Assembly: GCF_006716745.1 (NCBI RefSeq)
Contig: NZ_VFPP01000001.1
Coordinates: forward strand, 7,203,386 to 7,267,385
Direction: 5' to 3'
Origin: Saccharothrix saharensis
GTDB taxonomy: Bacteria; Actinomycetota; Actinomycetes; Mycobacteriales; Pseudonocardiaceae
DNA: 64,000 bases
Part shown: piece after piece, positions 1-64,000 of the stretch
Position numbering within the stretch: the first letter of the stretch is position 1
Layout: each line of letters begins with the position of its first letter
Program-made: the position numbers and the translations under genes
The notes under the pieces: generated by a model
The model's database searches: none
What the model was told of the DNA's origin: nothing
The model's input: only the letters and a program-made list of their open reading frames with translations

Positions 1-390
1 TTCGGCGTGATCTTCTTCTGGACGCCGCCGCACACGTGGGCGCTCGCGATGAAGTTCAAGGAGGACTACGCGCGGGCGGGCGTGCCGATGCTGCCGGTGG
101 TGGCGACGGCGCAACAGGTGACGCGCCAGATCGTCATCTACTCGTGGATCACGGTCGCGTGCACGCTGCTGCTGGCCCCGGTGACGTCGTGGATCTACGT
201 GGCCGTCGCGGCGGCGTCGGGCGTGTGGTTCGCGGTGTTCGCGCACCGGCTGCACGGCGTCGTGCGGCGCGGCGGGTCGACCAACACCATGAAGTTCTTC
301 CACATGTCGAACCTGTACCTGATGCTCGTGTTCTGCGGCTTGGCCGTGGACGCGGTGATCGGGCTGCCGGTGCTCGGCTGGCCGTTCTGA
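1..390 (+). CDS. ctaB: protoheme IX farnesyltransferase (heme O synthase), C-terminal part
   Basis: The 5' end is cut by the window; 129 codons remain. CtaB is an integral membrane UbiA-family prenyltransferase that adds a farnesyl group to heme B to give heme O, the precursor of heme A for aa3 oxidase. The visible part has the family segments [20 protein letters not shown], the motif region facing the polar loop, and then [14 protein letters not shown] close to the end, with three to four hydrophobic helices. The reading frame is open from base 1. Its partner, a heme A synthase gene, lies at about 16 kb on the other strand. Confidence in family is high; only the N-terminal half with the first prenyl-diphosphate binding motif is missing. 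Confidence 0.95.
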
Positions 391-403
391 GCTTGATGCA
401 CTT

Positions 404-419
404 TCCGCATATTTGCGGA
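404..419. promoter_or_regulatory. short inverted repeat after ctaB (TCCGCA-4-TGCGGA)
   Basis: Two perfect 6-base arms, TCCGCA at 404-409 and TGCGGA at 414-419, around TATT. It lies between the ctaB stop (390) and the next start (436), and just upstream of a TAGCCT box. It could be an operator for the downstream gene or a weak ctaB terminator; the stem is short and no T-run follows, so an operator seems somewhat more likely. Confidence 0.35.
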
Positions 420-423
420 TAGC

Positions 424-429
424 TAGCCT
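424..429 (+). promoter_or_regulatory. -10 box TAGCCT for a leaderless transcript
   Basis: TAGCCT fits TANNNT and ends 6 bases before the ATG at 436, so transcription would start at or next to the A of the start codon. No Shine-Dalgarno sequence precedes this ATG, which supports leaderless translation. Confidence 0.5.
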
Positions 430-435
430 GATCGC

Positions 436-1266
436 ATGGTCGTGCAGGGGGATGGGCCGCCACCCGATCGGGGAACGTTCGACAGGGCGACGGTGGACCG
501 CTGGCAGGTCTTCGGCGGCATGGCGGGCGTCGCCGGCCTGCTGTTGTCCGTGGTCGGCGGGATCCAGGACCAGGTGCCGTTGTCCCTGGTCGCGGCCGGT
601 GTGGTCACCCTCGTGGGTGTCTGGCTGCTCTACCGCTGGGGCCGCCGCCCCCGGCAGCAGCTGACCAAGCACTTCGTGGTGCCGGTGCTGCTGACGGTGG
701 TGGGCGCCGCCACGGGCGGTGTGCTCGGCGGCCTGGAGCTCCGTCCCACCCCGGGCACCGGCCAGCCTGCGGCGACGACCACCACGACCACGGTCGCCGC
801 AAAGGCGGGTGGATCCCCGTCCACGCCGACCGAGGAGCCGACGACCGGGGCGACGACCACCCGGACCACGACCACCGTCGTCCCGGCGCCGCCCGTCGGT
901 GGGCAGGTCCGTGCCGGCCAGGTGACGATGAACTACGACTACTCCATCGACCTGGACTCGACCACCGACGAGAACGGCGGTGTCACCGCCAAGTCGACGC
1001 AGCGGACCGACCTGAAGTACGAGGGCGGGTTCCGGGCCACGCCCATCGTCCTGGTCGCAGAGAAGCTCGCCGAGGCGCCGCCCACTTACCAGGAGTGCGC
1101 GGCCGCCACGGCCGTGGACGACTACATCGAGGGCGACGCCGTCGTGCAGGGCGCGTCCTTCTGCGTGAAGACGACGGAGGGCCGCTGGGCCGGTCTGGTG
1201 GTGGTCGACGTCGAGTCGTACAACAAAGTCAAGTTCGACCTCGTCGTCTGGGAGAAGCAGGCCTAG
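436..1266 (+). CDS. membrane-anchored protein with Pro/Thr-rich linker, unknown function
   Basis: 276 residues. Three hydrophobic helices at about 27-43, 49-66 and 77-97 are followed by a Thr/Pro-rich linker (about 105-160) and a C-terminal globular domain of about 115 residues that should lie outside the cell. The C-terminal domain holds two cysteines (ECAAA and SFCVK), possibly a disulfide, and ends in VVWEKQA. I do not recognise the domain. The ATG at 436 is chosen because a -10 box sits at leaderless distance. The stop codon overlaps that of the convergent HD gene: the four bases CTAG at 1263-1266 contain both TAGs. It is a single-gene unit after ctaB. Confidence 0.7.
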   Translation: MVVQGDGPPPDRGTFDRATVDRWQVFGGMAGVAGLLLSVVGGIQDQVPLSLVAAGVVTLVGVWLLYRWGRRPRQQLTKHFVVPVLLTVVGAATGGVLGGLELRPTPGTGQPAATTTTTTVAAKAGGSPSTPTEEPTTGATTTRTTTTVVPAPPVGGQVRAGQVTMNYDYSIDLDSTTDENGGVTAKSTQRTDLKYEGGFRATPIVLVAEKLAEAPPTYQECAAATAVDDYIEGDAVVQGASFCVKTTEGRWAGLVVVDVESYNKVKFDLVVWEKQA

Positions 1267-1913
1267 GAGACCGCCGACAGCAGCTCGTTCACCGTGGGGT
1301 CGTCCAGCGACTCCACGATGCACGACCACAGCTCCAGGTTCGCCGTGGCCCACCGCGAGTAGGTGGCCGCCGCCTCGGGGTCGTAGAAGTAGAACCCCTC
1401 GTCGTGCTTGTCCCGCTGCTCGCCGACGATCTTGTGCGCCAGCTCCCTGAGCGTGATCCCGTTCTCTTCGAGGTACTTGGGCGCGAGCACCACCGGCGTC
1501 ACCGGCAGGGCCTTGAACAGCGTGTCCGCGTCGGACAGCGCCTGCGCCTCCGGTGAGATGTCGCGGTGGCGGGTGCGCATCTCGGCCTCTTCGACGACCG
1601 CGTCGACCCGCGCCGCGACCTCGTCCGGCACGCCCGCGCGCGCCAGGATGTCCAGCCGCAGCCGTCGGCCGTCCACCGGCAGCGAGTTGCGCCGGACCAT
1701 GTAGTTCACGTCGTGGACCAGGGCGGCCACCTCGACCAGCGCCGCGTCCGAGCCGTTGCGCCGGGCGAAGTGGACGGCCTTGTCCCGCACGAAGCTGACG
1801 TGGTGCCAGCCGTGGAACTGCAGTTTCGCGGCGAGGTCGCGGCACAGCCGCCACACCTCGCCCTCGACCGCGGAGATCGCCTGCGCCGTGACCGTCCTGG
1901 TGACAGTACTCAT
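1263..1913 (-). CDS. HD-domain phosphohydrolase-like protein
   Basis: 216 residues, all-helical HD fold. The metal-binding HD motif is AALVHDVNY (H67-D68), preceded by a histidine pair (GWHHVS, H37/H38) and followed by an Asp in LSDADTLFK, the usual H...HD...D arrangement of metal-dependent phosphohydrolases. Substrate unknown; relatives include small predicted nucleotide or phosphoester hydrolases. The ATG at 1913 has GGAGGG a few bases upstream, so longer upstream readings are rejected. It is the last gene of a minus-strand cassette 3634-2627, 2620-1973, 1913-1263 (gaps of 6 and 59 bases) together with a cupin and a membrane protein, which suggests one pathway or one signalling or defence module. 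Confidence 0.8.
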   Translation of the reverse strand: MSTVTRTVTAQAISAVEGEVWRLCRDLAAKLQFHGWHHVSFVRDKAVHFARRNGSDAALVEVAALVHDVNYMVRRNSLPVDGRRLRLDILARAGVPDEVAARVDAVVEEAEMRTRHRDISPEAQALSDADTLFKALPVTPVVLAPKYLEENGITLRELAHKIVGEQRDKHDEGFYFYDPEAAATYSRWATANLELWSCIVESLDDPTVNELLSAVS

Positions 1914-1972
1914 TGGACCCTCCCGTGCCGGGTGGGCCGATGGTAGGCGCGCGCGATGATCCTTGGCGCGGA

Positions 1973-2620
1973 TTACAGGTTCCTGGTCAGGTCCTCCAAC
2001 CTCGCCTCGACCGGCACGTGCCGGTGGCTGGTCCGGGTGTCGGGGTCGTAGCTGAGGCTCCACGGGCTGACCGCGCGCGACTTGACCAGGAACGTCATGG
2101 TGTCGTCGGCGGCCTTCGGGATGCGGTGGAACTCGTGGGCGAGCATCGTGCCCGAAGCGCCCTCGGTGGCCTCGGCGCTGCGCAGCAGGGTGGTGGACAC
2201 GATCCGCGTGCCGTCGTCGGCGACGTCCGCGGTGAAGCGCTCGTGCAGGTAGGAGCCCGACAGGATGATGGTGCAGAAGTGGTAGCGGTGGTTGTGGATG
2301 GAGTCGGCGTAGCCGGGTCGCCAGTCCCGCTGCGGCTTGTACTCGTGCAGCCAGAACGTGAACGGCTCGGCCGGCTCGTCCCGCAGGCACCACGCGAAGT
2401 GGGTCGTCGTTTCGCGGGATCTGGCCACCACCCGCATCTCGTCCTGCGGTGAGAGGGCGCGCAGGTGCCCGCGCAGCCTCTCCCGCAGGCCGGGTCGGCC
2501 CGCCCACTCCTGGAAACGCCTCTCGACGTGTCCCCAGTGGTCGACGACAGGGGGGTCGGCCACGGTGATGAGCGTGGCGAGCTCCGCGAGGGCGGAGAAC
2601 CCGGTGAACTCGGTGAGCAC
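1973..2620 (-). CDS. cupin-fold protein, cysteine-dioxygenase-like
   Basis: 215 residues. A cupin metal-site pattern is visible: HNHRYHF (H109, H111, H114), then GSYLHERF (E127), and a later HEFHRIP (H162, H165), which resembles the H-x-H ... E ... H arrangement of cysteine-dioxygenase-type cupins. This suggests a small metal-dependent oxygenase or binding protein in the cytoplasm; the reaction cannot be named. It starts 6 bases after the stop of the membrane-protein gene (2627) and is followed 59 bases later by the HD gene, so the three are almost certainly cotranscribed. The C-terminal 40 residues (RTSHRHVPVEARLEDL) look polar and non-membrane. Confidence 0.7.
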   Translation of the reverse strand: MLTEFTGFSALAELATLITVADPPVVDHWGHVERRFQEWAGRPGLRERLRGHLRALSPQDEMRVVARSRETTTHFAWCLRDEPAEPFTFWLHEYKPQRDWRPGYADSIHNHRYHFCTIILSGSYLHERFTADVADDGTRIVSTTLLRSAEATEGASGTMLAHEFHRIPKAADDTMTFLVKSRAVSPWSLSYDPDTRTSHRHVPVEARLEDLTRNL

Positions 2621-2626
2621 GACTTA

Positions 2627-3634
2627 TCAGCTCCCCAACTGAGCGGAGGCGGAGAATTCTTTGCGGAATCGGTGGAACTTCTCCTCGAGGGATCGGAACC
2701 CGGCCTCGGTGAGCGGGTTCCCGGTGATCTTCTCGAACAGGGCGAGGAAGTCCGCCCGACTGGTGCCCGGTGTGATGACGACGTGGAGCCCTGCCTTGGA
2801 ATTGCTGATGCGCAGGAACTCGGCGCGTTCCATCCCGTAGATGAACGAGCCCTCCGCGAACCGCACCGTGCGCGGGTACAGGCGGATGACGCCCGCGCTG
2901 GTGTTGCTGTAGAGGGTGAGCCACACGCTGTCGTCGAACAGCTCCAGCCGGTCCAGCGGCGGGTCGGACACGATCGTCAGGTCGATCCGCGAGCAGCGGC
3001 CGCGGGCCAGGAACAGGCCCACGAGACCGATCGAGATCTGCTCGCGCAGCCTCGCCGCGATGGCGTCGTAGTCGCCGTCCACGCCTTCGTTGCGCAGCAG
3101 GTAGCGCGCCCGGCCGCTGATCGCGTCGTCGTCACGCGGATCGGCCAGCACGGCTCTGAGCTCGCACTCCGACTGCGACAGCAACAGCCTGCCCGCCGCG
3201 TAACGGCCGGCGAAGCCCCGGAACACGTACAGCCGGGTCCGTTCCAGGTCCTGCATCATGACCTGGTTGAACGCCGGGTCGGGTCGCGCGGTCGGCTCGA
3301 ACACGTGAGTGGGGAAGAACTCGCGGTCCAGCGCCCGGTACTCGGCGGTGAGGTCCCGCAACGCCCTGCGGCTCTCCTCCACGACCGGGGTGACCAGCGC
3401 CCGCTGCGCGGCCGAACTGGTGATCAGCGTCTGCCCGAAACCGACCACGGCGGAGATCAGCGTGCCGGTGCCGACCGACGTCAGGAACGTGCGCAGCGCT
3501 CCTTGATCCATTGTGCTGGAAATGGCCAGACTGCTGCCGGAAGTGACGACGAGGGTCAGCAGGAGCAGACCTGTTCTGGTCCAGAACAATTGCTGTAACA
3601 GGTTGCTGCGGACGCCCTCGGGCTCCGCGGACAC
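2627..3634 (-). CDS. membrane-anchored protein with PLD-like or stress-sensor-like C-terminal domain
   Basis: 335 residues. Two N-terminal hydrophobic segments (about 20-37 and 52-70) are followed by a helical linker (ALRDLTAEYRALDREFF) and a soluble domain of about 230 residues. The stretch RTRLYVFRGFAGRYAAGRLL and later CSRIDLTIVSDPPLDRLELF resemble the alpha/beta core seen behind membrane or HTH modules in phospholipase-D-like actinobacterial proteins, but I see no clean HKD motif, so any catalysis is doubtful. The GTG start at 3634 has a strong AAGGAGGTGA upstream. It is the first gene of the cassette with the cupin and HD genes and probably tethers the pathway to the membrane. Function unknown. 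Confidence 0.6.
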   Translation of the reverse strand: MSAEPEGVRSNLLQQLFWTRTGLLLLTLVVTSGSSLAISSTMDQGALRTFLTSVGTGTLISAVVGFGQTLITSSAAQRALVTPVVEESRRALRDLTAEYRALDREFFPTHVFEPTARPDPAFNQVMMQDLERTRLYVFRGFAGRYAAGRLLLSQSECELRAVLADPRDDDAISGRARYLLRNEGVDGDYDAIAARLREQISIGLVGLFLARGRCSRIDLTIVSDPPLDRLELFDDSVWLTLYSNTSAGVIRLYPRTVRFAEGSFIYGMERAEFLRISNSKAGLHVVITPGTSRADFLALFEKITGNPLTEAGFRSLEEKFHRFRKEFSASAQLGS

Positions 3635-3854
3635 GATGTCACCTCCTTGGTGGGCACTCGATCGGCCGAATGCTCTGGGTATGCGATCAAGTGCGCGGAG
3701 TTACTGTACGCGCGAGTACGCAACTGCGGTAGCGGTAATTAGTGGCACATTTGCGGATTGTTTCGTAGATCGACAGCAGCGGACCGTGACCGGCGTTGGG
3801 CTGCTGGTGGGGCCGCGGCGCGGCGCGCGGGCGTGAACCCTAAGCTCGGCAACC
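3635..3854. other. divergent intergenic region, 220 bp
   Basis: Separates the minus-strand cassette from the FKBP lipoprotein gene and must hold promoters for both. The stretch 3720-3775 is distinctly AT-richer than its surroundings. I find no gene or clear RNA structure in it. Confidence 0.5.
3841..3846 (+). promoter_or_regulatory. -10 box TAAGCT before the FKBP gene
   Basis: TAAGCT fits TANNNT and lies 8 bases before the ATG at 3855. No ribosome binding site is visible, so the transcript is probably leaderless. Confidence 0.5.
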
Positions 3855-4445
3855 ATGCGTACTGTCGGCCGTACGGCCCTGGCTCTCGTCTCCCTGTTGT
3901 CCGCCGGTCTGGCGCTGACCGCGTGCACCGCTAGCGACCGGCCGTCCACCCTCACCAACACCCCGCCCGCGACCGCCGCGCAGCCCGAGGCGCAGGAGCC
4001 CACCGAGGCCGACCTGCCCGAGCCGAGCGGCCCGCCGTGCGAGGTGGCGCAGTACCAGGTGACCGGCGCGGCGGGGGAGAAGCCCACGATCACCGTCCCG
4101 ACCGGGTGCACGCCGCAGGACGGCCTGCTGGTCGAGGACCTGGCCGAGGGCACCGGCGCGGAGATCAAGCCGGGCTCGACGGCGCAGGTGCACTACGTGC
4201 TGGCGACGTTCCGCGACCAGAAGACCCGTGAGGCTTCGTGGGACAGCGGCGAGCCGTTCGAGGTCGAGAACATCGGCCAGGCGCAGGTCATCAAGGGCTG
4301 GAACGAAGGCCTGATCGGGCTCAAGGAGGGCGGCCGGCGGCTGCTCGTCGTCCCCTCGGACAAGGGCTACCCGAACGGCTCGGGCGACATCCAGCCCGGC
4401 GAGACGCTGATCTTCGTCGTCGACGCGGTCAAGGTCGAGGGCTGA
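3855..4445 (+). CDS. FKBP-type peptidyl-prolyl cis-trans isomerase, lipoprotein
   Basis: 196 residues. A signal peptide with lipobox ALTAC (lipidated Cys24) is followed by a Pro/Thr/Glu-rich linker (about 28-60) and an FKBP domain (about 105-196) with GSTAQVHYVLATF, GWNEGLIGLKEGGRRLLVVP and a C-terminal TLIFVVDAVKVE, the usual ligand-pocket elements. It should act outside the membrane as a folding catalyst for secreted proteins. The window in front of the FKBP core (CEVAQYQVTG...TVPTGCTPQDG) has a Cys pair that may form a disulfide. Single gene, convergent with the quinone reductase across a strong hairpin. Family call is secure; the client proteins are unknown. Confidence 0.92.
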   Translation: MRTVGRTALALVSLLSAGLALTACTASDRPSTLTNTPPATAAQPEAQEPTEADLPEPSGPPCEVAQYQVTGAAGEKPTITVPTGCTPQDGLLVEDLAEGTGAEIKPGSTAQVHYVLATFRDQKTREASWDSGEPFEVENIGQAQVIKGWNEGLIGLKEGGRRLLVVPSDKGYPNGSGDIQPGETLIFVVDAVKVEG

Positions 4446-4470
4446 GCTCCACCCGCACCCGGACGTGACG

Positions 4471-4499
4471 AAGGGCGGTCCCGCAGCGGGACCGCCCTT
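4471..4499. terminator. bidirectional terminator hairpin
   Basis: Perfect 13-bp stem (AAGGGCGGTCCCG / CGGGACCGCCCTT) with a CAG loop between the convergent FKBP (ends 4445) and quinone reductase (ends 4522) genes. The A/T ends give a short T-run on both strands. Confidence 0.85.
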
Positions 4500-4521
4500 C
4501 CGCGTGCCGGGACCGGGGAGC

Positions 4522-5493
4522 TCAGGGCACCAGCAGCAGCTTGCCCGTCGTGCGGCGGCCTTCCAGGTCCTCGTGCGCCCGCCTCGCCTCGGCCAGCGGG
4601 TAGCGCCCGCCGATCCGCACGGTCAGCGCACCGCCCACCACGGCCTCGAACAGCTCGCCGGTCCGCCACTCCAGCTCCTCGCGGGTGGCCACGTGCGCAC
4701 CCAGCGACGGCCGGGTCAGGAACACCGAGCCCGCCTGGTTGAGCCGCAGCGGGTCGAACGGCGGCACCGCGCCGCTGGACGCGCCGAACAGCGCCAGCAT
4801 GCCGCGCGGCTTCAGGCTGGCCAGGCTCCCGTCGAACGTGGTCGCGCCGACGCCGTCGTACACGGCCGCGACGCCCACGCCGTCGGTGAGCTCGCGCACC
4901 ACGGGCGCGAAGTCCACCCGGTCGTACCGGATCACCTCATCGGCACCGGCCTCGCGCGCCAACGCCTCCTTCGCCTCGGTGGACACCGTGCCGATCACGC
5001 GCGCGCCCCGAGCCTTGGCCAACTGCACCAGCAGCAGACCCACGCCACCGGCCGCGGCGTGCACGAGGACCGTGTCGCCCTTCTGGACCGGGTACGTGGA
5101 CGCGACCAGGTAGTGCGCGGTCAGGCCTTGCAGCAGAAGCGCGCCCGCCGTGTCGTCGTCCACCCCGTCGGGCACCGGCACCGCGTCCCCGACCGGCACC
5201 ACGGCCTGCTCGGCGTAGCTGCCGAGGGACTGCGCCCAGGCCACCCGGTCGCCCACCGCGAAGCCGGTGACGTCCGGGCCGACCGCGCTGACCCGGCCCG
5301 CGCCCTCCAGCCCCGGCCCGAACGGCAGGGCCAGCGGGTAGCGGCCTTCGCGGTGGTAGCAGTCGATGAAGTTGACCCCGGCGGCGGCCACGTCCACCAG
5401 CAGCTCACCCGAGCCCGGCGACTTCGCCTCCACGTCGGTGAACTCCAGCGCTCCCGGCCCGCCGGTCGCGCGCACCACCACTGCCTTGGGCAT
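4522..5493 (-). CDS. qor: NADPH:quinone oxidoreductase (zinc-free MDR family)
   Basis: 323 residues, the usual length. GroES-like N-terminal domain (1-120) with GVNFIDCYHREGRYPLALP and GLEGAGRV, then a Rossmann domain with the nucleotide motif HAAAGGVGLLLVQLAKARGA (about 145-165). Family members reduce quinones with NADPH in the cytoplasm. No structural zinc ligands are seen. The ATG at 5493 is preceded by AGGAGGACGAACAC. Head-to-tail with the DUF885 gene upstream on the same strand (71-base gap with a hairpin), so it may have its own promoter. As I recall, the mycobacterial counterpart Rv1454c holds the same place between ctaB and the ctaA/ABC genes. Confidence 0.93.
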   Translation of the reverse strand: MPKAVVVRATGGPGALEFTDVEAKSPGSGELLVDVAAAGVNFIDCYHREGRYPLALPFGPGLEGAGRVSAVGPDVTGFAVGDRVAWAQSLGSYAEQAVVPVGDAVPVPDGVDDDTAGALLLQGLTAHYLVASTYPVQKGDTVLVHAAAGGVGLLLVQLAKARGARVIGTVSTEAKEALAREAGADEVIRYDRVDFAPVVRELTDGVGVAAVYDGVGATTFDGSLASLKPRGMLALFGASSGAVPPFDPLRLNQAGSVFLTRPSLGAHVATREELEWRTGELFEAVVGGALTVRIGGRYPLAEARRAHEDLEGRRTTGKLLLVP

Positions 5494-5527
5494 GTGTTCG
5501 TCCTCCTGTCGCGATGTCCTACGTCAG

Positions 5528-5555
5528 CACACCAACCGCCGCGGCGGCCGGTGTG
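5528..5555 (-). terminator. hairpin after the DUF885 gene
   Basis: CACACC and GGTGTG arms enclose the self-complementary CCGCCGCGGCGG. It sits in the 71 bases between the DUF885 stop and the qor start on the minus strand and probably ends or attenuates the upstream transcript. Confidence 0.5.
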
Positions 5556-5564
5556 TTCCGCTTC

Positions 5565-7187
5565 TCACCCACCGAGAGCGACCTTGCGGGCCAGCCCGAG
5601 CGGCAACGCGCCCGCGCCCGCGACGGTGTCGTGGAACTCGCGCGGCGACCCGGTGAACTCCGACCGGATGCGCTCGATCTCCAACGCGCCGGTCAGGTAC
5701 GACGGCGCCTGCGTCGGCCACGCGCAGTACCGGCTGACCTCGCCGACGGCCGTGCCCGGCGTCAGCGACGCCTTCGTGGTCATGAACTCCTCGGCCTCCT
5801 CGACACCCATGTCGCCGCAGTGCAGCGCGGTGTCCACGATCATCCGCGCCGCCCGGAACAACCGCGCCTCGACGTGCGCCAGCTCCTGCGCGCGCGCCTT
5901 GGCCGCGTCACCGACGACCGCCGCGGTGAAGTAGCCGTGCTCGCGCAGCAGCTTCTCCGCGTACAGCGCCCAGCCCTCGGAGAAGTACGGGGTGCGGAAC
6001 ACCTTGCGCACCGGCCGGTCCTGCGCGGCCAGCCACGACAGGTGCCAGTGGTGACCGGGGTACGCCTCGTGCACGGCGATCGTGGCCAGCTGGGCGCGGG
6101 AGTTCGTGCGCAGCCGCTGGGTGGTCTGCTCGGCGGTGAACCCGTCCGGCGGGAACGGCACGAAGAAGTGGCCCGTCCGCTGGTCGGTCAGCGGTGGCGG
6201 CGACATGTAGGACGCCACCGCCAGCACCGGGCGCTGGAACGTCGGCGACGGCACCACCCGGCACTCCTCGCCCTCGGCGAAGGTCACCAGGCCGTGCTCG
6301 ACCAGGAAGTCCCGGGCCCGCCGCGTCTCCGCCTCGTACTCGGCGCGCATCGCCTCCGGCGTCGGCGGGTGGTCGTCCTGGAACGACGCCATCACCGCGT
6401 GCCAGTCGTCGGTGCCGGCCAGCTCGCGCATCTCGGCGTCCAGCTCGGCGTAGGCGGCCCGGCCGCGCTCGTGCAGCTCGGCCGCGCCGTAGCCCAGCAC
6501 CTCCTGCTCGCGCAGCAGCGTCGAGTACAGCGCCTCGCCCATCCGCCAGTCGCCACCGGCGCGCCCGGCGAACCCGTCCAGGAACGCGGCCAGCTCGTCG
6601 AACGCCCGCGCCGCCGGCTCCGCGGCCTGGGCCAGCTCCGCGCGCAGCCCTGGGTCCGACACCTCGGCGGGCAGGGTCGCGGTGAGGAACGCCCGGCCGG
6701 TGCGCGCCTGGTCGGCGGCCCGCCGCACGATCCTCGGCGCGGCCAGGTCCGGGTCCAGGTTCGCCCGGCACGCGGCCAGCACGGCGGGCACCTCGGCCAG
6801 CCGCTGCACCACGCTCGCCACCAGCTCCGGCTCCGGCCGCAGCCGGTTGAGGAACGCGCTGAACAACGGGTACAGCACCGCGGTCGTGTAGGTCGACGGG
6901 TCACGACGCCACGCGGGCCACGTCGCCTTCGCCCGCACGCCGCGCAGCACGGACACGACGAGGTCGCGGTCCACCGAGCCCTGGAGGTCGTCCGCGCGGA
7001 CCGCGGCGAACCGGTCGAGCCACGCGTCCGCGCCGCGTTCGTATTCGGTGAACGCGGCCGCGCTGAAATCGCCGAGGGTGTGGTCATGGGCGAGCGAGCC
7101 GAGCATCGCGGCACTGCCCGGGTTGCGGTCGAAGTGCCAGGCGAGGAACTGTTCGACCAGGTGGGTGAGCTGTGGGGTATCCGTCAC
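5565..7187 (-). CDS. DUF885 family metallopeptidase-like protein
   Basis: 540 residues, the usual DUF885 length. The signature HEAYPGHHWHLSWL (about residue 370) carries an H-E-x-x-x-H-H arrangement typical of this gluzincin-like family; an upstream SPTFQRPVLAVASYMSPPPL and downstream FSEGWALYAEKLL complete the active-site region. No signal peptide, so it is probably cytoplasmic and acts on peptides or similar small substrates. I choose GTG 7187 rather than longer in-frame starts because TAGCTT at 7195-7200 (minus strand) lies 7 bases upstream, a leaderless arrangement, and the protein begins VTDTPQLTHLVEQFLAWHF in good agreement with a family N-terminus. Confidence 0.88.
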   Translation of the reverse strand: MTDTPQLTHLVEQFLAWHFDRNPGSAAMLGSLAHDHTLGDFSAAAFTEYERGADAWLDRFAAVRADDLQGSVDRDLVVSVLRGVRAKATWPAWRRDPSTYTTAVLYPLFSAFLNRLRPEPELVASVVQRLAEVPAVLAACRANLDPDLAAPRIVRRAADQARTGRAFLTATLPAEVSDPGLRAELAQAAEPAARAFDELAAFLDGFAGRAGGDWRMGEALYSTLLREQEVLGYGAAELHERGRAAYAELDAEMRELAGTDDWHAVMASFQDDHPPTPEAMRAEYEAETRRARDFLVEHGLVTFAEGEECRVVPSPTFQRPVLAVASYMSPPPLTDQRTGHFFVPFPPDGFTAEQTTQRLRTNSRAQLATIAVHEAYPGHHWHLSWLAAQDRPVRKVFRTPYFSEGWALYAEKLLREHGYFTAAVVGDAAKARAQELAHVEARLFRAARMIVDTALHCGDMGVEEAEEFMTTKASLTPGTAVGEVSRYCAWPTQAPSYLTGALEIERIRSEFTGSPREFHDTVAGAGALPLGLARKVALGG

Positions 7188-7194
7188 GACCCGC

Positions 7195-7200
7195 AAGCTA
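7195..7200 (-). promoter_or_regulatory. -10 box TAGCTT for leaderless DUF885 transcript
   Basis: TANNNT element 7 bases upstream of GTG 7187 on the minus strand. A GGGAGGT lies directly upstream of it, but too far from the GTG to act as a ribosome binding site. Confidence 0.45.
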
Positions 7201-7290
7201 CCTCCCGACCGGTCGGTCCGGGAGGTGGCGCAAATTCCGTTGGGATTTGCCTGTTGACGCTTTAGGTTCACCGCGTCACAGGGGGAGGTA

Positions 7291-8097
7291 ATGACCGTGA
7301 AGCACAACAACCCGGAATTCGCCGAGATCGCGCGGCGCGCCACGATCCTGCGCACGCAGGTGGGGTCGGGCGTGCACGGCACCGCCATCGAGGGCACCGA
7401 CGACCGCGACGAGATGGGTGTGTGCGTCGAGCCGCCGGAGTTCGTCATCGGGCTGCGCCGCTTCGAGCAGTACATCCACCGCAGCGCCGAGGAACGCACC
7501 GGTGTGGTCAACACCCCGTCCGGTCCCGGCGACCTCGACCTGGTCACCTACTCGCTCCGCAAGTGGCTGCGGCTGGCGTTGCAGGGCAACCCGACCGTGC
7601 TGCTGCCGCTGTTCGCGCCCGAGCACGAGATCGTCGAGATCACCGACCTGGGGCGTGAGCTGCGCGACAACGCGGACATGATCGTGTCGCGGCTGGCCGG
7701 GCGGCGGTTCATCGGCTACCTGCACAGCCAGCGCCGGCGCATGGTGGACGGCACGGTGGCCCGGCGCGTCAACCGGCCGGAGCTGGTGGCGCGGCACGGC
7801 TACGACACCAAGTACGCCGCGCACATGGTGCGGTTGGGCGTGCAGGGCGTCGAGCTGCTGGAGACCGGCCGGATCACGCTGCCGATGCCCGAGCCGTGGC
7901 TGACCTGGATCCGCGACCTGCGGCAGGGGCGGCACGCGCGGGAGGAGGCGATGGACGCGGCCGCGTCGCTGGAGGCCAGGCTGGAGGAGCTGCTCCTGGA
8001 CTCGTCGCTGCCCGAGCGGCCCGACCACGCCCGCGCCGACAAGTGGCTGGTCGAGGCCTACGAGTCGGTGTGGTCGACGGTGTGGTCTGCGGCCTGA
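7291..8097 (+). CDS. DNA polymerase beta superfamily nucleotidyltransferase
   Basis: 268 residues. The N-terminal region carries the nucleotidyltransferase signature GSGVHGTAIEGTDDRDEMGV (about 25-44): a G-S helix followed by an acidic D-x-[DE] pair that binds metal. A third acidic position is likely in PGDLDLVTYS. The rest is helical (LRKWLRLALQGNPTVLLPLF; RRFIGYLHSQRRRM; KWLVEAYESVW), as in predicted nucleotidyltransferases of the YcgL type. Substrate unknown; members may modify RNA, protein or small molecules. The ATG at 7291 has GGGGGAGG 3 bases upstream, and a TAGGTT box at 7263-7268 gives a short leader. The gene stands alone, divergent from DUF885. Confidence 0.78.
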   Translation: MTVKHNNPEFAEIARRATILRTQVGSGVHGTAIEGTDDRDEMGVCVEPPEFVIGLRRFEQYIHRSAEERTGVVNTPSGPGDLDLVTYSLRKWLRLALQGNPTVLLPLFAPEHEIVEITDLGRELRDNADMIVSRLAGRRFIGYLHSQRRRMVDGTVARRVNRPELVARHGYDTKYAAHMVRLGVQGVELLETGRITLPMPEPWLTWIRDLRQGRHAREEAMDAAASLEARLEELLLDSSLPERPDHARADKWLVEAYESVWSTVWSAA

Positions 8098-8145
8098 CGA
8101 GCGGTCGTGAGTGCGGTCACGTGCGCGCAAGTTACCGGCAGGTTC

Positions 8146-8151
8146 TAGTCT
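8146..8151 (+). promoter_or_regulatory. -10 box TAGTCT for a leaderless transcript
   Basis: TAGTCT ends 7 bases before the GTG at 8159; no ribosome binding site. This decides the short start of the next gene. Confidence 0.5.
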
Positions 8152-8158
8152 GGCCGAC

Positions 8159-8446
8159 GTGGCAGAGGACAAGAAGATCGGGCGTGCGGTGAAGACGGCG
8201 ACGGCGTTCGTGGCCGCGCACGGCAAGCCCGCCCGCGCCGTCGTGGAGAACGTCGGGCGGGCGGGCGCGCGCGTCGTGCTGGTCGGCGACGACGGTGCCC
8301 TGGGCGACGTGGTGCTGCCGGACGTGGCGTCGGCGGAGGCCGTGGTCGAGGCCGTCGCGGACCTGGAGCGGCACGAGTGGGACCGCGAGACCACGGCCGC
8401 GGTGAAGATCGGCCCGGCGCACCGGCGCAAGATGGGCGGCCGATGA
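8159..8446 (+). CDS. small conserved protein, unknown function
   Basis: 95 residues, beginning VAEDKKIGRAVKTATAFVA. Basic, with a beta-rich middle (GARVVLVGDDGALGDVVLP) and a Lys/Arg-rich C-terminus (KIGPAHRRKMGG). No recognised domain. A longer reading from 8111 is possible but would ignore the -10 box at 8146-8151. Its stop overlaps the start of the ATP-grasp gene (ATGA at 8443-8446), so the two are translationally coupled and probably work together, for example as a carrier or accessory of the ligase. Confidence 0.65.
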   Translation: MAEDKKIGRAVKTATAFVAAHGKPARAVVENVGRAGARVVLVGDDGALGDVVLPDVASAEAVVEAVADLERHEWDRETTAAVKIGPAHRRKMGGR

Positions 8447-9294
8447 AGGTCCTCTTCGCCACCTGCGACTCGCTGCCCGCCGGCGACGGCGACGACGACG
8501 CCCTGGTGGACGCGTTGGCCGACGTCGGCGTGCAGGTGTCGTGGACGACGTGGGGCACGCCGGTGCGGGCCGACCTGGTCGTGCTGCGGTCGACCTGGGA
8601 CTACACCGAGCGGCTGCCGGAGTTCCTGGCGTGGTGCGACGCCGAGCCCGCGCTGGTGAACCCGGCGTCCGTGGTGCGGTGGAACACCGACAAGACCTAC
8701 CTGGTCGACCTCGCGCGCCACGGCGTGCCGGTCGTGCCGACGGCGGTGGCCGGGCCGGGCTTCACCGACTGGCCGGACGGCGAGTTCGTGGTGAAGCCGA
8801 CCGTCGGCGCCGGTTCGCGGGGCGCGCTGCGCGTCGCGGCGGGCGATCACGCGTCGGCCGCCGCGCACCTGGCCGGCCTCGGCGTGCCGGCGCTCGTGCA
8901 GCCCTACCAGTCGCGGGTGGACTCGGCCGGCGAGACCGCGATGGTGTTCCTCGGCGGCCAGTACTCGCACGCGTTCACCAAGGGCGCCATGCTCGTCCCG
9001 GACGCCGAGTACGACGAGTCCGGCCTGTACCTGCTGGAACGCCTGTCCGGTGCGACGCCGTCACCGGCGCAGCGCCGGGTCGCCGAGGACGTCATGGACG
9101 CCGCCGCCGAGCTGACCGGCCTGCGCCGCCACGACTTCCTGTACGCGCGGGTCGACCTGATCCCGGGCACCGACGACGCGCCGCTGCTGCTGGAACTGGA
9201 ACTGGTCGAACCGTCGCTGGGCTTCCGCCAGACCGACTCGACCGCCCCGCTCCGCTTCGCCTCGGCCGTCCGCGCGGCCCTCGCCCGGCGGTAG
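8443..9294 (+). CDS. ATP-grasp fold enzyme
   Basis: 283 residues. Starts at the ATG inside the ATGA overlap with the small upstream gene. The N-terminal domain reads DLVVLRSTWDYTERLPEFLAW; the ATP-grasp core has VVRWNTDKTYLVDLARHGVP, a substrate/ATP lysine in EFVVKPTVGAGSRG, PALVQPY, and the metal-binding end DAPLLLELELVEPSLGF. This matches the actinobacterial ATP-grasp family near glutathione-synthetase and RimK-like ligases, which join a carboxylate to an amine with ATP. The exact substrates cannot be told from sequence. Convergent with actP across a 10-bp-stem hairpin. Confidence 0.85.
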   Translation: MKVLFATCDSLPAGDGDDDALVDALADVGVQVSWTTWGTPVRADLVVLRSTWDYTERLPEFLAWCDAEPALVNPASVVRWNTDKTYLVDLARHGVPVVPTAVAGPGFTDWPDGEFVVKPTVGAGSRGALRVAAGDHASAAAHLAGLGVPALVQPYQSRVDSAGETAMVFLGGQYSHAFTKGAMLVPDAEYDESGLYLLERLSGATPSPAQRRVAEDVMDAAAELTGLRRHDFLYARVDLIPGTDDAPLLLELELVEPSLGFRQTDSTAPLRFASAVRAALARR

Positions 9295-9311
9295 GACATC
9301 CGCAACGCCGA

Positions 9312-9336
9312 ACGCCGGAGCGGAGTGCTCCGGCGT
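9312..9336. terminator. bidirectional terminator hairpin
   Basis: Perfect 10-bp stem ACGCCGGAGC / GCTCCGGCGT with a 5-base loop, midway between the convergent ATP-grasp (ends 9294) and actP (ends 9347) genes. Confidence 0.75.
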
Positions 9337-9346
9337 CCGGCGCGTC

Positions 9347-10921
9347 CTACTTGAGGCCGGAGCCGATGCCGGTCAGGGAGCGGACCTCCATCTCGGCCTG
9401 CTTGGCCGGGTCGGACTTCTCCTTGCTCAGGACCGTGCCCAGGTAGCCGCACAGGAACGAGAACGGGATCGACACCAGGCCCGGGTTGCTCAGCGGGAAC
9501 CAGGCGAAGTCGACGTCCGGGAAGATCGACGACTTCGCGCCGGACACCGCGGGGGAGAAGACGAGCAGGAAGACGCACGACCCGAGCCCGCCGTAGACCG
9601 CCCACAGCGTCCCCGGCGTGTTGAACCGCTTCCAGAACATCGAGTAGATGATCGTCGACAGGTTCGCCGACGCGGCCAGCGCGAACGCCAGCGCCACCAG
9701 GAACGCCACGTTCTGGCCGTTCGCCGCGATGCCGCCGACGATCGCCAGCAGGCCCACCACGATCGCGGTCAGCCGGGCGACCCGCACCTCCGACCGCGGG
9801 TCGGCCTGGCCCCGCTTGATCACGTTCGCGTACACGTCGTGCGCGAACGACGCCGACGCCGTCAACGTCAGACCGGCCACCACCGCGAGGATCGTCGCGA
9901 ACGCCACCGCGCTCACCACGCCCAGCAGCACCGCGCCGCCGACCTCGTAGGCCAGCAGCGGCGCGGCCGAGTTCTCGCCGCCCGGCGCCGCCGTGATCTC
10001 CTTCGACCCGACCAGCGCCAGCGCGCCGAACCCGATCACCAGCGTGCACAGGTAGAACGTGGCCATCATCCACGTCGCCCACACCACCGAGCGGCGCGCT
10101 TCGCGGGCGTTCGGCACGGTGTAGAACCGCATCAGCACGTGCGGCAGCGAGGCCGTGCCGAGCACCAGGGCCAGCGCCAGCGAGATGAAGTCGAGCCGGC
10201 TGGTCGGCGTGGCGCCGTACCGCACGCCCGGCTCCAGCACCTCCGGCCCGAGCGGCGTGTTCCGCGACGCCGTCTCCAGGATCGCCGACAGGCTGAAGCC
10301 GAACTTGCCGAGCAGGAACACCGACATCAGGGTCACGCACATGATCAGGAAAACGGCCTTGATGATCTGCACCCACGTGGTGCCCTTCATGCCGCCCAGC
10401 AGCACGTACAGCACCATCACGATGCCGACCACCGCGATGATGACCGACTGGCCGACCTTGCTGTGCACGTCCAGCAGCAGCGCCATCAGCGCGCCCGCGC
10501 CCGCCATCTGCGCGATCATGTAGAACAGCGAGATCACCAGGGTCACGTTGGCCGCCGCGGCGCGCACCGGGCGCTGCCGCATCCGGAACGCCAGCACGTC
10601 GCCGAGGGTGAACCGGCCGGTGTTGCGCAACCGCTCCGCGATGATCATCAGGCCGAGCAGCCAGGACACGACCCAGCCGATCGAGTACAGGAACCCGTCG
10701 TAGCCGTTGACCGCGATGCTGCCGGAGATGCCGAGGAACGACGCGGCGGACAGGAAGTCGCCCGACAGCGCGATGCCGTTCTGCGGCCCGGTGAAGCTGC
10801 TGCCCGCGGCGTAGTAGTCCGACGCGGTGGCGTTGCGGCTGCCCGCCCGGTACACGATGTAGAGGGTGATCAACACGAAGACGCTGAAGACGCCCAGGTT
10901 GATCGCGGTGTTGCCGCCCAT
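9347..10921 (-). CDS. actP: cation/acetate symporter (SSS family)
   Basis: 524 residues with about 13 membrane helices. N-terminus MGGNTAINLGVFSVFVLITL; family hallmarks include SDYYAAGSSFTGPQNGIALSGD, SAASFLGISG and SLPHVLMRFYTVPNAREARR. ActP imports acetate and related short acids with Na+ or H+. The ATG at 10921 overlaps the stop of the DUF485 gene (ATGA) and has GGAGGA upstream, so longer readings are rejected. The DUF485-actP pair is the classic yjcH-actP operon. No acs gene is seen in the window. Confidence 0.93.
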   Translation of the reverse strand: MGGNTAINLGVFSVFVLITLYIVYRAGSRNATASDYYAAGSSFTGPQNGIALSGDFLSAASFLGISGSIAVNGYDGFLYSIGWVVSWLLGLMIIAERLRNTGRFTLGDVLAFRMRQRPVRAAAANVTLVISLFYMIAQMAGAGALMALLLDVHSKVGQSVIIAVVGIVMVLYVLLGGMKGTTWVQIIKAVFLIMCVTLMSVFLLGKFGFSLSAILETASRNTPLGPEVLEPGVRYGATPTSRLDFISLALALVLGTASLPHVLMRFYTVPNAREARRSVVWATWMMATFYLCTLVIGFGALALVGSKEITAAPGGENSAAPLLAYEVGGAVLLGVVSAVAFATILAVVAGLTLTASASFAHDVYANVIKRGQADPRSEVRVARLTAIVVGLLAIVGGIAANGQNVAFLVALAFALAASANLSTIIYSMFWKRFNTPGTLWAVYGGLGSCVFLLVFSPAVSGAKSSIFPDVDFAWFPLSNPGLVSIPFSFLCGYLGTVLSKEKSDPAKQAEMEVRSLTGIGSGLK

Positions 10922-11337
10922 CAGGCCCGGTCCTCCGCGGTGAGCGAGCGGACCGCGTCGACCTGCGGGTCGAGCTTGCGCCGGGCGTAGCGCGCGTACG
11001 CCAGCGTCAGCGCGATCGTCGTCACGAACTGGAGCAGGCCGAACAGCAGGCCGAGGTTGATCACGCCCCACACCGGGGTGCCCATCAGGTCCGGCGCGTA
11101 CGCCGACAGCGCGACGTAACCCAGGTACCACAGCAGGAACCCGCACGTGACCGGCACCACGAAGACCGTGATCCGCCGGCGCAGCTCGCGGAAATCGGCG
11201 CTCGCCTGAAGCGCGACGAAGTCCGGGTCGCCCGCTTCGTCGACCAACAGGGGCGTGCCCGGGTCGTCGAAAGTGGCGAAGCCGCGCCCGCCGCGGGCGG
11301 GTCTCGAATCCGTCGGAGGCAGGATCGCCTTCGTCAT
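10921..11337 (-). CDS. DUF485 inner-membrane protein (YjcH-like)
   Basis: 138 residues. Soluble N-terminus with TPLLVDEAGDPDFVALQASA, the DUF485 core (residues about 50-115) with DFRELRRRITVFVVPVTCGF, and two membrane helices, ending in YARYARRKLDPQVDAVRSL. These small proteins always accompany actP and are thought to help its function or placement. ATG 11337 has a good GGAGG 4 bases upstream; the in-frame start further up is less likely. First gene of the two-gene operon with actP. Confidence 0.9.
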   Translation of the reverse strand: MTKAILPPTDSRPARGGRGFATFDDPGTPLLVDEAGDPDFVALQASADFRELRRRITVFVVPVTCGFLLWYLGYVALSAYAPDLMGTPVWGVINLGLLFGLLQFVTTIALTLAYARYARRKLDPQVDAVRSLTAEDRA

Positions 11338-11668
11338 CAATCCTCCACGGGGATTTGCCTCGCCGCGCACGCGGATGCGCGGGCCGGCGGCGAGCGCTCA
11401 GCGTAACCGCGTTGCGCCGTCAGTCAACGGCGTACCGCCGACGGTCGGGTCACCGCTGCTCAGTCGATGCCGGACCGTTGCCTCGGGCGGCGTCCGGGGT
11501 ACCCCCGGTCGTCACGCTGCGCCGATCGGATGAGGACCTACCGCAAGGTCGTTGTCCCACGCCTGTCCACCACCTACTATCCGCCCAGCAACACCCACGC
11601 TCGTCGGTCATCAATACGTCGACGTCGTTCAACTTCGAAACAACTACGGACTTTCCGGGGCTTGTCTG
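11338..11668. other. divergent intergenic region, 331 bp
   Basis: Between DUF485 (minus) and cvnA (plus). It holds a likely sigma-A-type promoter for the conservon at 11552-11580 and an untranslated leader of about 80 bases. I see no other gene. In-frame extension of cvnA to 11552 is possible but starts at a weak TTG inside the -35 box. Confidence 0.6.
11552..11580 (+). promoter_or_regulatory. promoter of the cvnABC operon (TTGTCC-17-TACTAT)
   Basis: TTGTCC at 11552-11557 and TACTAT at 11575-11580 with a 17-base spacer, predicting a transcript start near 11587 and an 80-base leader before the GTG at 11669. Confidence 0.55.
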
Positions 11669-14290
11669 GTGACTGGCGACAACAACGCGCGCGGGCAGTG
11701 GTGGAGTGCCGTCGCGGACTGGCGGAATTGGCGTCTGCCGGTCAAGCTCGCCGCCGTCCTGGCGGTGCCCGTGCTCGTCGCCGTCGGCGCGGGCCTGGTG
11801 CAGATCCGCGGGTACGTCAAGAGCGCCGACGCCTACGCCTCGGTGCAGCGCGTCGTGACGCTGCGCGCCGGCATGGACCCGCTGATCGCGGGCGTGCAGG
11901 CCGAGCGCGCGTTCGCCGCGCAGCGGGCCGAGGGCTCCGGGGTGGACGAGAAGAAGTTCCGCGAGCTCACCGGCATCACCGACAACGCCGCCGCCGGTGT
12001 GCGCAACCTGATGGAGCGCACCACGACCCTCGGCGAGGTCGCCAACGCCCGGTTCCGCGACGCCGCCGCCCAGCTCGACGGCCTGCCGCAACTGCGCGAA
12101 CGCGTCGTGTCCGGCAGCGTCGACCTCGAAGGCGCCATCGGCGGCTACACCGTGGTGGCCCGCGCCCTGCTCGACTTCGACCAGGCCATGGTCGGCGACT
12201 TCGGCGACCCGGCGCTGTCCGGCACCGCGACCGCCCTGCACAACCTCGCCATGGCGGGCGAGCAGGTGTCCTGGCAGCACGCCACCGTGCTGGCCGGCAT
12301 CAGCCGCGGCAGGCTGACCGACAACGAGGTCACCGCGCTGGAGCAGTCCTACACCCGCCAGCAGGACAAGCTGGCCGACTTCTCCGCCGTCGCGACGCCC
12401 CAGCAGCAGGCCGACTACCGCAGCACCGTCTCCGGCCAGGCCGTCGATCTGCGCAACAGCCTGTTCCAGCAGGTCCGCACCAACTCCGGCGCGGTCGAGC
12501 TGCTGGTCAAGGCCGACGCGTGGAACAGCGGCTCGGAGGCGACCCTCAAGCAGCTCGGCGTGGTGCTGCGGTCCCTGGAAGGCCAGCTCACCGCCACGGC
12601 CGGCCGGTTGCAGGACTCCACCAGCGACCGCGCGGGCGCGGCGGCCGTGATCCTGCTGGCGTCGATGTTCGCCGCCGCCGCGGTGGGCTTCGTCGTCGGC
12701 AACTACCTGCTGCGCTCCCTGCGCGCGTTGCGCACTGCGGCGCTGGACGTCGCCGAGCACCGCCTGCCCACCCTGGTGGCGCAACTGCGGGAGAACGCCG
12801 CGCACGACGTCACCGTCCAGCCCGTGCCCGTGCACACGAAGGAGGAGCTGGGCCAGTTGGCGCGCGCGTTCGACGCGGTGCACCGGCAGGCCGTCAGCTC
12901 CGCGGCCGAGCAGGCCGACCTGCGCACCGGCATGCGCAACGCGTTCATCAACCTGTCCCGCCGCAGCCAGGGCCTGGTGGAGCGGCAGCTCAAGCTCATG
13001 GAGGAGCTGGAGCGGCAGGAGGAGAACCCCGAGCAGCTGGCGAACCTGTTCAAGCTGGACAACCTCGCCACCCGGATGCGCCGCAACAACGAGAACCTGA
13101 TGGTGCTGTCCGGCAGCGACGTGGCCCGCCGCTTCACCCGCCCCGTGCCGCTGGGCGACGTGCTGCGCGCCGCGGCGTCGGAGATCGAGCAGTACCAGCG
13201 CGTCGTCGTGCAGACCACGCCGTCGGTGGAGGTCGTCGGCTACGCGGCGGGCGACCTGGTGCGGCTGGTCGCCGAGCTGCTGGACAACGCGACGACGTTC
13301 TCGCCGCCGCGCACCCAGGTGATCGTCGGCGGCCGGCCCCGGACCGGCGGCGGTGTGCTCGTCGATGTGGTCGACCTCGGCGTCGGCATGTCCGAGGAGG
13401 ACCTGGCGCAGGCCAACCGCCGGATCGCGCTGGCCGCGTCGGAGGACAGCGGCGAACTGCCCGTGTCCCGGCAGCTCGGCCTGTACGTGGTCGGCCGGCT
13501 CGCCGGTCGGCACGGCATCGAGGTGGTGCTGCGCGAGCAGGGCGACGGGCTGCGCGCGGTCGTGGCGCTGCCCGCCGAGCTGGTCCGCGCGACCGGACCG
13601 CTGACGGGTCGCCCGGTGCCCGCCCAGGCCGCCGCCCCGACCGCCGGGCCCCAGCCCGTGCCGCCGCCCTCGACCGGACCCCAGCCGGTCCTGCCGCGCA
13701 ACGGCGTGCCGCACCCCGCGTCACCGTCGACCGGCCCGCAGCCCGTCGTGCCGCACCCCTCCACGGGCCCGCGACCGGCCGCCACGCCGCCGAACGGCGT
13801 GCCGCACCACTCGACCGGGCCCCAGCCGGTCCTGCCGCGCGCCGGCCTGCCGCCGCAGCCCGTGCTGCCGCCCCCCGTGCCCCTGAAAGAGGACGGGTGG
13901 AGCCCGTTTCGCGGGCGCGCGATCGACCCGCCCGACACCGCACCGCCCGCCCCGCCGGCCTCCGCGCCGCGGCGGACGGCCTCGACCTGGTTCGGCGGCG
14001 CCCCGGTGCCGCCCGCACCGGCGGAACCGGCGCGGCACCGCGCCGCGGACACCCACGCGCGCGGGGAGGCGCCCGTGAACGACGAGCCCGTGAACGACAT
14101 TCCGGCGGAACTGCCCAAGAGGCAGCCGCGGACCAATCTGGTGGCCGAACGGCCGAGTGCGCCCGACGCGGTGGCACCCGTACGGAGGGATCCGCAGGCG
14201 ACACGCGGGTTCCTCGCCAGCTACCAGACCGGTATCCGGCAAGGTGTCCGGGGATCCGGTGAGAATCGAGCTGGGCAGGAGAACGGATGA
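11669..14290 (+). CDS. cvnA: conservon sensor histidine-kinase-like protein CvnA
   Basis: 873 residues. Membrane helix at about 26-44, an extracytoplasmic nitrate/nitrite-sensing-like (NIT) domain to about 330, a second helix ([20 protein letters not shown]), a HAMP-like segment, a dimerisation helix ([20 protein letters not shown]) and an HATPase domain with N-box [13 protein letters not shown] and G-box [12 protein letters not shown]. The C-terminal 280 residues are Pro-rich with repeats of the form STGPQPVLP. CvnA proteins of Streptomyces resemble G-protein-coupled sensors, working with CvnB, CvnC and CvnD. The GTG at 11669 is the likely start but not certain (no strong ribosome site). Its stop overlaps the cvnB start (ATGA). 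Confidence 0.85.
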
Positions 14291-14730
14291 GCACGCAGAA
14301 GTCGCGGCAGGTCGACCAGTTCGGCTGGTTGGTGAGCAACTTCGCCGATCGCGTGCCCGGGGTGGCCCACGCCGTGGTGATCTCGGTGGACGGCCTGCTG
14401 CTGACCGCGTCCAACGGCCTGCCCGACGACCGGGCCGACCAGTTGGCCGCGATCGCGGCGGGCGTGGCGAGCCTGACCGAGTCGGCGGCGAGGTGCTTCG
14501 ACGGCGGCGGCGTGTTGCGCTCGGTGATCGAGATGCAGTACGGGATCATGCTGCTGATGTCCATCCGGGACGGCTCGTGCCTGGCGGTGCTCGCCGCCCC
14601 GGACGCCGACGTCGGCCAGGTCGCCTACGAGATGACCGTGGTCGTCGACCAGGTAGGCCAGCTCCTGACCCCGGAGCTGCGCGCCCAGCTCCACGGCGTG
14701 AAGCGGATGATGGCCCGCCCGTCTGCGTGA
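14287..14730 (+). CDS. cvnB: roadblock/LC7 domain protein CvnB
   Basis: 147 residues, one roadblock/LC7 domain (about 8-125): [60 protein letters not shown]. In conservons such proteins act with the CvnD GTPase as a MglB-like regulator. Start ATG at 14287 overlaps the cvnA stop. Followed 7 bases later by cvnC. Confidence 0.92.
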
Positions 14731-14737
14731 GGTGGTC

Positions 14738-15286
14738 ATGGACCGGAACGAGGAGCCTGGGACGTCGGACGAGACGTTCGCCGCCCTGCTCAACGGGTTC
14801 AGCCTCGACTCCTCCCGCCGTCGCAAGCAGGAGAAGCCGAGGGCCGAGCAACCCGCCGCCCCGACCGGCGACAGCCGGGACACGGGGGACACCAGGCCCC
14901 ACCGCCCCGTCTTCGACGACGACGAGGACGACTTCGAGTACCCGCGCGAGGAGGCGGCGTCGATCGTCCGCGCCTACTCGTGGACCGGCGGCCGCACGAC
15001 CTCGTCGTTCCAGCTCGAGATCGAGACGCTGGTGTCGGCGGTGGACTGGGACTACCCGGGCGCGATGAAGTCCGAGTACCACGAGGTGATCAACCTCGTG
15101 GCCCGGCCGCGGTCGGTGGCGGAGATCGCCGCGCTGCTGCGCCTGCCGCTGGGCGTGGCCAAGGTGCTGCTGGGCGACATGGCCGAACGCGGCCTGATCG
15201 ACGTCCACGACACCGCGTCCACCGACGGCGCCCAGCCGGACCTGGGCCTGATGGAACGCGTCCTCGCCGGCCTCCGCCGCCTCTGA
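14738..15286 (+). CDS. cvnC: DUF742 conservon protein CvnC
   Basis: 182 residues. An acidic, unstructured N-terminus is followed by the DUF742 domain (about 75-182), a winged-helix-like fold: IVRAYSWTGGRTTSS, EYHEVINLVARPRSVAEIAA, LRLPLGVAKVLLGDMAERGL. I prefer ATG 14738 (GAGGTGG 3-5 bases upstream) over GTG 14732. The domain normally ends just before cvnD, but no cvnD GTPase gene follows; a repeat cluster and a GbsR-type regulator come next. The operon is therefore an incomplete conservon. Confidence 0.88.
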   Translation: MDRNEEPGTSDETFAALLNGFSLDSSRRRKQEKPRAEQPAAPTGDSRDTGDTRPHRPVFDDDEDDFEYPREEAASIVRAYSWTGGRTTSSFQLEIETLVSAVDWDYPGAMKSEYHEVINLVARPRSVAEIAALLRLPLGVAKVLLGDMAERGLIDVHDTASTDGAQPDLGLMERVLAGLRRL

Positions 15287-15295
15287 CCCCCGCGC

Positions 15296-15380
15296 GAGTC
15301 GAACCCCCAGGTCCCGAGTGTCGAACACTCAGGTCCCGAGAGTCCTACGTTCGGAACACCCGAATTCAACGCTCAGGACC
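15296..15380. repeat. 3'-end repeat cluster A (four units)
   Basis: Begins 9 bases after the cvnC stop. Four head-to-tail units of 20-23 bases: 15296-15315 and 15316-15337 (type GAGTGTCGAACNNTCAGGTC), 15338-15360 (GAGAGTCCTACGTTCGGAAC) and 15361-15380 (CGAATTCAACGCTCAGGACC). All are variants of one theme, GAGTGTCGAACGTTCAGGAC. Same family as clusters at 21381-21517 and 25243-25384. Confidence 0.85.
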
Positions 15381-15416
15381 GGCGCGCCGCCTTTGCGTGA
15401 TGATCAGCACACGACC

Positions 15417-15422
15417 TATCGT
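15417..15422 (+). promoter_or_regulatory. -10 box TATCGT before the GbsR-type regulator
   Basis: TATCGT ends 7 bases before an in-frame GTG at 15430, which could be a leaderless start; alternatively it drives a short leader to the ribosome-site-led ATG at 15469. Confidence 0.4.
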
Positions 15423-15468
15423 GGTTTCAGTGCCGACCGAAGTGTCGGCGTGGAGCCGAGGGGGTCTG

Positions 15469-15933
15469 ATGAGCGTCGGACGGGAAACGCGGCTGTCGGC
15501 GTGGATCGAGCGGTTCGCCGCGCACTTCGCCGAGGAGGGCATCCCGCTGATCGGCGGCCGCATCCTCGGCTACCTGCTGGTGTGCCAGCCCACGGAACGG
15601 ACCGCCGCCGAGCTGTCCCAGGAGCTGGAGGCCAGCAGCGGCTCGATCAGCACGAACCTGAAGTTCCTGGTCAACGCCGGTCTGGTGACCAAGCGCACGC
15701 GGCGCGGCCGGCAAGCGGCGCAGTACCGGATCAACGAGAAGCGGTGGGTCGACCTGATCCAGCGCAAGCTCGACGCCCTGGTGAGCGTGCGCGAGCTGAC
15801 CGAGGCCGGGATGCGGCTGATGAGCGGCGACCCCGAACGCGCCATGCGGCTGCGGACCGTGGACGACCTCTACACGTGGCTGGCGACCGAACTGCCCGCG
15901 GTCTGGGACCGCAGGCCCTCGTCGTCACGCTGA
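15469..15933 (+). CDS. GbsR/MarR-type winged-helix regulator
   Basis: 154 residues. Winged helix at about 25-95: PLIGGRILGYLLVCQPTERT, AAELSQELEASSGSISTNLK (recognition helix SSGSISTNLKFLVNAGLV), then a basic wing KRTRRGRQAAQYRI and a C-terminal dimerisation helix. Members bind DNA as dimers and often control osmolyte or transporter genes. ATG 15469 has GAGGGGG upstream; a leaderless GTG at 15430 would add 13 residues. Its 3' end overlaps the convergent ctaA coding region by 64 bases. Target genes unknown. Confidence 0.82.
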   Translation: MSVGRETRLSAWIERFAAHFAEEGIPLIGGRILGYLLVCQPTERTAAELSQELEASSGSISTNLKFLVNAGLVTKRTRRGRQAAQYRINEKRWVDLIQRKLDALVSVRELTEAGMRLMSGDPERAMRLRTVDDLYTWLATELPAVWDRRPSSSR

Positions 15934-16829
15934 CCCCCGGCGCGTTCACGGGTGGACACCCACAGGGCGGCGGTGGCGACGACCACCGCGCCCGCACCCA
16001 GCACGTGCAGCGAGACCAGCACCTCGGGCACGCCGGTCCAGTACTGGACCATGCCCAGTGCGCCCTGCGCCAGCACCACGCCCACCAGCGCGTAGTACGG
16101 CCGCCGCGGCACGGGGTGGCCGCGCAACGCGAAGCCGAGCGCGATGAGCATGCCGAGGAACAGGAACAGCAGGTCGGCGTGCAGCTGCGACAACGTGTCC
16201 ACCGGCAGGTCCAGGCGCGGGGTGGCCGCGTCACCGGCGTGCGGCCCGGCGGCGGTCACGAACGTCCCCGCCAGCAGCAGCAACCCCAGCGTCACGGCCT
16301 GCACGACCTGCAGCTTCAGCAATCCCCGCGGCACGAGCGGCCGGGCGGGCCCGTCACCCTCGCCCAGCGCCGCGACCAGCAGCACGGCGAACCAGACCAG
16401 CAGCATCGACACCAGGAAGTGCACGCTCACCGTCCACCACAGCAGCCCGGTGAGCACGGTGAACCCGCCGATCACGGCCTGCGCCACGACCCCGCCGAAC
16501 TGCACCAGCGCCAGCACCACGACCCGCTTGCGCCGCGGCCGGTTGAACCACGCCGCCAGCACGCACAGCGCCGCGATCACGCCGACCACACCGGTCAGCG
16601 TGCGGTTGCCGAACTCGACCCACTGGTGCAGCGACGCCACCTCGGGGTGCTCGACCGGCACGAGGCTGCCCTCGAAGCACTGCGGCCAGGTGGGGCAGCC
16701 GAGTCCCGACCCGGTCACCCGCACGATCGACCCGGTCACCGCGATGCCGCCCTGGGCGATCACGACGGCGATGGCGAACGCACGCTGGAACGTGCTCAGG
16801 AAGGCGGTGAACCAGGATGGAACGGACAC
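15870..16829 (-). CDS. ctaA: heme A synthase (COX15/CtaA family)
   Basis: 319 residues with about eight membrane helices. Hallmarks: GSIVRVTGSGLGCPTWPQCF (with the loop cysteine pair region), EVASLHQWVEFGNRTLTG (heme-ligating His), SVHFLVSMLLVW and LSQLHADLLFLFLG. The enzyme turns heme O into heme A, acting after CtaB. The GTG at 16829 is chosen because TACCAT at 16836-16841 lies 6 bases upstream, a leaderless arrangement. The C-terminal tail runs 64 bases into the convergent regulator gene. Together with the ABC genes upstream it recalls the mycobacterial Rv1456c-Rv1458c group. Confidence 0.9.
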   Translation of the reverse strand: MSVPSWFTAFLSTFQRAFAIAVVIAQGGIAVTGSIVRVTGSGLGCPTWPQCFEGSLVPVEHPEVASLHQWVEFGNRTLTGVVGVIAALCVLAAWFNRPRRKRVVVLALVQFGGVVAQAVIGGFTVLTGLLWWTVSVHFLVSMLLVWFAVLLVAALGEGDGPARPLVPRGLLKLQVVQAVTLGLLLLAGTFVTAAGPHAGDAATPRLDLPVDTLSQLHADLLFLFLGMLIALGFALRGHPVPRRPYYALVGVVLAQGALGMVQYWTGVPEVLVSLHVLGAGAVVVATAALWVSTRERAGGQRDDEGLRSQTAGSSVASHV

Positions 16830-16835
16830 GACCCG

Positions 16836-16841
16836 ATGGTA
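16836..16841 (-). promoter_or_regulatory. -10 box TACCAT for leaderless ctaA
   Basis: TANNNT element 6 bases upstream of GTG 16829 on the minus strand, between the ABC permease stop (16874) and ctaA. Confidence 0.5.
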
Positions 16842-16873
16842 GGTACCACTAGCTGAGAACCGCTGCCCGGGGG

Positions 16874-17662
16874 TCAGCTGAGCTTGGTGGTCCGCATCGC
16901 CGTCACGCCCGCGGCCACGCCCCAGACGACCAGCACGGCGACGTGACCGGGGCTCGGCGCGGCCCCCTCGACCACGGCGTCGTGCAGGGCGAGCGCGAGC
17001 GCGGCGGACGGCAGCGCGTCCACGACGGTCGCCAGCCACCCCGGCAGCGCGTCCACGCCGAGCGCGACGCCGCCGACGAGCAGCAGCGCGAACCACACGA
17101 TGTTGGCCAGTGCGAGCACGATCTCCGCCCGCAGCGCGCCGCCGAGCAGCACGCCGAGCGCGCCGAACGACAACGTGCCGAGCAGGATCAGCAGAGCCGC
17201 CCACAGCAGACCGGTAGCGGACGGTAGCCGCCAGCCGAGCAGCAGCGCGACCACGGCGATGATGACGACCTGCACGGCGACCACGGCCAGCGCCGCGACG
17301 ACCCGTCCGGCGACGAGCAGCCAGCGGGGGAGCGCGGTCGCGGCGAGGCGCTTGAGCACGCCGTAACGCCGGTCGAAGCCGAGCGCAATCGCTTGCCCGG
17401 TGAACGCGGACGAGATCACGGCCAGCGCGAGGATGCGGGCGGTGGCCGAGCCGACCCGCGGGTCGGGCACCGGGATGACGTCCATCAGGCTCATCGCGAC
17501 CAGCAGCGCCACCGGGATGAGCACGGTCAGCAGGATCTGCTCGCCGTTGCGCAGCGTGAGCACGGTCTCGGTGCGGGCCTGGGCGAGCAGCATCCGGCCG
17601 AGCTTGCCGCGGCCGGGCGCTGGCGTGAACGTGCCGGGCGCGAACGAGGGTGAGTCGGTCAC
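16874..17662 (-). CDS. ABC-2-type transporter permease
   Basis: 262 residues with six membrane helices; cytoplasmic N-terminus LLAQARTETVLTLRNGEQ, then helix pairs with ARILALAVISSAFTGQAIAL, FDRRYGVLKRLAATALPRWL and a C-terminal AVLVVWGVAAG. This is the ABC-2/DrrB-like permease type that exports drugs, lipids or polymers. The GTG start overlaps the ATPase stop (GTGA at 17662-17659), so the two are coupled. Its substrate is unknown; the neighbouring ctaA may point to heme-related export but this is only context. Confidence 0.88.
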   Translation of the reverse strand: MTDSPSFAPGTFTPAPGRGKLGRMLLAQARTETVLTLRNGEQILLTVLIPVALLVAMSLMDVIPVPDPRVGSATARILALAVISSAFTGQAIALGFDRRYGVLKRLAATALPRWLLVAGRVVAALAVVAVQVVIIAVVALLLGWRLPSATGLLWAALLILLGTLSFGALGVLLGGALRAEIVLALANIVWFALLLVGGVALGVDALPGWLATVVDALPSAALALALHDAVVEGAAPSPGHVAVLVVWGVAAGVTAMRTTKLS

Positions 17663-18597
17663 GAGCGCAGCTCCCTGCCGGTCAGCTCCAGGAACACGTC
17701 CTCCAGGCTGCGCCTGGCCACGGTCAGCTCCTCGGCCAGCACGCCCTGCTGGGCGCACCACGAGGTGACCGTGGAGAGGACCTGCGGGTCGATGTGGCCC
17801 TGCACGAGGTAGGTGCCGCGAGTCGCCTCGCGCACCTCCAGACCCTCCGGCAGGGCGTCGCGCAGCAACGTCAGGTCCAGGCCGGGCCGGGCGCGGAAGC
17901 GCAGCTGCCGGTCGTCGGCGTGGTGCTCGGTGAGCTCGGCCGGGCTGCCCTGGGCGACGACGCGGCCCGCGTCCACGATGACGACGTGGTCGGCGAGCGC
18001 TTCGGCCTCGTCCATGAGGTGGGTGGTGAGCAGCACGCTGACGCCGTCCGCGCGCAGTGCCGACACCAGTTCCCAGACCAGGCGGCGGGCCTGGGGGTCC
18101 ATGCCGGCGGTCGGCTCGTCCAGGAACACCAGCTCGGGCCGCCCGACGAGGGCGCACGCCAGGGACAGGCGTTGCTGCTGCCCGCCGGACAGCCGCTTGT
18201 AGGGGGTGCGCACCGCCGACGAGAGCCCGAGCACGTCCAGCAGCCACCGGGGGTCGAGGGGGTTCGCGGCGCACGCGGCCACCAGGCGCAGCATCTCGTC
18301 GGCCCGCACGCCGGGGTAACCGCCGCCGCCCTGCGGCATCACGCCGATGCGGGGGCGCAGCCGGTCGCCGTCGCGCCGGGGGTCGAGCCCGAGGACGCGG
18401 ACCTCGCCGCCGTCGGCCGCCCGGAACCCCTCGCAGACTTCGACGGTGGTCGTCTTCCCGGCGCCGTTGGGGCCGAGGAGCGCGAGGACCGTGCCGGTGT
18501 CCAGGGTGAGGTCGAGTCCGTTCACCGCGACGGTGGAGCCGTAGCGCTTGACCAGCCCCGACACTTCCACGGCAGGGTGCTGGGGGTGCGGGCTCAC
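17659..18597 (-). CDS. ABC transporter ATP-binding protein (DrrA/CcmA type)
   Basis: 312 residues. Walker A GPNGAGKTTT (about 42-51), Q-loop GVMPQGGGGYPGV, signature LSGGQQQRLSLA, Walker B ELVFLDEPTAGMD, H-loop LLTTHLMDEAEAL; a C-terminal extension of about 90 residues (DRQLRFRARPGLDL...) is typical of DrrA-like ATPases. Partners the permease at 16874-17662. GTG 18597 is supported by a TAGGCT box 8 bases upstream (18606-18611). Likely forms an exporter in the inner membrane. Confidence 0.92.
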   Translation of the reverse strand: MSPHPQHPAVEVSGLVKRYGSTVAVNGLDLTLDTGTVLALLGPNGAGKTTTVEVCEGFRAADGGEVRVLGLDPRRDGDRLRPRIGVMPQGGGGYPGVRADEMLRLVAACAANPLDPRWLLDVLGLSSAVRTPYKRLSGGQQQRLSLACALVGRPELVFLDEPTAGMDPQARRLVWELVSALRADGVSVLLTTHLMDEAEALADHVVIVDAGRVVAQGSPAELTEHHADDRQLRFRARPGLDLTLLRDALPEGLEVREATRGTYLVQGHIDPQVLSTVTSWCAQQGVLAEELTVARRSLEDVFLELTGRELRS

Positions 18598-18605
18598 GAC
18601 GGGGA

Positions 18606-18611
18606 AGCCTA
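18606..18611 (-). promoter_or_regulatory. -10 box TAGGCT for leaderless ABC ATPase
   Basis: TANNNT element 8 bases upstream of GTG 18597 on the minus strand. Confidence 0.45.
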
Positions 18612-18734
18612 GGGCGTGGCCTGCCCCACCCCGGTGGTGGGGTCAGCCCCACCGGGGTTCTCCGGGTGGCTTCAGGGTCGTCTCGGGGGTGTTCCCGATA
18701 TCTTCGGTCGCCATTCCGGACGAAGATTTTCCTC

Positions 18735-19361
18735 GTGGTGGAGATCCGGGGGAAAACGCGGACGGCGGTGGTGCCGCTGGCTGTCGTGGGGCTCGTCCTG
18801 TCGCTGTTCCCGATTGTTTACCTGCATGTGTCGTCGGTCGGCGAACTGAGCCCGATCGCGCACACGATCAGCGATTACATCTTCGTGGACAACGGCAGCG
18901 GCCTGCTCGCCGCGACCGCGCTGACGCTGGCGGCGGCGTCGATCGGCCTGCTCGTCGCCCTGGTCCGGTCGGGTCTGCCCAGACGGGGGCCGGTGGCAGT
19001 GCTGCTGGGGCTGTGGGCGGCGGGGTTGGCGGTGGCCGCGGTGTTCCCGACCGACCCGACCGGCACGCCCACGTCGTTCTCCGGCGCGGTGCACCGGTAC
19101 GCGGGCGCGGTGATGTTCGCGAGCCTGCCGCTGGCCGGGTGGCTGATTTCCCGGACGTTCATCTCCAGTACCGCCCTGCGTCGTATTTCCGTAGCCGCGG
19201 GCATCACCTCGGTGGCATTCATGGTCAGTCACGTCTCGGTGGTGTACCCGGGTAACGGCGCGGTCGTGCTCGGCCTTTTCGAGCGCGTTCTGTTCGCCTT
19301 GTTGTACGGGCTGCTGTTCGCCCTGGCCTCCGCCGTCCTGCGCCGCGAGGAGGCGTCATGA
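18735..19361 (+). CDS. DUF998 family membrane protein
   Basis: About 208 residues with six membrane helices. The first loop has SPIAHTISDYIF, the conserved motif of DUF998 proteins; VFPTDPTGTPTSFSGAVHRY is the second conserved block. Function unknown; the family is common in membranes of actinobacteria. Start uncertain: tandem GTGs at 18735 and 18738 precede the first helix and no clear ribosome site is seen; in-frame starts reach back to 18666. The stop overlaps the next start (ATGA at 19358-19361), so it is coupled to the transporter-glycosyltransferase gene and may work with it. Confidence 0.75.
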   Translation: MVEIRGKTRTAVVPLAVVGLVLSLFPIVYLHVSSVGELSPIAHTISDYIFVDNGSGLLAATALTLAAASIGLLVALVRSGLPRRGPVAVLLGLWAAGLAVAAVFPTDPTGTPTSFSGAVHRYAGAVMFASLPLAGWLISRTFISSTALRRISVAAGITSVAFMVSHVSVVYPGNGAVVLGLFERVLFALLYGLLFALASAVLRREEAS

Positions 19362-21382
19362 CGTGGCTCGCCGTCCTGCTCGCGGTGCTCGGCGCCGTGT
19401 TCTTCGCCTTCGCCGCACGCCTGCAGCACGACGCCGTGCGGGCGAGCGAGGGCGCGTTGAAGGTCCTGGAGCTGCTGCGCAGGCCGCGGTGGCTGCTGGG
19501 CCTGGTGTTGCTCGTCCTCGGCGCCGGTGTGCACGCGGCGGCGTTGGGGATGGCGCCGTTGAGCGTGGTGCAACCGGTCGGCGTGGTGGCCATCGGCATC
19601 ACCGCGGTCCTCGACGGTCGCCGCCGTGAGCTGCCCGCGGTCGCGTGGACCACGTTCGGCGTGGGCGCGTTCGTGCTCCTGGCCGCGGGCAGCGCCACGT
19701 CCACCGCGGTCGTGCCGGAGGCCGAGGTGAAGGCCGCGCTGCTGGCGCTCGGCCTGATCGCGGTCCCGGGCCTGGTCGGCGTGCTGTCGACCCGCCCGGC
19801 GGTGCGCGCCCTCGGTTTCGGCGCGGCGGGCGGTGTCGCCTACGGCTTCGTGTCCGTGCTCATGCGGTCGGTGTCGCAGGACGTCCAGCAGGGCGGCCTG
19901 GCGTGGTCGACCGCGCTCTCGGCGGCGGGCATCGCCGCCGCCCTCGTCGTCGGCGGCTGGTTCACCCAGCACGCCTACGCCAGCGGACCGCCGCACCTGG
20001 CGGTCGCCTGCCTCACCGTGGTGGACCCGCTCGTGGCCGTCGGCATCGGCGCGGGGCTGCTCGGCGAGGCGACCCGGACCAGCCCGCTGGTGGCCGCCGC
20101 CCAGGTGGCGTGCGCCGCGATCGCCGTCGGCGGTGTCGTCGCGCTGGCCCGCACCCGAACTCTTCCCGCAGTACCCACCAGATCGGAGACGACAGTGACC
20201 AACGGACGCGCCATGCGGATCGTGATCGCCGCGGAGACGTTCCCGCCGGACGTCAACGGCGCGGCCCGGTTCGCCCACCGCCTCGCCACCGGGCTCGCCG
20301 GCCGCGGCCACGACGTGCACGTGATCTGCGTGTCGCCGGACGGCGCGGCCCGCACCGAGCGGGCCGATGGGATCACCGTGCACCGGGTGCGGTCGCACCG
20401 CACGCCGTTCCACCGCACGTTCCGGGTCGGGCTGCCGTGGCAGGTGCGCAAGGACGTCGCCGTGCTGCTGGAGGAGCTGCGGCCGGACCTGGTGCACGTG
20501 CAGGCGCACTTCGTCGTGGGGCGGCACGTGCTGCGGCAGGCGGCGGCGTCGGGCATCCCGACCGTGGCGACGAACCACTTCATGCCGGAGAACCTGTTCG
20601 GGCACGCGCACGTGCCGGCGTGGTTGCAGGGCATGGCGTCGCGGTGGGCGTGGCGGGACCTGGGGCGGGTGTTCGGCGTGGCCGACGTGGTGACCGCGCC
20701 GACGCCGCGGGCCGTGCGGCTGCTGCACGACAACGGTTTCCCGGAGCGGGCCGTGCCGGTGTCGTGCGGCATCGACATCGACCGGTACCGGTCGCGGCGC
20801 CCCGTGCGGCGCACCGACGCGCCGACCGTGCTGTTCGTGGGGCGGTTGGACGAGGAGAAGCGGGTGGACGAGCTGCTGCGCGCCCTCGCGCTCGTGCCGC
20901 GGCTGCACGCCGAGATCGTGGGCGACGGCTCGTGCCGGGCGGAGTGGGAGCTGCTGGCGCGTGACCTCGGCATCACCGACCGCGTCCGCTTCCGCGGTTT
21001 CGTGAGCGAGTCCGAGCTGCTGGACGCCTACGCGTCGGCGGACGTGTTCTGCATGCCGGGCATCGCCGAGCTGCAGAGCCTGGCCACGATGGAGGCGATG
21101 GCCGCGGGCAAGCCGGTGGTGGTGGCGGACGCGATGGCGTTGCCGCACCTGTGCAAGCCGGGACGCAACGGCTGGCTGTTCACGCCGGGCGACGTGCGCG
21201 GCCTGGCGGACCGCCTGCACGCCGTGACCGTCGACCCGACCGTCACCGTCCGCATGGGTGCCGCGTCCAGCGACCTGATCGCCGCCCACGCCATCGACAC
21301 CACCCTGGAGACCTTCGAATCCCTCTACTCCCGCGCCCTGGGCCTGCCCACCCCGACCCTCACCCCCGCCCTGGCCGCGTGA
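19358..21382 (+). CDS. DMT-type transporter fused to GT4 glycosyltransferase
   Basis: 674 residues. Residues 1-265 form nine to ten membrane helices of the drug/metabolite or EamA-like type (ALGMAPLSVVQPVGVVAIGI; SGPPHLAVACLTVVDPLVAV). After a short linker, residues about 286-674 are a GT-B glycosyltransferase of family 4: AAETFPPDVNGAARFAHRLA, DLVHVQAHFVVGRHVL, VGRLDEEKRVDELLRAL, and the E-x7-E motif in GIAELQSLATMEAMAAGKP. The GT part is similar to mannosyltransferases such as PimB/MgtA-like enzymes. An internal GTG at 20195 has GGAG 6-8 bases upstream and could make the GT alone. A transporter fused to a cytoplasmic glycosyltransferase suggests lipid-linked sugar handling. Confidence 0.85.
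   Translation: MTWLAVLLAVLGAVFFAFAARLQHDAVRASEGALKVLELLRRPRWLLGLVLLVLGAGVHAAALGMAPLSVVQPVGVVAIGITAVLDGRRRELPAVAWTTFGVGAFVLLAAGSATSTAVVPEAEVKAALLALGLIAVPGLVGVLSTRPAVRALGFGAAGGVAYGFVSVLMRSVSQDVQQGGLAWSTALSAAGIAAALVVGGWFTQHAYASGPPHLAVACLTVVDPLVAVGIGAGLLGEATRTSPLVAAAQVACAAIAVGGVVALARTRTLPAVPTRSETTVTNGRAMRIVIAAETFPPDVNGAARFAHRLATGLAGRGHDVHVICVSPDGAARTERADGITVHRVRSHRTPFHRTFRVGLPWQVRKDVAVLLEELRPDLVHVQAHFVVGRHVLRQAAASGIPTVATNHFMPENLFGHAHVPAWLQGMASRWAWRDLGRVFGVADVVTAPTPRAVRLLHDNGFPERAVPVSCGIDIDRYRSRRPVRRTDAPTVLFVGRLDEEKRVDELLRALALVPRLHAEIVGDGSCRAEWELLARDLGITDRVRFRGFVSESELLDAYASADVFCMPGIAELQSLATMEAMAAGKPVVVADAMALPHLCKPGRNGWLFTPGDVRGLADRLHAVTVDPTVTVRMGAASSDLIAAHAIDTTLETFESLYSRALGLPTPTLTPALAA
20195..21382 (+). 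CDS. possible internal start: free-standing GT4 glycosyltransferase
   Basis: In frame within the fusion gene. GTG 20195 (VTNGRAMRIVIAAETFPP) is preceded by CGGAGAC at 20184-20190, and ATG 20213 starts the glycosyltransferase fold itself. If used, a 395-residue cytosolic enzyme is made next to the fusion protein. This is how two formerly separate, adjacent genes would look after the stop codon between them was lost. Confidence 0.4.
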   Translation: MTNGRAMRIVIAAETFPPDVNGAARFAHRLATGLAGRGHDVHVICVSPDGAARTERADGITVHRVRSHRTPFHRTFRVGLPWQVRKDVAVLLEELRPDLVHVQAHFVVGRHVLRQAAASGIPTVATNHFMPENLFGHAHVPAWLQGMASRWAWRDLGRVFGVADVVTAPTPRAVRLLHDNGFPERAVPVSCGIDIDRYRSRRPVRRTDAPTVLFVGRLDEEKRVDELLRALALVPRLHAEIVGDGSCRAEWELLARDLGITDRVRFRGFVSESELLDAYASADVFCMPGIAELQSLATMEAMAAGKPVVVADAMALPHLCKPGRNGWLFTPGDVRGLADRLHAVTVDPTVTVRMGAASSDLIAAHAIDTTLETFESLYSRALGLPTPTLTPALAA

Positions 21383-21517
21383 GTCGAACCTCCAGGTCCC
21401 GAGTGTCGAACGTTCAGGACCACCGAATTCAACGTTCAGGACACCACCGCCGGGTCCTGAACGTAGAACTCGGGGGTCCCGAGCGTTCGACACTCGGGTC
21501 CCGAGCGTTCGACACTC
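21381..21517. repeat. 3'-end repeat cluster B (six units, inverted arrangement)
   Basis: Starts inside the stop codon of the transporter-glycosyltransferase gene (TGA at 21380-21382) and ends 3 bases from the stop of the convergent patatin gene (21521). Plus-oriented units: 21381-21400, 21401-21424, 21425-21445. Minus-oriented units: 21452-21471, 21475-21495, 21496-21517, the last two being the exact tandem GGTCCCGAGCGTTCGACACTC (21 bases, shown here split: GGTCCCGAGCG and TTCGACACTC). The two halves are nearly complementary and would fold into one long hairpin, so the cluster may act as a two-way terminator. Confidence 0.88.
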
Positions 21518-21520
21518 GGG

Positions 21521-24500
21521 TTAGTCGAGGTCGGAGCCGGTGGTGGAGCGGTGGGCGGCGCGGTGCGCGACGCGGTGGCCGGTGGTGGTCAGGCGGGGGC
21601 GGCCGGAGTCGTCCAGGTCGGTGAGGAACTTGAACAGCATCCCGTGGCCCTCCAGCCGCTTCAGCAGCACGGCGGCCACGTCGTCGGGGTCGAAGTCCAG
21701 GATGGACAGCTGCTCCACCAACGACGTCGCGATGGTCCGCCGAGCCCGCAACGGCACCCACCACGTCGTCACCAGCAGCAGCACCAGCCCGAACGCCAAC
21801 GCCGTGCCCAGCACCGCCTCCCACCCGGTGAACCGCAACGAGAACACCTGCACCACCGCGGCGATGACCAACAGCGCGGACCCGTACACCGCGGCCCACC
21901 CGGCGGTCGCGGACGCGGGCGGCTCGGCGGCCTCCGTGTCCCACACCCCGTCCACCTGCCGCCACCGCCGCAGCGAGCTGCCCAGGACGTACGACGTCAC
22001 CCCGCCGAACACGATCGCGACGACCGTCCCGATCACCACCGGCGCCGGGCTCAGGTCGTACAGCCGGTACCGCACCACGGCCCACACACCGGCCACGATC
22101 GCCGCCGCCACCAGCACCCGCACCAGCAGCCGCGGCTTCAACCGCACCTTCCCCAGCACGGCCAGCGGCGTGCCCACCGGCGCGGGCAGGCTGCCGATGA
22201 CCAGCAACCCCACCACGACCAGCAGCACGCCGCCGACCGCCACCATGCCCGTCACGGCCTGGTCGCCGGTCTGCCCGGACGCCAACGCGTCCCGGGTCCG
22301 GTCGATCGCCACCGTCACCAGCGGGATCACCGGCGACAGCAGCACCAGCCCGTGCAGCAGCGTGCCCGACCGCAGCGCCGCGTAGCCGAACGCGGCCAGC
22401 AGCGTGCCGCCGCCGAACGCCGCCGCCGGACCGACCGCCCACGGCGGCAGCAGGTCGAACAGCGACAGCACCAGCAGCGCCCCGCCCAACGCGAACCCGA
22501 GCAACCCCAGGAACTGCGCCAGCCGCCCACCCCTGGTCAGCCCGGTGATCGTCCAGTACGGCAGCAGCGCCGCCCCGCGCAACGTCCTGGTCAGCGGTTT
22601 CGCCGTGCCCAGCCCGGAGTTGTCGCTGTCGGCCACGGTGATCGCCACCGCCGCGGCCGTCGCCGCCGTGCGGATCACCTGGTCGCTGCTCGCCTCCTGC
22701 ACCAGCGGCTCACGCCCGATGCCCGCCCGGTCGAACGCGCTCAGCCCCCGCACGCCCACCTCGACCCGTTCCGCGTCCGTCCGCACGGGCAGCCGGGACA
22801 GCAGTGCCGCCTGCTCCTCCAGGAACAGCTCGCCGCGCGAACGCCGGTCCGCGCCCTCGTGCCGGTCGGCCAGGATCGCCGCGCGCAACGCGGGCAGCTC
22901 CTCGCAGATGATCCGGGTGTGCAGGCCCCACGCGGCCAGCTCGGCCAGCGCCGCGCACGTCGGCGGGTGGTCGCCGTCGGGGTTCGCGTAGACCGCGCCC
23001 AGCTCGTCCTTCGCCCGCCGCACGTACGGCACCAGCTCGTCCGGCACGCCGTCGCCGAACAACGCCAGCACCAGCTCGTCGACCTTCGCCGCGGCCCGGG
23101 CGACCGGGTCGCCGCCACCGCCGGTGAGCCGGTCCACCCGCAGCAACCGCTTCGGGTCGAACACCACCTTGCACAGCATGGTCGCGCCGTCGAGCCTGCC
23201 CCAGATCCAGTCGTTGACCCGCCAGGACCGCTTGAGGAACCCGGAGAACCGGTTCAGCGACGCCCCACCGGCCTTGTCCTCGGCGGTGACGCTGTACTCG
23301 GCGAACGCGTTGCGCGTCTGCAGGCTGATCTGCACCAGCTCCACGGCTTGGTCCAAGCCGCCGCGGGTGTCGTCGGCCAGGCACGTCGTGGCGACCTCCA
23401 GGGCCAGCGCCCGGGACAGCAGCAGGTCGCCCGCCACCAGCCCCGCCCCGGCCTCGGCGTCGGTGCGCGGCTCGGTCAGCAGCCGGTGCCACGACCGCAG
23501 CTCGCCGACCCGCAACTGCTCGTCGTCCAGCCGGTCGAGGATGTCGTGCGCGTCACCGAGGACGCCCGCGATCCGGTCCACCTGCTCCCGCACCCGCCGG
23601 CCGACGCCGTCCGGCTCGTCCAGCATCTTCGCCGCGAACCGGCGGACCCGCCGTTCCCAGTACTCCTGGTCCAGCTCCTCCGCGCGGCCGGTGGTCCAGT
23701 GCTCGTCCAGCTCGACCCGGGCGGCGCGCAGCTTCGCCCGCACGTCGAACAGGTTCGTGCGCGCCATCGCGAGCCGCTGGGCGTCCGGCATCACCCACAC
23801 CAGGCGTTTGAGCACTTCCATCGCGGCGGACGCGAGCCGTTCGGCCATCGTGATGCCCCACGGCCAGCCGTGGTCGGGCAGCGCGGCCGGCTGCGGCACG
23901 GTCGGCACGTACGGCAGCTTGCCGTGCTGCGCGCGGTACTCGCGCTGGGCGGCTTCGGCGGCCGCGCGGACCCGTTCGAACGTCCAGCCGGCGGTGTTGG
24001 CGCCCGGCACCTCGAACTGGCGGGTCGTGACGTCGCGGGCGGCGTGCCGGATGCGCACGTCCTCGTAGTGGTCGTGCAGGGTCTCCGCCAGCGCGTACAG
24101 CTTCTCCGTGACCGAGCCGCCCGACGCCAGCCGGTCCAGCAGGGCGTTGCGCCCGCCGCGGCGTGAGGCGGCGTTGCGGTTGTGCTCCTCGATGCGGTCG
24201 ACGTAGGTGCGGCCGCTCTGGCTGGTCAACGCGCCGAGCAGCTTGCCGCCGGTGGCCATGGTGCTGGGCAGCGCGCCGTCCACCGGGGCCACCGGCTCCA
24301 CGACCGCCTCGGGGGCGTGCGGGAACACCAGCAGCATCACCCGCCGCACGGGGCCTTCGGCGGGCATCCGGTCGATGGCCTCCAACGCCTCCTTGGTGGG
24401 CGTGTTGACCAGGACGCCGCCGTCGACGGCGTAGCGGGACCGGTTGTCGGTGTCGTTGGCCCAGGAGGCGACGTCGGCCATGTTCGGCTTGTCGCCGTCG

Positions 24501-25168
24501 GGCGCGCCGGGTGCGACCGGGATGAACGACGGCTCGAACGCGAACGGGAAGGACGCGGACGAGCGGGCGGCCAGCGCCAACCGGCTGACCAGCGTCGGGA
24601 GGCGTTCGGCGGCGAAGTCGTCCCGGCCGTCGGGGTCGCGGCGGAACGAGAAGCTGCCCTGGTGGGTGGCCTGCACGAGGGTCTGGCCGAGGTCGTCGTG
24701 GTGGACCGTGGGCACGCCCGCGAGCAGCGTCGTGGTGATGCGCAGGTCGACCGGTCGGTCCTCCTGCGGGGTGAAGTCGGTGGTCAGGCGTTCGAGGGCT
24801 TCCTGGAGCCGGGGCAGGAAGAACTCGTCACCGCGCAGCAGCGACACGGGTTGGCCGCGGAACGGCGTGCGCAGCAGCTGTTCCATGCGCCCCTGCTCGG
24901 CCCACAGGTCGCGCAGCCGTTCCAGCCGGGCGTTCGCGTTGACCTGGGACAACGCCAGCGCGGCCCCGTTGATGCCGCCGGCCGACGTGCCCGTGATGAC
25001 GTCGGCGCGGGCCGTGCTGCCGACCATGTCCAGCAGGTCCGCGTACGGGCCGTCACCCCTGGTCAGCCGGTCGAGCTCGAGCACCACACCGCCCATCCAC
25101 ACGGCGAGGCTGACCCCGCCGTTGAGCACGACGGCGAACCGGATCTGCTCCCTGGGCACGTCCACCAT
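21521..25168 (-). CDS. patatin-like phospholipase with large C-terminal membrane domain
   Basis: 1215 residues. N-terminal patatin domain (1-270): oxyanion segment VVLNGGVSLAVWMGG, nucleophile elbow GTSAGG (Ser62) and catalytic Asp in AVDGGVLVNTP (D249), so the Ser-Asp dyad is intact. A long helical middle (300-800) follows, then about ten membrane helices (about 850-1120) and a His/Arg-rich tail. It resembles the actinobacterial patatin-DUF3376 proteins, which hydrolyse acyl esters of phospholipids or related lipids. ATG 25168 with GGAGGAGGG upstream is chosen over an upstream in-frame start. The 3' end abuts repeat cluster B and cluster C lies just upstream of its start. The fusion to a membrane domain suggests lipid remodelling in the inner membrane. 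Confidence 0.87.
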   Translation of the reverse strand: MVDVPREQIRFAVVLNGGVSLAVWMGGVVLELDRLTRGDGPYADLLDMVGSTARADVITGTSAGGINGAALALSQVNANARLERLRDLWAEQGRMEQLLRTPFRGQPVSLLRGDEFFLPRLQEALERLTTDFTPQEDRPVDLRITTTLLAGVPTVHHDDLGQTLVQATHQGSFSFRRDPDGRDDFAAERLPTLVSRLALAARSSASFPFAFEPSFIPVAPGAPDGDKPNMADVASWANDTDNRSRYAVDGGVLVNTPTKEALEAIDRMPAEGPVRRVMLLVFPHAPEAVVEPVAPVDGALPSTMATGGKLLGALTSQSGRTYVDRIEEHNRNAASRRGGRNALLDRLASGGSVTEKLYALAETLHDHYEDVRIRHAARDVTTRQFEVPGANTAGWTFERVRAAAEAAQREYRAQHGKLPYVPTVPQPAALPDHGWPWGITMAERLASAAMEVLKRLVWVMPDAQRLAMARTNLFDVRAKLRAARVELDEHWTTGRAEELDQEYWERRVRRFAAKMLDEPDGVGRRVREQVDRIAGVLGDAHDILDRLDDEQLRVGELRSWHRLLTEPRTDAEAGAGLVAGDLLLSRALALEVATTCLADDTRGGLDQAVELVQISLQTRNAFAEYSVTAEDKAGGASLNRFSGFLKRSWRVNDWIWGRLDGATMLCKVVFDPKRLLRVDRLTGGGGDPVARAAAKVDELVLALFGDGVPDELVPYVRRAKDELGAVYANPDGDHPPTCAALAELAAWGLHTRIICEELPALRAAILADRHEGADRRSRGELFLEEQAALLSRLPVRTDAERVEVGVRGLSAFDRAGIGREPLVQEASSDQVIRTAATAAAVAITVADSDNSGLGTAKPLTRTLRGAALLPYWTITGLTRGGRLAQFLGLLGFALGGALLVLSLFDLLPPWAVGPAAAFGGGTLLAAFGYAALRSGTLLHGLVLLSPVIPLVTVAIDRTRDALASGQTGDQAVTGMVAVGGVLLVVVGLLVIGSLPAPVGTPLAVLGKVRLKPRLLVRVLVAAAIVAGVWAVVRYRLYDLSPAPVVIGTVVAIVFGGVTSYVLGSSLRRWRQVDGVWDTEAAEPPASATAGWAAVYGSALLVIAAVVQVFSLRFTGWEAVLGTALAFGLVLLLVTTWWVPLRARRTIATSLVEQLSILDFDPDDVAAVLLKRLEGHGMLFKFLTDLDDSGRPRLTTTGHRVAHRAAHRSTTGSDLD

Positions 25169-25242
25169 CACACCCTCCTCCCCGCGGCCCCGATCCTCCC
25201 GCACCCCCTACCTCGCCCACCGCCGCCTCCCGGTTACACCCG

Positions 25243-25384
25243 CGAGAGTCGAACGTCCAGGTCCCGCGTGTCGAACCTCCAGGACCCCCGAGTTCTGCGT
25301 TCGCGTTCGGCCAGGCGGCCGCGAGCGTTGAATTCGCAGGTCCTGAGCGTTCGACACGCGGGACCTGGAGGTTCGACTCTCGGG
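25243..25384. repeat. 3'-end repeat cluster C (six units, 46-bp inverted repeat)
   Basis: Units 25244-25265 and 25266-25287 (plus), a degenerate unit 25288-25312, and minus-oriented units at 25323-25342, about 25340-25367 and about 25361-25384. The left arm (25243-25287) and the right arm (25340-25384) are inverted copies with only about four mismatches, enclosing a spacer of about 52 bases. It ends one base before the mptB stop codon (25385-25387) and lies 75 bases upstream of the patatin start. Same unit family as clusters A and B. Confidence 0.88.
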
Positions 25385-26968
25385 TCAGGCGGAGCCGGGG
25401 AGGGGGTCGCGTCTGATCAGGGGGATGACCTGCTTGCGGGCGACGAAGAGGCACACGCCGAACGCGATCAGGGCGGCCGTCACGGCCTGCGGCACGATGT
25501 AGGCGCGCCCGTCGAACGCCGATCCCGTCGGCGGCAGGATGACCGCGATCACGGCGCTCGCGGTGGTGGCGAAGACCCGGAAGCGACGCGCCAGCACGGC
25601 CGTGGCCAGCGGCAACGCGGCCCACAGCACGTACCACGGCTGCAGCACGGGCCCGAGCACCAGCACCGCGCCCAAGCCCGCCCCCAGGCCGTTCATGGCC
25701 TTGATCCGGCCCCGGAACGCCTTCCACAGCAGCGTCGCCACGATCACCACCGACACGGCCTGCGTCACGATCCGCATCAGCACGATCACCGACTCGGTGT
25801 GGTTGCCCAGCCCGAGCAGCAGCCCCAGCCCGCCGCCCATGAACCCCATCGCGGTCGGCGGGGACATCCAGCTCTTCACCGTGCCGGCGACGTTCAGCGT
25901 CTCCACCCAGCCGAACCCCAGCCCGGTGCCCACGCACGTCCCGACCATCACCACACCCGAGATGACCAGCAACAACAGCGCCGCCCGCACCAGGTCGGAG
26001 AACCGGCCGCCCCACCGCCGCGCGATCATCACGCCGAGGAACCCGAGCGCCAGCGCGGCCGGGATCTTCACCGCCGCGCCCATCGTGATCATGGTCGCCC
26101 CGAGCACGATCCACAGCAGCTCTTCACGCGTCGTCGGCGCACCGGGCGTCACCGGCATCTTCCGCAACGCCAGTTCCAGCCCGACCAGCATCAGGCCGAT
26201 CGCCAAGCCCTCGTTGTGCACGCCCACGACCAGGTGGAACAGCACCAGCGGGTTCGCCGCGCCCAGCCACAGCGCGCTCACCGGCGGCACGCCGAACCGC
26301 CGCGCCAGCCGCGGCAGCGCCCACACGATCATCGCCAGGCCCAGCAGCCCCAGCAGCCGGTGCAGGAAGATGCCCGGCAGCACGCTGTCGCCGGTCACCA
26401 TGGAGATGACCCGCCCGGCGGCCAGGAACAGCGGCCCGTACGGCGCGGGCGTCTCGCGCCAGATGTTCGGCACGTTCTTGGTCAGGTCGTGCTCCACGCC
26501 CAGCGCCGTGGCCGGGCCGAGCTCGTACGGGTCCTGCCCGTTGGCCGCGATCTGCGACTGCGCCAGGTAGCTGTAGACGTCACGGCTGAACATCGGCAGC
26601 ACGAACACCAGCGGCGTGATCCACATCAGCAGCGTGCGGTCGAGCTGGCTGCGCGTCACCAGCCGGGGTCGGCCCGGCCGGGCGAACCGGCCCAGCCACA
26701 GCCACGCCGACACGATGAGGAACATGCCGGTCCACACCGCGCCCATGGACGCGCTGGGCATCCGCACGAACAGCCCCAGCAGCGGCGTCCCCGGCAACGG
26801 GCTGAACACGGGCGCGGCCCCGGACCCGAGGGAACCGACCGCCATCAGCAGCGCGCCGACGGTGCCCCAGCGGCGGATCACGTCGAGCTGCCGCCGTTCG
26901 GGGGCGTCGAGGGGTGCTGCCTCGCCGATCCCGCTCCGGTTCGCCATCACCATTCCGCCCGCCGCCAC
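25385..26968 (-). CDS. mptB: alpha-1,6-mannosyltransferase MptB (GT-C)
   Basis: 527 residues with about 13 membrane helices. GT-C signature in the first large loop: PMFSRDVYSYLAQSQIAANG (Asp of SRDVYSY as the catalytic acid), then YELGPATALGVEHDLTKNVP, WRETPAPYGPLFLAAGR and HNEGLAIGLMLVGLEL. Such enzymes use polyprenyl-phosphate mannose to build the alpha-1,6 mannan backbone of lipoglycans. The GTG at 26968 is chosen because TACCCT (26975-26980) lies 6 bases upstream; ATG 26953 or 26947 are alternatives. As in mycobacteria (Rv1459c), it is divergent from sufR. Confidence 0.9.
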   Translation of the reverse strand: MAAGGMVMANRSGIGEAAPLDAPERRQLDVIRRWGTVGALLMAVGSLGSGAAPVFSPLPGTPLLGLFVRMPSASMGAVWTGMFLIVSAWLWLGRFARPGRPRLVTRSQLDRTLLMWITPLVFVLPMFSRDVYSYLAQSQIAANGQDPYELGPATALGVEHDLTKNVPNIWRETPAPYGPLFLAAGRVISMVTGDSVLPGIFLHRLLGLLGLAMIVWALPRLARRFGVPPVSALWLGAANPLVLFHLVVGVHNEGLAIGLMLVGLELALRKMPVTPGAPTTREELLWIVLGATMITMGAAVKIPAALALGFLGVMIARRWGGRFSDLVRAALLLLVISGVVMVGTCVGTGLGFGWVETLNVAGTVKSWMSPPTAMGFMGGGLGLLLGLGNHTESVIVLMRIVTQAVSVVIVATLLWKAFRGRIKAMNGLGAGLGAVLVLGPVLQPWYVLWAALPLATAVLARRFRVFATTASAVIAVILPPTGSAFDGRAYIVPQAVTAALIAFGVCLFVARKQVIPLIRRDPLPGSA

Positions 26969-26974
26969 GTCCGA

Positions 26975-26980
26975 AGGGTA
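26975..26980 (-). promoter_or_regulatory. -10 box TACCCT for leaderless mptB
   Basis: TANNNT element 6 bases upstream of GTG 26968, minus strand, in the 95-base divergent spacer between mptB and sufR. Confidence 0.45.
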
Positions 26981-27050
26981 GCGACCGGGCCCCTCGCGTG
27001 ACTCGGGTCACCCGACGAGGGCCGATCTTTGCGACCGCCCGCGAAATACG

Positions 27051-27067
27051 CAACACTGGTGTTGTGA
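27051..27067. promoter_or_regulatory. SufR operator overlapping the sufR start codon
   Basis: CAAC-N6-GTTG at 27051-27064 (CAACACTGGTGTTG), exactly the inverted repeat described for cyanobacterial and Streptomyces SufR. The overlapping ACACT-N5-TGTGA at 27053-27067 matches the motif reported for mycobacterial SufR. Its last G is the first base of the sufR GTG, so the bound repressor would cover the -10 region and transcript start of the whole suf operon. This gives Fe-S-dependent autoregulation. Confidence 0.85.
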
Positions 27068-27765
27068 AAAACGCCGGGATCGAACCGACCGCTGTGCCGT
27101 CCGGGCACGACGGCCGGACCCGGCACGCCGTCGCACGGCTCCTCCTGGAGCAGGGCCCGGTGACCGCGGCCTCGGTCGCGGAACAGCTCGGCCTGAGCCC
27201 CACGGCGGTGCGCCGGCACATCGACGCGCTGGTGGCCGACGGCGAGGCGACCAGCAGGGAGGCCCCGCGCCGGGGTCAGCGCGGCCGGGGTCGCCCGGCC
27301 AAACTCTTCCTGCTGACCGAGCAGGGGCGGGCCCGCTTCGGGCACGCCTACGACGACCTCGCCGTGGCCGCGCTGAGGTTCCTCGCCGAACAGGGCGGGG
27401 AGGAGGCGGTACGGGCCTTCGCCGAACGACGGGTGTCCGCCTTCGTCGACCGGCACCGCGCGGCCATCGTCACCCAGCCCGACGCCGCGGACCGGGCCAA
27501 GGCCCTCGCGGTGGCCCTGACCAGGGAGGGCTACGCTGCCTCGGCGCGCCACGTGGGGGCGGGCGAGCAGCTCTGCCAGCACCTGTGCCCGGTGGCGCAC
27601 GTAGCGGCGGAGTTCCCGCAGCTGTGCGAGACCGAGACGGCGGCGTTCGCCGACCTGCTCGGCACGCACGTCCAGCGCCTGGCCACCATCGCCCGCGGCG
27701 ATGCCGTGTGCACGACGCACATCCCGAACACACCCCGGATCCCAGATGGAGGGGAGCCCGCATGA
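27064..27765 (+). CDS. sufR: Fe-S-sensing repressor SufR
   Basis: 233 residues. Winged helix (about 20-95) with [20 protein letters not shown] and recognition helix [18 protein letters not shown], wing [15 protein letters not shown]. The C-terminal half holds the cluster ligands: [18 protein letters not shown] (Cys171, 175, 188), plus Cys216 near the end. SufR binds an Fe-S cluster and represses the suf operon when clusters are plentiful. GTG 27064 lies inside the operator with no leader, so the mRNA is probably leaderless; a weak AACACT box lies 6 bases upstream. The stop overlaps the sufB start (ATGA). Confidence 0.93.
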
Positions 27766-29207
27766 CTGCCGCTGCCGAGCAGCGCACCACCACAGCCCCG
27801 CTCACCCAGGAAGAGACCCTGGCGAGCATCGGCAACTACGAGTTCGGCTGGGCCGACTCGGACGTGGCAGGCGCGAGCGCTCGCCGGGGCCTGAACGAGG
27901 AAGTCGTTCGGGACATCTCGGCGAAGAAGAACGAGCCCGAGTGGATGCTGGACTTCCGGCTGAAGGCGCTGCGCCTGTTCGACCGCAAGCCGATGCCCAC
28001 CTGGGGTTCGGACCTGTCGGGCATCGACTTCGACAACATCAAGTACTTCGTCCGGTCGACCGAGAAGCAGGCGGCGACCTGGGACGACCTGCCCGACGAG
28101 ATCAAGAACACCTACGACCGCCTCGGCATCCCGGAGGCGGAGAAGCAGCGCCTGGTGTCCGGCGTCGCGGCCCAGTACGAGTCCGAGGTCGTCTACCACA
28201 AGATCCGCGAGGACCTCGAGGAGCAGGGCGTCATCTTCCTCGACACGGACACCGGTCTGCGCGAGCACCCGGAGCTGTTCAAGGAGTACTTCGGCTCCGT
28301 CATCCCGTCGGGTGACAACAAGTTCTCCGCGCTGAACTCCGCGGTGTGGTCGGGCGGCTCGTTCATCTACGTGCCGAAGGGTGTCCACGTCGACATCCCG
28401 CTGCAGGCCTACTTCCGGATCAACACCGAGAACATGGGCCAGTTCGAGCGCACGCTGATCATCGTCGACGAGGGCGCCTACGTGCACTACGTCGAGGGTT
28501 GCACCGCGCCGATCTACTCGTCGGACTCGCTGCACTCCGCCGTCGTGGAGATCATCGTCAAGAAGGGTGGTCGCTGCCGCTACACGACCATCCAGAACTG
28601 GTCGAACAACGTCTACAACCTGGTCACCAAGCGCGCGAAGGCCGAAGAGGGCGCGACCATGGAGTGGATCGACGGCAACATCGGCTCCAAGGTCACCATG
28701 AAGTACCCGGCCGTGTTCCTGATGGGCGAGCACGCCAAGGGCGAGGTCCTCTCGATCGCGTTCGCGGGCGAGGGCCAGCACCAGGACGCGGGCGCGAAGA
28801 TGGTCCACATGGCGCCGCACACGTCGTCCACGATCGTGTCGAAGTCGGTGGCGCGCGGCGGCGGCCGCACCTCCTACCGCGGCCTCGTGCAGGTCAACAA
28901 GCGGGCGCACCACTCGAAGTCGACGGTCAAGTGCGACGCGCTGCTGGTGGACAACATCAGCCGCTCGGACACCTACCCGTACGTCGACGTCCGCGAGGAC
29001 GACGTGTCGATGGGCCACGAGGCCACGGTCTCGAAGGTCTCCGAGGACCAGCTGTTCTACCTGATGTCCCGCGGTCTCAACGAGGACGAGGCCATGGCGA
29101 TGATCGTGCGCGGGTTCGTCGAGCCCATCGCGCGCGAGCTGCCGATGGAGTACGCCCTCGAGCTGAACCGCCTGATCGAGCTGCAGATGGAAGGGGCCGT
29201 CGGCTGA
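27762..29207 (+). CDS. sufB: Fe-S cluster assembly scaffold SufB
   Basis: 481 residues, full length. Starts in an ATGA overlap with sufR; GGAGGGGAG lies 9 bases upstream. Conserved blocks: [59 protein letters not shown] (scaffold Cys), [53 protein letters not shown] and [20 protein letters not shown]. SufB forms the SufBC2D complex, receives sulfur from SufS/SufU and builds clusters in the cytoplasm. Unlike M. tuberculosis SufB it has no intein: the sequence is continuous at the usual insertion region. Confidence 0.98.
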
Positions 29208-29208
29208 C

Positions 29209-30384
29209 ATGGCCGTCACCACCGAACAACAGCAACACGGCCTGACGGCCCACTCGCACGGTGCGGGTGCCCCGGTGTCCTCCCGCGCGGACCACTTCAC
29301 GTCGTTCGACGTGAACGCGTTCGAGGTGCCCGGCGGTCGCGAGGAGATCTGGCGCTTCACCCCCATGAAGCGCCTGGCGAACCTGCACCACGGCGCCGAG
29401 GCGACCGGCACGGCGACCGTCGAGGTCGATGCCGCCGAGGGCGTCGCGGTCGAGACCGCGGCGCGCGGCGACGAGCGGCTGGGCACCGCGGGCACCCCCG
29501 GTGACCGCATCGCCGCCCAGGCCTGGTCGTCGTTCACCGAGGCCACCGTCGTCACCCTGCCGGGTGACGCGAAGTCCGGGCCGACCACGATCACCGTGAC
29601 CGGCGCCGGCGAGGGCCAGGTCGCCTACGGCCACCTGCACGTGCACGCCAAGCCGTTCGCCGAGGCCGTCGTCGTCATCGACCACCGCGGCTCCGGCGCG
29701 TACGCCGACAACGTCGAGTTCGTCGTCGGCGACGGCGCGCACCTGACCGTGGTCGCCGTCCAGGACTGGGCCGACGACGCGGTGCACGTCTCCGCGCACC
29801 ACGCCAAGCTGGGCCGTGACGCCACGTTCAAGCACACCGTCATCACCCTCGGCGGCAACCTCGTCCGCCTCACCCCGGTGGTCACCTACACCGGGCGCGG
29901 CGGCGACGCCGAGCTGCTCGGTTTGTACTTCGCCGACGCGGGCCAGCACCTGGAGCATCGCACCTTCATCGACCACGCGGTGTCCAACTGCCGCAGCAAC
30001 GTGGTCTACAAGGGCGCGTTGCAGGGCGAGGACGCGCACACCGTGTGGATCGGCGACGTGCTGATCCGCGCCGCGGCCGAGGGCACCGAGACCTTCGAGC
30101 TCAACCGCAACCTGGTGCTCACCGACGGCGCGCGCGCCGACTCGGTGCCGAACCTGGAGATCGAGACCGGCGAGATCGAGGGCGCGGGCCACGCCAGCGC
30201 CACCGGCCGGTTCGACGACGAGCAGCTGTTCTACCTGCAGGCCCGCGGCATCCCGGAGGAGCAGGCGCGCCGGCTGGTCGTGCGCGGCTTCTTCCACGAG
30301 ATCCTGCTCAAGATCGGTGTCCCCGAGGTGCGCGAGCGCCTGGAAGCCGCCATCGAGGCGGAGCTCGAAGCGGTGGGCGCGTGA
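29209..30384 (+). CDS. sufD: Fe-S cluster assembly protein SufD
   Basis: 391 residues; starts one base after the sufB stop. N-terminal helical part with DVNAFEVPGGREEIWRFTPM, then the right-handed beta-helix core (GAYADNVEFVVGDGAHLTVV; FADAGQHLEHRTFIDHAVSN) and the C-terminal family signature GRFDDEQLFYLQARGIPEEQ. The conserved His in QHLEHRTFIDH corresponds to the SufD residue that shares a cluster site with SufB. Partner of SufB and SufC. The stop overlaps the Rieske start (GTGA). Confidence 0.97.
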   Translation: MAVTTEQQQHGLTAHSHGAGAPVSSRADHFTSFDVNAFEVPGGREEIWRFTPMKRLANLHHGAEATGTATVEVDAAEGVAVETAARGDERLGTAGTPGDRIAAQAWSSFTEATVVTLPGDAKSGPTTITVTGAGEGQVAYGHLHVHAKPFAEAVVVIDHRGSGAYADNVEFVVGDGAHLTVVAVQDWADDAVHVSAHHAKLGRDATFKHTVITLGGNLVRLTPVVTYTGRGGDAELLGLYFADAGQHLEHRTFIDHAVSNCRSNVVYKGALQGEDAHTVWIGDVLIRAAAEGTETFELNRNLVLTDGARADSVPNLEIETGEIEGAGHASATGRFDDEQLFYLQARGIPEEQARRLVVRGFFHEILLKIGVPEVRERLEAAIEAELEAVGA

Positions 30385-30701
30385 TCAGGGTGTGCTCGCT
30401 GACCGACCTCGACGACCGCAAGCCCGCGGCGTTCGAGGTCGGCGACGAGTGCACCCCGGTCGTGCTCGTCCGCGACGGCGACGCCGTGCACGCGCTGCGC
30501 GACCTGTGCTCGCACGCCGAGGTCGCGCTCAGCGAGGGCGAGGTGACGCGCAAGGGCGTGGAGTGCTGGCTGCACGGGTCGTGCTTCGACCTGCGCACCG
30601 GCCGCCCGTCCTCGCCGCCCGCCACCGAGCCGGTCGACGTGTTCGCCGTCGAGCTCCGCGGTGGTGACGTCTACGTGGACGTCGCCACCACCACGAACTG
30701 A
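30381..30701 (+). CDS. Rieske [2Fe-2S] ferredoxin-like protein
   Basis: 106 residues, a single Rieske domain with both ligand pairs intact: C43-S-H45 in [15 protein letters not shown] and C62-W-L-H65 in [14 protein letters not shown]. Such proteins sit between sufD and sufC in Streptomyces and relatives and may supply electrons for cluster building or repair. No membrane helix, so cytoplasmic. GTG 30381 overlaps the sufD stop by 4 bases, which couples translation. Confidence 0.93.
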
Positions 30702-30735
30702 CTTCCGCTCGCAACACCAGGAGAACGAAGCACCA

Positions 30736-31509
30736 ATGGCCACTCTGGAGATCAAGGACCTGCACGTCTCGGTCAACACCGAGGACGGTGCCAAGGAGAT
30801 CCTCAAGGGCGTCGACCTGACCATCAAGGCAGGCGAGACCCACGCGATCATGGGTCCCAACGGCTCGGGCAAGTCCACCCTGTCCTACGCCATCGCGGGG
30901 CACCCCAAGTACGAGATCACCTCCGGCAGCGTGCTGCTGGACGGCGAGGACGTGCTGGAGATGACCGTGGACGAGCGCGCCCGCGCCGGCCTGTTCCTCG
31001 CCATGCAGTACCCGGTCGAGGTGCCCGGCGTCTCGATGTCGAACTTCCTGCGCACCGCCGCCACCGCCGTGCGCGGCGAGGCGCCGAAGCTGCGCCACTG
31101 GGTCAAGGAGGTCAAGGAGGCGATGTCCGACCTGGACATCGACCCGGCCTTCGCGGAGCGCTCGGTCAACGAGGGCTTCTCCGGCGGTGAGAAGAAGCGG
31201 CACGAGATCCTGCAGCTCGGCCTGCTCAAGCCGAAGATCGCGATCCTGGACGAGACCGACTCCGGCCTGGACGTCGACGCGCTGCGCGTGGTGTCCGAGG
31301 GCGTGAACCGGTACAAGGAGTCCGGCGAGGTCGGCGTGATGCTGATCACGCACTACACCCGGATCCTGAAGTACATCTCGCCCGACTTCGTGCACGTCTT
31401 CGCCGCGGGCCGCATCGCCGAGTCCGGCGGCCCGGAGCTGGCCGACAAGCTCGAGGCCGAGGGTTACGTGAAGTACATCGGGAAGCAGGAAGCCGCCAGC
31501 ATCGGCTGA
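30736..31509 (+). CDS. sufC: SUF system ATPase SufC
   Basis: 257 residues. Walker [10 protein letters not shown] (40-48), signature [14 protein letters not shown], Walker [14 protein letters not shown]-loop LITHYTRIL, all typical of SufC. It drives conformational change in the SufBC2D complex. ATG 30736 has AGGAG about 12 bases upstream. A 34-base gap separates it from the Rieske gene, and a hairpin lies in the 57 bases before sufS. Confidence 0.97.
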
Positions 31510-32844
<1,335 letters not shown>

Positions 32845-32860
32845 CTTCCGGGTGGGCTTG

Positions 32861-33304
32861 ATGCAGCTGCAGCAGATGTACCAGGAGATCATCCTGGACC
32901 ACTACAAGAACCCGCACGGCCGCGGCCTGCGCGACCCGTACGACGCCGAGTCGCACCAGATCAACCCCACGTGCGGCGACGAGGTGACGTTGCGGGTGTC
33001 CCTGGACGGCGACACCGTGCGCGACGTGTCGTACGACGGGCAGGGCTGTTCCATCAGCCAGGCGTCCACCTCGGTGCTGACCGACCTGGTGGTGGGCCGG
33101 CCGCTGGGCGAGGCGTTCGAGAAGATGGACGCGTTCGTCGAGCTGATGCAGGGCCGCGGCCAGGTGGAGCCCGACGAGGACGTCCTGGAGGACGGCATCG
33201 CGTTCGCGGGCGTGGCGAAGTACCCGGCGCGCGTGAAGTGCGCGCTGCTGGGCTGGATGGCGTTCAAGGACGCGGTGGCACGCAGCGAGGGAGCAAAGGC
33301 ATGA
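32861..33304 (+). CDS. sufU: sulfur-transfer protein SufU
   Basis: 147 residues. Zn/sulfur ligands present: C38 and D40 (NPTCGDEVTLRV), C63 (GQGCSISQAS), C127 (ARVKCALLGW). SufU accepts persulfide sulfur from SufS by zinc-ligand swapping. ATG 32861 (MQLQQMYQEIILDHY) aligns with the usual family start; an in-frame GTG at 32852 would add three residues. The stop overlaps the next start (ATGA at 33301-33304). Confidence 0.95.
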   Translation: MQLQQMYQEIILDHYKNPHGRGLRDPYDAESHQINPTCGDEVTLRVSLDGDTVRDVSYDGQGCSISQASTSVLTDLVVGRPLGEAFEKMDAFVELMQGRGQVEPDEDVLEDGIAFAGVAKYPARVKCALLGWMAFKDAVARSEGAKA

Positions 33305-33693
33305 CCGCCGAAGAGGACGTGGTGCGCGGCATCGAGGGCATGCCCGAACCGCCCGCGCCGAAGGCCGAAGTGGCCGCGGTGGACGACGTCGAGGAGGCCA
33401 TGCGCGACGTCGTCGACCCCGAGCTGGGCATCAACGTCGTGGACCTGGGCCTGGTCTACGACATCCGGGTGGACGAGGAGAACGTCGCGCTCATCGACAT
33501 GACCCTGACGTCGGCCGCGTGCCCGCTGACCGACGTCATCGAGGACCAGACCCGGTCCGCGCTGGTCGGCGGTGGTGGCGGCGGGATCGTCGACGACTTC
33601 CGCATCAACTGGGTGTGGATGCCGCCGTGGGGTCCGGAGAAGATCACGGACGACGGCCGCGAGCAGCTGCGCGCGCTCGGGTTCACGGTCTGA
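33301..33693 (+). CDS. sufT: DUF59/MIP18-type Fe-S assembly factor (SufT-like)
   Basis: 130 residues. DUF59 domain at about 28-130: MRDVVDPELGINVVDLGLVY, IDMTLTSAACPLTDVIEDQT (conserved Cys74), VWMPPWGPEKITDDGREQLR. A flexible acidic N-terminus precedes it. Such proteins help deliver or mature Fe-S clusters on targets. It is the last gene of the suf operon and overlaps sufU by 4 bases; a strong terminator follows. Mycobacterial counterpart is, as I recall, Rv1466. Confidence 0.93.
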   Translation: MTAEEDVVRGIEGMPEPPAPKAEVAAVDDVEEAMRDVVDPELGINVVDLGLVYDIRVDEENVALIDMTLTSAACPLTDVIEDQTRSALVGGGGGGIVDDFRINWVWMPPWGPEKITDDGREQLRALGFTV

Positions 33694-33710
33694 CCCGGAA
33701 CACCCGTCGA

Positions 33711-33753
33711 CGCGAAGAGCGTCCCCGCCAGTCCGGCGGGGACGCTCTTCGCG
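33711..33753. terminator. strong bidirectional terminator of the suf operon
   Basis: Perfect 19-bp stem, CGCGAAGAGCGTCCCCGCC at 33711-33729 and its complement at 33735-33753, with a 5-base loop and TTT after it. It lies between the convergent sufT and CBS-protein genes. Confidence 0.92.
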
Positions 33754-33793
33754 TTTCCGACCCGTTCCGCCGATCCGCTTCGACCGCGGACCG

Positions 33794-34207
33794 TCACCGG
33801 GCGTAGACGCGCTCCACGAACTCCGCGATCTGCGACTCGCTCAGGTGACGGGCGAGATCCGCCTCCGACACCATGCCGACCAGGCGGTGGTCCTCGATCA
33901 CCGGGAGCCGGCGGATCTGGTTGTCCTCCATCGTCCGCAGCACGTGCGACAGGTCGTCGTCCGCCTGGACCCAGTGCAGGTGACCGGACATGTCACCGGC
34001 CTTCATGGACGCGGGGTCACGACCGTCGGCCACGCAGCGCAGCACGATGTCGCGGTCGGTGATGATGCCGTGCAGCTTGTCGTCCTTGCCGCAGATCGGC
34101 AACGAGCCCACGCCCAGGTCACGCATCATCCTCGCGGCGTCGAGCAGGCTCTGGTCCTCCTTGATGCACTCGACACCGGAGTTCATGATCTCCCGTGCGG
34201 TGGTCAT
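33794..34207 (-). CDS. two-CBS-domain protein
   Basis: 137 residues made only of two CBS domains (about 8-62 and 73-130): MRDLGVGSLPIC...GIITDRDIVLR and NQIRRLPVIEDHRLVGMVSEADLARH. CBS pairs bind adenine nucleotides or similar ligands; stand-alone CBS proteins of this type are stress-linked in actinobacteria. ATG 34207 with AAGGAGG 5 bases upstream rules out the longer frame that overlaps the next gene. Convergent with the suf operon; 70 bases from the GCS2 gene. Confidence 0.9.
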   Translation of the reverse strand: MTTAREIMNSGVECIKEDQSLLDAARMMRDLGVGSLPICGKDDKLHGIITDRDIVLRCVADGRDPASMKAGDMSGHLHWVQADDDLSHVLRTMEDNQIRRLPVIEDHRLVGMVSEADLARHLSESQIAEFVERVYAR

Positions 34208-34277
34208 GCCGAACCTCCTTCGTTCGCGTACGACAGGGGCGTACGACAGGGGTGCCCCCGACCACCGGGCCCACACC

Positions 34278-35390
34278 TCAGGTCTGCGCCGCCAGCATGC
34301 GCACCACGTCCGCCAGGGAACCGCGCCGCCGGAACGCCCGCCGCTGCCGCACCGCGCCCGTGCCGTCCACCAGCACCCGGTCGACGCCGTCGACCACCAG
34401 GTCCTCGTCCCCGGCCGCCCGCAGCGCCGGCCGGGTCCAGTCCACCAACGCCCGCGCCATGTCCGCCGCCGGCACCAGCCGTCCGCTGCGCGGCTCGATA
34501 CCCGCGCCGTCCAACCCGTCCCGCGCCGCCCGCCACAACGCCGTCCGCAGCAGCAGGTCGGGCACGCGCTGCGCGGGCGCACCGGCCAGCGCCGTCACCG
34601 CGATGGCCCGCACCAGGGCCGCCAGCACCACGGCCTCGTCCACGGTCGCCGCCACGTCGCACACCCGCAGCTCCACGGTCGGGTGACGCGCCGACAACCG
34701 CACGTCCCAATAGACCATCGCCGGGTCCAACGCCGCCCCGCCCGTGCGCAGCACCCCCGCGCACCGGTGGTAGTCCTCCGCCGACTCGAACCACGGCGGC
34801 GCGCCCGCCGACGGCCACGGGCTCCACGCCAGGTAGCGCCAGCTCGCGTACCCCGAGTCGCGGCCGTCCGTGAACGGCGAGTTCGCGCTGATCGCCAACA
34901 GCACCGGCAGCCACTCCCGCAGGTGGTTGCTGATCAGCACCCCGGTGTCCTCGTCCGGGATGCCGATGTGCACGTGGCACCCGCAGATGGTCAGCCCGTC
35001 GATCAGCGACCCGTACTCGGCGGCGATCGTGCGGTAGCGGTCGGCCTCGGCCAGCGGTGGCGGCCGCACGCCCCCGAGCACCGGCGTCCCGGTCGCCACG
35101 ATCCGCGCGCCGTGCGGACCGGCCAACGCCGCCAGCGCCCGCCGCGCCGCCACGAGCTGCTCCCGCACCTCGGACATGCTCAGGCACACCCCGGTGGCGC
35201 TCTCCACCTGGTACAGCGTCATTTCCTGCTGGAGGTCCAGCGCGGAACGGACACCGCCCAGCACCGCGCCCGCCAGCGGCACCAGCACCCCGGTGTCCGT
35301 GTCGACCAGCAGGAACTCCTCCTCGACCCCCACCGACAGCGGCAGGTCCGAGACGGCTCGCGGAAGTGGTAGGGCGGTAACCTCGCTCAC
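34278..35390 (-). CDS. GCS2-family carboxylate-amine ligase (YbdK/EgtA type)
   Basis: 370 residues. Family motifs: LSVGVEEEFLLVDTDTG (metal-binding Glu cluster), GCHVHIGIPDEDTG, SPFTDGRDSGYASWRYLAWS and PTVELRVCDV. YbdK-like proteins are weak glutamate-cysteine ligases; the actinobacterial relative EgtA makes gamma-Glu-Cys for ergothioneine, but no other egt gene is here, so I assign only the family. GTG 35390 has GGGAGG 6-7 bases upstream; readings from further upstream are less likely. Confidence 0.88.
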   Translation of the reverse strand: MSEVTALPLPRAVSDLPLSVGVEEEFLLVDTDTGVLVPLAGAVLGGVRSALDLQQEMTLYQVESATGVCLSMSEVREQLVAARRALAALAGPHGARIVATGTPVLGGVRPPPLAEADRYRTIAAEYGSLIDGLTICGCHVHIGIPDEDTGVLISNHLREWLPVLLAISANSPFTDGRDSGYASWRYLAWSPWPSAGAPPWFESAEDYHRCAGVLRTGGAALDPAMVYWDVRLSARHPTVELRVCDVAATVDEAVVLAALVRAIAVTALAGAPAQRVPDLLLRTALWRAARDGLDGAGIEPRSGRLVPAADMARALVDWTRPALRAAGDEDLVVDGVDRVLVDGTGAVRQRRAFRRRGSLADVVRMLAAQT

Positions 35391-35473
35391 CAGGGACCTC
35401 CCGACGCTGGGTAGTCCGCCTGATGCTATGAGTAACCAAACGGGCCGCACATGCGGCTTTGCGGTGAACTTTC

Positions 35474-37177
35474 CTAACTTACCGCCAGATGCGGACCGCC
35501 GCGCAGTACGTCCACGTGGTCGCTGCCCGGCCGCCCCAGCACCCAGCTCGTGCCGCGCAGCGACTTCGCGTGCTCCTTCAACGGCGCGAGCAACCGCGAC
35601 ACCTCGCGGTAGGACCCCACCGACCCGGCCGCGCAGATCAACGTCGCCAACGACAACGTCACCCCACGACCCTCCGCCTCGAACGGCGCGTCCAGCACAC
35701 CCGCGGCGAACGGCACGATCTCGTTCAACCCGGCCACCACCAGGAAGTCGTCGCCGCCGACGTGACCCACCTGCACACCGGGGTACGCCGCCGCGCCGTC
35801 GGTCAGCGCCCGCCCGATCGCCCGGATCAGGTCGTCACCCGCCGCGAACCCCACCGAGTCGTTCACCCGCTTGAACGCGTCCACGTCCAGCCACGCCACC
35901 GCGAACAGCTCGCCGCCCAGGATGCGCCGGTCCACCTCGCGCGCGATCGAGTCGCTGCCCGGCAGCCGCGTCAACGGGCTCAGCGCCGCCGCCTGCTCCA
36001 CCTTCATCTCCGCCACCCCGCGCACCACGTCCGCGACCCGCACCACGCCCAGGCAGCGGTCGTCGTCGTCCACGACCACCAGGTCGTCGTTGGTGCGTTC
36101 CCGGTTGGCGTGCGCGACGACGTCCAGCAGCTCCAACGCGCTCGACTCGGCCCCGATCAGCTTCGGCCGGTCCGCCAACCGCGCCGCCTCCCGCTTGGCG
36201 TGCAGCGCGTGCCCGAACGGCCCCGTCACCGCCAGCAGGAACCGGTTGCGGTCCACCGTCCACCGCGGCCTGCCCTCGCCGTCCACGAGCACCACGCCGC
36301 TGACCGTCGGCTGGTTCGCCAGCACGTCCCGCACCTCCTCGGACGTCGCCGAGTCGGGCAGCGTGGTCGCCGGGTGCAGGAAGTCGGTCACCCTCGGCCC
36401 CGCCTTGCGGCGCAACGGCCCGGTCATCGTGCTCGTGACCGCCTCCGGGTCGTTGACCTCGCTCAACACCGCCGCGATCGTCGCGTCCACCTTCGGCCGC
36501 CGCTGGGGGCTCGCCAGCAGGTTGCCCTGCGCGAGCCGCACGCCGAGCCGACGCAACGCGGCCAGCTCCGCCTCCGTCTCCACACCCTCGGCCACGACCT
36601 GCGTGCCCGTGTGCTCGCACAGGTGCTGCAACGCCTGCACCGTCGCGTACCGGGCGGCGTCGGTGGGCAGCGCCACCACCACCTCGCGGTCCAGCTTGAC
36701 CACGTCGGGCCGCACCTCGGCCAGCAGCGACAACGGCGAGTCACCCTCGCCCACGCCGTCCAGCCCGATCCGGAACCCGTCCTGCCGCAGCCGCTCGATG
36801 CCCTTGACCAGCAGCCGGCGCGGCGCGCGCGAGTACGGCGTGCCGACCTCGACCACCAGGTCGGCCGGGCCGCGTCCGACGTCGCGCAGCGCCCCGTACA
36901 GCGGGGCCATCAGCTCGGGCTTGTCCGCGATGGTCAGCGCGAGCAGGTTGACGTGCAGCGGCACGCCCAGGCCGTGGTCGGCCGCGTGCCGGATCGCGCG
37001 GCACGCGAGCGCCACGTCGGTGTTGGCCAGGTACCCGGCGCGGAACGCCATCCGCAGCAGGTCCTGCACGGTGCCGTCGTGCGGTCGGGCCAGCGCTTCA
37101 ACCGCCACGACCCCTCCGGTGTGGAGGTTGAACAACGGCTGGAAGGCGAAGCGAACGTCATCCAGCAAGGCGGGCAC
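35474..37177 (-). CDS. degenerate EAL-CBS-GGDEF protein
   Basis: About 567 residues. EAL domain at 1-245 (AVEALARPHD; PLHVNLLAL; LVVEVGTPY; VVKLDREVV; VAEGVET), a middle region with CBS-like pairs (about 255-395: TDFLHPATTLPDSATSEEVR; DDDDRCLGVVRVADVV), and a GGDEF domain at the C-terminus with VGHVGGDDFLVV. Two active-site changes are seen: the DD metal pair of EAL is D-G (LDGVGEGDSPLS), and GGDEF reads GGDDF. It may therefore sense or bind cyclic-di-GMP rather than make or break it. No N-terminal membrane helix. Start uncertain: GTG 37177 follows the crtY stop by 41 bases; in-frame ATG 37285 would overlap crtY. Confidence 0.8.
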   Translation of the reverse strand: MPALLDDVRFAFQPLFNLHTGGVVAVEALARPHDGTVQDLLRMAFRAGYLANTDVALACRAIRHAADHGLGVPLHVNLLALTIADKPELMAPLYGALRDVGRGPADLVVEVGTPYSRAPRRLLVKGIERLRQDGFRIGLDGVGEGDSPLSLLAEVRPDVVKLDREVVVALPTDAARYATVQALQHLCEHTGTQVVAEGVETEAELAALRRLGVRLAQGNLLASPQRRPKVDATIAAVLSEVNDPEAVTSTMTGPLRRKAGPRVTDFLHPATTLPDSATSEEVRDVLANQPTVSGVVLVDGEGRPRWTVDRNRFLLAVTGPFGHALHAKREAARLADRPKLIGAESSALELLDVVAHANRERTNDDLVVVDDDDRCLGVVRVADVVRGVAEMKVEQAAALSPLTRLPGSDSIAREVDRRILGGELFAVAWLDVDAFKRVNDSVGFAAGDDLIRAIGRALTDGAAAYPGVQVGHVGGDDFLVVAGLNEIVPFAAGVLDAPFEAEGRGVTLSLATLICAAGSVGSYREVSRLLAPLKEHAKSLRGTSWVLGRPGSDHVDVLRGGPHLAVS

Positions 37178-37218
37178 GCGGTCGATCGTGCCCGGTCGAT
37201 CTTCTTTTGCCGAGACCG

Positions 37219-38292
37219 TTAACCGAGTGTTCTCGCACTTTTGGCCGATTGCACAGGGAATGCCAGCCGACCGCGCATAACCCACGGCACCGAGCCGAAC
37301 AGCCGGAGCATCGCCTGGACGGTGCCGCGCAGGTCATCGGGCCCGCCGAGGTAGGCGCGTTGATGAGTGGCGGACAATTCGAAAAAGCTGTTGAAGAATT
37401 CCGGGACTTCGTCCGGCGGCAACGCGAGCAACGCCGCCAGACCTCTCAGCCGCAACGCGCGCACCGCCCGTTCCGCCGCCGACCTCTCCACCTCCCGGCC
37501 GTGCGCGAGCGCGTCCGCCACCACCGACGCCCGCCGCAACGCCACCGCCACGCTGTACCCGGTCGCCGGGTGCACCCACCCCGCCGCCGCGCCGAACGCC
37601 CCGTCCCGCGCCTGCCCGTCCAACGGGATGCGCACCCTCTCCTCGCCCTCCGGCACCGCGATGTCCCACGCGGCCAAGCGCGCGTGCAGCCGGAGCCGCA
37701 GCTCGGCCAACGGCAGACCCGGCCGGCGGGCCAAGGACGTCTCCTCCAACAACACCTCGTCGGCCGACACCGGGATCGCGTAGAGGAACGTCGGGTCGCT
37801 CGTCGCCGCCGCGGGCGGCTTGCGCCAATCCATGATCAACGCCTCGTCCGGTCCGACGAACGGCGTCGCCGACGCAGCGGGCACCACCACCCCCACCGCC
37901 GTCTGCGCCGCGCGACCACCCAGCGCGCCGCTCGCGTCCACCACCCGCCCGGTCAGCACCCGCCCGCCGGCCAACGTCACCGACGTGGTCGTGCGGTCGA
38001 CCACCCGACCCGCGACCACCCGCACCTCGTCCGGGAGCCGCCGCAGCCCTTCGTTGTCCAGCACGGCGTAACCCCTCGGGATCAGGTGCTCCGCCGTCGT
38101 CACCGCACGCGCCCTCGACGTGCTCACCGCGACCGGCGCGTCGTCCGGCAACTCGTCCGCCCACGCCGCGTACGTCGCCCGCCACGGACGCGCCGGGTTC
38201 GGGTCGACCACCGTCGTGCCGAGACCACGCGCCGCGCACGCCCGAGCCAACGCCCGCCCGGCCGGCCCGCCGCCGACCACCACCACGTCCAT
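37219..38292 (-). CDS. crtY: lycopene cyclase (CrtY family)
   Basis: 357 residues. FAD/NAD-binding start VVVVGGGPAGRALARACAAR (Rossmann GxGxxG type), middle motif LIMDWRKPPA with TFLYAIPVSADEVLLEETSL (the cyclase EET motif) and GWVHPATGYSVAVALRRAS near the end. Such enzymes close the ends of lycopene to beta-rings. No other carotenoid gene (crtE, crtB, crtI) is in the window, so it is either an orphan or part of a split cluster. ATG 38292 overlaps the stop of the MASE1 gene (ATGA), so the two are translationally coupled. Confidence 0.85.
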   Translation of the reverse strand: MDVVVVGGGPAGRALARACAARGLGTTVVDPNPARPWRATYAAWADELPDDAPVAVSTSRARAVTTAEHLIPRGYAVLDNEGLRRLPDEVRVVAGRVVDRTTTSVTLAGGRVLTGRVVDASGALGGRAAQTAVGVVVPAASATPFVGPDEALIMDWRKPPAAATSDPTFLYAIPVSADEVLLEETSLARRPGLPLAELRLRLHARLAAWDIAVPEGEERVRIPLDGQARDGAFGAAAGWVHPATGYSVAVALRRASVVADALAHGREVERSAAERAVRALRLRGLAALLALPPDEVPEFFNSFFELSATHQRAYLGGPDDLRGTVQAMLRLFGSVPWVMRGRLAFPVQSAKSARTLG

Positions 38293-39272
38293 CAACGCTT
38301 CTCCGGGGGCTTGGGCAGCAGGTCGCCGAGTGCCAGCGGTTGGTACCGCGCGACCACGTCCGAGAGCTGCGCCACGGTGCGCTCGATCGCCGCCCGCGCC
38401 GCGTTGCGCTCCGCGATCACCGCCGACAGCAAGAGCGCCGTCAACACCGCCGTGCTGTTGAACGCCTGCAACGTCACCATCCGCACCACCAGGTCCAAAT
38501 CCGCGAACGGGCCCGTGGCGCGCGCCGCACCCCGTGCGGCGAGGGTCGTCGCGATCAACGCGCACGGTGCCGTGCCCAGGTGCTGGAAGCGCAGCGCCGC
38601 CCAGATCAGGAAAGGGAACACCAAGTACATCAGCCGGAGGTCGTGCGTGCTCGCCACCGCCATGACCACCGCCGTGCTCACCACCAGCGCGACCGCCTCC
38701 ACCCACCGGCGCACGGGGTGGTCGCGCAGGCGCAGGGGGCGCAGTGCCAGCACGATCGGCACGAACACCAACACGCCCAGCGCGTCACCGGTCCACCACA
38801 CCGTCCACGTGGACCAGAACAGCGAACCGTCGATCACGCCCGTCGCCAGCAACGTGCCCGAGCCGATCGTGGCGCTGACCGCCATGCCCACGAACCCGCC
38901 CAACAACACCAGGGCGAGCGCGTCCCGCGTGCGATCCATCTCCGGCCGGAAGCCGGCTCTCTTCAGCAACAGGTAGGCGACCACCGGTGCGAGCGTGTTG
39001 CCGGCCGTGATGAGGAACGTGGCGCCGAGATCGGCCAGCGTCGAGTTGGTCGCGAACGCGCCCAGCGCGACGCCCGGCCACATCCTCTGCCCGCCCAGCA
39101 GCAGCGCGAGCACCGCGACACCGGTCGGCGGCCACAACGGCGTCACCTGGTCGTTGACCAGGGCCTGGAGGAGACCGACCCGGGCACCCGCGTAGTAGCA
39201 AGCCGCGACCACGACGACGTGGACCGCGTACCGGCCGAGCCGAGGGGAGAGCTGCACCGGCACAGCATCCAC
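38292..39272 (-). CDS. MASE1-domain membrane protein
   Basis: About 326 residues with eight membrane helices. MASE1 hallmarks: CYYAGARVGLLQALVNDQVT, PLWPPTGVAVLALLLGGQRM, WWTGDALGVLVFVPIVLALR. MASE1 usually is the sensor part of larger signalling proteins, but here only a short soluble C-terminal helix (RNAARAAIERTVAQLSDVVA) follows, with no kinase or cyclase domain. It may still act as a sensor next to crtY and the EAL-GGDEF gene. Start uncertain: GTG 39272, 39263 or 39257. No strong ribosome site visible. Confidence 0.75.
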   Translation of the reverse strand: MDAVPVQLSPRLGRYAVHVVVVAACYYAGARVGLLQALVNDQVTPLWPPTGVAVLALLLGGQRMWPGVALGAFATNSTLADLGATFLITAGNTLAPVVAYLLLKRAGFRPEMDRTRDALALVLLGGFVGMAVSATIGSGTLLATGVIDGSLFWSTWTVWWTGDALGVLVFVPIVLALRPLRLRDHPVRRWVEAVALVVSTAVVMAVASTHDLRLMYLVFPFLIWAALRFQHLGTAPCALIATTLAARGAARATGPFADLDLVVRMVTLQAFNSTAVLTALLLSAVIAERNAARAAIERTVAQLSDVVARYQPLALGDLLPKPPEKR

Positions 39273-39756
39273 TGTCCCGGAGGAGCGCACCACGCCTAGC
39301 TGCGGAGACGCCGTAAGTGACCCCCCGATTTGTCTCCACGTGGGCCGGGGTGTAACTTTCTCTCTGCCAGCGCGGAACGGGCCGGAGAGAGACCGGAACG
39401 GAGCGCGGCGAACACAAGCCCCCGGGACAGAATCAGCAGCACAGCGTGCTGCCTCGGCTCCGGACGGTAAGACAAAGTGAATGCGAAGCGAGTTCATCGC
39501 GGAGCCGAGAAGCCGAAACCGGCCGATTTGACACCGCGAAAACGAACGAGCTAAGCTTCAACCAGAACGAAACACAAAGCCCCGGAATGAACCGCGGTAA
39601 GACGCGGGACAAGATGGTGAGCGCGTGTTCTTTGAGAACTCAACAGCGTGCCGAATAGCCAGTAAATTTATGAACCTCGTCAAGAGGTTTCCTTTGAGAT
39701 TGTTACTGGACAACTGACATTACTTGTCAGTGTTGTTCGGAGCGATCGAACTCATT
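39273..39756 (+). other. rrn upstream and leader region, 484 bp
   Basis: Holds a strong rRNA promoter (39528-39557), an antitermination/processing-like sequence TGTTCTTTGAGAACT at about 39626-39640 (repeated in the 16S-23S spacer near 41589), and small hairpins at 39673-39689 and 39713-39731 (ACTGACA-5-TGTCAGT). Nothing coding. Confidence 0.8.
39528..39557 (+). promoter_or_regulatory. rRNA operon promoter (TTGACA-18-TAAGCT)
   Basis: Perfect -35 TTGACA at 39528-39533 and -10 TAAGCT at 39552-39557, 18-base spacer. It gives a leader of about 190 bases before 16S. It is the best sigma-A promoter in the window. Confidence 0.8.
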
Positions 39757-44711
<4,955 letters not shown>

Positions 44712-44814
44712 ACGCTACGCATCCACTGTGCGGTTCTGAAAGAACCGAACCGGACCATCTGGTCGGGCACGAGAGTGTCTGGTCGGGTGCCTACGGGTTG
44801 GTAATTTCATAGTG

Positions 44815-44932
44815 TTTCGGTGGTCATAGCGGTTGGGGAACACCCGGTCCCATTCCGAACCCGGTAGTTAAGCCTTCCAGCGCCGATGGTACTGCACTCG
44901 TGAGGGTGTGGGAGAGTAGGACGCCGCCGAAC
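44815..44932 (+). rRNA. 5S ribosomal RNA
   Basis: TTCGGTGGTCATAGCGGTTG to GTAGGACGCCGCCGAAC; the two ends pair (TTCGGTGG / CCGCCGAA). Typical 5S inner sequence CATTCCGAACCCGGTAGTTA. Ends are approximate to a few bases. Third gene of the rrn operon. Confidence 0.95.
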
Positions 44933-44940
44933 ATAACTTC

Positions 44941-44985
44941 GCCTTCAGGGGCACTCGTCCACCCGAGTGCCCCTGAAGGCTTTTT
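44941..44985 (+). terminator. rRNA operon terminator
   Basis: Perfect 17-bp stem (44941-44957 with 44964-44980), 6-base loop and TTTTT right after: a textbook factor-independent terminator. Confidence 0.93.
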
Positions 44986-45024
44986 CGCGTCACGCGTCGG
45001 GTCGACGCCGCTGAACCGCGCGAC

Positions 45025-45030
45025 TAAGTT
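45025..45030 (+). promoter_or_regulatory. -10 box TAAGTT for leaderless dgt
   Basis: TANNNT element 7 bases before ATG 45038, just downstream of the rrn terminator; no ribosome site. Confidence 0.5.
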
Positions 45031-45037
45031 CTCGGCC

Positions 45038-46606
45038 ATGCACCACGACCCCGCCGACCCCCGGACGCAGCGCCGTTCCGGCGGGACCGCCACCGTCCAG
45101 GCCGACCTGGCCACGAGCCCGTTCCGGGTCGACCGGGACCGGGTGGCCAGTTCGCCGTTCTTCGCCAGGCTGGGCGGCGTCACGCAGGTCGTCAGCTCGA
45201 CCGGGTCCGGCCTCCTGGTGCACAACCGCCTCACGCACAGCCTGAAAGTGGCGCAAGCCGCTCGTGCCATCGCCGAGCGCCTGCACACCAGTGCGGACGT
45301 CGCCACCGTGCTGGAGAAGCTCGGCGGTTGCGACCCGGACGTGGTGGAGGCCGCGTCCCTGGCGCACGACCTGGGGCACCCGCCGTTCGGGCACCTCGGT
45401 GAGCAGGTCCTCGACCGGTTGGCCCGGCACCGGTTCGGGTTGTCGGACGGGTTCGAGGGCAACGCGCAGTCGTTCCGCATCGTCACGACCACCGACGTGA
45501 GGGGGCCGGCCGCGGTCGGGCTGGACCTGACCGTGGCGGTGCGGGCGGCGATGCTGAAGTACCCGTGGACGCGCCTGTCGTACCCGAAGCCGCACCCGCG
45601 TGACCTGCCCGCGCCGCCGCGCGGTGCCGCCGAGCCGCCCGACGGGCCGGGCACCGGTTCCAGCAAGTTCTCCGCCTACGTCACCGAGGTGGACGACGTC
45701 GAGCAGGCCCGTGCGTTCTACAGGGGCCGGTTGGAGCCGTGGCAGCAGACGGTCGAGGCGTCGGTCATGGACACGGCCGACGACATCGCCTACGCCATCC
45801 ACGACCTGGAGGACTTCCACCGGGTCGGTGTCCTGCAGCACGCCACCGTGTCGACCGAGCTGAACACCTGGCTCGACCACGCGTTGGAGCTGGCCGCGCT
45901 GAGCGCCGCCGACCTGGCCGCCCAGCAACGCCGACCGGGCCGTTCGCTGGAGGCGTTGCGCCGCCGGCTGCACGCCAAGGACTCGTGGGCGGTGGACGAC
46001 GGCGCGTTCGCGCAGGCCGTGGCCAAGGTGCGGGCCGAGCTGGTGGACGGTCTGCTGGCGGTGCCGTTCGACGGTTCGGTGGAGGCGGAGCAGGCCGTGG
46101 CCGGGTTCTCCGCCCGGTGGACGCGTCGCCTGGTGGACTCGGTCGGCGTGGTCGAGGAGCCGACGACCCGCTCGGGGCACGTGGTGCTGGCCGTGCCGCA
46201 GTGGCACGAGGTGCAGGTGCTGAAGTTCGTCCACCGCCGGTTCGTGCTGCTGCGCCCGGACCTCGCGCTGCACCAGCGCGGCCAGGCGAGGCTGTTGACC
46301 GCGCTGGTCGAGGCGCTGGAGCAGTGGGTAACCGACCGGCACGAGGCGAACCGGCTGCCGCGCCGGCTGCACGACCTGGTCGAGCTGGCGGGTGAGGAGT
46401 ACGCGACGTTGGCCAGGACGGACCCGTCGGTGCTGGTAGGGGCGACGGGCGAGACGCCGTCCGGCCCCGACGCGGTGCGGGCGCTGGCCCGTGGCCGGGC
46501 GGTGGTCGACTTCATCGCCTCGCTCACCGACAACCAGGCCGCGGCGCTGCTCGACGCCCTGTCCGGGCGGACCGGTCAGCTGTGGACAGATGCTTTTGTA
46601 CTGTGA
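45038..46606 (+). CDS. dgt: dGTP triphosphohydrolase-like HD protein
   Basis: 522 residues. HD-type active site: NRLTHSLKVAQAARAIAERL (H67), AASLAHDLGHPPFGHLGEQV (H110-D111), then VMDTADDIAYAIHDLEDFHR. Start region DLATSPFRVDRDRVASSPFF matches the family. Releases triphosphate from dNTPs, controlling their pool. ATG 45038 is chosen from the -10 box; upstream in-frame codons belong to 5S and its terminator. A Gly/Pro-rich insertion around PPRGAAEPPDGPGTGSSKF is seen in the middle. Stands alone between rrn and a secreted protease gene. Confidence 0.9.
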   Translation: MHHDPADPRTQRRSGGTATVQADLATSPFRVDRDRVASSPFFARLGGVTQVVSSTGSGLLVHNRLTHSLKVAQAARAIAERLHTSADVATVLEKLGGCDPDVVEAASLAHDLGHPPFGHLGEQVLDRLARHRFGLSDGFEGNAQSFRIVTTTDVRGPAAVGLDLTVAVRAAMLKYPWTRLSYPKPHPRDLPAPPRGAAEPPDGPGTGSSKFSAYVTEVDDVEQARAFYRGRLEPWQQTVEASVMDTADDIAYAIHDLEDFHRVGVLQHATVSTELNTWLDHALELAALSAADLAAQQRRPGRSLEALRRRLHAKDSWAVDDGAFAQAVAKVRAELVDGLLAVPFDGSVEAEQAVAGFSARWTRRLVDSVGVVEEPTTRSGHVVLAVPQWHEVQVLKFVHRRFVLLRPDLALHQRGQARLLTALVEALEQWVTDRHEANRLPRRLHDLVELAGEEYATLARTDPSVLVGATGETPSGPDAVRALARGRAVVDFIASLTDNQAAALLDALSGRTGQLWTDAFVL

Positions 46607-46750
46607 AATGTGATGGATTCACCGTCTGAGAAGTAGGCCGAACGGTGGCAGACGGTACTTGTCCGTGCGCAATACGTTGACCCCTCGGCCGGAGACATCC
46701 GACCGCAGGCCGCGTGCGTCGGGGGCACGCACGATCTGGGGGAGACGCCT

Positions 46751-49540
46751 GTGCGCTCACCGAAACGCCGTTCACGAAGAAACGCCCTGATCGCGGCGGG
46801 TGCCGCCGTGCTGTTGACCGCGGGCGTCGTGTTGCCCGCGGCCGCCGACCCGACCAGGGCGTCCAAGGGCGTCGAGGATCGGACCGCCGCGCAGATCGCG
46901 GCGCTGCAGGACATCAAGAAGTCGCTCACCGAAGCCGAGTCCAAGGTGGACAGCGCGCTCGTCGTCGAGCAGCGCCGGCGGTCGAACGCCACCACGCTCG
47001 GCAAGCTCCCCGCCCTCCAGACCGGGGTGAAGGTCCACAGCGGAAACACCGTCGTGGTGGACATCCGCGCGTTCAAGGTGACCGACGACCTGGTCGCCGC
47101 CGTCCGTGCCGCTGGTGGCGGCATCCGCGCGGTGTCCACGGAGGGCAAGACGGTCCGCGCCCAGTTACCGCTCGGTGCGCTGACCAAGCTGTCCGCCCGC
47201 GGCGACGTCCGCCGGGTCGAGACGGCCGTCGAGTTCAAGACGTTCCACGAGCAGGGCCGCAAGGCCGACCAGGCTCCCTCCAAGGAGGAGAAGGCCCGGC
47301 AGATCGAGGAGCGCACCCGCGGAGCGCTGATCGCGCCGCAGGCCGTCCGCACCGGTGAGGGCGACCGGGCGCACGCCGCCGACACCGCCCGCGACGACTT
47401 CCGCGTCACGGGCACGGGCGTGAAGCTGTGCGCGCTGTCCGACGGCGTCGACTCGCTGTCCCTCTCGCAGGCCGCGGGCGAGCTCCCCGCCGGCGTCGAG
47501 GTCCTGGCCGGTCAGGAGGGCGACGGCAACGAGGGCACCGCGATGCTGGAGATCCTCCACGACATCGCGCCGAACGCGAGCCTCGGCTTCGCCACCGCGA
47601 TCAACGGCGACGCGAGCTTCGCCGACAACATCCGCGCCCTGCGCTTCCAACTGGGCTGCGACGTCATCGTCGACGACATCCTCTACTTCAACGAGTCGCC
47701 GTTCCAGGACGGCGTGATCGCGCAGGCCGTGGACGCGGTCACCGCCGACGGCGCGCTGTTCTTCTCCTCCGCGGGCAACGAGGGCAACGTCGCCGACGGC
47801 ACCTCGGGCCACTGGGAGGGCCAGTTCGTCGACTCCGGTGTCGGCGTCGGCAAGTTCGCCGGCACCGCGCACGACTTCAACCCGTCGCCGGACGCGAAGC
47901 AGGTGTTCAACCCGCTGTCGGACAGCTCCGCGAACGTGCCCGTGACGCTGTTCTGGTCCGACCCGCTGGCGTCGTCGTTCAACGACTACGACCTGTACCT
48001 GGCGAACGCGCAGGGCAACGTGGTGGCGTTCAGCCAGGGCGTGCAGGACGGCAGCCAGGACCCGTACGAGCGGCTGAACACGCCCACCAGCGCGTTCGGC
48101 CTGCGGCTGGCCGTGGTGAAGTTCCGCGGTGAGGACAAGTACCTGGCGCTGTCCGCCCTGGGCGGCCGGTTCAAGGACTCCTCCGACGGGCTCAAGAAGT
48201 TCGCCACGCCCGGCGTGACCCGGGGTCACTCGGCGGCCAAGGGCGCGATCAGCGTCGCGGCGGCGCCCGCGAACAACCCGCTGCCGTTCGACCTGGAGCC
48301 GGGCGACCCGGCCAACCCGCGCGGCCCGTACCCGAACGCGTTCGACGGCACGCAGAAGCCCGAGCGGTTCACCTCGGACGGTCCGCGCCGGGTGTTCTTC
48401 GCGCCCGACGGCACCCCGCGCGAGGAGGTCCGGCAGAAGCCCGACCTGACCGCGGCGGACGGCGTGCAGACCAGCGTGGCGGGCTTCAACCCGTTCTTCG
48501 GCACGTCGGCGTCCGCGCCGAACGCGGCGGCCATCGCGGGCCTGGTGCTGTCCGGCAACCCCGGCCTGACCCCCGCGGAGGTGCGCGAGGCGTTGACCGC
48601 CACCGCGATCGACATCGCCGAGGCCGGCCCCGACAACCGGACCGGCGCGGGCGTCGTGCGCGCCGACCTGGTGCTGGCCTACACCGGCGCCTCGCCGCAG
48701 GCGCTGGCGAAGGCGGCGAAGCCGTCCGTGGTCAACGACAGCGACGGCAGCCAGTACCTCAAGCCGGGCACCACGGCCACGGTCACCGTGCCGGTGGTCA
48801 ACAACGGTGACGGCACGGCCGCGTCGACCAGCCTCGTGCTCACCACGCCCACCGCGGGTGTGACGATCGCGCCGCGGTCGAAGTACTACGGCAACGTCGA
48901 GGTCGGCCAGACGGTCACCAACACGTTCAAGGTGACCGTGCCCGCGTCCCTGGGCGTCGGTTCGTCCGTCCGACTGGACGCCAAGGTGACGTTCGCGGGC
49001 ACCACCTCGCCCACCACGAGCTCGTTCACGCTCAACGTCGGCGAGCCGTCCCGCGACGCGAAGACCTTCGCCTACGCCGGGCCGGCCGTGGCCATCCCGG
49101 ACAACGACCCCACCGGCGCCACGGTGCAGATCCCGGTCAGCGGCGTCGGCGCGGGCTCCAAGCTCGTGTTCTCGGTCGACGGCGACACGTGCAGCTCGGC
49201 CACCGGCGCGACCACCGTCGGGATCGACCACTCGTTCGTCGGTGACCTGGTCGGCACGCTGACCTCGCCGTCCGGCGCGACCGCGACGGTGTTCCAGCGC
49301 AACGGCTCGACCGGCAACAACCTGTGCCAGGTCGTGTTCGACGACACCGCCGCGCAGCCGTTCTCCTCGGTGACCAGCAACCTGGCGCCGTACACCGGCA
49401 CGTGGCGGCCCACCACTCCGCTCGGCGCGCTGCTCGCCGCGCCGGTGGACGGCACGTGGACGTTCAAGGTCGTGGACGCGGTCTCGTCCGACCGCGGCTC
49501 GATCCGCTCGGTCTCGCTGAAGATCAACGGTTACATCTGA
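46751..49540 (+). CDS. secreted subtilisin-like protease with atypical active site and P-like domain
   Basis: 929 residues. Signal peptide with twin arginines (SRRNALIAAGAAVLL, cleavage about AAA-DP), a propeptide region to about 200, an S8/S53-type catalytic domain about 215-640, a CARDB-like domain (about 665-760), and a proprotein-convertase-like P domain at the end (VGIDHSFVGDLVGTLTSPSG ... GTWTFKVVDAVSSDRGS). Active-site positions: Asp in LCALSDGVDSL (D231), a Glu where the His is expected (GNEGTAMLEILHD, E261) and the Ser in FFGTSASAPNAAA (S586). The E/D/S combination resembles sedolisins. GTG 46751 has GGGGGAG 7 bases upstream. Followed by a strong terminator. Confidence 0.88.
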   Translation: MRSPKRRSRRNALIAAGAAVLLTAGVVLPAAADPTRASKGVEDRTAAQIAALQDIKKSLTEAESKVDSALVVEQRRRSNATTLGKLPALQTGVKVHSGNTVVVDIRAFKVTDDLVAAVRAAGGGIRAVSTEGKTVRAQLPLGALTKLSARGDVRRVETAVEFKTFHEQGRKADQAPSKEEKARQIEERTRGALIAPQAVRTGEGDRAHAADTARDDFRVTGTGVKLCALSDGVDSLSLSQAAGELPAGVEVLAGQEGDGNEGTAMLEILHDIAPNASLGFATAINGDASFADNIRALRFQLGCDVIVDDILYFNESPFQDGVIAQAVDAVTADGALFFSSAGNEGNVADGTSGHWEGQFVDSGVGVGKFAGTAHDFNPSPDAKQVFNPLSDSSANVPVTLFWSDPLASSFNDYDLYLANAQGNVVAFSQGVQDGSQDPYERLNTPTSAFGLRLAVVKFRGEDKYLALSALGGRFKDSSDGLKKFATPGVTRGHSAAKGAISVAAAPANNPLPFDLEPGDPANPRGPYPNAFDGTQKPERFTSDGPRRVFFAPDGTPREEVRQKPDLTAADGVQTSVAGFNPFFGTSASAPNAAAIAGLVLSGNPGLTPAEVREALTATAIDIAEAGPDNRTGAGVVRADLVLAYTGASPQALAKAAKPSVVNDSDGSQYLKPGTTATVTVPVVNNGDGTAASTSLVLTTPTAGVTIAPRSKYYGNVEVGQTVTNTFKVTVPASLGVGSSVRLDAKVTFAGTTSPTTSSFTLNVGEPSRDAKTFAYAGPAVAIPDNDPTGATVQIPVSGVGAGSKLVFSVDGDTCSSATGATTVGIDHSFVGDLVGTLTSPSGATATVFQRNGSTGNNLCQVVFDDTAAQPFSSVTSNLAPYTGTWRPTTPLGALLAAPVDGTWTFKVVDAVSSDRGSIRSVSLKINGYI

Positions 49541-49548
49541 TCGACGGG

Positions 49549-49583
49549 AAAGGGCCCCGGGAGCGCGCTCCCGGGGCCCTTTT
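49549..49583. terminator. terminator after the protease gene
   Basis: Perfect 16-bp palindrome (AAGGGCCCCGGGAGCG and complement, 49550-49581) followed by TTT, between the convergent protease and XRE genes. Confidence 0.88.
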
Positions 49584-49592
49584 CGTTACGTG

Positions 49593-50570
49593 TTACTTCG
49601 GCCACTCCCAGCGGATGCCGAACACGCCGGGCCCGAAACCGAGCGCCACGGCGTGCACGCCACCCGCCGCGTCCAAGGCCAGGTTGCGCCGCCGCGACGG
49701 GGTGTCGTCGCCGGCGGGCACGCTGAACTGCTGGCAGCGCGCGGGCAGGTTGGACTGGTCGAACCGCACCTCGATGACGTACTCGCGCACCGGCAGCCGG
49801 AACTTGCGGGCGAACGTGTTGTTGCCCGCCGGGTAGTGGCCTTCGGCGAACAGCAGCTCGTACTCCATGATGATGGTCTCGCCCCTGGTCAGGGGCCGGT
49901 CGAACATCATCTCGGCGGCCATGATGTTGGCCTCGGTGTCCTCGACCACCCGGCCGAGGTGGCAGTTGCGCAGGTTCACGACCTGCGGCAGGACGTTCGC
50001 CTGCTCGGTCTCGAACACCAGCGCCCACCGGTCCGGGCCGTCCTGCTCCGCGCGCAGGATCTGGCGCACCCACACCGAGCGCTGTCCGCCGTCCGCGGCG
50101 ATCTCGATCCGGTCGTGCTGGCTGATCCGACCCAGCTTCACGTCCGAGGACGTGTCCACCTTGGTGAGCAGGTTCGCCACCCGCTCGCGGCGCGCCCACA
50201 GGGCGTCGATCGGCATCATCGTCGTCGGCCGGGAGCGCCTGCCGCGCGGGCGCGGCGGTCCGAGCAGCGCGGACAGGCCTGCCTGCGGCACGCCGAGCAC
50301 GGTCTCCAGGTGGCGCAGCGCCTCCAGGGACTCGGGTCGCTCGGGGCGGCGGCGGCCGGACTGCCAGTAGCTCAGCGTGGCGACGCTGATGGTGACCCCG
50401 CGCAGGGCGAGCCTGTGCTGGATGCGGTCGAGACTCAGCCTGCTCGCTTTGATCGCGGCTCTCAGCGCCTCGGGGAACGGTCCCGTGGTGAGAAGCTGCG
50501 CAAGACTGCCGTGGCCCGTCGAGTCGAGTTCGTCGACGGACAGGTTGGGTCGACCGGCAGCGTTGGTCAT
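49593..50570 (-). CDS. XRE-type helix-turn-helix protein
   Basis: 325 residues. HTH at about 35-85: FPEALRAAIKASRLSLDRIQ, GVTISVATLSYWQSGRRRPE, then a beta-rich C-terminal domain with RIEIAADGGQRSVWVRQILR and RPLTRGETIIMEYELLFAEG that is common in actinobacterial regulators of unknown ligand. ATG 50570 with GGGGAGT about 4 bases upstream. Single gene. Target not known. Confidence 0.83.
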   Translation of the reverse strand: MTNAAGRPNLSVDELDSTGHGSLAQLLTTGPFPEALRAAIKASRLSLDRIQHRLALRGVTISVATLSYWQSGRRRPERPESLEALRHLETVLGVPQAGLSALLGPPRPRGRRSRPTTMMPIDALWARRERVANLLTKVDTSSDVKLGRISQHDRIEIAADGGQRSVWVRQILRAEQDGPDRWALVFETEQANVLPQVVNLRNCHLGRVVEDTEANIMAAEMMFDRPLTRGETIIMEYELLFAEGHYPAGNNTFARKFRLPVREYVIEVRFDQSNLPARCQQFSVPAGDDTPSRRRNLALDAAGGVHAVALGFGPGVFGIRWEWPK

Positions 50571-50879
50571 TGTGACTCCCCGCTGTCATGAGATCACGCC
50601 CCAGTGACCCTACCCGCCAACGCAGGGCGTTGGTGCCTTCCAGGTGGAGTCATTGATTGGGCCGTACGGGTTACGAGTTCACTGGGATGGGCATCGTTCT
50701 GTCAAGTGGTGAACATCCGGGCTCTCCCCTTTGTAAACCCGTCGGTAACATTGTGCAACGGCCGCTGCGGGGTTTAGGCGGTGACCCTTCGGTACTGGTA
50801 TGCCCCCGTCACGGGCGTTCCACGCCCCGCCGGTCCCGGCGTTGGCGGTCGTTGATCCGTTGGGCCTACTGTGTGCCCG
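50571..50879. other. divergent intergenic region, 309 bp
   Basis: Between the XRE gene (minus) and the methyltransferase-like gene (plus). Contains the TACTGT box for the plus gene. Around 50720-50780 the sequence is relatively AT-rich (TTTGTAAACCCGTCGG, TAACATTGTGCAACGG). No gene or RNA is seen. Confidence 0.5.
50867..50872 (+). promoter_or_regulatory. -10 box TACTGT for leaderless transcript
   Basis: TANNNT element 7 bases before GTG 50880; it decides between GTG 50871 and GTG 50880 in favour of the latter. Confidence 0.5.
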
Positions 50880-51449
50880 GTGACCGCCGCCCCGGACGTC
50901 GTACCCCTGCCGGAGGACCCCCTGACGGAGGTCGTCGCCGCCGTGCTCGGCGACGGCAGCCACGTGGTGATCGACCTGCTGGACGTCGGGCGGCACCAGG
51001 ACGGCCCGCCCGTCGACGCGGTCCGCGCGGGTGACGACCTGCTGCCCCGGCTGGCCCACGAGAACGCGCTCGACCAGGCGCTGCTGTTGGCCCGCACGGT
51101 GCTGCGGCCCGGTGGCCTGTTCGTGGCCGCGGTGCCCGAGCTGGACAAGCTCGGCCGGTTGCGGCCGACCGCGCCGCCGCCGAAGGTGTCCGGGCGCGGG
51201 CCCGAGCGGCAGGTGACCGTGCAGCTGTGGGACTGGGCGGCGGACGGCGAGTCCTACGCACTGGAGGTCGTGCGGCTGGTGCGCGGCGCGGAGACGTGGG
51301 AGGTGGCGAACACCGTGTCGACCCGGCACCGCGTGCTGTCGCCCGACCAGGTCGCCGCCGCGCTGGCCGACGCCGGGTTCGGCGCGGTGCAGCGGCTCTC
51401 GCCCGCCGAGTGCGGGCACCCGCTGCCGGTCTGGGTCGCGGTGGCATGA
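50880..51449 (+). CDS. methyltransferase-like protein coupled to acVLRF1
   Basis: 189 residues. Looks like the C-terminal two-thirds of a class I SAM methyltransferase: NALDQALLLARTVLRPGGLF (post-motif III helix and beta strand), then RHRVLSPDQVAAALADAGF near the end. The early part (VIDLLDVGRHQDG) lacks the glycine-rich SAM motif I, so catalysis is doubtful. The stop overlaps the acVLRF1 start (ATGA at 51446-51449), which points to a joint role at the ribosome. Leaderless GTG start assumed. Confidence 0.6.
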   Translation: MTAAPDVVPLPEDPLTEVVAAVLGDGSHVVIDLLDVGRHQDGPPVDAVRAGDDLLPRLAHENALDQALLLARTVLRPGGLFVAAVPELDKLGRLRPTAPPPKVSGRGPERQVTVQLWDWAADGESYALEVVRLVRGAETWEVANTVSTRHRVLSPDQVAAALADAGFGAVQRLSPAECGHPLPVWVAVA

Positions 51450-52126
51450 GCAGGGTCCGCCCGGTCTCCGGGGGCGGCCGGGCGGTCGAGGTGCCGCCGG
51501 ATCGCTTGGACGGGTGGTTCTCCCGGTTCGCCCAGCGTCACGGCGGGATCGTGTCGACGTCCGTGATGGCGGACAGGTGCCTGGTCACGGCGGTGGACGG
51601 GGCGACGGCCGCGGTGTCGGCCGCGTTCGGCGAGTTCACCCCGCCGGGTGAGCACGAAGGTCTGGTGGTCGACGCGGTGCTGGCGCACGCGTCGGCGTCC
51701 CGCCTGATCGGGCTGCTGCTGGTGCGGCTCGGCGGGCACAGCATCGGGGTGGCGCGGGACGGCGTGGTGCTCGTGTCGACCACGGACAGCCGTCAGGTGC
51801 ACGGGCGCAACAAAGCGGGCGGGTGGTCGCAGCAGCGGTTCGCGCGGCGGCGCGAGGGGCAGGCGCGGGTCGCGCTCCAGGCGGCGGCGGACGACGCGGC
51901 GCGGGTGCTCGCGCCCCGGGTCGGGGAGCTGGACGCGGTCGTGCTCGGTGGTGACCGGCAGGCGTTGGACGTCCTGCGGGGTGACCGCCGACTGGACGAG
52001 GTGTTCGCGATGGCGTCACCGCGCGTGCTGGACGTGCCGGAGCCTCGGCGGGCCGTGCTGGACGATGCGGCGGTGCGCGCCCTGGCGGTGGAGGTCGTGG
52101 TCCGGGAACCCCGCGAAAACTCGTGA
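51446..52126 (+). CDS. acVLRF1-type peptidyl-tRNA hydrolase (Vms1/eRF1-like)
   Basis: 226 residues. eRF1 domain-2-like fold with the release-factor signature GRNKAGGWSQQRFARRRE (120-137); the Gln129/Gln130 corresponds to the catalytic Gln of Vms1/ANKZF1-like release factors. Actinobacteria have this as a single-domain family (acVLRF1) thought to free peptides from stalled ribosomes or act on tRNA. N-terminal segment RLDGWFSRFAQRHGGI and C-terminal VDVPEPRR-like tail present (VLDVPEPRRAVLDDA). Coupled to the methyltransferase-like gene upstream. Confidence 0.85.
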   Translation: MSRVRPVSGGGRAVEVPPDRLDGWFSRFAQRHGGIVSTSVMADRCLVTAVDGATAAVSAAFGEFTPPGEHEGLVVDAVLAHASASRLIGLLLVRLGGHSIGVARDGVVLVSTTDSRQVHGRNKAGGWSQQRFARRREGQARVALQAAADDAARVLAPRVGELDAVVLGGDRQALDVLRGDRRLDEVFAMASPRVLDVPEPRRAVLDDAAVRALAVEVVVREPRENS

Positions 52127-52207
52127 CAACCCCCGGCGACCCCGACCGCATTCATCAGGGTGAGGAGGCACCGACCCGCGGTGGCCTCAGCGACCCGAGG
52201 AGCAGTC

Positions 52208-52591
52208 TTGCTGCGCAAACGACTCGTGCTGGCGGCCGGGGCCGTCGTGCTCGGCGGCATCGCCGTGGCCGGGACCGCGCTGGCGTCCGGCGGTGGGGAC
52301 GAGGCGCCCGCGACGACCACGACCAGGCCGCCCGCCACCTCGGTCACCACGTCGCCCGCGCCGTCGCCCACGTCGATCGGGACCTCGCCCGAGACCTCGC
52401 CGCGGCCGACGGTCACCGAATTGCCGGTCACCACCAGCCCCGGCCCGCGGCCGACCACCGTGCGACCCGAGCCGACGCCCCCGCCGACGACGTACCGACC
52501 GCCGGTGACCACGACCACGGTGACCACGGCGTTCCCGGTGGAGGTCACACCTCCGCTGCCGACCTCCACGACGGTCACCACGAGGCGCTGA
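52208..52591 (+). CDS. exported Pro/Thr-rich protein next to sigma gene
   Basis: 127 residues. TTG start 52208 with GAGGAG 5 bases upstream; then a signal/anchor helix (RLVLAAGAVVLGGIAVAGTA) and a tail of about 95 residues that is almost only Pro, Thr, Ser and Val (TTTRPPATSVTTSP...). Low complexity, probably extracytoplasmic and possibly glycosylated. It ends 4 bases before the sigma-factor gene. An upstream in-frame start at 52160 is less likely. No known domain. Confidence 0.6.
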   Translation: MLRKRLVLAAGAVVLGGIAVAGTALASGGGDEAPATTTTRPPATSVTTSPAPSPTSIGTSPETSPRPTVTELPVTTSPGPRPTTVRPEPTPPPTTYRPPVTTTTVTTAFPVEVTPPLPTSTTVTTRR

Positions 52592-52595
52592 CGGC

Positions 52596-53111
52596 GTGAG
52601 CTGGGACGCGGAGTTCACCCACTACTTCGACCGGTGCGCCGACTCGATGCGCTTCACCGCGTTCTTGTTGTGCGGCAGCCACCACGAGGCCGAAGACGTC
52701 GTGCAGTCCGCGTTCCTCAAGTTCTACCTGGCGGGGCCGAAGCTGGCGCAGCGCGAGGGGGTGCAGGCCTACCTCCGGCAGATCGTGGTGCGCACGTTCC
52801 TGGCGGAGCGCCGCCGGGTGCGGTGGAAACGGGAGAAGCTCACCGACGTGCTGCCGGACGTGCCGGAGCCGGGGGCGTTGAGCGAGGACCGGCTGGTGGT
52901 GTGGCAGGCGTTGAACGCCGTGCCCGCCAAGCAGCGTGCGACGCTCGTGCTGCGGTACTGGCACGACCTGGGGGTGGAGGAGACGGCCGCCGCGCTCGGC
53001 TGCTCGACGGGCACCGTGAAGAGCAACACGAACCGCGGCATCAAGGCGTTGCGGCAGAGGCTGGGGTCGGAGTTCGGCGCGTTGTGGCAGGAGGTGTCGC
53101 GCGGTGCTTGA
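52596..53111 (+). CDS. SigE-family ECF RNA polymerase sigma factor
   Basis: 171 residues. Region 2 at about 8-75 (RFTAFLLCGSHHEAEDVVQS; FLKFYLAGPKLAQREGVQAY) and region 4 at about 105-160 (VPAKQRATLVLRYWHDLGVE, ETAAALGCSTGTVKSNTNRG) are both complete, typical of the actinobacterial SigE family (TIGR02983). GTG 52596. The 3' end overlaps the next gene by 8 bases. Its own promoter targets are unknown. Confidence 0.93.
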   Translation: MSWDAEFTHYFDRCADSMRFTAFLLCGSHHEAEDVVQSAFLKFYLAGPKLAQREGVQAYLRQIVVRTFLAERRRVRWKREKLTDVLPDVPEPGALSEDRLVVWQALNAVPAKQRATLVLRYWHDLGVEETAAALGCSTGTVKSNTNRGIKALRQRLGSEFGALWQEVSRGA

Positions 53112-53571
53112 GGACGAGCTGAAGAAGACGTTCGAACAACTGAACATCCAACCGCGGCCGCGCACGTTCAGCGCGGTGGACATCGTCTACCGCGGCGCCG
53201 CCGTCAAACGCCGCCGCCGCGCCTACGCCGTCGCCGCAACCGGCACCGGTACCGCCGTCGTGGCCGTGGTCATCGCCTTCGCCCTGAACCAGCCGCCGAA
53301 GCAGGGTGACAACAGCCCGGCCCGCCCGCCGGGCCCGGACATCAGCACCAGCGGATCGGTCCGGCCGACCCCGAGCCCCGAATCCGTCCCGACATCACCT
53401 CCGGACCTGCCCCACCCCACCACCACGAGACCCACGACGAGTCCCGGCCACACCGTCACCAGAACCACCACGAGCCCCACCACCACCGAACCACCACCGC
53501 AAACCACGACCACCACCATCATCGGCTCGCCACAGACCACCTACCGCCCCCAGAACACCACCACCGGCTGA
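53104..53571 (+). CDS. single-pass membrane protein, possible anti-sigma partner
   Basis: 155 residues. A short cytoplasmic N-terminus (LEDELKKTFEQLNIQPRPRT) with no ZAS zinc motif, a basic stretch KRRRRAYAV, one membrane helix (about 42-62), and a Pro/Thr-rich outside tail with repeated TTT clusters. Position right after the ECF gene, with 8-base overlap, is that of an anti-sigma factor, but no known anti-sigma fold is seen. GTG 53104. Confidence 0.6.
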   Translation: MLEDELKKTFEQLNIQPRPRTFSAVDIVYRGAAVKRRRRAYAVAATGTGTAVVAVVIAFALNQPPKQGDNSPARPPGPDISTSGSVRPTPSPESVPTSPPDLPHPTTTRPTTSPGHTVTRTTTSPTTTEPPPQTTTTTIIGSPQTTYRPQNTTTG

Positions 53572-53969
53572 CACCGCCCGTCTGCCGTTCCGGCTCCGCA
53601 CGACCCGGCGACGACCCGACCCGACCACGGCTCGGCGACGAGCCGATCCGGCCCGGTCCGGTCCGGTCACGCCTTGGTCCGCCCACGACTCGGCCACGGC
53701 CCGGCCTTGCCGCGGCCTGATCCGGCAACGGCTCGGCCCGGTCGGGTCGGGTCGGGTCCGCGTGCGTCCGCCGCCGGCCCGGGCCACCCGGCTGCCCTCG
53801 ATCTCCGCCGGCGAACCGCAGGCCCCGCCGCGCCGTCCGACCGCGACCCGCAGTGATCGGCAGCGCCGCGTGCTCCACTTCAGCGGACGACCCGGCCGGT
53901 GGCCGGGCACGCGACCTCGTCACGTCCCGGCCACCCCGACCCGCCGCCCTACCTCACCCGGACCACGGC
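53572..53969. other. long low-complexity intergenic spacer, 398 bp
   Basis: Between convergent genes. Very GC-rich, full of short CGACCC/GGTCGGG tracts; a 15-bp perfect inverted repeat (53612-53626 with 53740-53754) encloses 113 bases. Apparent frames here are compositional. No gene supported. Confidence 0.6.
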
Positions 53970-54743
53970 CTAGCCCAACGTGCCGGTGGCGAGCAGGCCG
54001 CCATCCACCCGCACGGTCTCGCCGGTGATCCACTCCGCGCCGTCCGAAGCCAGGAACGCGACCAACCGCGCGACGTCCTCCGGCGTCCCGAGCCGCTTCA
54101 TCGGGTACCCGGCCGACGCCTCCTCCTCACGCCCCGTGTAGAGCGCCTCGGCGAACCGCGTCTTCACCACGGCCGGCGCGACCGCGTTCACCCGCACCTT
54201 CGGCCCGAGCTGCCACGCCAGCTCCTCCGTCAACCGGATCAACGCCGCCTTGCTCGCCCCGTACGCGCCGATCACCCCGGTCGACCGCAGACCGCCCACC
54301 GACGCGATGTTCACGACCGCGCCACCGTGCTCCCGCATCCACGCCTTCCACGCCAACTGCACGAACCCGAGCGCCGCGACCACGTTGACGTCGAAGATCT
54401 TCCGCACCGCGTCCAGGTCCGCGTCGACCAGCGGGCCGAACACCGGGTTGATGCCGGTGTTGTTCACCAGCACGTCCAGTCGCCCGAACCGCTCCACGGT
54501 CGCCTCGACGGCCCGCGCCCGGTGCTCCGCGTCACCCGCGTTCCCCGGCACCGCCAGCACCCGCTCGGGCGCGACGCCCGCCGTGGCCGCCAATCCCTCG
54601 GCCGCCGCCGTCACCGCCTCCGCCTTGCGCGACGTGATGGTCACCGACGCGCCGCGCGTCAGCAGCTCCAGCGCGATGCCGTGGCCGATGCCCCGACTGG
54701 CGCCCGTGACCAGGGCCGCCCTGCCCGTGAAGTCCGAAGTCAT
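53970..54743 (-). CDS. SDR-family oxidoreductase
   Basis: 257 residues, classical short-chain dehydrogenase. Cofactor motif LVTGASRGIGHGIA (TGxxxGxG, about 13-22), NNTG, catalytic Ser148, Tyr161 and Lys165 (GAYGASKAALIRL), C-terminal DGAEWITGETVRVDGGL. Probably 3-oxoacyl or related alcohol/ketone reductase; the Arg36-type context (SRK) suggests NADPH. ATG 54743 with TACATT 6 bases upstream (54750-54755). Divergent from the ABC-F gene. Confidence 0.9.
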   Translation of the reverse strand: MTSDFTGRAALVTGASRGIGHGIALELLTRGASVTITSRKAEAVTAAAEGLAATAGVAPERVLAVPGNAGDAEHRARAVEATVERFGRLDVLVNNTGINPVFGPLVDADLDAVRKIFDVNVVAALGFVQLAWKAWMREHGGAVVNIASVGGLRSTGVIGAYGASKAALIRLTEELAWQLGPKVRVNAVAPAVVKTRFAEALYTGREEEASAGYPMKRLGTPEDVARLVAFLASDGAEWITGETVRVDGGLLATGTLG

Positions 54744-54749
54744 ACCCGC

Positions 54750-54755
54750 AATGTA
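54750..54755 (-). promoter_or_regulatory. -10 box TACATT for leaderless SDR gene
   Basis: TANNNT element 6 bases upstream of ATG 54743 on the minus strand. Confidence 0.5.
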
Positions 54756-54797
54756 TGCCGGTGGACACACACTGCTGATCCGGTGGCACCCACCCCG

Positions 54798-54803
54798 TAG
54801 ACT
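54798..54803 (+). promoter_or_regulatory. -10 box TAGACT of the ABC-F leader transcript
   Basis: TANNNT element 7 bases before a GTG at 54811 that opens a six-codon ORF, so transcription should start at or near that GTG. Confidence 0.5.
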
Positions 54804-54810
54804 GGGGCAC

Positions 54811-54831
54811 GTGGTCATCCTGATCGAGTAG
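54811..54831 (+). CDS. possible leaderless leader peptide MVILIE before the ABC-F gene
   Basis: GTG GTC ATC CTG ATC GAG TAG: six codons. It begins at the predicted transcript start and ends 54 bases before the ABC-F start. Short upstream ORFs are a known way in which antibiotic-resistance ABC-F genes and whiB7 are induced by ribosome stalling. Hypothesis only; no attenuator hairpin has been proven. Confidence 0.35.
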   Translation: MVILIE

Positions 54832-54885
54832 GTCCCCGCGCCAGCCGCGCCGTTGACCTCGCATGACCACCCACCGGAGTACAAG

Positions 54886-56514
54886 TTGATCACCGCAACC
54901 GATCTAGAGTTGCGCGCGGGCTCGCGCATCCTGCTGTCCGGCGCCACCCTGCGTGTCCAGCCCGGTGACCGCATCGGCCTCGTCGGCCGCAACGGCGCCG
55001 GCAAGACCACCTCCCTCCGCGTCCTCGCGGGCGAGGGCCAGCCGTACGCGGGCGACGTCCGCCGCACCGGCGAGCTCGGCTACCTGCCCCAGGACCCGCG
55101 CGAGGGCGACCTGTCCGTCATCGCCAAGGACCGCGTGCTGTCCGCCCGAGGCCTGGACCAGCTGCTCCGCGACATGGAGAAGATGCAGTCCACGATGGCC
55201 GAGCTGGTGGACGACGCCGAGCTCCAAGCCGCCGTGCGCAAGTACGGCCGCCTCGAAGAGCGGTTCGCCGCCCTCGGCGGGTACGCGGCCGAGAGCGAAG
55301 CGGCACGCATCTGCGCCAACCTCGGCCTGGCCGACCGCGTGCTCGCCCAGCCGCTGCGCACGCTGTCCGGTGGTCAGCGCCGCCGCGTCGAGCTGGCCCG
55401 CATCCTGTTCGCCGCCTCCGAGGGCGGCGTCGGCGCGAAGTCCAGCACGATCCTGCTGATCGACGAGCCGACCAACCACCTCGACGCCGACTCGATCGCG
55501 TGGCTGCGCGGGTTCCTCAAGTCCCACGAGGGCGGCCTGGTCGTGATCAGCCACGACGTCGAGCTACTCGACGACGTGGTCAACAAGGTGTGGTTCCTCG
55601 ACGCGACGCGCGGCGAGGTCGACATCTACAACATGGGCTGGAAGAAGTACCTCGAAGCGCGGTCCGCCGACGAGAAGCGCCGCCGCCGCGAGCGCGCCAA
55701 CGCGGAGAAGAAGGCCGGCGCGCTCATGGCGCAGGCGGACAAGATGCGGGCGAAGGCCACCAAGGCGGTGGCCGCGCAGAACATGGCCCGCCGCGCCGAG
55801 AAGCTGCTGTCCGGCCTGGAGGAGACCCGCCAGGCGGACAAGGTCGCCAAGATCCGCTTCCCGCAGCCGGCGCCGTGCGGCAAGACCCCGCTGACCGCGG
55901 AGGGCCTGAGCAAGTCGTACGGCTCGCTGGAGGTCTTCACCGGCGTCGACCTGGCCATCGACCGCGGGTCGCGGGTGGTCATCCTCGGGCTGAACGGCGC
56001 GGGCAAGACCACGTTGCTGCGGCTCATCGGCTCGATGGAGCGCCCGGACAGCGGCGAGGTCATCCCCGGTCACGGCCTCAAGCTCGGGTACTTCGCCCAG
56101 GAGCACGAGACGCTCGACCACGGTGCCTCGGTGTGGGAGAACACCCGCCACGCCGCGCCCGACGTGCCCGAACAGCAGCTGCGGTCGCTGCTGGGCACGT
56201 TCCTGTTCAGCGGCGAGCAGCTCGACCAGCCCGCGGGCACCCTGTCCGGCGGCGAGAAGACCCGGTTGGCGCTGGCCGGCCTGGTGTCCAGCGCGGCGAA
56301 CGTGCTGCTGCTCGACGAGCCGACCAACAACCTCGACCCGGCCAGCCGCGAGCAGGTGCTCGACGCGCTGCGCCGCTACGAGGGCGCGGTCGTCCTGGTG
56401 ACGCACGACCCCGGTGCGGTGGAAGCGCTTGAGCCCGAGCGGGTGATCCTGCTGCCCGACGGGACCGAGGACCACTGGTCGCAGGAGTACCTGGAGCTCG
56501 TGCAGTTGGCCTGA
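54886..56514 (+). CDS. ABC-F family ATPase (ribosome-associated)
   Basis: 542 residues, two ABC domains, no membrane part. First domain: GRNGAGKTT, LSGGQRRRVELARI, ILLIDEPTNHLD; linker of about 80 residues rich in Arg/Lys/Ala (EARSADEKRRRRERANAEKK); second domain: GLNGAGKTT, LSGGEKTRLALAG, VLLLDEPTNNLD. ABC-F proteins bind the ribosomal E site and rescue or regulate translation; some give antibiotic resistance. Start TTG 54886 (LITATDLELRAGSRILL) with GGAG 6 bases upstream agrees with family N-termini; in-frame TTG 54853 would add 11 residues. Mycobacterial relative at the same place is, as I recall, Rv1473. Confidence 0.93.
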   Translation: MITATDLELRAGSRILLSGATLRVQPGDRIGLVGRNGAGKTTSLRVLAGEGQPYAGDVRRTGELGYLPQDPREGDLSVIAKDRVLSARGLDQLLRDMEKMQSTMAELVDDAELQAAVRKYGRLEERFAALGGYAAESEAARICANLGLADRVLAQPLRTLSGGQRRRVELARILFAASEGGVGAKSSTILLIDEPTNHLDADSIAWLRGFLKSHEGGLVVISHDVELLDDVVNKVWFLDATRGEVDIYNMGWKKYLEARSADEKRRRRERANAEKKAGALMAQADKMRAKATKAVAAQNMARRAEKLLSGLEETRQADKVAKIRFPQPAPCGKTPLTAEGLSKSYGSLEVFTGVDLAIDRGSRVVILGLNGAGKTTLLRLIGSMERPDSGEVIPGHGLKLGYFAQEHETLDHGASVWENTRHAAPDVPEQQLRSLLGTFLFSGEQLDQPAGTLSGGEKTRLALAGLVSSAANVLLLDEPTNNLDPASREQVLDALRRYEGAVVLVTHDPGAVEALEPERVILLPDGTEDHWSQEYLELVQLA

Positions 56515-56692
56515 GGCAACGGTTTCCGCCTCTTCTCACCCGAACGTGAGCACTGATCGACTCTGTGTGATCGAACGACCGCTCGCAGATCATTTCGCTT
56601 GATCACCTGGCGTTCTTGGTCTCCGTGTTCGATCATTGCGACGACAGGGGCTTTCGAAGGCCCGACCTGCTGTCTACGGAAGGCGGGACAAG

Positions 56693-56902
56693 GTGGCTGA
56701 CCTGAAGAAGGGCGCCCGGATCACCGGCGCCACGCGGGACAAGCTGGCCGCTGACCTGAAGAAGAAGTATGAAAAGGGCGCGAGCATCCGGGCGTTGGCC
56801 GAGTCCACCGGACGCTCCTACGGCTTCGTGCACCGGGTGCTCAGCGAGTCCGGTGTGCAGCTGCGCGGTCGCGGTGGCGCCACCCGCACGAAGAAGAAGT
56901 AA
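56693..56902 (+). CDS. small helix-turn-helix protein
   Basis: 69 residues. Lys-rich N-terminus (VADLKKGARITGATRDKLAA) followed by an HTH segment GASIRALAESTGRSYGFVHR and a basic tail ending GGATRTKKK. Matches the small putative regulator that follows the ABC-F gene in mycobacteria (Rv1473A, from memory). GTG 56693 has GGAAGG about 9 bases upstream. In the 178 bases before it are several TGATCGA-like words but no clear operator. Confidence 0.8.
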   Translation: MADLKKGARITGATRDKLAADLKKKYEKGASIRALAESTGRSYGFVHRVLSESGVQLRGRGGATRTKKK

Positions 56903-56968
56903 GCTACCTTCCGGTAACCGCGAGGCGTCGAGGAGAGACGGCGCCTGACGAAACCCGGAGGTTCACGC

Positions 56969-57784
56969 ATGTCGGCACCGACCACCATCGACGCCGACCT
57001 GCTGGAACGCGGAGGCGTGCGGCTCGTCGTCGACGGGGCGCGCGCGACGATCACGCTCGACCGTCCCGACGTGCTCAACGCACAGACGCCGTCGACCTGG
57101 GCGGCGTTGCGGACGATCGGTGAGCAGCTGGGCCCGGACGTCCGCGTCGTGGTCGTCCGGGGTTCCGGTCGCGCCTTCTCCGCAGGGCTCGACCGGCGCA
57201 TGTTCACGGGCGCCCCGGTGGAGGGCGAACCGGGTCTGCCGGAGATCACGCGACGGGGACCCGACGCAGGCGCCGCGCTGATCGCGGAGTTCCAGGAGGG
57301 CTTCCGCTGGCTGCGCGACCCGGCTCGGGTGACGATCGCCGCGGTGCGCGGGCACGCGATCGGCGCGGGCTTCCAGCTCGCTCTCGCGTGCGACTTCCGC
57401 GTGGCCGCCGACGACGTCAAGTTCTGCATGGCCGAGACGTCGCTCGGCCTGGTGCCCGACCTGGGCGGCACGTTGCCCCTGGTGCGCCTGGTCGGGTACT
57501 CGCGCGCGGCCGAGATGTGCGTGACGGGGCGGCGGGTCGGCGCGGAGGAGGCGCTGCGGATCGGCCTGGTGAACTCCGTGGTGCCGGTGGAGGGGCTGGA
57601 CTCGGCGGTCGACGCCCTGGTCGCCCAGGTCCTCCAGCCGCTGCCGGGTGCGGTGCGGGAGACGCTGGCGCTGCTCGCGTCGGCGGCGGACGGTGCTTCG
57701 GAGGAGGAGCAGTTGCGAGCCGAGCGCGAGGCCCAACTCCGCCGCCTGGCCGAGCTGAACGCCCTGGTCAACGGCCAGTCCTGA
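56969..57784 (+). CDS. enoyl-CoA hydratase/isomerase family protein
   Basis: 271 residues, crotonase fold. Oxyanion-hole segments GSGRAFSAGLDRRMF (about 65) and GHAIGAGFQLALACDFRVA (about 133), then AETSLGLVPDLGGTLPLVRL. The catalytic Glu position is AET/VPDLGG: one Glu is present (E in AETSLG) but the second is Asp, so the exact reaction is open. ATG 56969 with GGAGG 7 bases upstream. As I recall, echA12 lies next to the ABC-F gene in mycobacteria. Followed by the 88-bp element copy 1. Confidence 0.9.
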   Translation: MSAPTTIDADLLERGGVRLVVDGARATITLDRPDVLNAQTPSTWAALRTIGEQLGPDVRVVVVRGSGRAFSAGLDRRMFTGAPVEGEPGLPEITRRGPDAGAALIAEFQEGFRWLRDPARVTIAAVRGHAIGAGFQLALACDFRVAADDVKFCMAETSLGLVPDLGGTLPLVRLVGYSRAAEMCVTGRRVGAEEALRIGLVNSVVPVEGLDSAVDALVAQVLQPLPGAVRETLALLASAADGASEEEQLRAEREAQLRRLAELNALVNGQS

Positions 57785-57795
57785 CCTCGGCTCCG

Positions 57796-57883
57796 AACAC
57801 GATCGGGTGATCATCGCCCGAGAATGTACGGAAACGCTGTTACCGTCCCTCGGTTGAACATGACCGAGCGCCGACACCACCCC
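57796..57883 (+). repeat. 88-bp conserved non-coding element, copy 1
   Basis: Starts 11 bases after the enoyl-CoA hydratase stop. It is about 90 percent identical, without gaps, to 63351-63264 read on the minus strand. Two hairpins can form: ACGGAAAC with GTTACCGT around a 3-base loop (57826-57844) and CTCGGT with ACCGAG around TGAACATG (57848-57867). Differences between copies fall mainly in the loop and the linker before the first hairpin. Possible RNA element, terminator or protein-binding site. Not coding in a shared frame. Confidence 0.8.
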
Positions 57884-58001
57884 GCCTGCCCAGCCGACCC
57901 CACCCACCCCCGAACCGCGCCCCGGACGGCATGACCCCGGCGACGGCCGCCCTCCGTGGCGCCGGGGCAGCCGCAGGACCACGCGGGAACGTGCGCGATC
58001 G

Positions 58002-58032
58002 GGAACGTCGGGGGAGTCCCCGGCGTTACCGT
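58002..58032 (+). promoter_or_regulatory. promoter of the ABC exporter gene (ECF-like and -10 box)
   Basis: GGAAC at 58002-58006 and CGTT at 58024-58027, 17 bases apart, fit the SigE/ECF consensus of actinobacteria; TACCGT at 58027-58032, 5 bases from GTG 58038, fits a TANNNT box of a leaderless transcript. Confidence 0.45.
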
Positions 58033-58037
58033 CTGTC

Positions 58038-60005
58038 GTGGACGGTTCCTGGGGATTGATGCGCAGCGCGATGCGGGCGTCGGACGCACCTGCGGCGGTG
58101 CGGCGGGGCACGTTCCGCCGCGTGCTGGGGTTCGCCGGACCGCACCGGGCGAAGCTGGTCGTGTTCCTGCTGCTCACGGTGGTGTCCGCGGTGCTCGCGG
58201 TCAGCACGCCGGTGCTCGCCGGGCGCGTGGTGGACGCGATCGTCGGTGGGCGGGACGTGTCGGTCGTCGTCTGGCTGGCCGTCGTGATCGCGGGGATCGC
58301 GGTGGTGGACGCCGGGCTGGGGTTGGTCGAGCGGTGGCAGTCGGCGCGGATCGGTGAAGGGCTCATCCACGACCTGCGGGTCGCGGTGTACGGGCACGTG
58401 CAGCGCATGCCGATCGCCTTCTTCACCCGGACGCGGACGGGCGCCTTGGTCAGCCGGCTGAACAACGACGTGATCGGTGCGCAGCGGGCGTTCACGTCGA
58501 CGTTGTCGGGGGTCGTCACCAACGTCATCCAGCTGGGGCTCTCGCTGGGCGTGATGTTCACCCTTTCGTGGCAGGTGACGGCGTTGGCCCTCGTGTTGCT
58601 CCCGGCCTTCGTCATCCCGGCGCGGCGCATGGGCAGCCGGATGGCGGACCTGCAGCGCGAGGCCTCCACGTTGAACGCGGGCATGACCACCCAGATGACC
58701 GAGCGGTTCTCCGCGCCCGGGGCGACGTTGGTGAAGCTGTTCGGTCGACCCGACGCCGAGACCGCCGAGTTCGGCGAACGGGCCGCGCGCGTCCGCGACA
58801 TCGGCGTCCGCACGGCGATGGCCACCCGCTGGTTCATGACCGGCCTGACCCTCGTCTCCGCCCTGGCGCAAGCCCTGGTCTACGGCCTCGGCGGCTACCT
58901 CGCGCTGACCGGTCACCTGGCCGCGGGCACCGTCGTCTCGCTCGCCCTCCTGCTGACCCGCCTCTACTCGCCGCTCACCGCCCTGGCGAACGCGCGGGTC
59001 GACGTGATGACCGCACTCGTCTCGTTCGAACGGGTGTTCGAAGTGCTCGACCTGAAGCCGATGATCGCCGAACCGGACGCCCCCCGCCGCGTCCCCGAGG
59101 GTCCGGTGTCCGTCGAGTTCGACGACGTCCGGTTCGCCTACCCCGCCGCCGACAAGGTTTCCCTGGCCTCACTGGAATCAGTGGCCACACTGGACACGCG
59201 CGGCGGCGAGGAGGTGTTGCACGGCATCAGCTTCCGCGCCGAGCCCGGTCAGCTCGTGGCGCTCGTCGGGTCGTCCGGCGCGGGCAAGTCGACCATCGCG
59301 ACCCTCGTGCCGCGGCTCTACGACGTGGACTCCGGCGCGGTGCGGCTGTCCGATGTGGACGTCCGCGAGCTGGCGTTCGACTCGCTGCGCCGGACCGTCG
59401 GCGTCGTCACGCAGGACGGCCACCTGTTCCACGACACGATCCGCGCGAACCTGGCCTACCCCCGTCCCGAGGCGTCCGAAGACGAACTGTGGGATGCGTT
59501 GCGCCGCGCCCGCCTGGACCACCTCGTCGCCTCGCTCCCCGACGGCCTCGACACGGTGGTGGGTGAGCGCGGCTACCGGCTCTCCGGCGGCGAGCGCCAG
59601 CGGCTCACCATCGCCCGCCTGCTGCTGGCCCGACCGCGCGTGGTCATCCTCGACGAAGCGACCGCGCACCTGGACTCGGAGTCGGAGGCGGCGGTGCAGG
59701 TCGCGTTGACCGAGGCGCTGCGCGGCCGCACGGCGCTGGTGATCGCGCACCGGCTGTCCACCATCCGCGCCGCCGACCAGATCCTGGTGGTGGAGGGCGG
59801 GCACGTGGTCGAACGCGGCACCCACACCGAACTCCTCGCCGCCGACGGTCGCTACGCCGAGCTGTACCGCACGCAGTTCGACGAAGCGCCCGCCGACGTC
59901 GACCCCGACTACAGCGCGCCGAGGAACGTGCCGGTCGCCGCCACCGCGACCTTGGACGAGCCGCCGTTGACCACCAGCACGGAGAACGCCAGGTCACCGC
60001 GGTAG
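58038..60005 (+). CDS. ABC exporter, half-transporter with fused permease and ATPase
   Basis: 655 residues. Six membrane helices (about 30-320; RKRN-like motif LVSRLNNDVIGAQRAFTSTL) followed by an ATPase domain: GSSGAGKST, Q-loop VVTQDGHLFHDT, LSGGERQRLTIARLLL, VVILDEATAHLDSESE, IAHRLST. MsbA-like exporters move lipids or drugs out of the cell as dimers. GTG 58038 (MDGSWGLMRSAMRA) fits the usual N-terminus of this family and has a promoter at leaderless distance; ATG 58059 is an alternative. The C-terminal tail runs 97 bases into the convergent penicillin-binding-protein gene. Confidence 0.9.
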   Translation: MDGSWGLMRSAMRASDAPAAVRRGTFRRVLGFAGPHRAKLVVFLLLTVVSAVLAVSTPVLAGRVVDAIVGGRDVSVVVWLAVVIAGIAVVDAGLGLVERWQSARIGEGLIHDLRVAVYGHVQRMPIAFFTRTRTGALVSRLNNDVIGAQRAFTSTLSGVVTNVIQLGLSLGVMFTLSWQVTALALVLLPAFVIPARRMGSRMADLQREASTLNAGMTTQMTERFSAPGATLVKLFGRPDAETAEFGERAARVRDIGVRTAMATRWFMTGLTLVSALAQALVYGLGGYLALTGHLAAGTVVSLALLLTRLYSPLTALANARVDVMTALVSFERVFEVLDLKPMIAEPDAPRRVPEGPVSVEFDDVRFAYPAADKVSLASLESVATLDTRGGEEVLHGISFRAEPGQLVALVGSSGAGKSTIATLVPRLYDVDSGAVRLSDVDVRELAFDSLRRTVGVVTQDGHLFHDTIRANLAYPRPEASEDELWDALRRARLDHLVASLPDGLDTVVGERGYRLSGGERQRLTIARLLLARPRVVILDEATAHLDSESEAAVQVALTEALRGRTALVIAHRLSTIRAADQILVVEGGHVVERGTHTELLAADGRYAELYRTQFDEAPADVDPDYSAPRNVPVAATATLDEPPLTTSTENARSPR

Positions 60006-61480
60006 CCGACGAACCAGCCGTGCGACCGCGTGCCGTCACCGAACTGGGCGGTCCCGGTCTTGCCGCGCACCGCTCCGTACCGGGCCAGCTCACGCGCCGT
60101 GCCGCCGGTGACGACCTCGCCCATCATCGACCGCAACGCCCCCGCGACCCCACCGGGCAACGCGGTCGGCGCCGCGCCCTCGGTCGGCATCTCGCGGATC
60201 AGCTGCGGCACCGGCGTGCGGCCGTTCGCGACCGTGGCCGCGACCAGCGCCATGCCGAACGGCGTCGCCTGCATCCGACCCTGCCCGATGCCCGCCTCGA
60301 CCCGCGCGGGCACCGAGTCGGCGGGCGGGATCTTGCCGGTGTTCGTGGTGATGCCCGGGACGGTGAAGTCCGACGCCAACCCGAAGTACGCGGCGGCCTC
60401 CGGCAGCGCGGTCGGCGACATGTCCGCCGCCAACTGGCTGAAGCTGGTGTTGCACGACGCCGCGAACGCGCGGTGCAGCGGCACCGTGCCCAGCTCGAAC
60501 GAGTCGTCGTTGGTGATCTGCCGGGTGCCGATGGTCGCCTTGCCCGGGCACGGCACCGGCGTGTCGGCCGTCGCCAGACCGCTGGTCATCGCGGCGGTGG
60601 CGGTGACGATCTTGAACGTCGACCCCGGCTCGTAGCGGCCGTAGAGCGCGAGCGGGTCGTGGCCCGCGGTCGCGTTCTGCGCCACCGCCAGGATCTCGCC
60701 GGTCGACGGTTGGATCGCGACCAGCATCGCCGCCTCGCCGGCCACCTGGTCGACCGCGGCCTGCGCGGCGGCCTGCGTCTTCGGGTCCAGCGTGACCGTC
60801 AGCGACTTCACGGCCTGCGCCTTCTGCTCCTGCAGCACGGTGACCGGGGCGCCGGCCTGGTCCACGATCGCGAACCGCCACCCCGGCGTGCCGTTCAACG
60901 AGCCGGCGGCCTGCCGCACCGAGCCCATCACCACGGGGGCGAAGTCGGCCGGCACCACCCGACCCGTGCGATCGACCAACGAGCCCTCGGCGGACGTCGT
61001 GGTGTAGGCCAGGCTCTGCCCCTCGACGAGCTGCGGGTGCAGCAGGGACGGCGACCAGTGCACGCGCCACTGGTCGTCCACCAGGCGCAGTTCGACCTTG
61101 GTGGCGTACTTGACCGGCACGCCGCCCGGCAACGTCCACGTGACGTCGGCGTCGACACCGGCGGTCGTGGCGCCCTCGGCGACCTGCGGCAACCGGCCGA
61201 GCTGCGCGTGGAACGACACGCCGGGCACGGCCTGCTGGGTCCGGGCCAGCGCCGCGCCCGCCGCGCCCGCCGCGTCGGTGACCGCGGCGGCCTGTCCCGC
61301 TTGGCCGGACATCACCGCGGTGAAGAACTGCTGGGCGACGACTCCGGGAGCCACCCGTTCGGGTTTCTTCTCGGCGGCCGGCCCGCCACCCGACGACAGC
61401 ACCACCACGCCCGCGACGATCACGGCCACCGCCGCGGCTCCCCCTGTGGCCAGCACCCAGCGCTTCGATCTCTTGTTCAC
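59909..61480 (-). CDS. penicillin-binding protein (transpeptidase, with MecA-type N-terminal domain)
   Basis: 523 residues. Membrane anchor about 9-30; NTF2-like MecA_N domain about 40-155 (VVAQQFFTAVMSGQAGQAAA); PBP dimer-like region; transpeptidase domain with SxxK motif in EPGSTFKIVTA (S287, K290), SxN in ASCNTSF (S342, N344) and KTG in RGKTGTAQF (K474). All catalytic residues are present. It should cross-link peptidoglycan outside the membrane. GTG 61480 has GGAGGGGG 5 bases upstream. Convergent, overlapping the ABC exporter by 97 bases. Confidence 0.93.
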   Translation of the reverse strand: MNKRSKRWVLATGGAAAVAVIVAGVVVLSSGGGPAAEKKPERVAPGVVAQQFFTAVMSGQAGQAAAVTDAAGAAGAALARTQQAVPGVSFHAQLGRLPQVAEGATTAGVDADVTWTLPGGVPVKYATKVELRLVDDQWRVHWSPSLLHPQLVEGQSLAYTTTSAEGSLVDRTGRVVPADFAPVVMGSVRQAAGSLNGTPGWRFAIVDQAGAPVTVLQEQKAQAVKSLTVTLDPKTQAAAQAAVDQVAGEAAMLVAIQPSTGEILAVAQNATAGHDPLALYGRYEPGSTFKIVTATAAMTSGLATADTPVPCPGKATIGTRQITNDDSFELGTVPLHRAFAASCNTSFSQLAADMSPTALPEAAAYFGLASDFTVPGITTNTGKIPPADSVPARVEAGIGQGRMQATPFGMALVAATVANGRTPVPQLIREMPTEGAAPTALPGGVAGALRSMMGEVVTGGTARELARYGAVRGKTGTAQFGDGTRSHGWFVGYRGDLAFSVLVVNGGSSKVAVAATGTFLGAL

Positions 61481-61538
61481 GAGAACCCCCTCCCGACCCG
61501 ACATTAACCCGGTCGTGTGGAGGATTCGTGAATGTCGT

Positions 61539-62279
61539 TCAGCCCAGCTGGGGCACCCGCGTCTGGTACTTGCGCAGCAGGTCCGCGTTCGCCGCGTCAC
61601 CGCCTTCGACGTTCGCGCTGCGCCACAGCGGCAGCGCCACGCCGGCCTCGGCGGCCTTGTCGAACAGGCGCACCATCAGCAGGTTCCACAGGAACGCGGT
61701 CGCGATCGTGGACACGGCGGCGGTGACCGGGTCGGCGAGCGGGTAGGTCGCGTCGCCGGGCGGCACCAGGTTGTCGAGCACGACGGTGGCGTTCTCGGCG
61801 AGGGTCGTGCCCGCGCGGCGCGGTGCCAGCGCGCTCGCCGCGACCGACGTCACCGCGACCACGGGGCAGCCGGCGTCCGCGGCGAGCACGGCGAGCTCCA
61901 CCGGGTAGGGGTTCACGCCCGAGGTGGAGAAGACGAAGAGGACGTCGTGCGCGGCGAGTCCCGCTTCGCGCAGGACTTCGCCGGCGAGGCCGGTGCGGCG
62001 TTCGGCGGCCGTGCTGCTGACCGCGCCGTGCATGGGCAGCAGCTCGGGGTGGTAGATCGGGCGGACGCAGGCCAGGCCGCCGGCGCGGTAGAACGTCTCG
62101 GCGACTGCGGCCAGGGAGTGGCCCGCGCCCGCGGTGAGCACCATGCCGTCCGCGCGGACGCTCGCCAGCACCAGCTCGGCCACGTCGTCCAGCGCGGCCG
62201 CGTTCTGCTGTTCCACCCTCGTCAGGTGGTTGCGCACGACGTCGCCGTAGTCGGTGTCGGTCACGGGCTCGGTCGCCAT
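61539..62279 (-). CDS. SIS-domain sugar-phosphate isomerase/binding protein
   Basis: 246 residues. SIS domain with LTAGAGHSLAAVAETFYRAG, FVFSTSGVNPYPVELAVLAA (phosphosugar loop STSG) and AVTSVAASALAPRR. Belongs to the COG4821-like SIS proteins, found in amino-sugar gene sets. ATG 62279 has GGAGG 5 bases upstream. A DasR-like operator (62290-62305) lies immediately upstream, and the DeoR gene is divergent, so the gene is probably induced by an amino sugar phosphate. Confidence 0.85.
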   Translation of the reverse strand: MATEPVTDTDYGDVVRNHLTRVEQQNAAALDDVAELVLASVRADGMVLTAGAGHSLAAVAETFYRAGGLACVRPIYHPELLPMHGAVSSTAAERRTGLAGEVLREAGLAAHDVLFVFSTSGVNPYPVELAVLAADAGCPVVAVTSVAASALAPRRAGTTLAENATVVLDNLVPPGDATYPLADPVTAAVSTIATAFLWNLLMVRLFDKAAEAGVALPLWRSANVEGGDAANADLLRKYQTRVPQLG

Positions 62280-62289
62280 GCGGTCCTCC

Positions 62290-62305
62290 AGTGGTCTATA
62301 CCAAA
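62290..62305. promoter_or_regulatory. DasR-type (dre-like) operator
   Basis: AGTGGTCTATACCAAA is close to the GntR/DasR dre consensus ACTGGTCTAGACCACT (12 of 16 bases the same). It overlaps the leader directly upstream of the SIS-gene ribosome site. Confidence 0.6.
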
Positions 62306-62364
62306 CGATGCGGGTGCCCAAGTCCTACCGGATCGTCCCATCACCCGCCAGGGTGTTGACCACC

Positions 62365-62390
62365 GAACATGATCGATGTTCAAATGAACA
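62365..62390. promoter_or_regulatory. overlapping palindromes at the DeoR start
   Basis: GAACAT-5-ATGTTC (62365-62381) and TGTTCA-2-TGAACA (62377-62390) share a half-site. Two inverted repeats on the same half-site just before ATG 62393 suggest an autoregulatory operator for the DeoR-family protein. Confidence 0.5.
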
Positions 62391-62392
62391 GC

Positions 62393-63148
62393 ATGGATGT
62401 GTCGTGGCGTCACGAGAAGATCCTCCACCGCCTGCGGGGTGGCGAGCGGGTGTCCGTCGGCAGCCTGGCGGAGCTGGTGGGCGCTTCAGAGATGACGGTG
62501 CGGCGCGACCTGGACGCGTTGGAGCGGGAGGGGCTGCTGCGGCGCGTGCGCGGCGCGGCGGTGAGCATGTTGACGGGGGAGGAGACGCCTTACGCGGCGC
62601 GGGCTCGGCAGCGGTTGGAGGTGAAGCGGCGGATCGGGGTGGCGGTCGCGGGGCTGCTCGACGACGGCGAGACGGTCGTGCTCGACGGTGGCAGCACCGC
62701 GGTGGAGGTGGCGCGCCGGCTGGTCGACCGGCGGCTGACCGTGCTGCCGTTGTCGCTGCACTCGGCGGACGCGCTGCGGGGGGCCGAGCAGGTGCGGATG
62801 GTGCTGCCCGGCGGCGACATCCGGCCCGGCGAGCTGGCGTTCGCGGGGCCGCTGACCGAGCACGCGTTGCGCGTGATGCGGTTCGACACGATGGTGCTCG
62901 GCAGTTGCGGGTTGAGCGCGCGCAACGGGGTGTCGGCGCACGACCTGGCCGAGGGGGCGGTGAAGAAGGCGGCCGTGGAGGCGTCGGCGCGGGTGGTCGC
63001 GGCGATCGACAGCTCGAAGTTCGGGCGGACGGCGTTCGGCCGGGTGTGCCCGGTGGACGAGATCGACGTCCTGGTGACCGATTCGGACGCGCCGGAGGAG
63101 GAACTGAGCCGGATCCGTGAGGCGGGGGTGGAGGTCCGGCTCGTCTGA
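62393..63148 (+). CDS. DeoR-family sugar-phosphate-responsive regulator
   Basis: 251 residues. N-terminal winged helix (about 5-57) with RHEKILHRLRGGERVSVGSL and recognition helix SEMTVRRDLDALEREGLLRR; C-terminal DeoR ligand domain with VVLDGGSTAVEVARRL (sugar-phosphate loop), VRMVLPGGDIRPGELAFAG and SSKFGRTAFGRV. Usually a repressor of sugar catabolism genes released by a phosphosugar. Start ATG 62393 chosen (downstream of the palindromes); ATG 62369 or 62384 would place operator bases in the coding part. Likely regulates itself and perhaps the divergent SIS gene. Confidence 0.9.
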   Translation: MDVSWRHEKILHRLRGGERVSVGSLAELVGASEMTVRRDLDALEREGLLRRVRGAAVSMLTGEETPYAARARQRLEVKRRIGVAVAGLLDDGETVVLDGGSTAVEVARRLVDRRLTVLPLSLHSADALRGAEQVRMVLPGGDIRPGELAFAGPLTEHALRVMRFDTMVLGSCGLSARNGVSAHDLAEGAVKKAAVEASARVVAAIDSSKFGRTAFGRVCPVDEIDVLVTDSDAPEEELSRIREAGVEVRLV

Positions 63149-63375
63149 CACCGGGGGCTCGGGGCCGGCGCGGTCACGTGGTGCGGTCGGGTGGTCCGGC
63201 GCGGTCGGCAGGCTCGGGTCGGGTGGGCATCGGTGGCGGCGGGTGGTGACCGGCGGGGTGGGCGGGGGTGGTTTCGGCGCTCGGTCATGTTCAACCGAGG
63301 GGCGGTAACGGTGTTTCCGTACATGTCCGGGACATGATCACCCGATCGTGTCGGGGGTCGTCCCACAACCGCAGG
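63149..63375. other. convergent spacer with element copy 2
   Basis: Between the DeoR gene and the end of the penicillin-binding-protein gene. The part 63149-63263 is GC-rich with no visible gene; 63264-63351 is the second copy of the conserved element, in minus orientation. Confidence 0.6.
63264..63351 (-). repeat. 88-bp conserved non-coding element, copy 2
   Basis: Reads on the minus strand, starting 24 bases after the stop of the partial penicillin-binding-protein gene. Same order of parts as copy 1: ACACGATCGGGTGATCAT, variable linker, ACGGAAAC...GTTACCG, CTCGGTTGAACATGACCGAG, GCGCCGAAACC. Only about nine substitutions over 88 bases. Confidence 0.8.
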
Positions 63376-64000
63376 TCACGGGCGGAGGTAGCGGGGGTCC
63401 ACGGGGGGTAGCGGTTTCTCCGGCAGGTTGGCGTGGGCCTTCATCATGAAGTCGAACCAGGTGCGCGCGGGCAGGGTACCGCCGTAGATGTCACCCTCGC
63501 CGCACAGGCGCGGAGGGCCGGCGTTGACGCAGATGCCGCTCGGCGACGTGCTGTCGTTGAACACCTGCACCGCACCGGCGTAGTCCGCGGTCGCGCCGAT
63601 GAACGCGGCCGACTTGTACTCCTCCGTCGTCCCCGTCTTCCCCAGCGCCGGCCGGGTCCAGCCGAACTGCTTCGCGGCCGCCGCGGCCGTGCCGCGGTCC
63701 TGGTCGTCGCCGCTCATCCCGACCGCCAGGGCGTTCGCCAGCGGCTCCTCGACCACCTGCTCGCACGGCGCGTCGCGGAAGCCCACGTCCTCGCCGTGCC
63801 GGTCGGTGACCTTCACGATCGGCGACGGCGGGCACCACACGCCGCCCGACATCAGCGTCGCCGCGACGTTCGCCAGCTCCAGCGTGCTGGTCGGCGCGGG
63901 CCCCAGGGTGAACGACGCGTTGCCCGACCCCTTGTAGAACTCCGCCTGAGTCACCCGCAGCTCCTTCTGCTTGGACTTCGGGTCCGGCGGCACGCCCGCG
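63376..64000 (-). CDS. bifunctional penicillin-binding protein (class A), C-terminal part
   Basis: Incomplete: the gene continues beyond base 64000, and about 208 C-terminal codons are seen. Includes the KTG motif in ALGKTGTTEEYKSAAF and the end of the transpeptidase fold with ADYAGAVQVFND and YGGTLPARTWFDFMMKAHAN, typical of class A PBPs (PonA-like), which polymerise and cross-link glycan strands. Cysteine pairs (GVWCPPSP; GICVNAGPPRLC) probably form outside disulfides. Followed on its own strand by element copy 2. Confidence 0.9.
   Translation of the reverse strand, partial: AGVPPDPKSKQKELRVTQAEFYKGSGNASFTLGPAPTSTLELANVAATLMSGGVWCPPSPIVKVTDRHGEDVGFRDAPCEQVVEEPLANALAVGMSGDDQDRGTAAAAAKQFGWTRPALGKTGTTEEYKSAAFIGATADYAGAVQVFNDSTSPSGICVNAGPPRLCGEGDIYGGTLPARTWFDFMMKAHANLPEKPLPPVDPRYLRP

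What the first reader, a model, noticed from the sequence alone, without database searches (positions are those of the whole stretch)
15296..25384. A new-looking family of 20-23 bp repeats placed exactly at 3' ends of genes
Sixteen related units (theme GAGTGTCGAACGTTCAGGAC, plus shortened forms beginning GAATTC-AACG and GAGTTCT-ACG) occur in three clusters at 15296-15380, 21381-21517 and 25243-25384. Each cluster lies at a stop codon: 9 bases after cvnC, inside and 3 bases from the stops of two convergent genes, and one base from the mptB stop. Clusters B and C are built as inverted repeats. Sequence outside the clusters shows no such units. This resembles REP/BIME elements, but the three unit forms joined in set order are unusual. 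No transposase is nearby.
Basis: seen in the sequence. Interest (0 to 1): 0.75.

Follow-up and report, generated by a model that had tools for sequence, protein, structure and literature searches.

The report
Capped 22-base repeats behind genes
This soil bacterium and its relatives carry a large family of 22-base DNA repeats, built as ordered and often mirror-image rows in the gaps behind genes; it looks like an unusual relative of the known REP repeats, without their usual transposase, and with core letters that differ between species.

Summary
In detail: 16 units on a 22-bp grid in three clusters (15294-15379, 21379-21517, 25244-25381), each behind a gene. It is a genome-wide family: 269 unit hits (up to 3 mismatches) in the 8.92-Mb genome against 0 for the reversed pattern. 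A half-element is S units plus one terminal cap unit E; halves pair tail-to-tail (SSEess) or head-to-head (essSSE); 54 of 60 multi-unit clusters fit this grammar. Elements occupy 35 of 148 convergent, 23 of 495 tandem and 1 of 134 divergent gaps in the sampled DNA (cluster A is really tandem). It is seen in Saccharothrix and in 2 of 6 genomes of a second genus. No Y1 transposase (PF01797, REP type) in own genome. Orthologous sites are shared between species while the unit core differs (CGA, CCT, CCA, CGT). Unit numbers change fast. Placement is as reported for REPs (PMC3733652). Verdict: a new REP/BIME-like family with unusual architecture that misses several REP hallmarks. Function most likely a two-sided 3'-end hairpin barrier (inferred; my wobble test gave no support).

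The parts
15294..15313 (+). cluster A, S unit 1 (weak), 7 bases after the stop of the DUF742 (cvnC-type) gene
15316..15335 (+). cluster A, S unit 2 (core CGA)
15338..15357 (+). cluster A, S unit 3 (core CCT, the dialect common in relatives)
15360..15379 (+). cluster A, cap unit E
21379..21398 (+). cluster B, S unit 1; contains the TGA stop of the glycosyltransferase gene (21380-21382)
   Evidence: not found by the 5-mismatch scan
21401..21420 (+). cluster B, S unit 2
21423..21442 (+). cluster B, cap unit E
21443..21453 (.). cluster B, inner spacer, 11 bases
21454..21473 (-). cluster B, cap unit E of the right arm
21476..21495 (-). cluster B, right-arm S unit
21498..21517 (-). cluster B, right-arm outer S unit, 3 bases from the patatin-like gene 21521-25204
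25244..25263 (+). cluster C, S unit 1
25266..25285 (+). cluster C, S unit 2
25288..25307 (+). cluster C, cap unit E
25308..25317 (.). cluster C, inner spacer, 10 bases
25318..25337 (-). cluster C, cap unit E of the right arm
25340..25359 (-). cluster C, right-arm S unit
25362..25381 (-). cluster C, right-arm outer S unit, 3 bases from the ORF 25385-26968

Best explanation
A REP/BIME-like family of short quasi-palindromic repeats whose building block is a polar array: usually two or more 22-bp S units and one terminal cap unit E. Arrays sit in gene 3' gaps, alone or as inverted pairs. Shown: grid, grammar, placement, shared orthologous sites, unit-number turnover, dialects, and no PF01797 transposase in own genome. 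Inferred: arrays grow and shrink in place by 22-bp slippage and arm-to-arm template switching, with occasional copying between loci spreading a dialect. Inferred function: the transcribed inverted pair forms a very stable hairpin that stops or protects transcripts from both sides, chiefly between convergent genes.
For: 269 hits vs 0 control. Pitch 22 in 264 of 267 same-strand neighbours in own genome and 552 of 560 in 136 elements of other records. Grammar in 54 of 60 multi-unit clusters. Occupancy 35/148 convergent, 23/495 tandem, 1/134 divergent (convergent vs divergent p about 6e-10). Of 46 elements from other records with both flanks collinear to the own sample, 38 have an own element at the same site (30 distinct own sites). 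In G127 vs G154, 13 of 16 comparable arrays differ in number of called units, at least one of them by a calling difference. Mirrored units there are more alike than role-matched units of other elements (0.819 vs 0.749; 0.806 vs 0.765; 0 of 2000 permutations each). RNA folds: B -101.8 kcal/mol, z -11; C, minus strand, -114.8, z -13.
Against: In own genome mirrored S units are no more alike than role-matched units of other elements (0.835 vs 0.838); the mixed-species set shows an excess (0.803 vs 0.740; pooled permutation 0 of 2000), but species dialect confounds it. In G127 and G154 the core triplet is not shared more by mirrored than by non-mirrored units of the same element (34 of 51 vs 74 of 102; 36 of 53 vs 95 of 131). 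In tandem contexts transcript-sense G.U mismatches are not favoured over A.C (96 vs 92, summed). Half-elements cannot form the long hairpin; cluster A folds weakly (z -2.6). No terminator-like site with a T run was flagged at the clusters. At site B one element-free genome has only a 3-bp gap (L128), so no hairpin is needed there. No RNA data were available.
Confidence: 0.5

Rival explanations
1. The units are duplex-DNA binding sites for an unidentified dimeric protein. S is a 15-bp pseudo-palindrome (GAGNGT-CSW-ACNCTC), the array puts dimers on a 22-bp lattice, and the paired arms form a roadblock or topological insulator between converging polymerases. The dialect (core positions 8-9) would be its changing specificity.
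For: Rigid pitch. Spacers between facing caps are quantised: of 101 distinct spacers, 5 are 0-1, 67 are 9-12, 17 are 19-22, 7 are 30-32, 2 are 43-44, 2 are 65-66 and 1 is 94; none fall in 13-18, 24-29 or 35-41; best period about 11.1-11.2. Core dialects are near-uniform in several genomes.
Against: Long spacers keep in-register similarity to units (mean scores -35.0, -30.6, -18.1 vs about -40 for shuffled spacers), so decayed 22-bp units explain part of the quantisation. The G127/G154 group was set aside from the 101; it has a fused 35-36 bp cap palindrome and also distances of 14 and 18 (13, 17 and 18 with a drifted profile). In the second genus tail-to-tail distances of 15 and 16 occur and the head-to-head spacer is 7, not 2. 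No candidate protein was found; none was sought systematically.
Confidence: 0.2
2. Purely selfish or neutral repeats spread by an unknown enzyme and tolerated only where no promoter or coding frame is hit; no host function.
For: Placement matches what REPs show (PMC3733652). Leftover DNA is no shorter than free gaps. Patchy presence: 10 or more hits in 14 of 25 genus genomes, 2 of 6 in a second genus, and 2 of 85 genera in a 397-genome sample of the order. Sites B and C show occupied and empty alleles.
Against: Sites are shared between species (38 of 46 elements) while architecture stays intact, which neutral decay would not preserve without active homogenisation. No PF01797 in own genome; where the genus has one (5 of 25 genomes, 7 places) no array lies within about 1.5 kb, only two lone weak cap-like matches. 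One exact pattern has no match in viral contigs.
Confidence: 0.22
3. A self-DNA uptake signal like Neisseria DUS, which also has species dialects and inverted pairs at terminators.
For: Dialect per species and inverted pairs at gene ends resemble DUS (PMC3630211 passages).
Against: Strict tandem 22-bp arrays with caps and near-absence from genes are unlike DUS as described in those passages; competence in this genus was not examined.
Confidence: 0.03

Closest known systems
REP sequences, BIMEs and REPINs (GTAG- and CGTC-tagged superfamilies; RAYT/TnpA-REP)
   Same: Short palindromic units in high copy, extragenic, in convergent and tandem gaps close to stop codons, often in inverted pairs able to fold as hairpins; the repeat can supply the stop codon (PMC3733652 abstract, passages, section 15; PMC3116915 passages).
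   Different: [quoted passage not shown] no conserved GTAG or CGTC end tag; no PF01797 in own genome; a single cap unit usually closes each array.
BOX elements of Streptococcus pneumoniae (from memory)
   Same: Modular repeat with sub-units in set order, intergenic, able to fold.
   Different: Recalled, not compared here; sequence and unit plan are, as I recall, unrelated.
DNA uptake sequences of Neisseriaceae
   Same: Species dialects; inverted pairs associated with terminators (PMC3630211 passages).
   Different: No 22-bp arrays or cap in the passages read; no link to competence shown here.

Membership tests
REP/BIME | Short palindromic unit, more than 100 copies per genome | tested here: met
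   269 unit hits; 15-bp pseudo-palindrome read from the unit profile
REP/BIME | Extragenic, mainly convergent and tandem gaps | tested here: met
   other records: 71 convergent, 46 tandem, 4 divergent, 1 inside, 14 at locus edge, of 136
REP/BIME | Opposite-orientation dimers (HH/TT) as the usual arrangement; head-to-tail rare | tested here: not met
   Paired arms are common but each arm is a head-to-tail array
REP/BIME | GTAG or CGTC tag at one end | tested here: not met
   Unit profiles show no such fixed end; GTAG occurs inside the reverse strand of the CCT dialect and of some caps only
REP/BIME | Associated RAYT (Y1, PF01797) | tested here: not met
   0 in own genome at E 0.001; 5 of 25 in genus, no array within about 1.5 kb. 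CGTC REPs are also said to lack one (PMC3733652)
Intrinsic terminator | G+C-rich hairpin followed by a T run | tested here: not met
   Very stable hairpins for B and C but no terminator-like site flagged at the clusters
Intrinsic terminator | Transcripts end there | not testable with these tools
   no RNA data
Rfam RNA family | Match above a family's gathering score | tested here: not met
   (window 15000-25600): 3 matches, all below the gathering score
DNA uptake sequence | Enhances uptake or transformation | not tested
   no competence data

The most novel reading that the evidence does not exclude
A genome-wide array code at gene ends, read by an unidentified protein or copying enzyme: 22-bp sites on an 11-bp lattice, closed by a cap, whose core letters switch as a dialect at many conserved positions without a Y1 transposase, i.e. 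a new way for bacteria to homogenise dispersed repeats and insulate converging genes.
Probability: 0.2. Interest if true: 0.8.

Novelty: new variant of a known kind. Interest (0 to 1): 0.55.

Why it matters
It adds an actinobacterial branch to the REP/BIME world whose best-studied genome lacks the usual transposase, yet whose units are renewed at fixed sites. That makes an old question testable: how are dispersed short repeats kept alike inside one genome, and do they act at 3' ends? The dialects and the close species pair G127/G154 offer natural experiments.

Tried and rejected
Chance: rejected. RAYT-driven REP: no PF01797 in own genome; beside the genus copies no array, only two lone weak cap-like matches (one search used the own-dialect profile, another the mixed one). 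Viral origin: one exact two-unit pattern has 0 matches in viral contigs. Replication-terminus signal: dnaA lies at 4.85 Mb of the contig and 63 of the 66 places that I group from the capped list fall between 2.2 and 7.8 Mb (count; one search lists two more outside), so the origin-proximal part is favoured. Exact targeting of stop codons: not needed. RNA compensation: own genome negative, G127/G154 mixed. Helical phasing from spacer lengths: first favoured, then weakened by in-register unit relics and by off-class distances in other groups. A divergent case (4211378) was read for a candidate regulator; nothing convincing. My first gene caller chose antisense frames and was replaced; the second still missed the + gene 15469-15933, because it overlaps its neighbour by 64 bases, so cluster A, counted convergent, is tandem. 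In one search the retrained E profile drifted and gave cap-only clusters, many inside genes; one search replaces it. The dialect-bound search missed two element-bearing genomes of the second genus (G031, G148) that neutral patterns found, so zero counts there are weak. Literature: no description of these repeats in the listings of searches of the held open library (one returned no paper); most subscription papers are not in it.

Full report
Check of the observation. The S unit reads ccGAGTGTCGAACGYTCAGGAC; the cap E reads ccccGARTTCWACGYTCAGGAC, both 22 bp. In own genome the S pattern with up to 3 mismatches has 269 hits and the reversed pattern none.

Sampling. I fetched 40 stretches of about 20 kb around listed hits and added the window, 860,037 bases in all. 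The stretches were chosen because they hold units, so densities are not genome averages; gene context was not used in choosing. Position-weight scans found 63 clusters and 380 units; three clusters are single cap-like hits and are dropped from context counts.

Architecture. Of 267 same-strand neighbour spacings, 264 are 22 bp. Each half is S units followed by one E in 54 of 60 multi-unit clusters; the six that deviate lack or double a cap or hold a lone reversed unit, and one that fits has a half with a single S. The commonest types are SSEess (10), essSSE (9) and ess (7). In other records 552 of 560 spacings are 22. Where two halves meet head-to-head the spacer is 2 bp in 34 of 40 cases.

Gene context. 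With my own gene finder, 60 multi-unit clusters fall as 35 convergent, 23 tandem, 1 divergent, 1 edge, stable over four thresholds except one tandem case. Cluster A was wrongly counted convergent, so 34 and 24 is nearer; other such errors are possible. Background gaps: 148 convergent, 495 tandem, 134 divergent. Of 174 S edges facing a stop (own plus other records), 131 lie 2-9 bases from it or overlap it by 4. But the DNA left over around elements is not shorter than free convergent gaps, whose median is 15 bp (p = 0.28, three leftovers below -30 dropped), so nearness to the stop needs no special targeting. In tandem gaps, half-elements with S next to the stop outnumber the reverse 20 to 10, p = 0.10, which is not significant.

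Distribution. By a dialect-bound pattern 16 of 25 genus genomes have at least one hit, two of them a single hit; G127 and G154 were undercounted, with 272 and 342 hits under a wider pattern against 2 and 4 for the control. A dialect-neutral pair pattern hit 3 of 397 genomes of the order: own, one congener, and G031 of another genus; in that genus 2 of 6. The second genus has 22-bp arrays (84 of 85 same-strand spacers are 2 bp) with hardly any recognisable cap: 15 convergent, 13 tandem, 3 inside and 1 edge of 32.

Shared sites and dialects. Site B is occupied in 10 of 25 genus genomes (read by eye) and site C in 9 of 25. Of 136 elements in other records, 63 have a flank in my own-genome sample; of the 46 with both flanks collinear, 38 meet an own element, at 30 distinct own sites. 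That sample is enriched in elements, whose base rate is 35 of 148 convergent gaps. By my reading, 32 of these 38 pairs keep the pair type; three clearly do not and three are extended or partial. The core triplet changes: own CGA 258 of 276 S units, strain S26 CCT 55 of 61, ALI-22-I CCA 41 of 54, B-16314 CCT 30 of 32; carnea, luteola and B-16348 are mixed (40 of the 120 loci had no strain assigned in that script). So the dialect is near genome-wide in some species and element-wide in others. In own genome 12 of 14 CCT units in capped halves sit next to the cap, p = 0.0003, which suggests renewal from the outer end.

Tempo. In G127 vs G154, whose flanks are mostly 97-99% identical (lowest 88%), 17 orthologous pairs were drawn up; one could not be cut out by the script; in 13 of the other 16 the number of called units differs (at least one, the second L354 pair, is a calling difference by eye), and all 16 are occupied in both. 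Both samples were chosen around elements, so shared occupancy is not an unbiased rate.

Empty site. At site C, element-free G110 has 10 bp between the conserved TTACAC and the stop, and G127 about 11 bp, both short inverted repeats; occupied genomes have the element there, and I see no target duplication (read by eye).

Spacers. Of 101 distinct cap-to-cap spacers (G127/G154 group set aside because its caps are fused), none fall in 13-18, 24-29 or 35-41. This looked like helical phasing, but long spacers carry in-register unit relics, and off-class distances occur in G127/G154 (14, 18) and in the second genus (15, 16).

Function. The folded arms are extremely stable. Neither wobble bias nor locus-specific compensation supports RNA selection in own genome; the mixed-species set shows mirrored excess that dialect confounds; mirrored similarity exists in G127 and G154, though not for the core triplet. 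I commit to a two-sided 3'-end hairpin barrier at 0.5 with the REP-like reading included; the function part alone is weaker.

Known kinds. Placement between convergent and tandem genes close to 3' ends is reported for REPs (PMC3733652: abstract, passages, section 15). REPIN passages report compensatory changes and length-constrained spacers (PMC3116915). DUS dialects: passages of PMC3630211. The genome papers of Saccharothrix espanaensis (PMC3469384) and Actinosynnema mirum (PMC3035213) have no passage on such repeats under the terms searched. Other papers were seen as listings only.

Noticed in passing
L341, L343, L346-L351, L355, L357-L361, L363-L365, L367, L373 (G127 and G154): In most of these elements the two caps are fused into a conserved 35-36 bp palindrome around TTCACTCGCGAGTGAA, unlike the variable spacers elsewhere.
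   Followed up: partly
L392 (G150), just before the mptB-type stop: A separate long hairpin with long arms near site C in a genome without elements there; unrelated in sequence to the units (by eye).
   Followed up: no
L130 (G166), orthologous site B: A 15-bp perfect hairpin fills the convergent gap where other species carry the repeat element (by eye).
   Followed up: no
L080 9931-10167, L033, L240, L219: At this orthologous site the half-elements flank a G+C-rich hairpin kept in all four loci.
   Followed up: partly
window 15469-15933 and 15870-16829: A small HTH (ArsR/MarR-like) gene and a convergent gene overlap by 64 bases; it follows the Roadblock/DUF742 pair.
   Followed up: no
L119 (G152), orthologous site B: The stop is followed at once by unrelated sequence that may be an insertion; not identified (by eye).
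   Followed up: no
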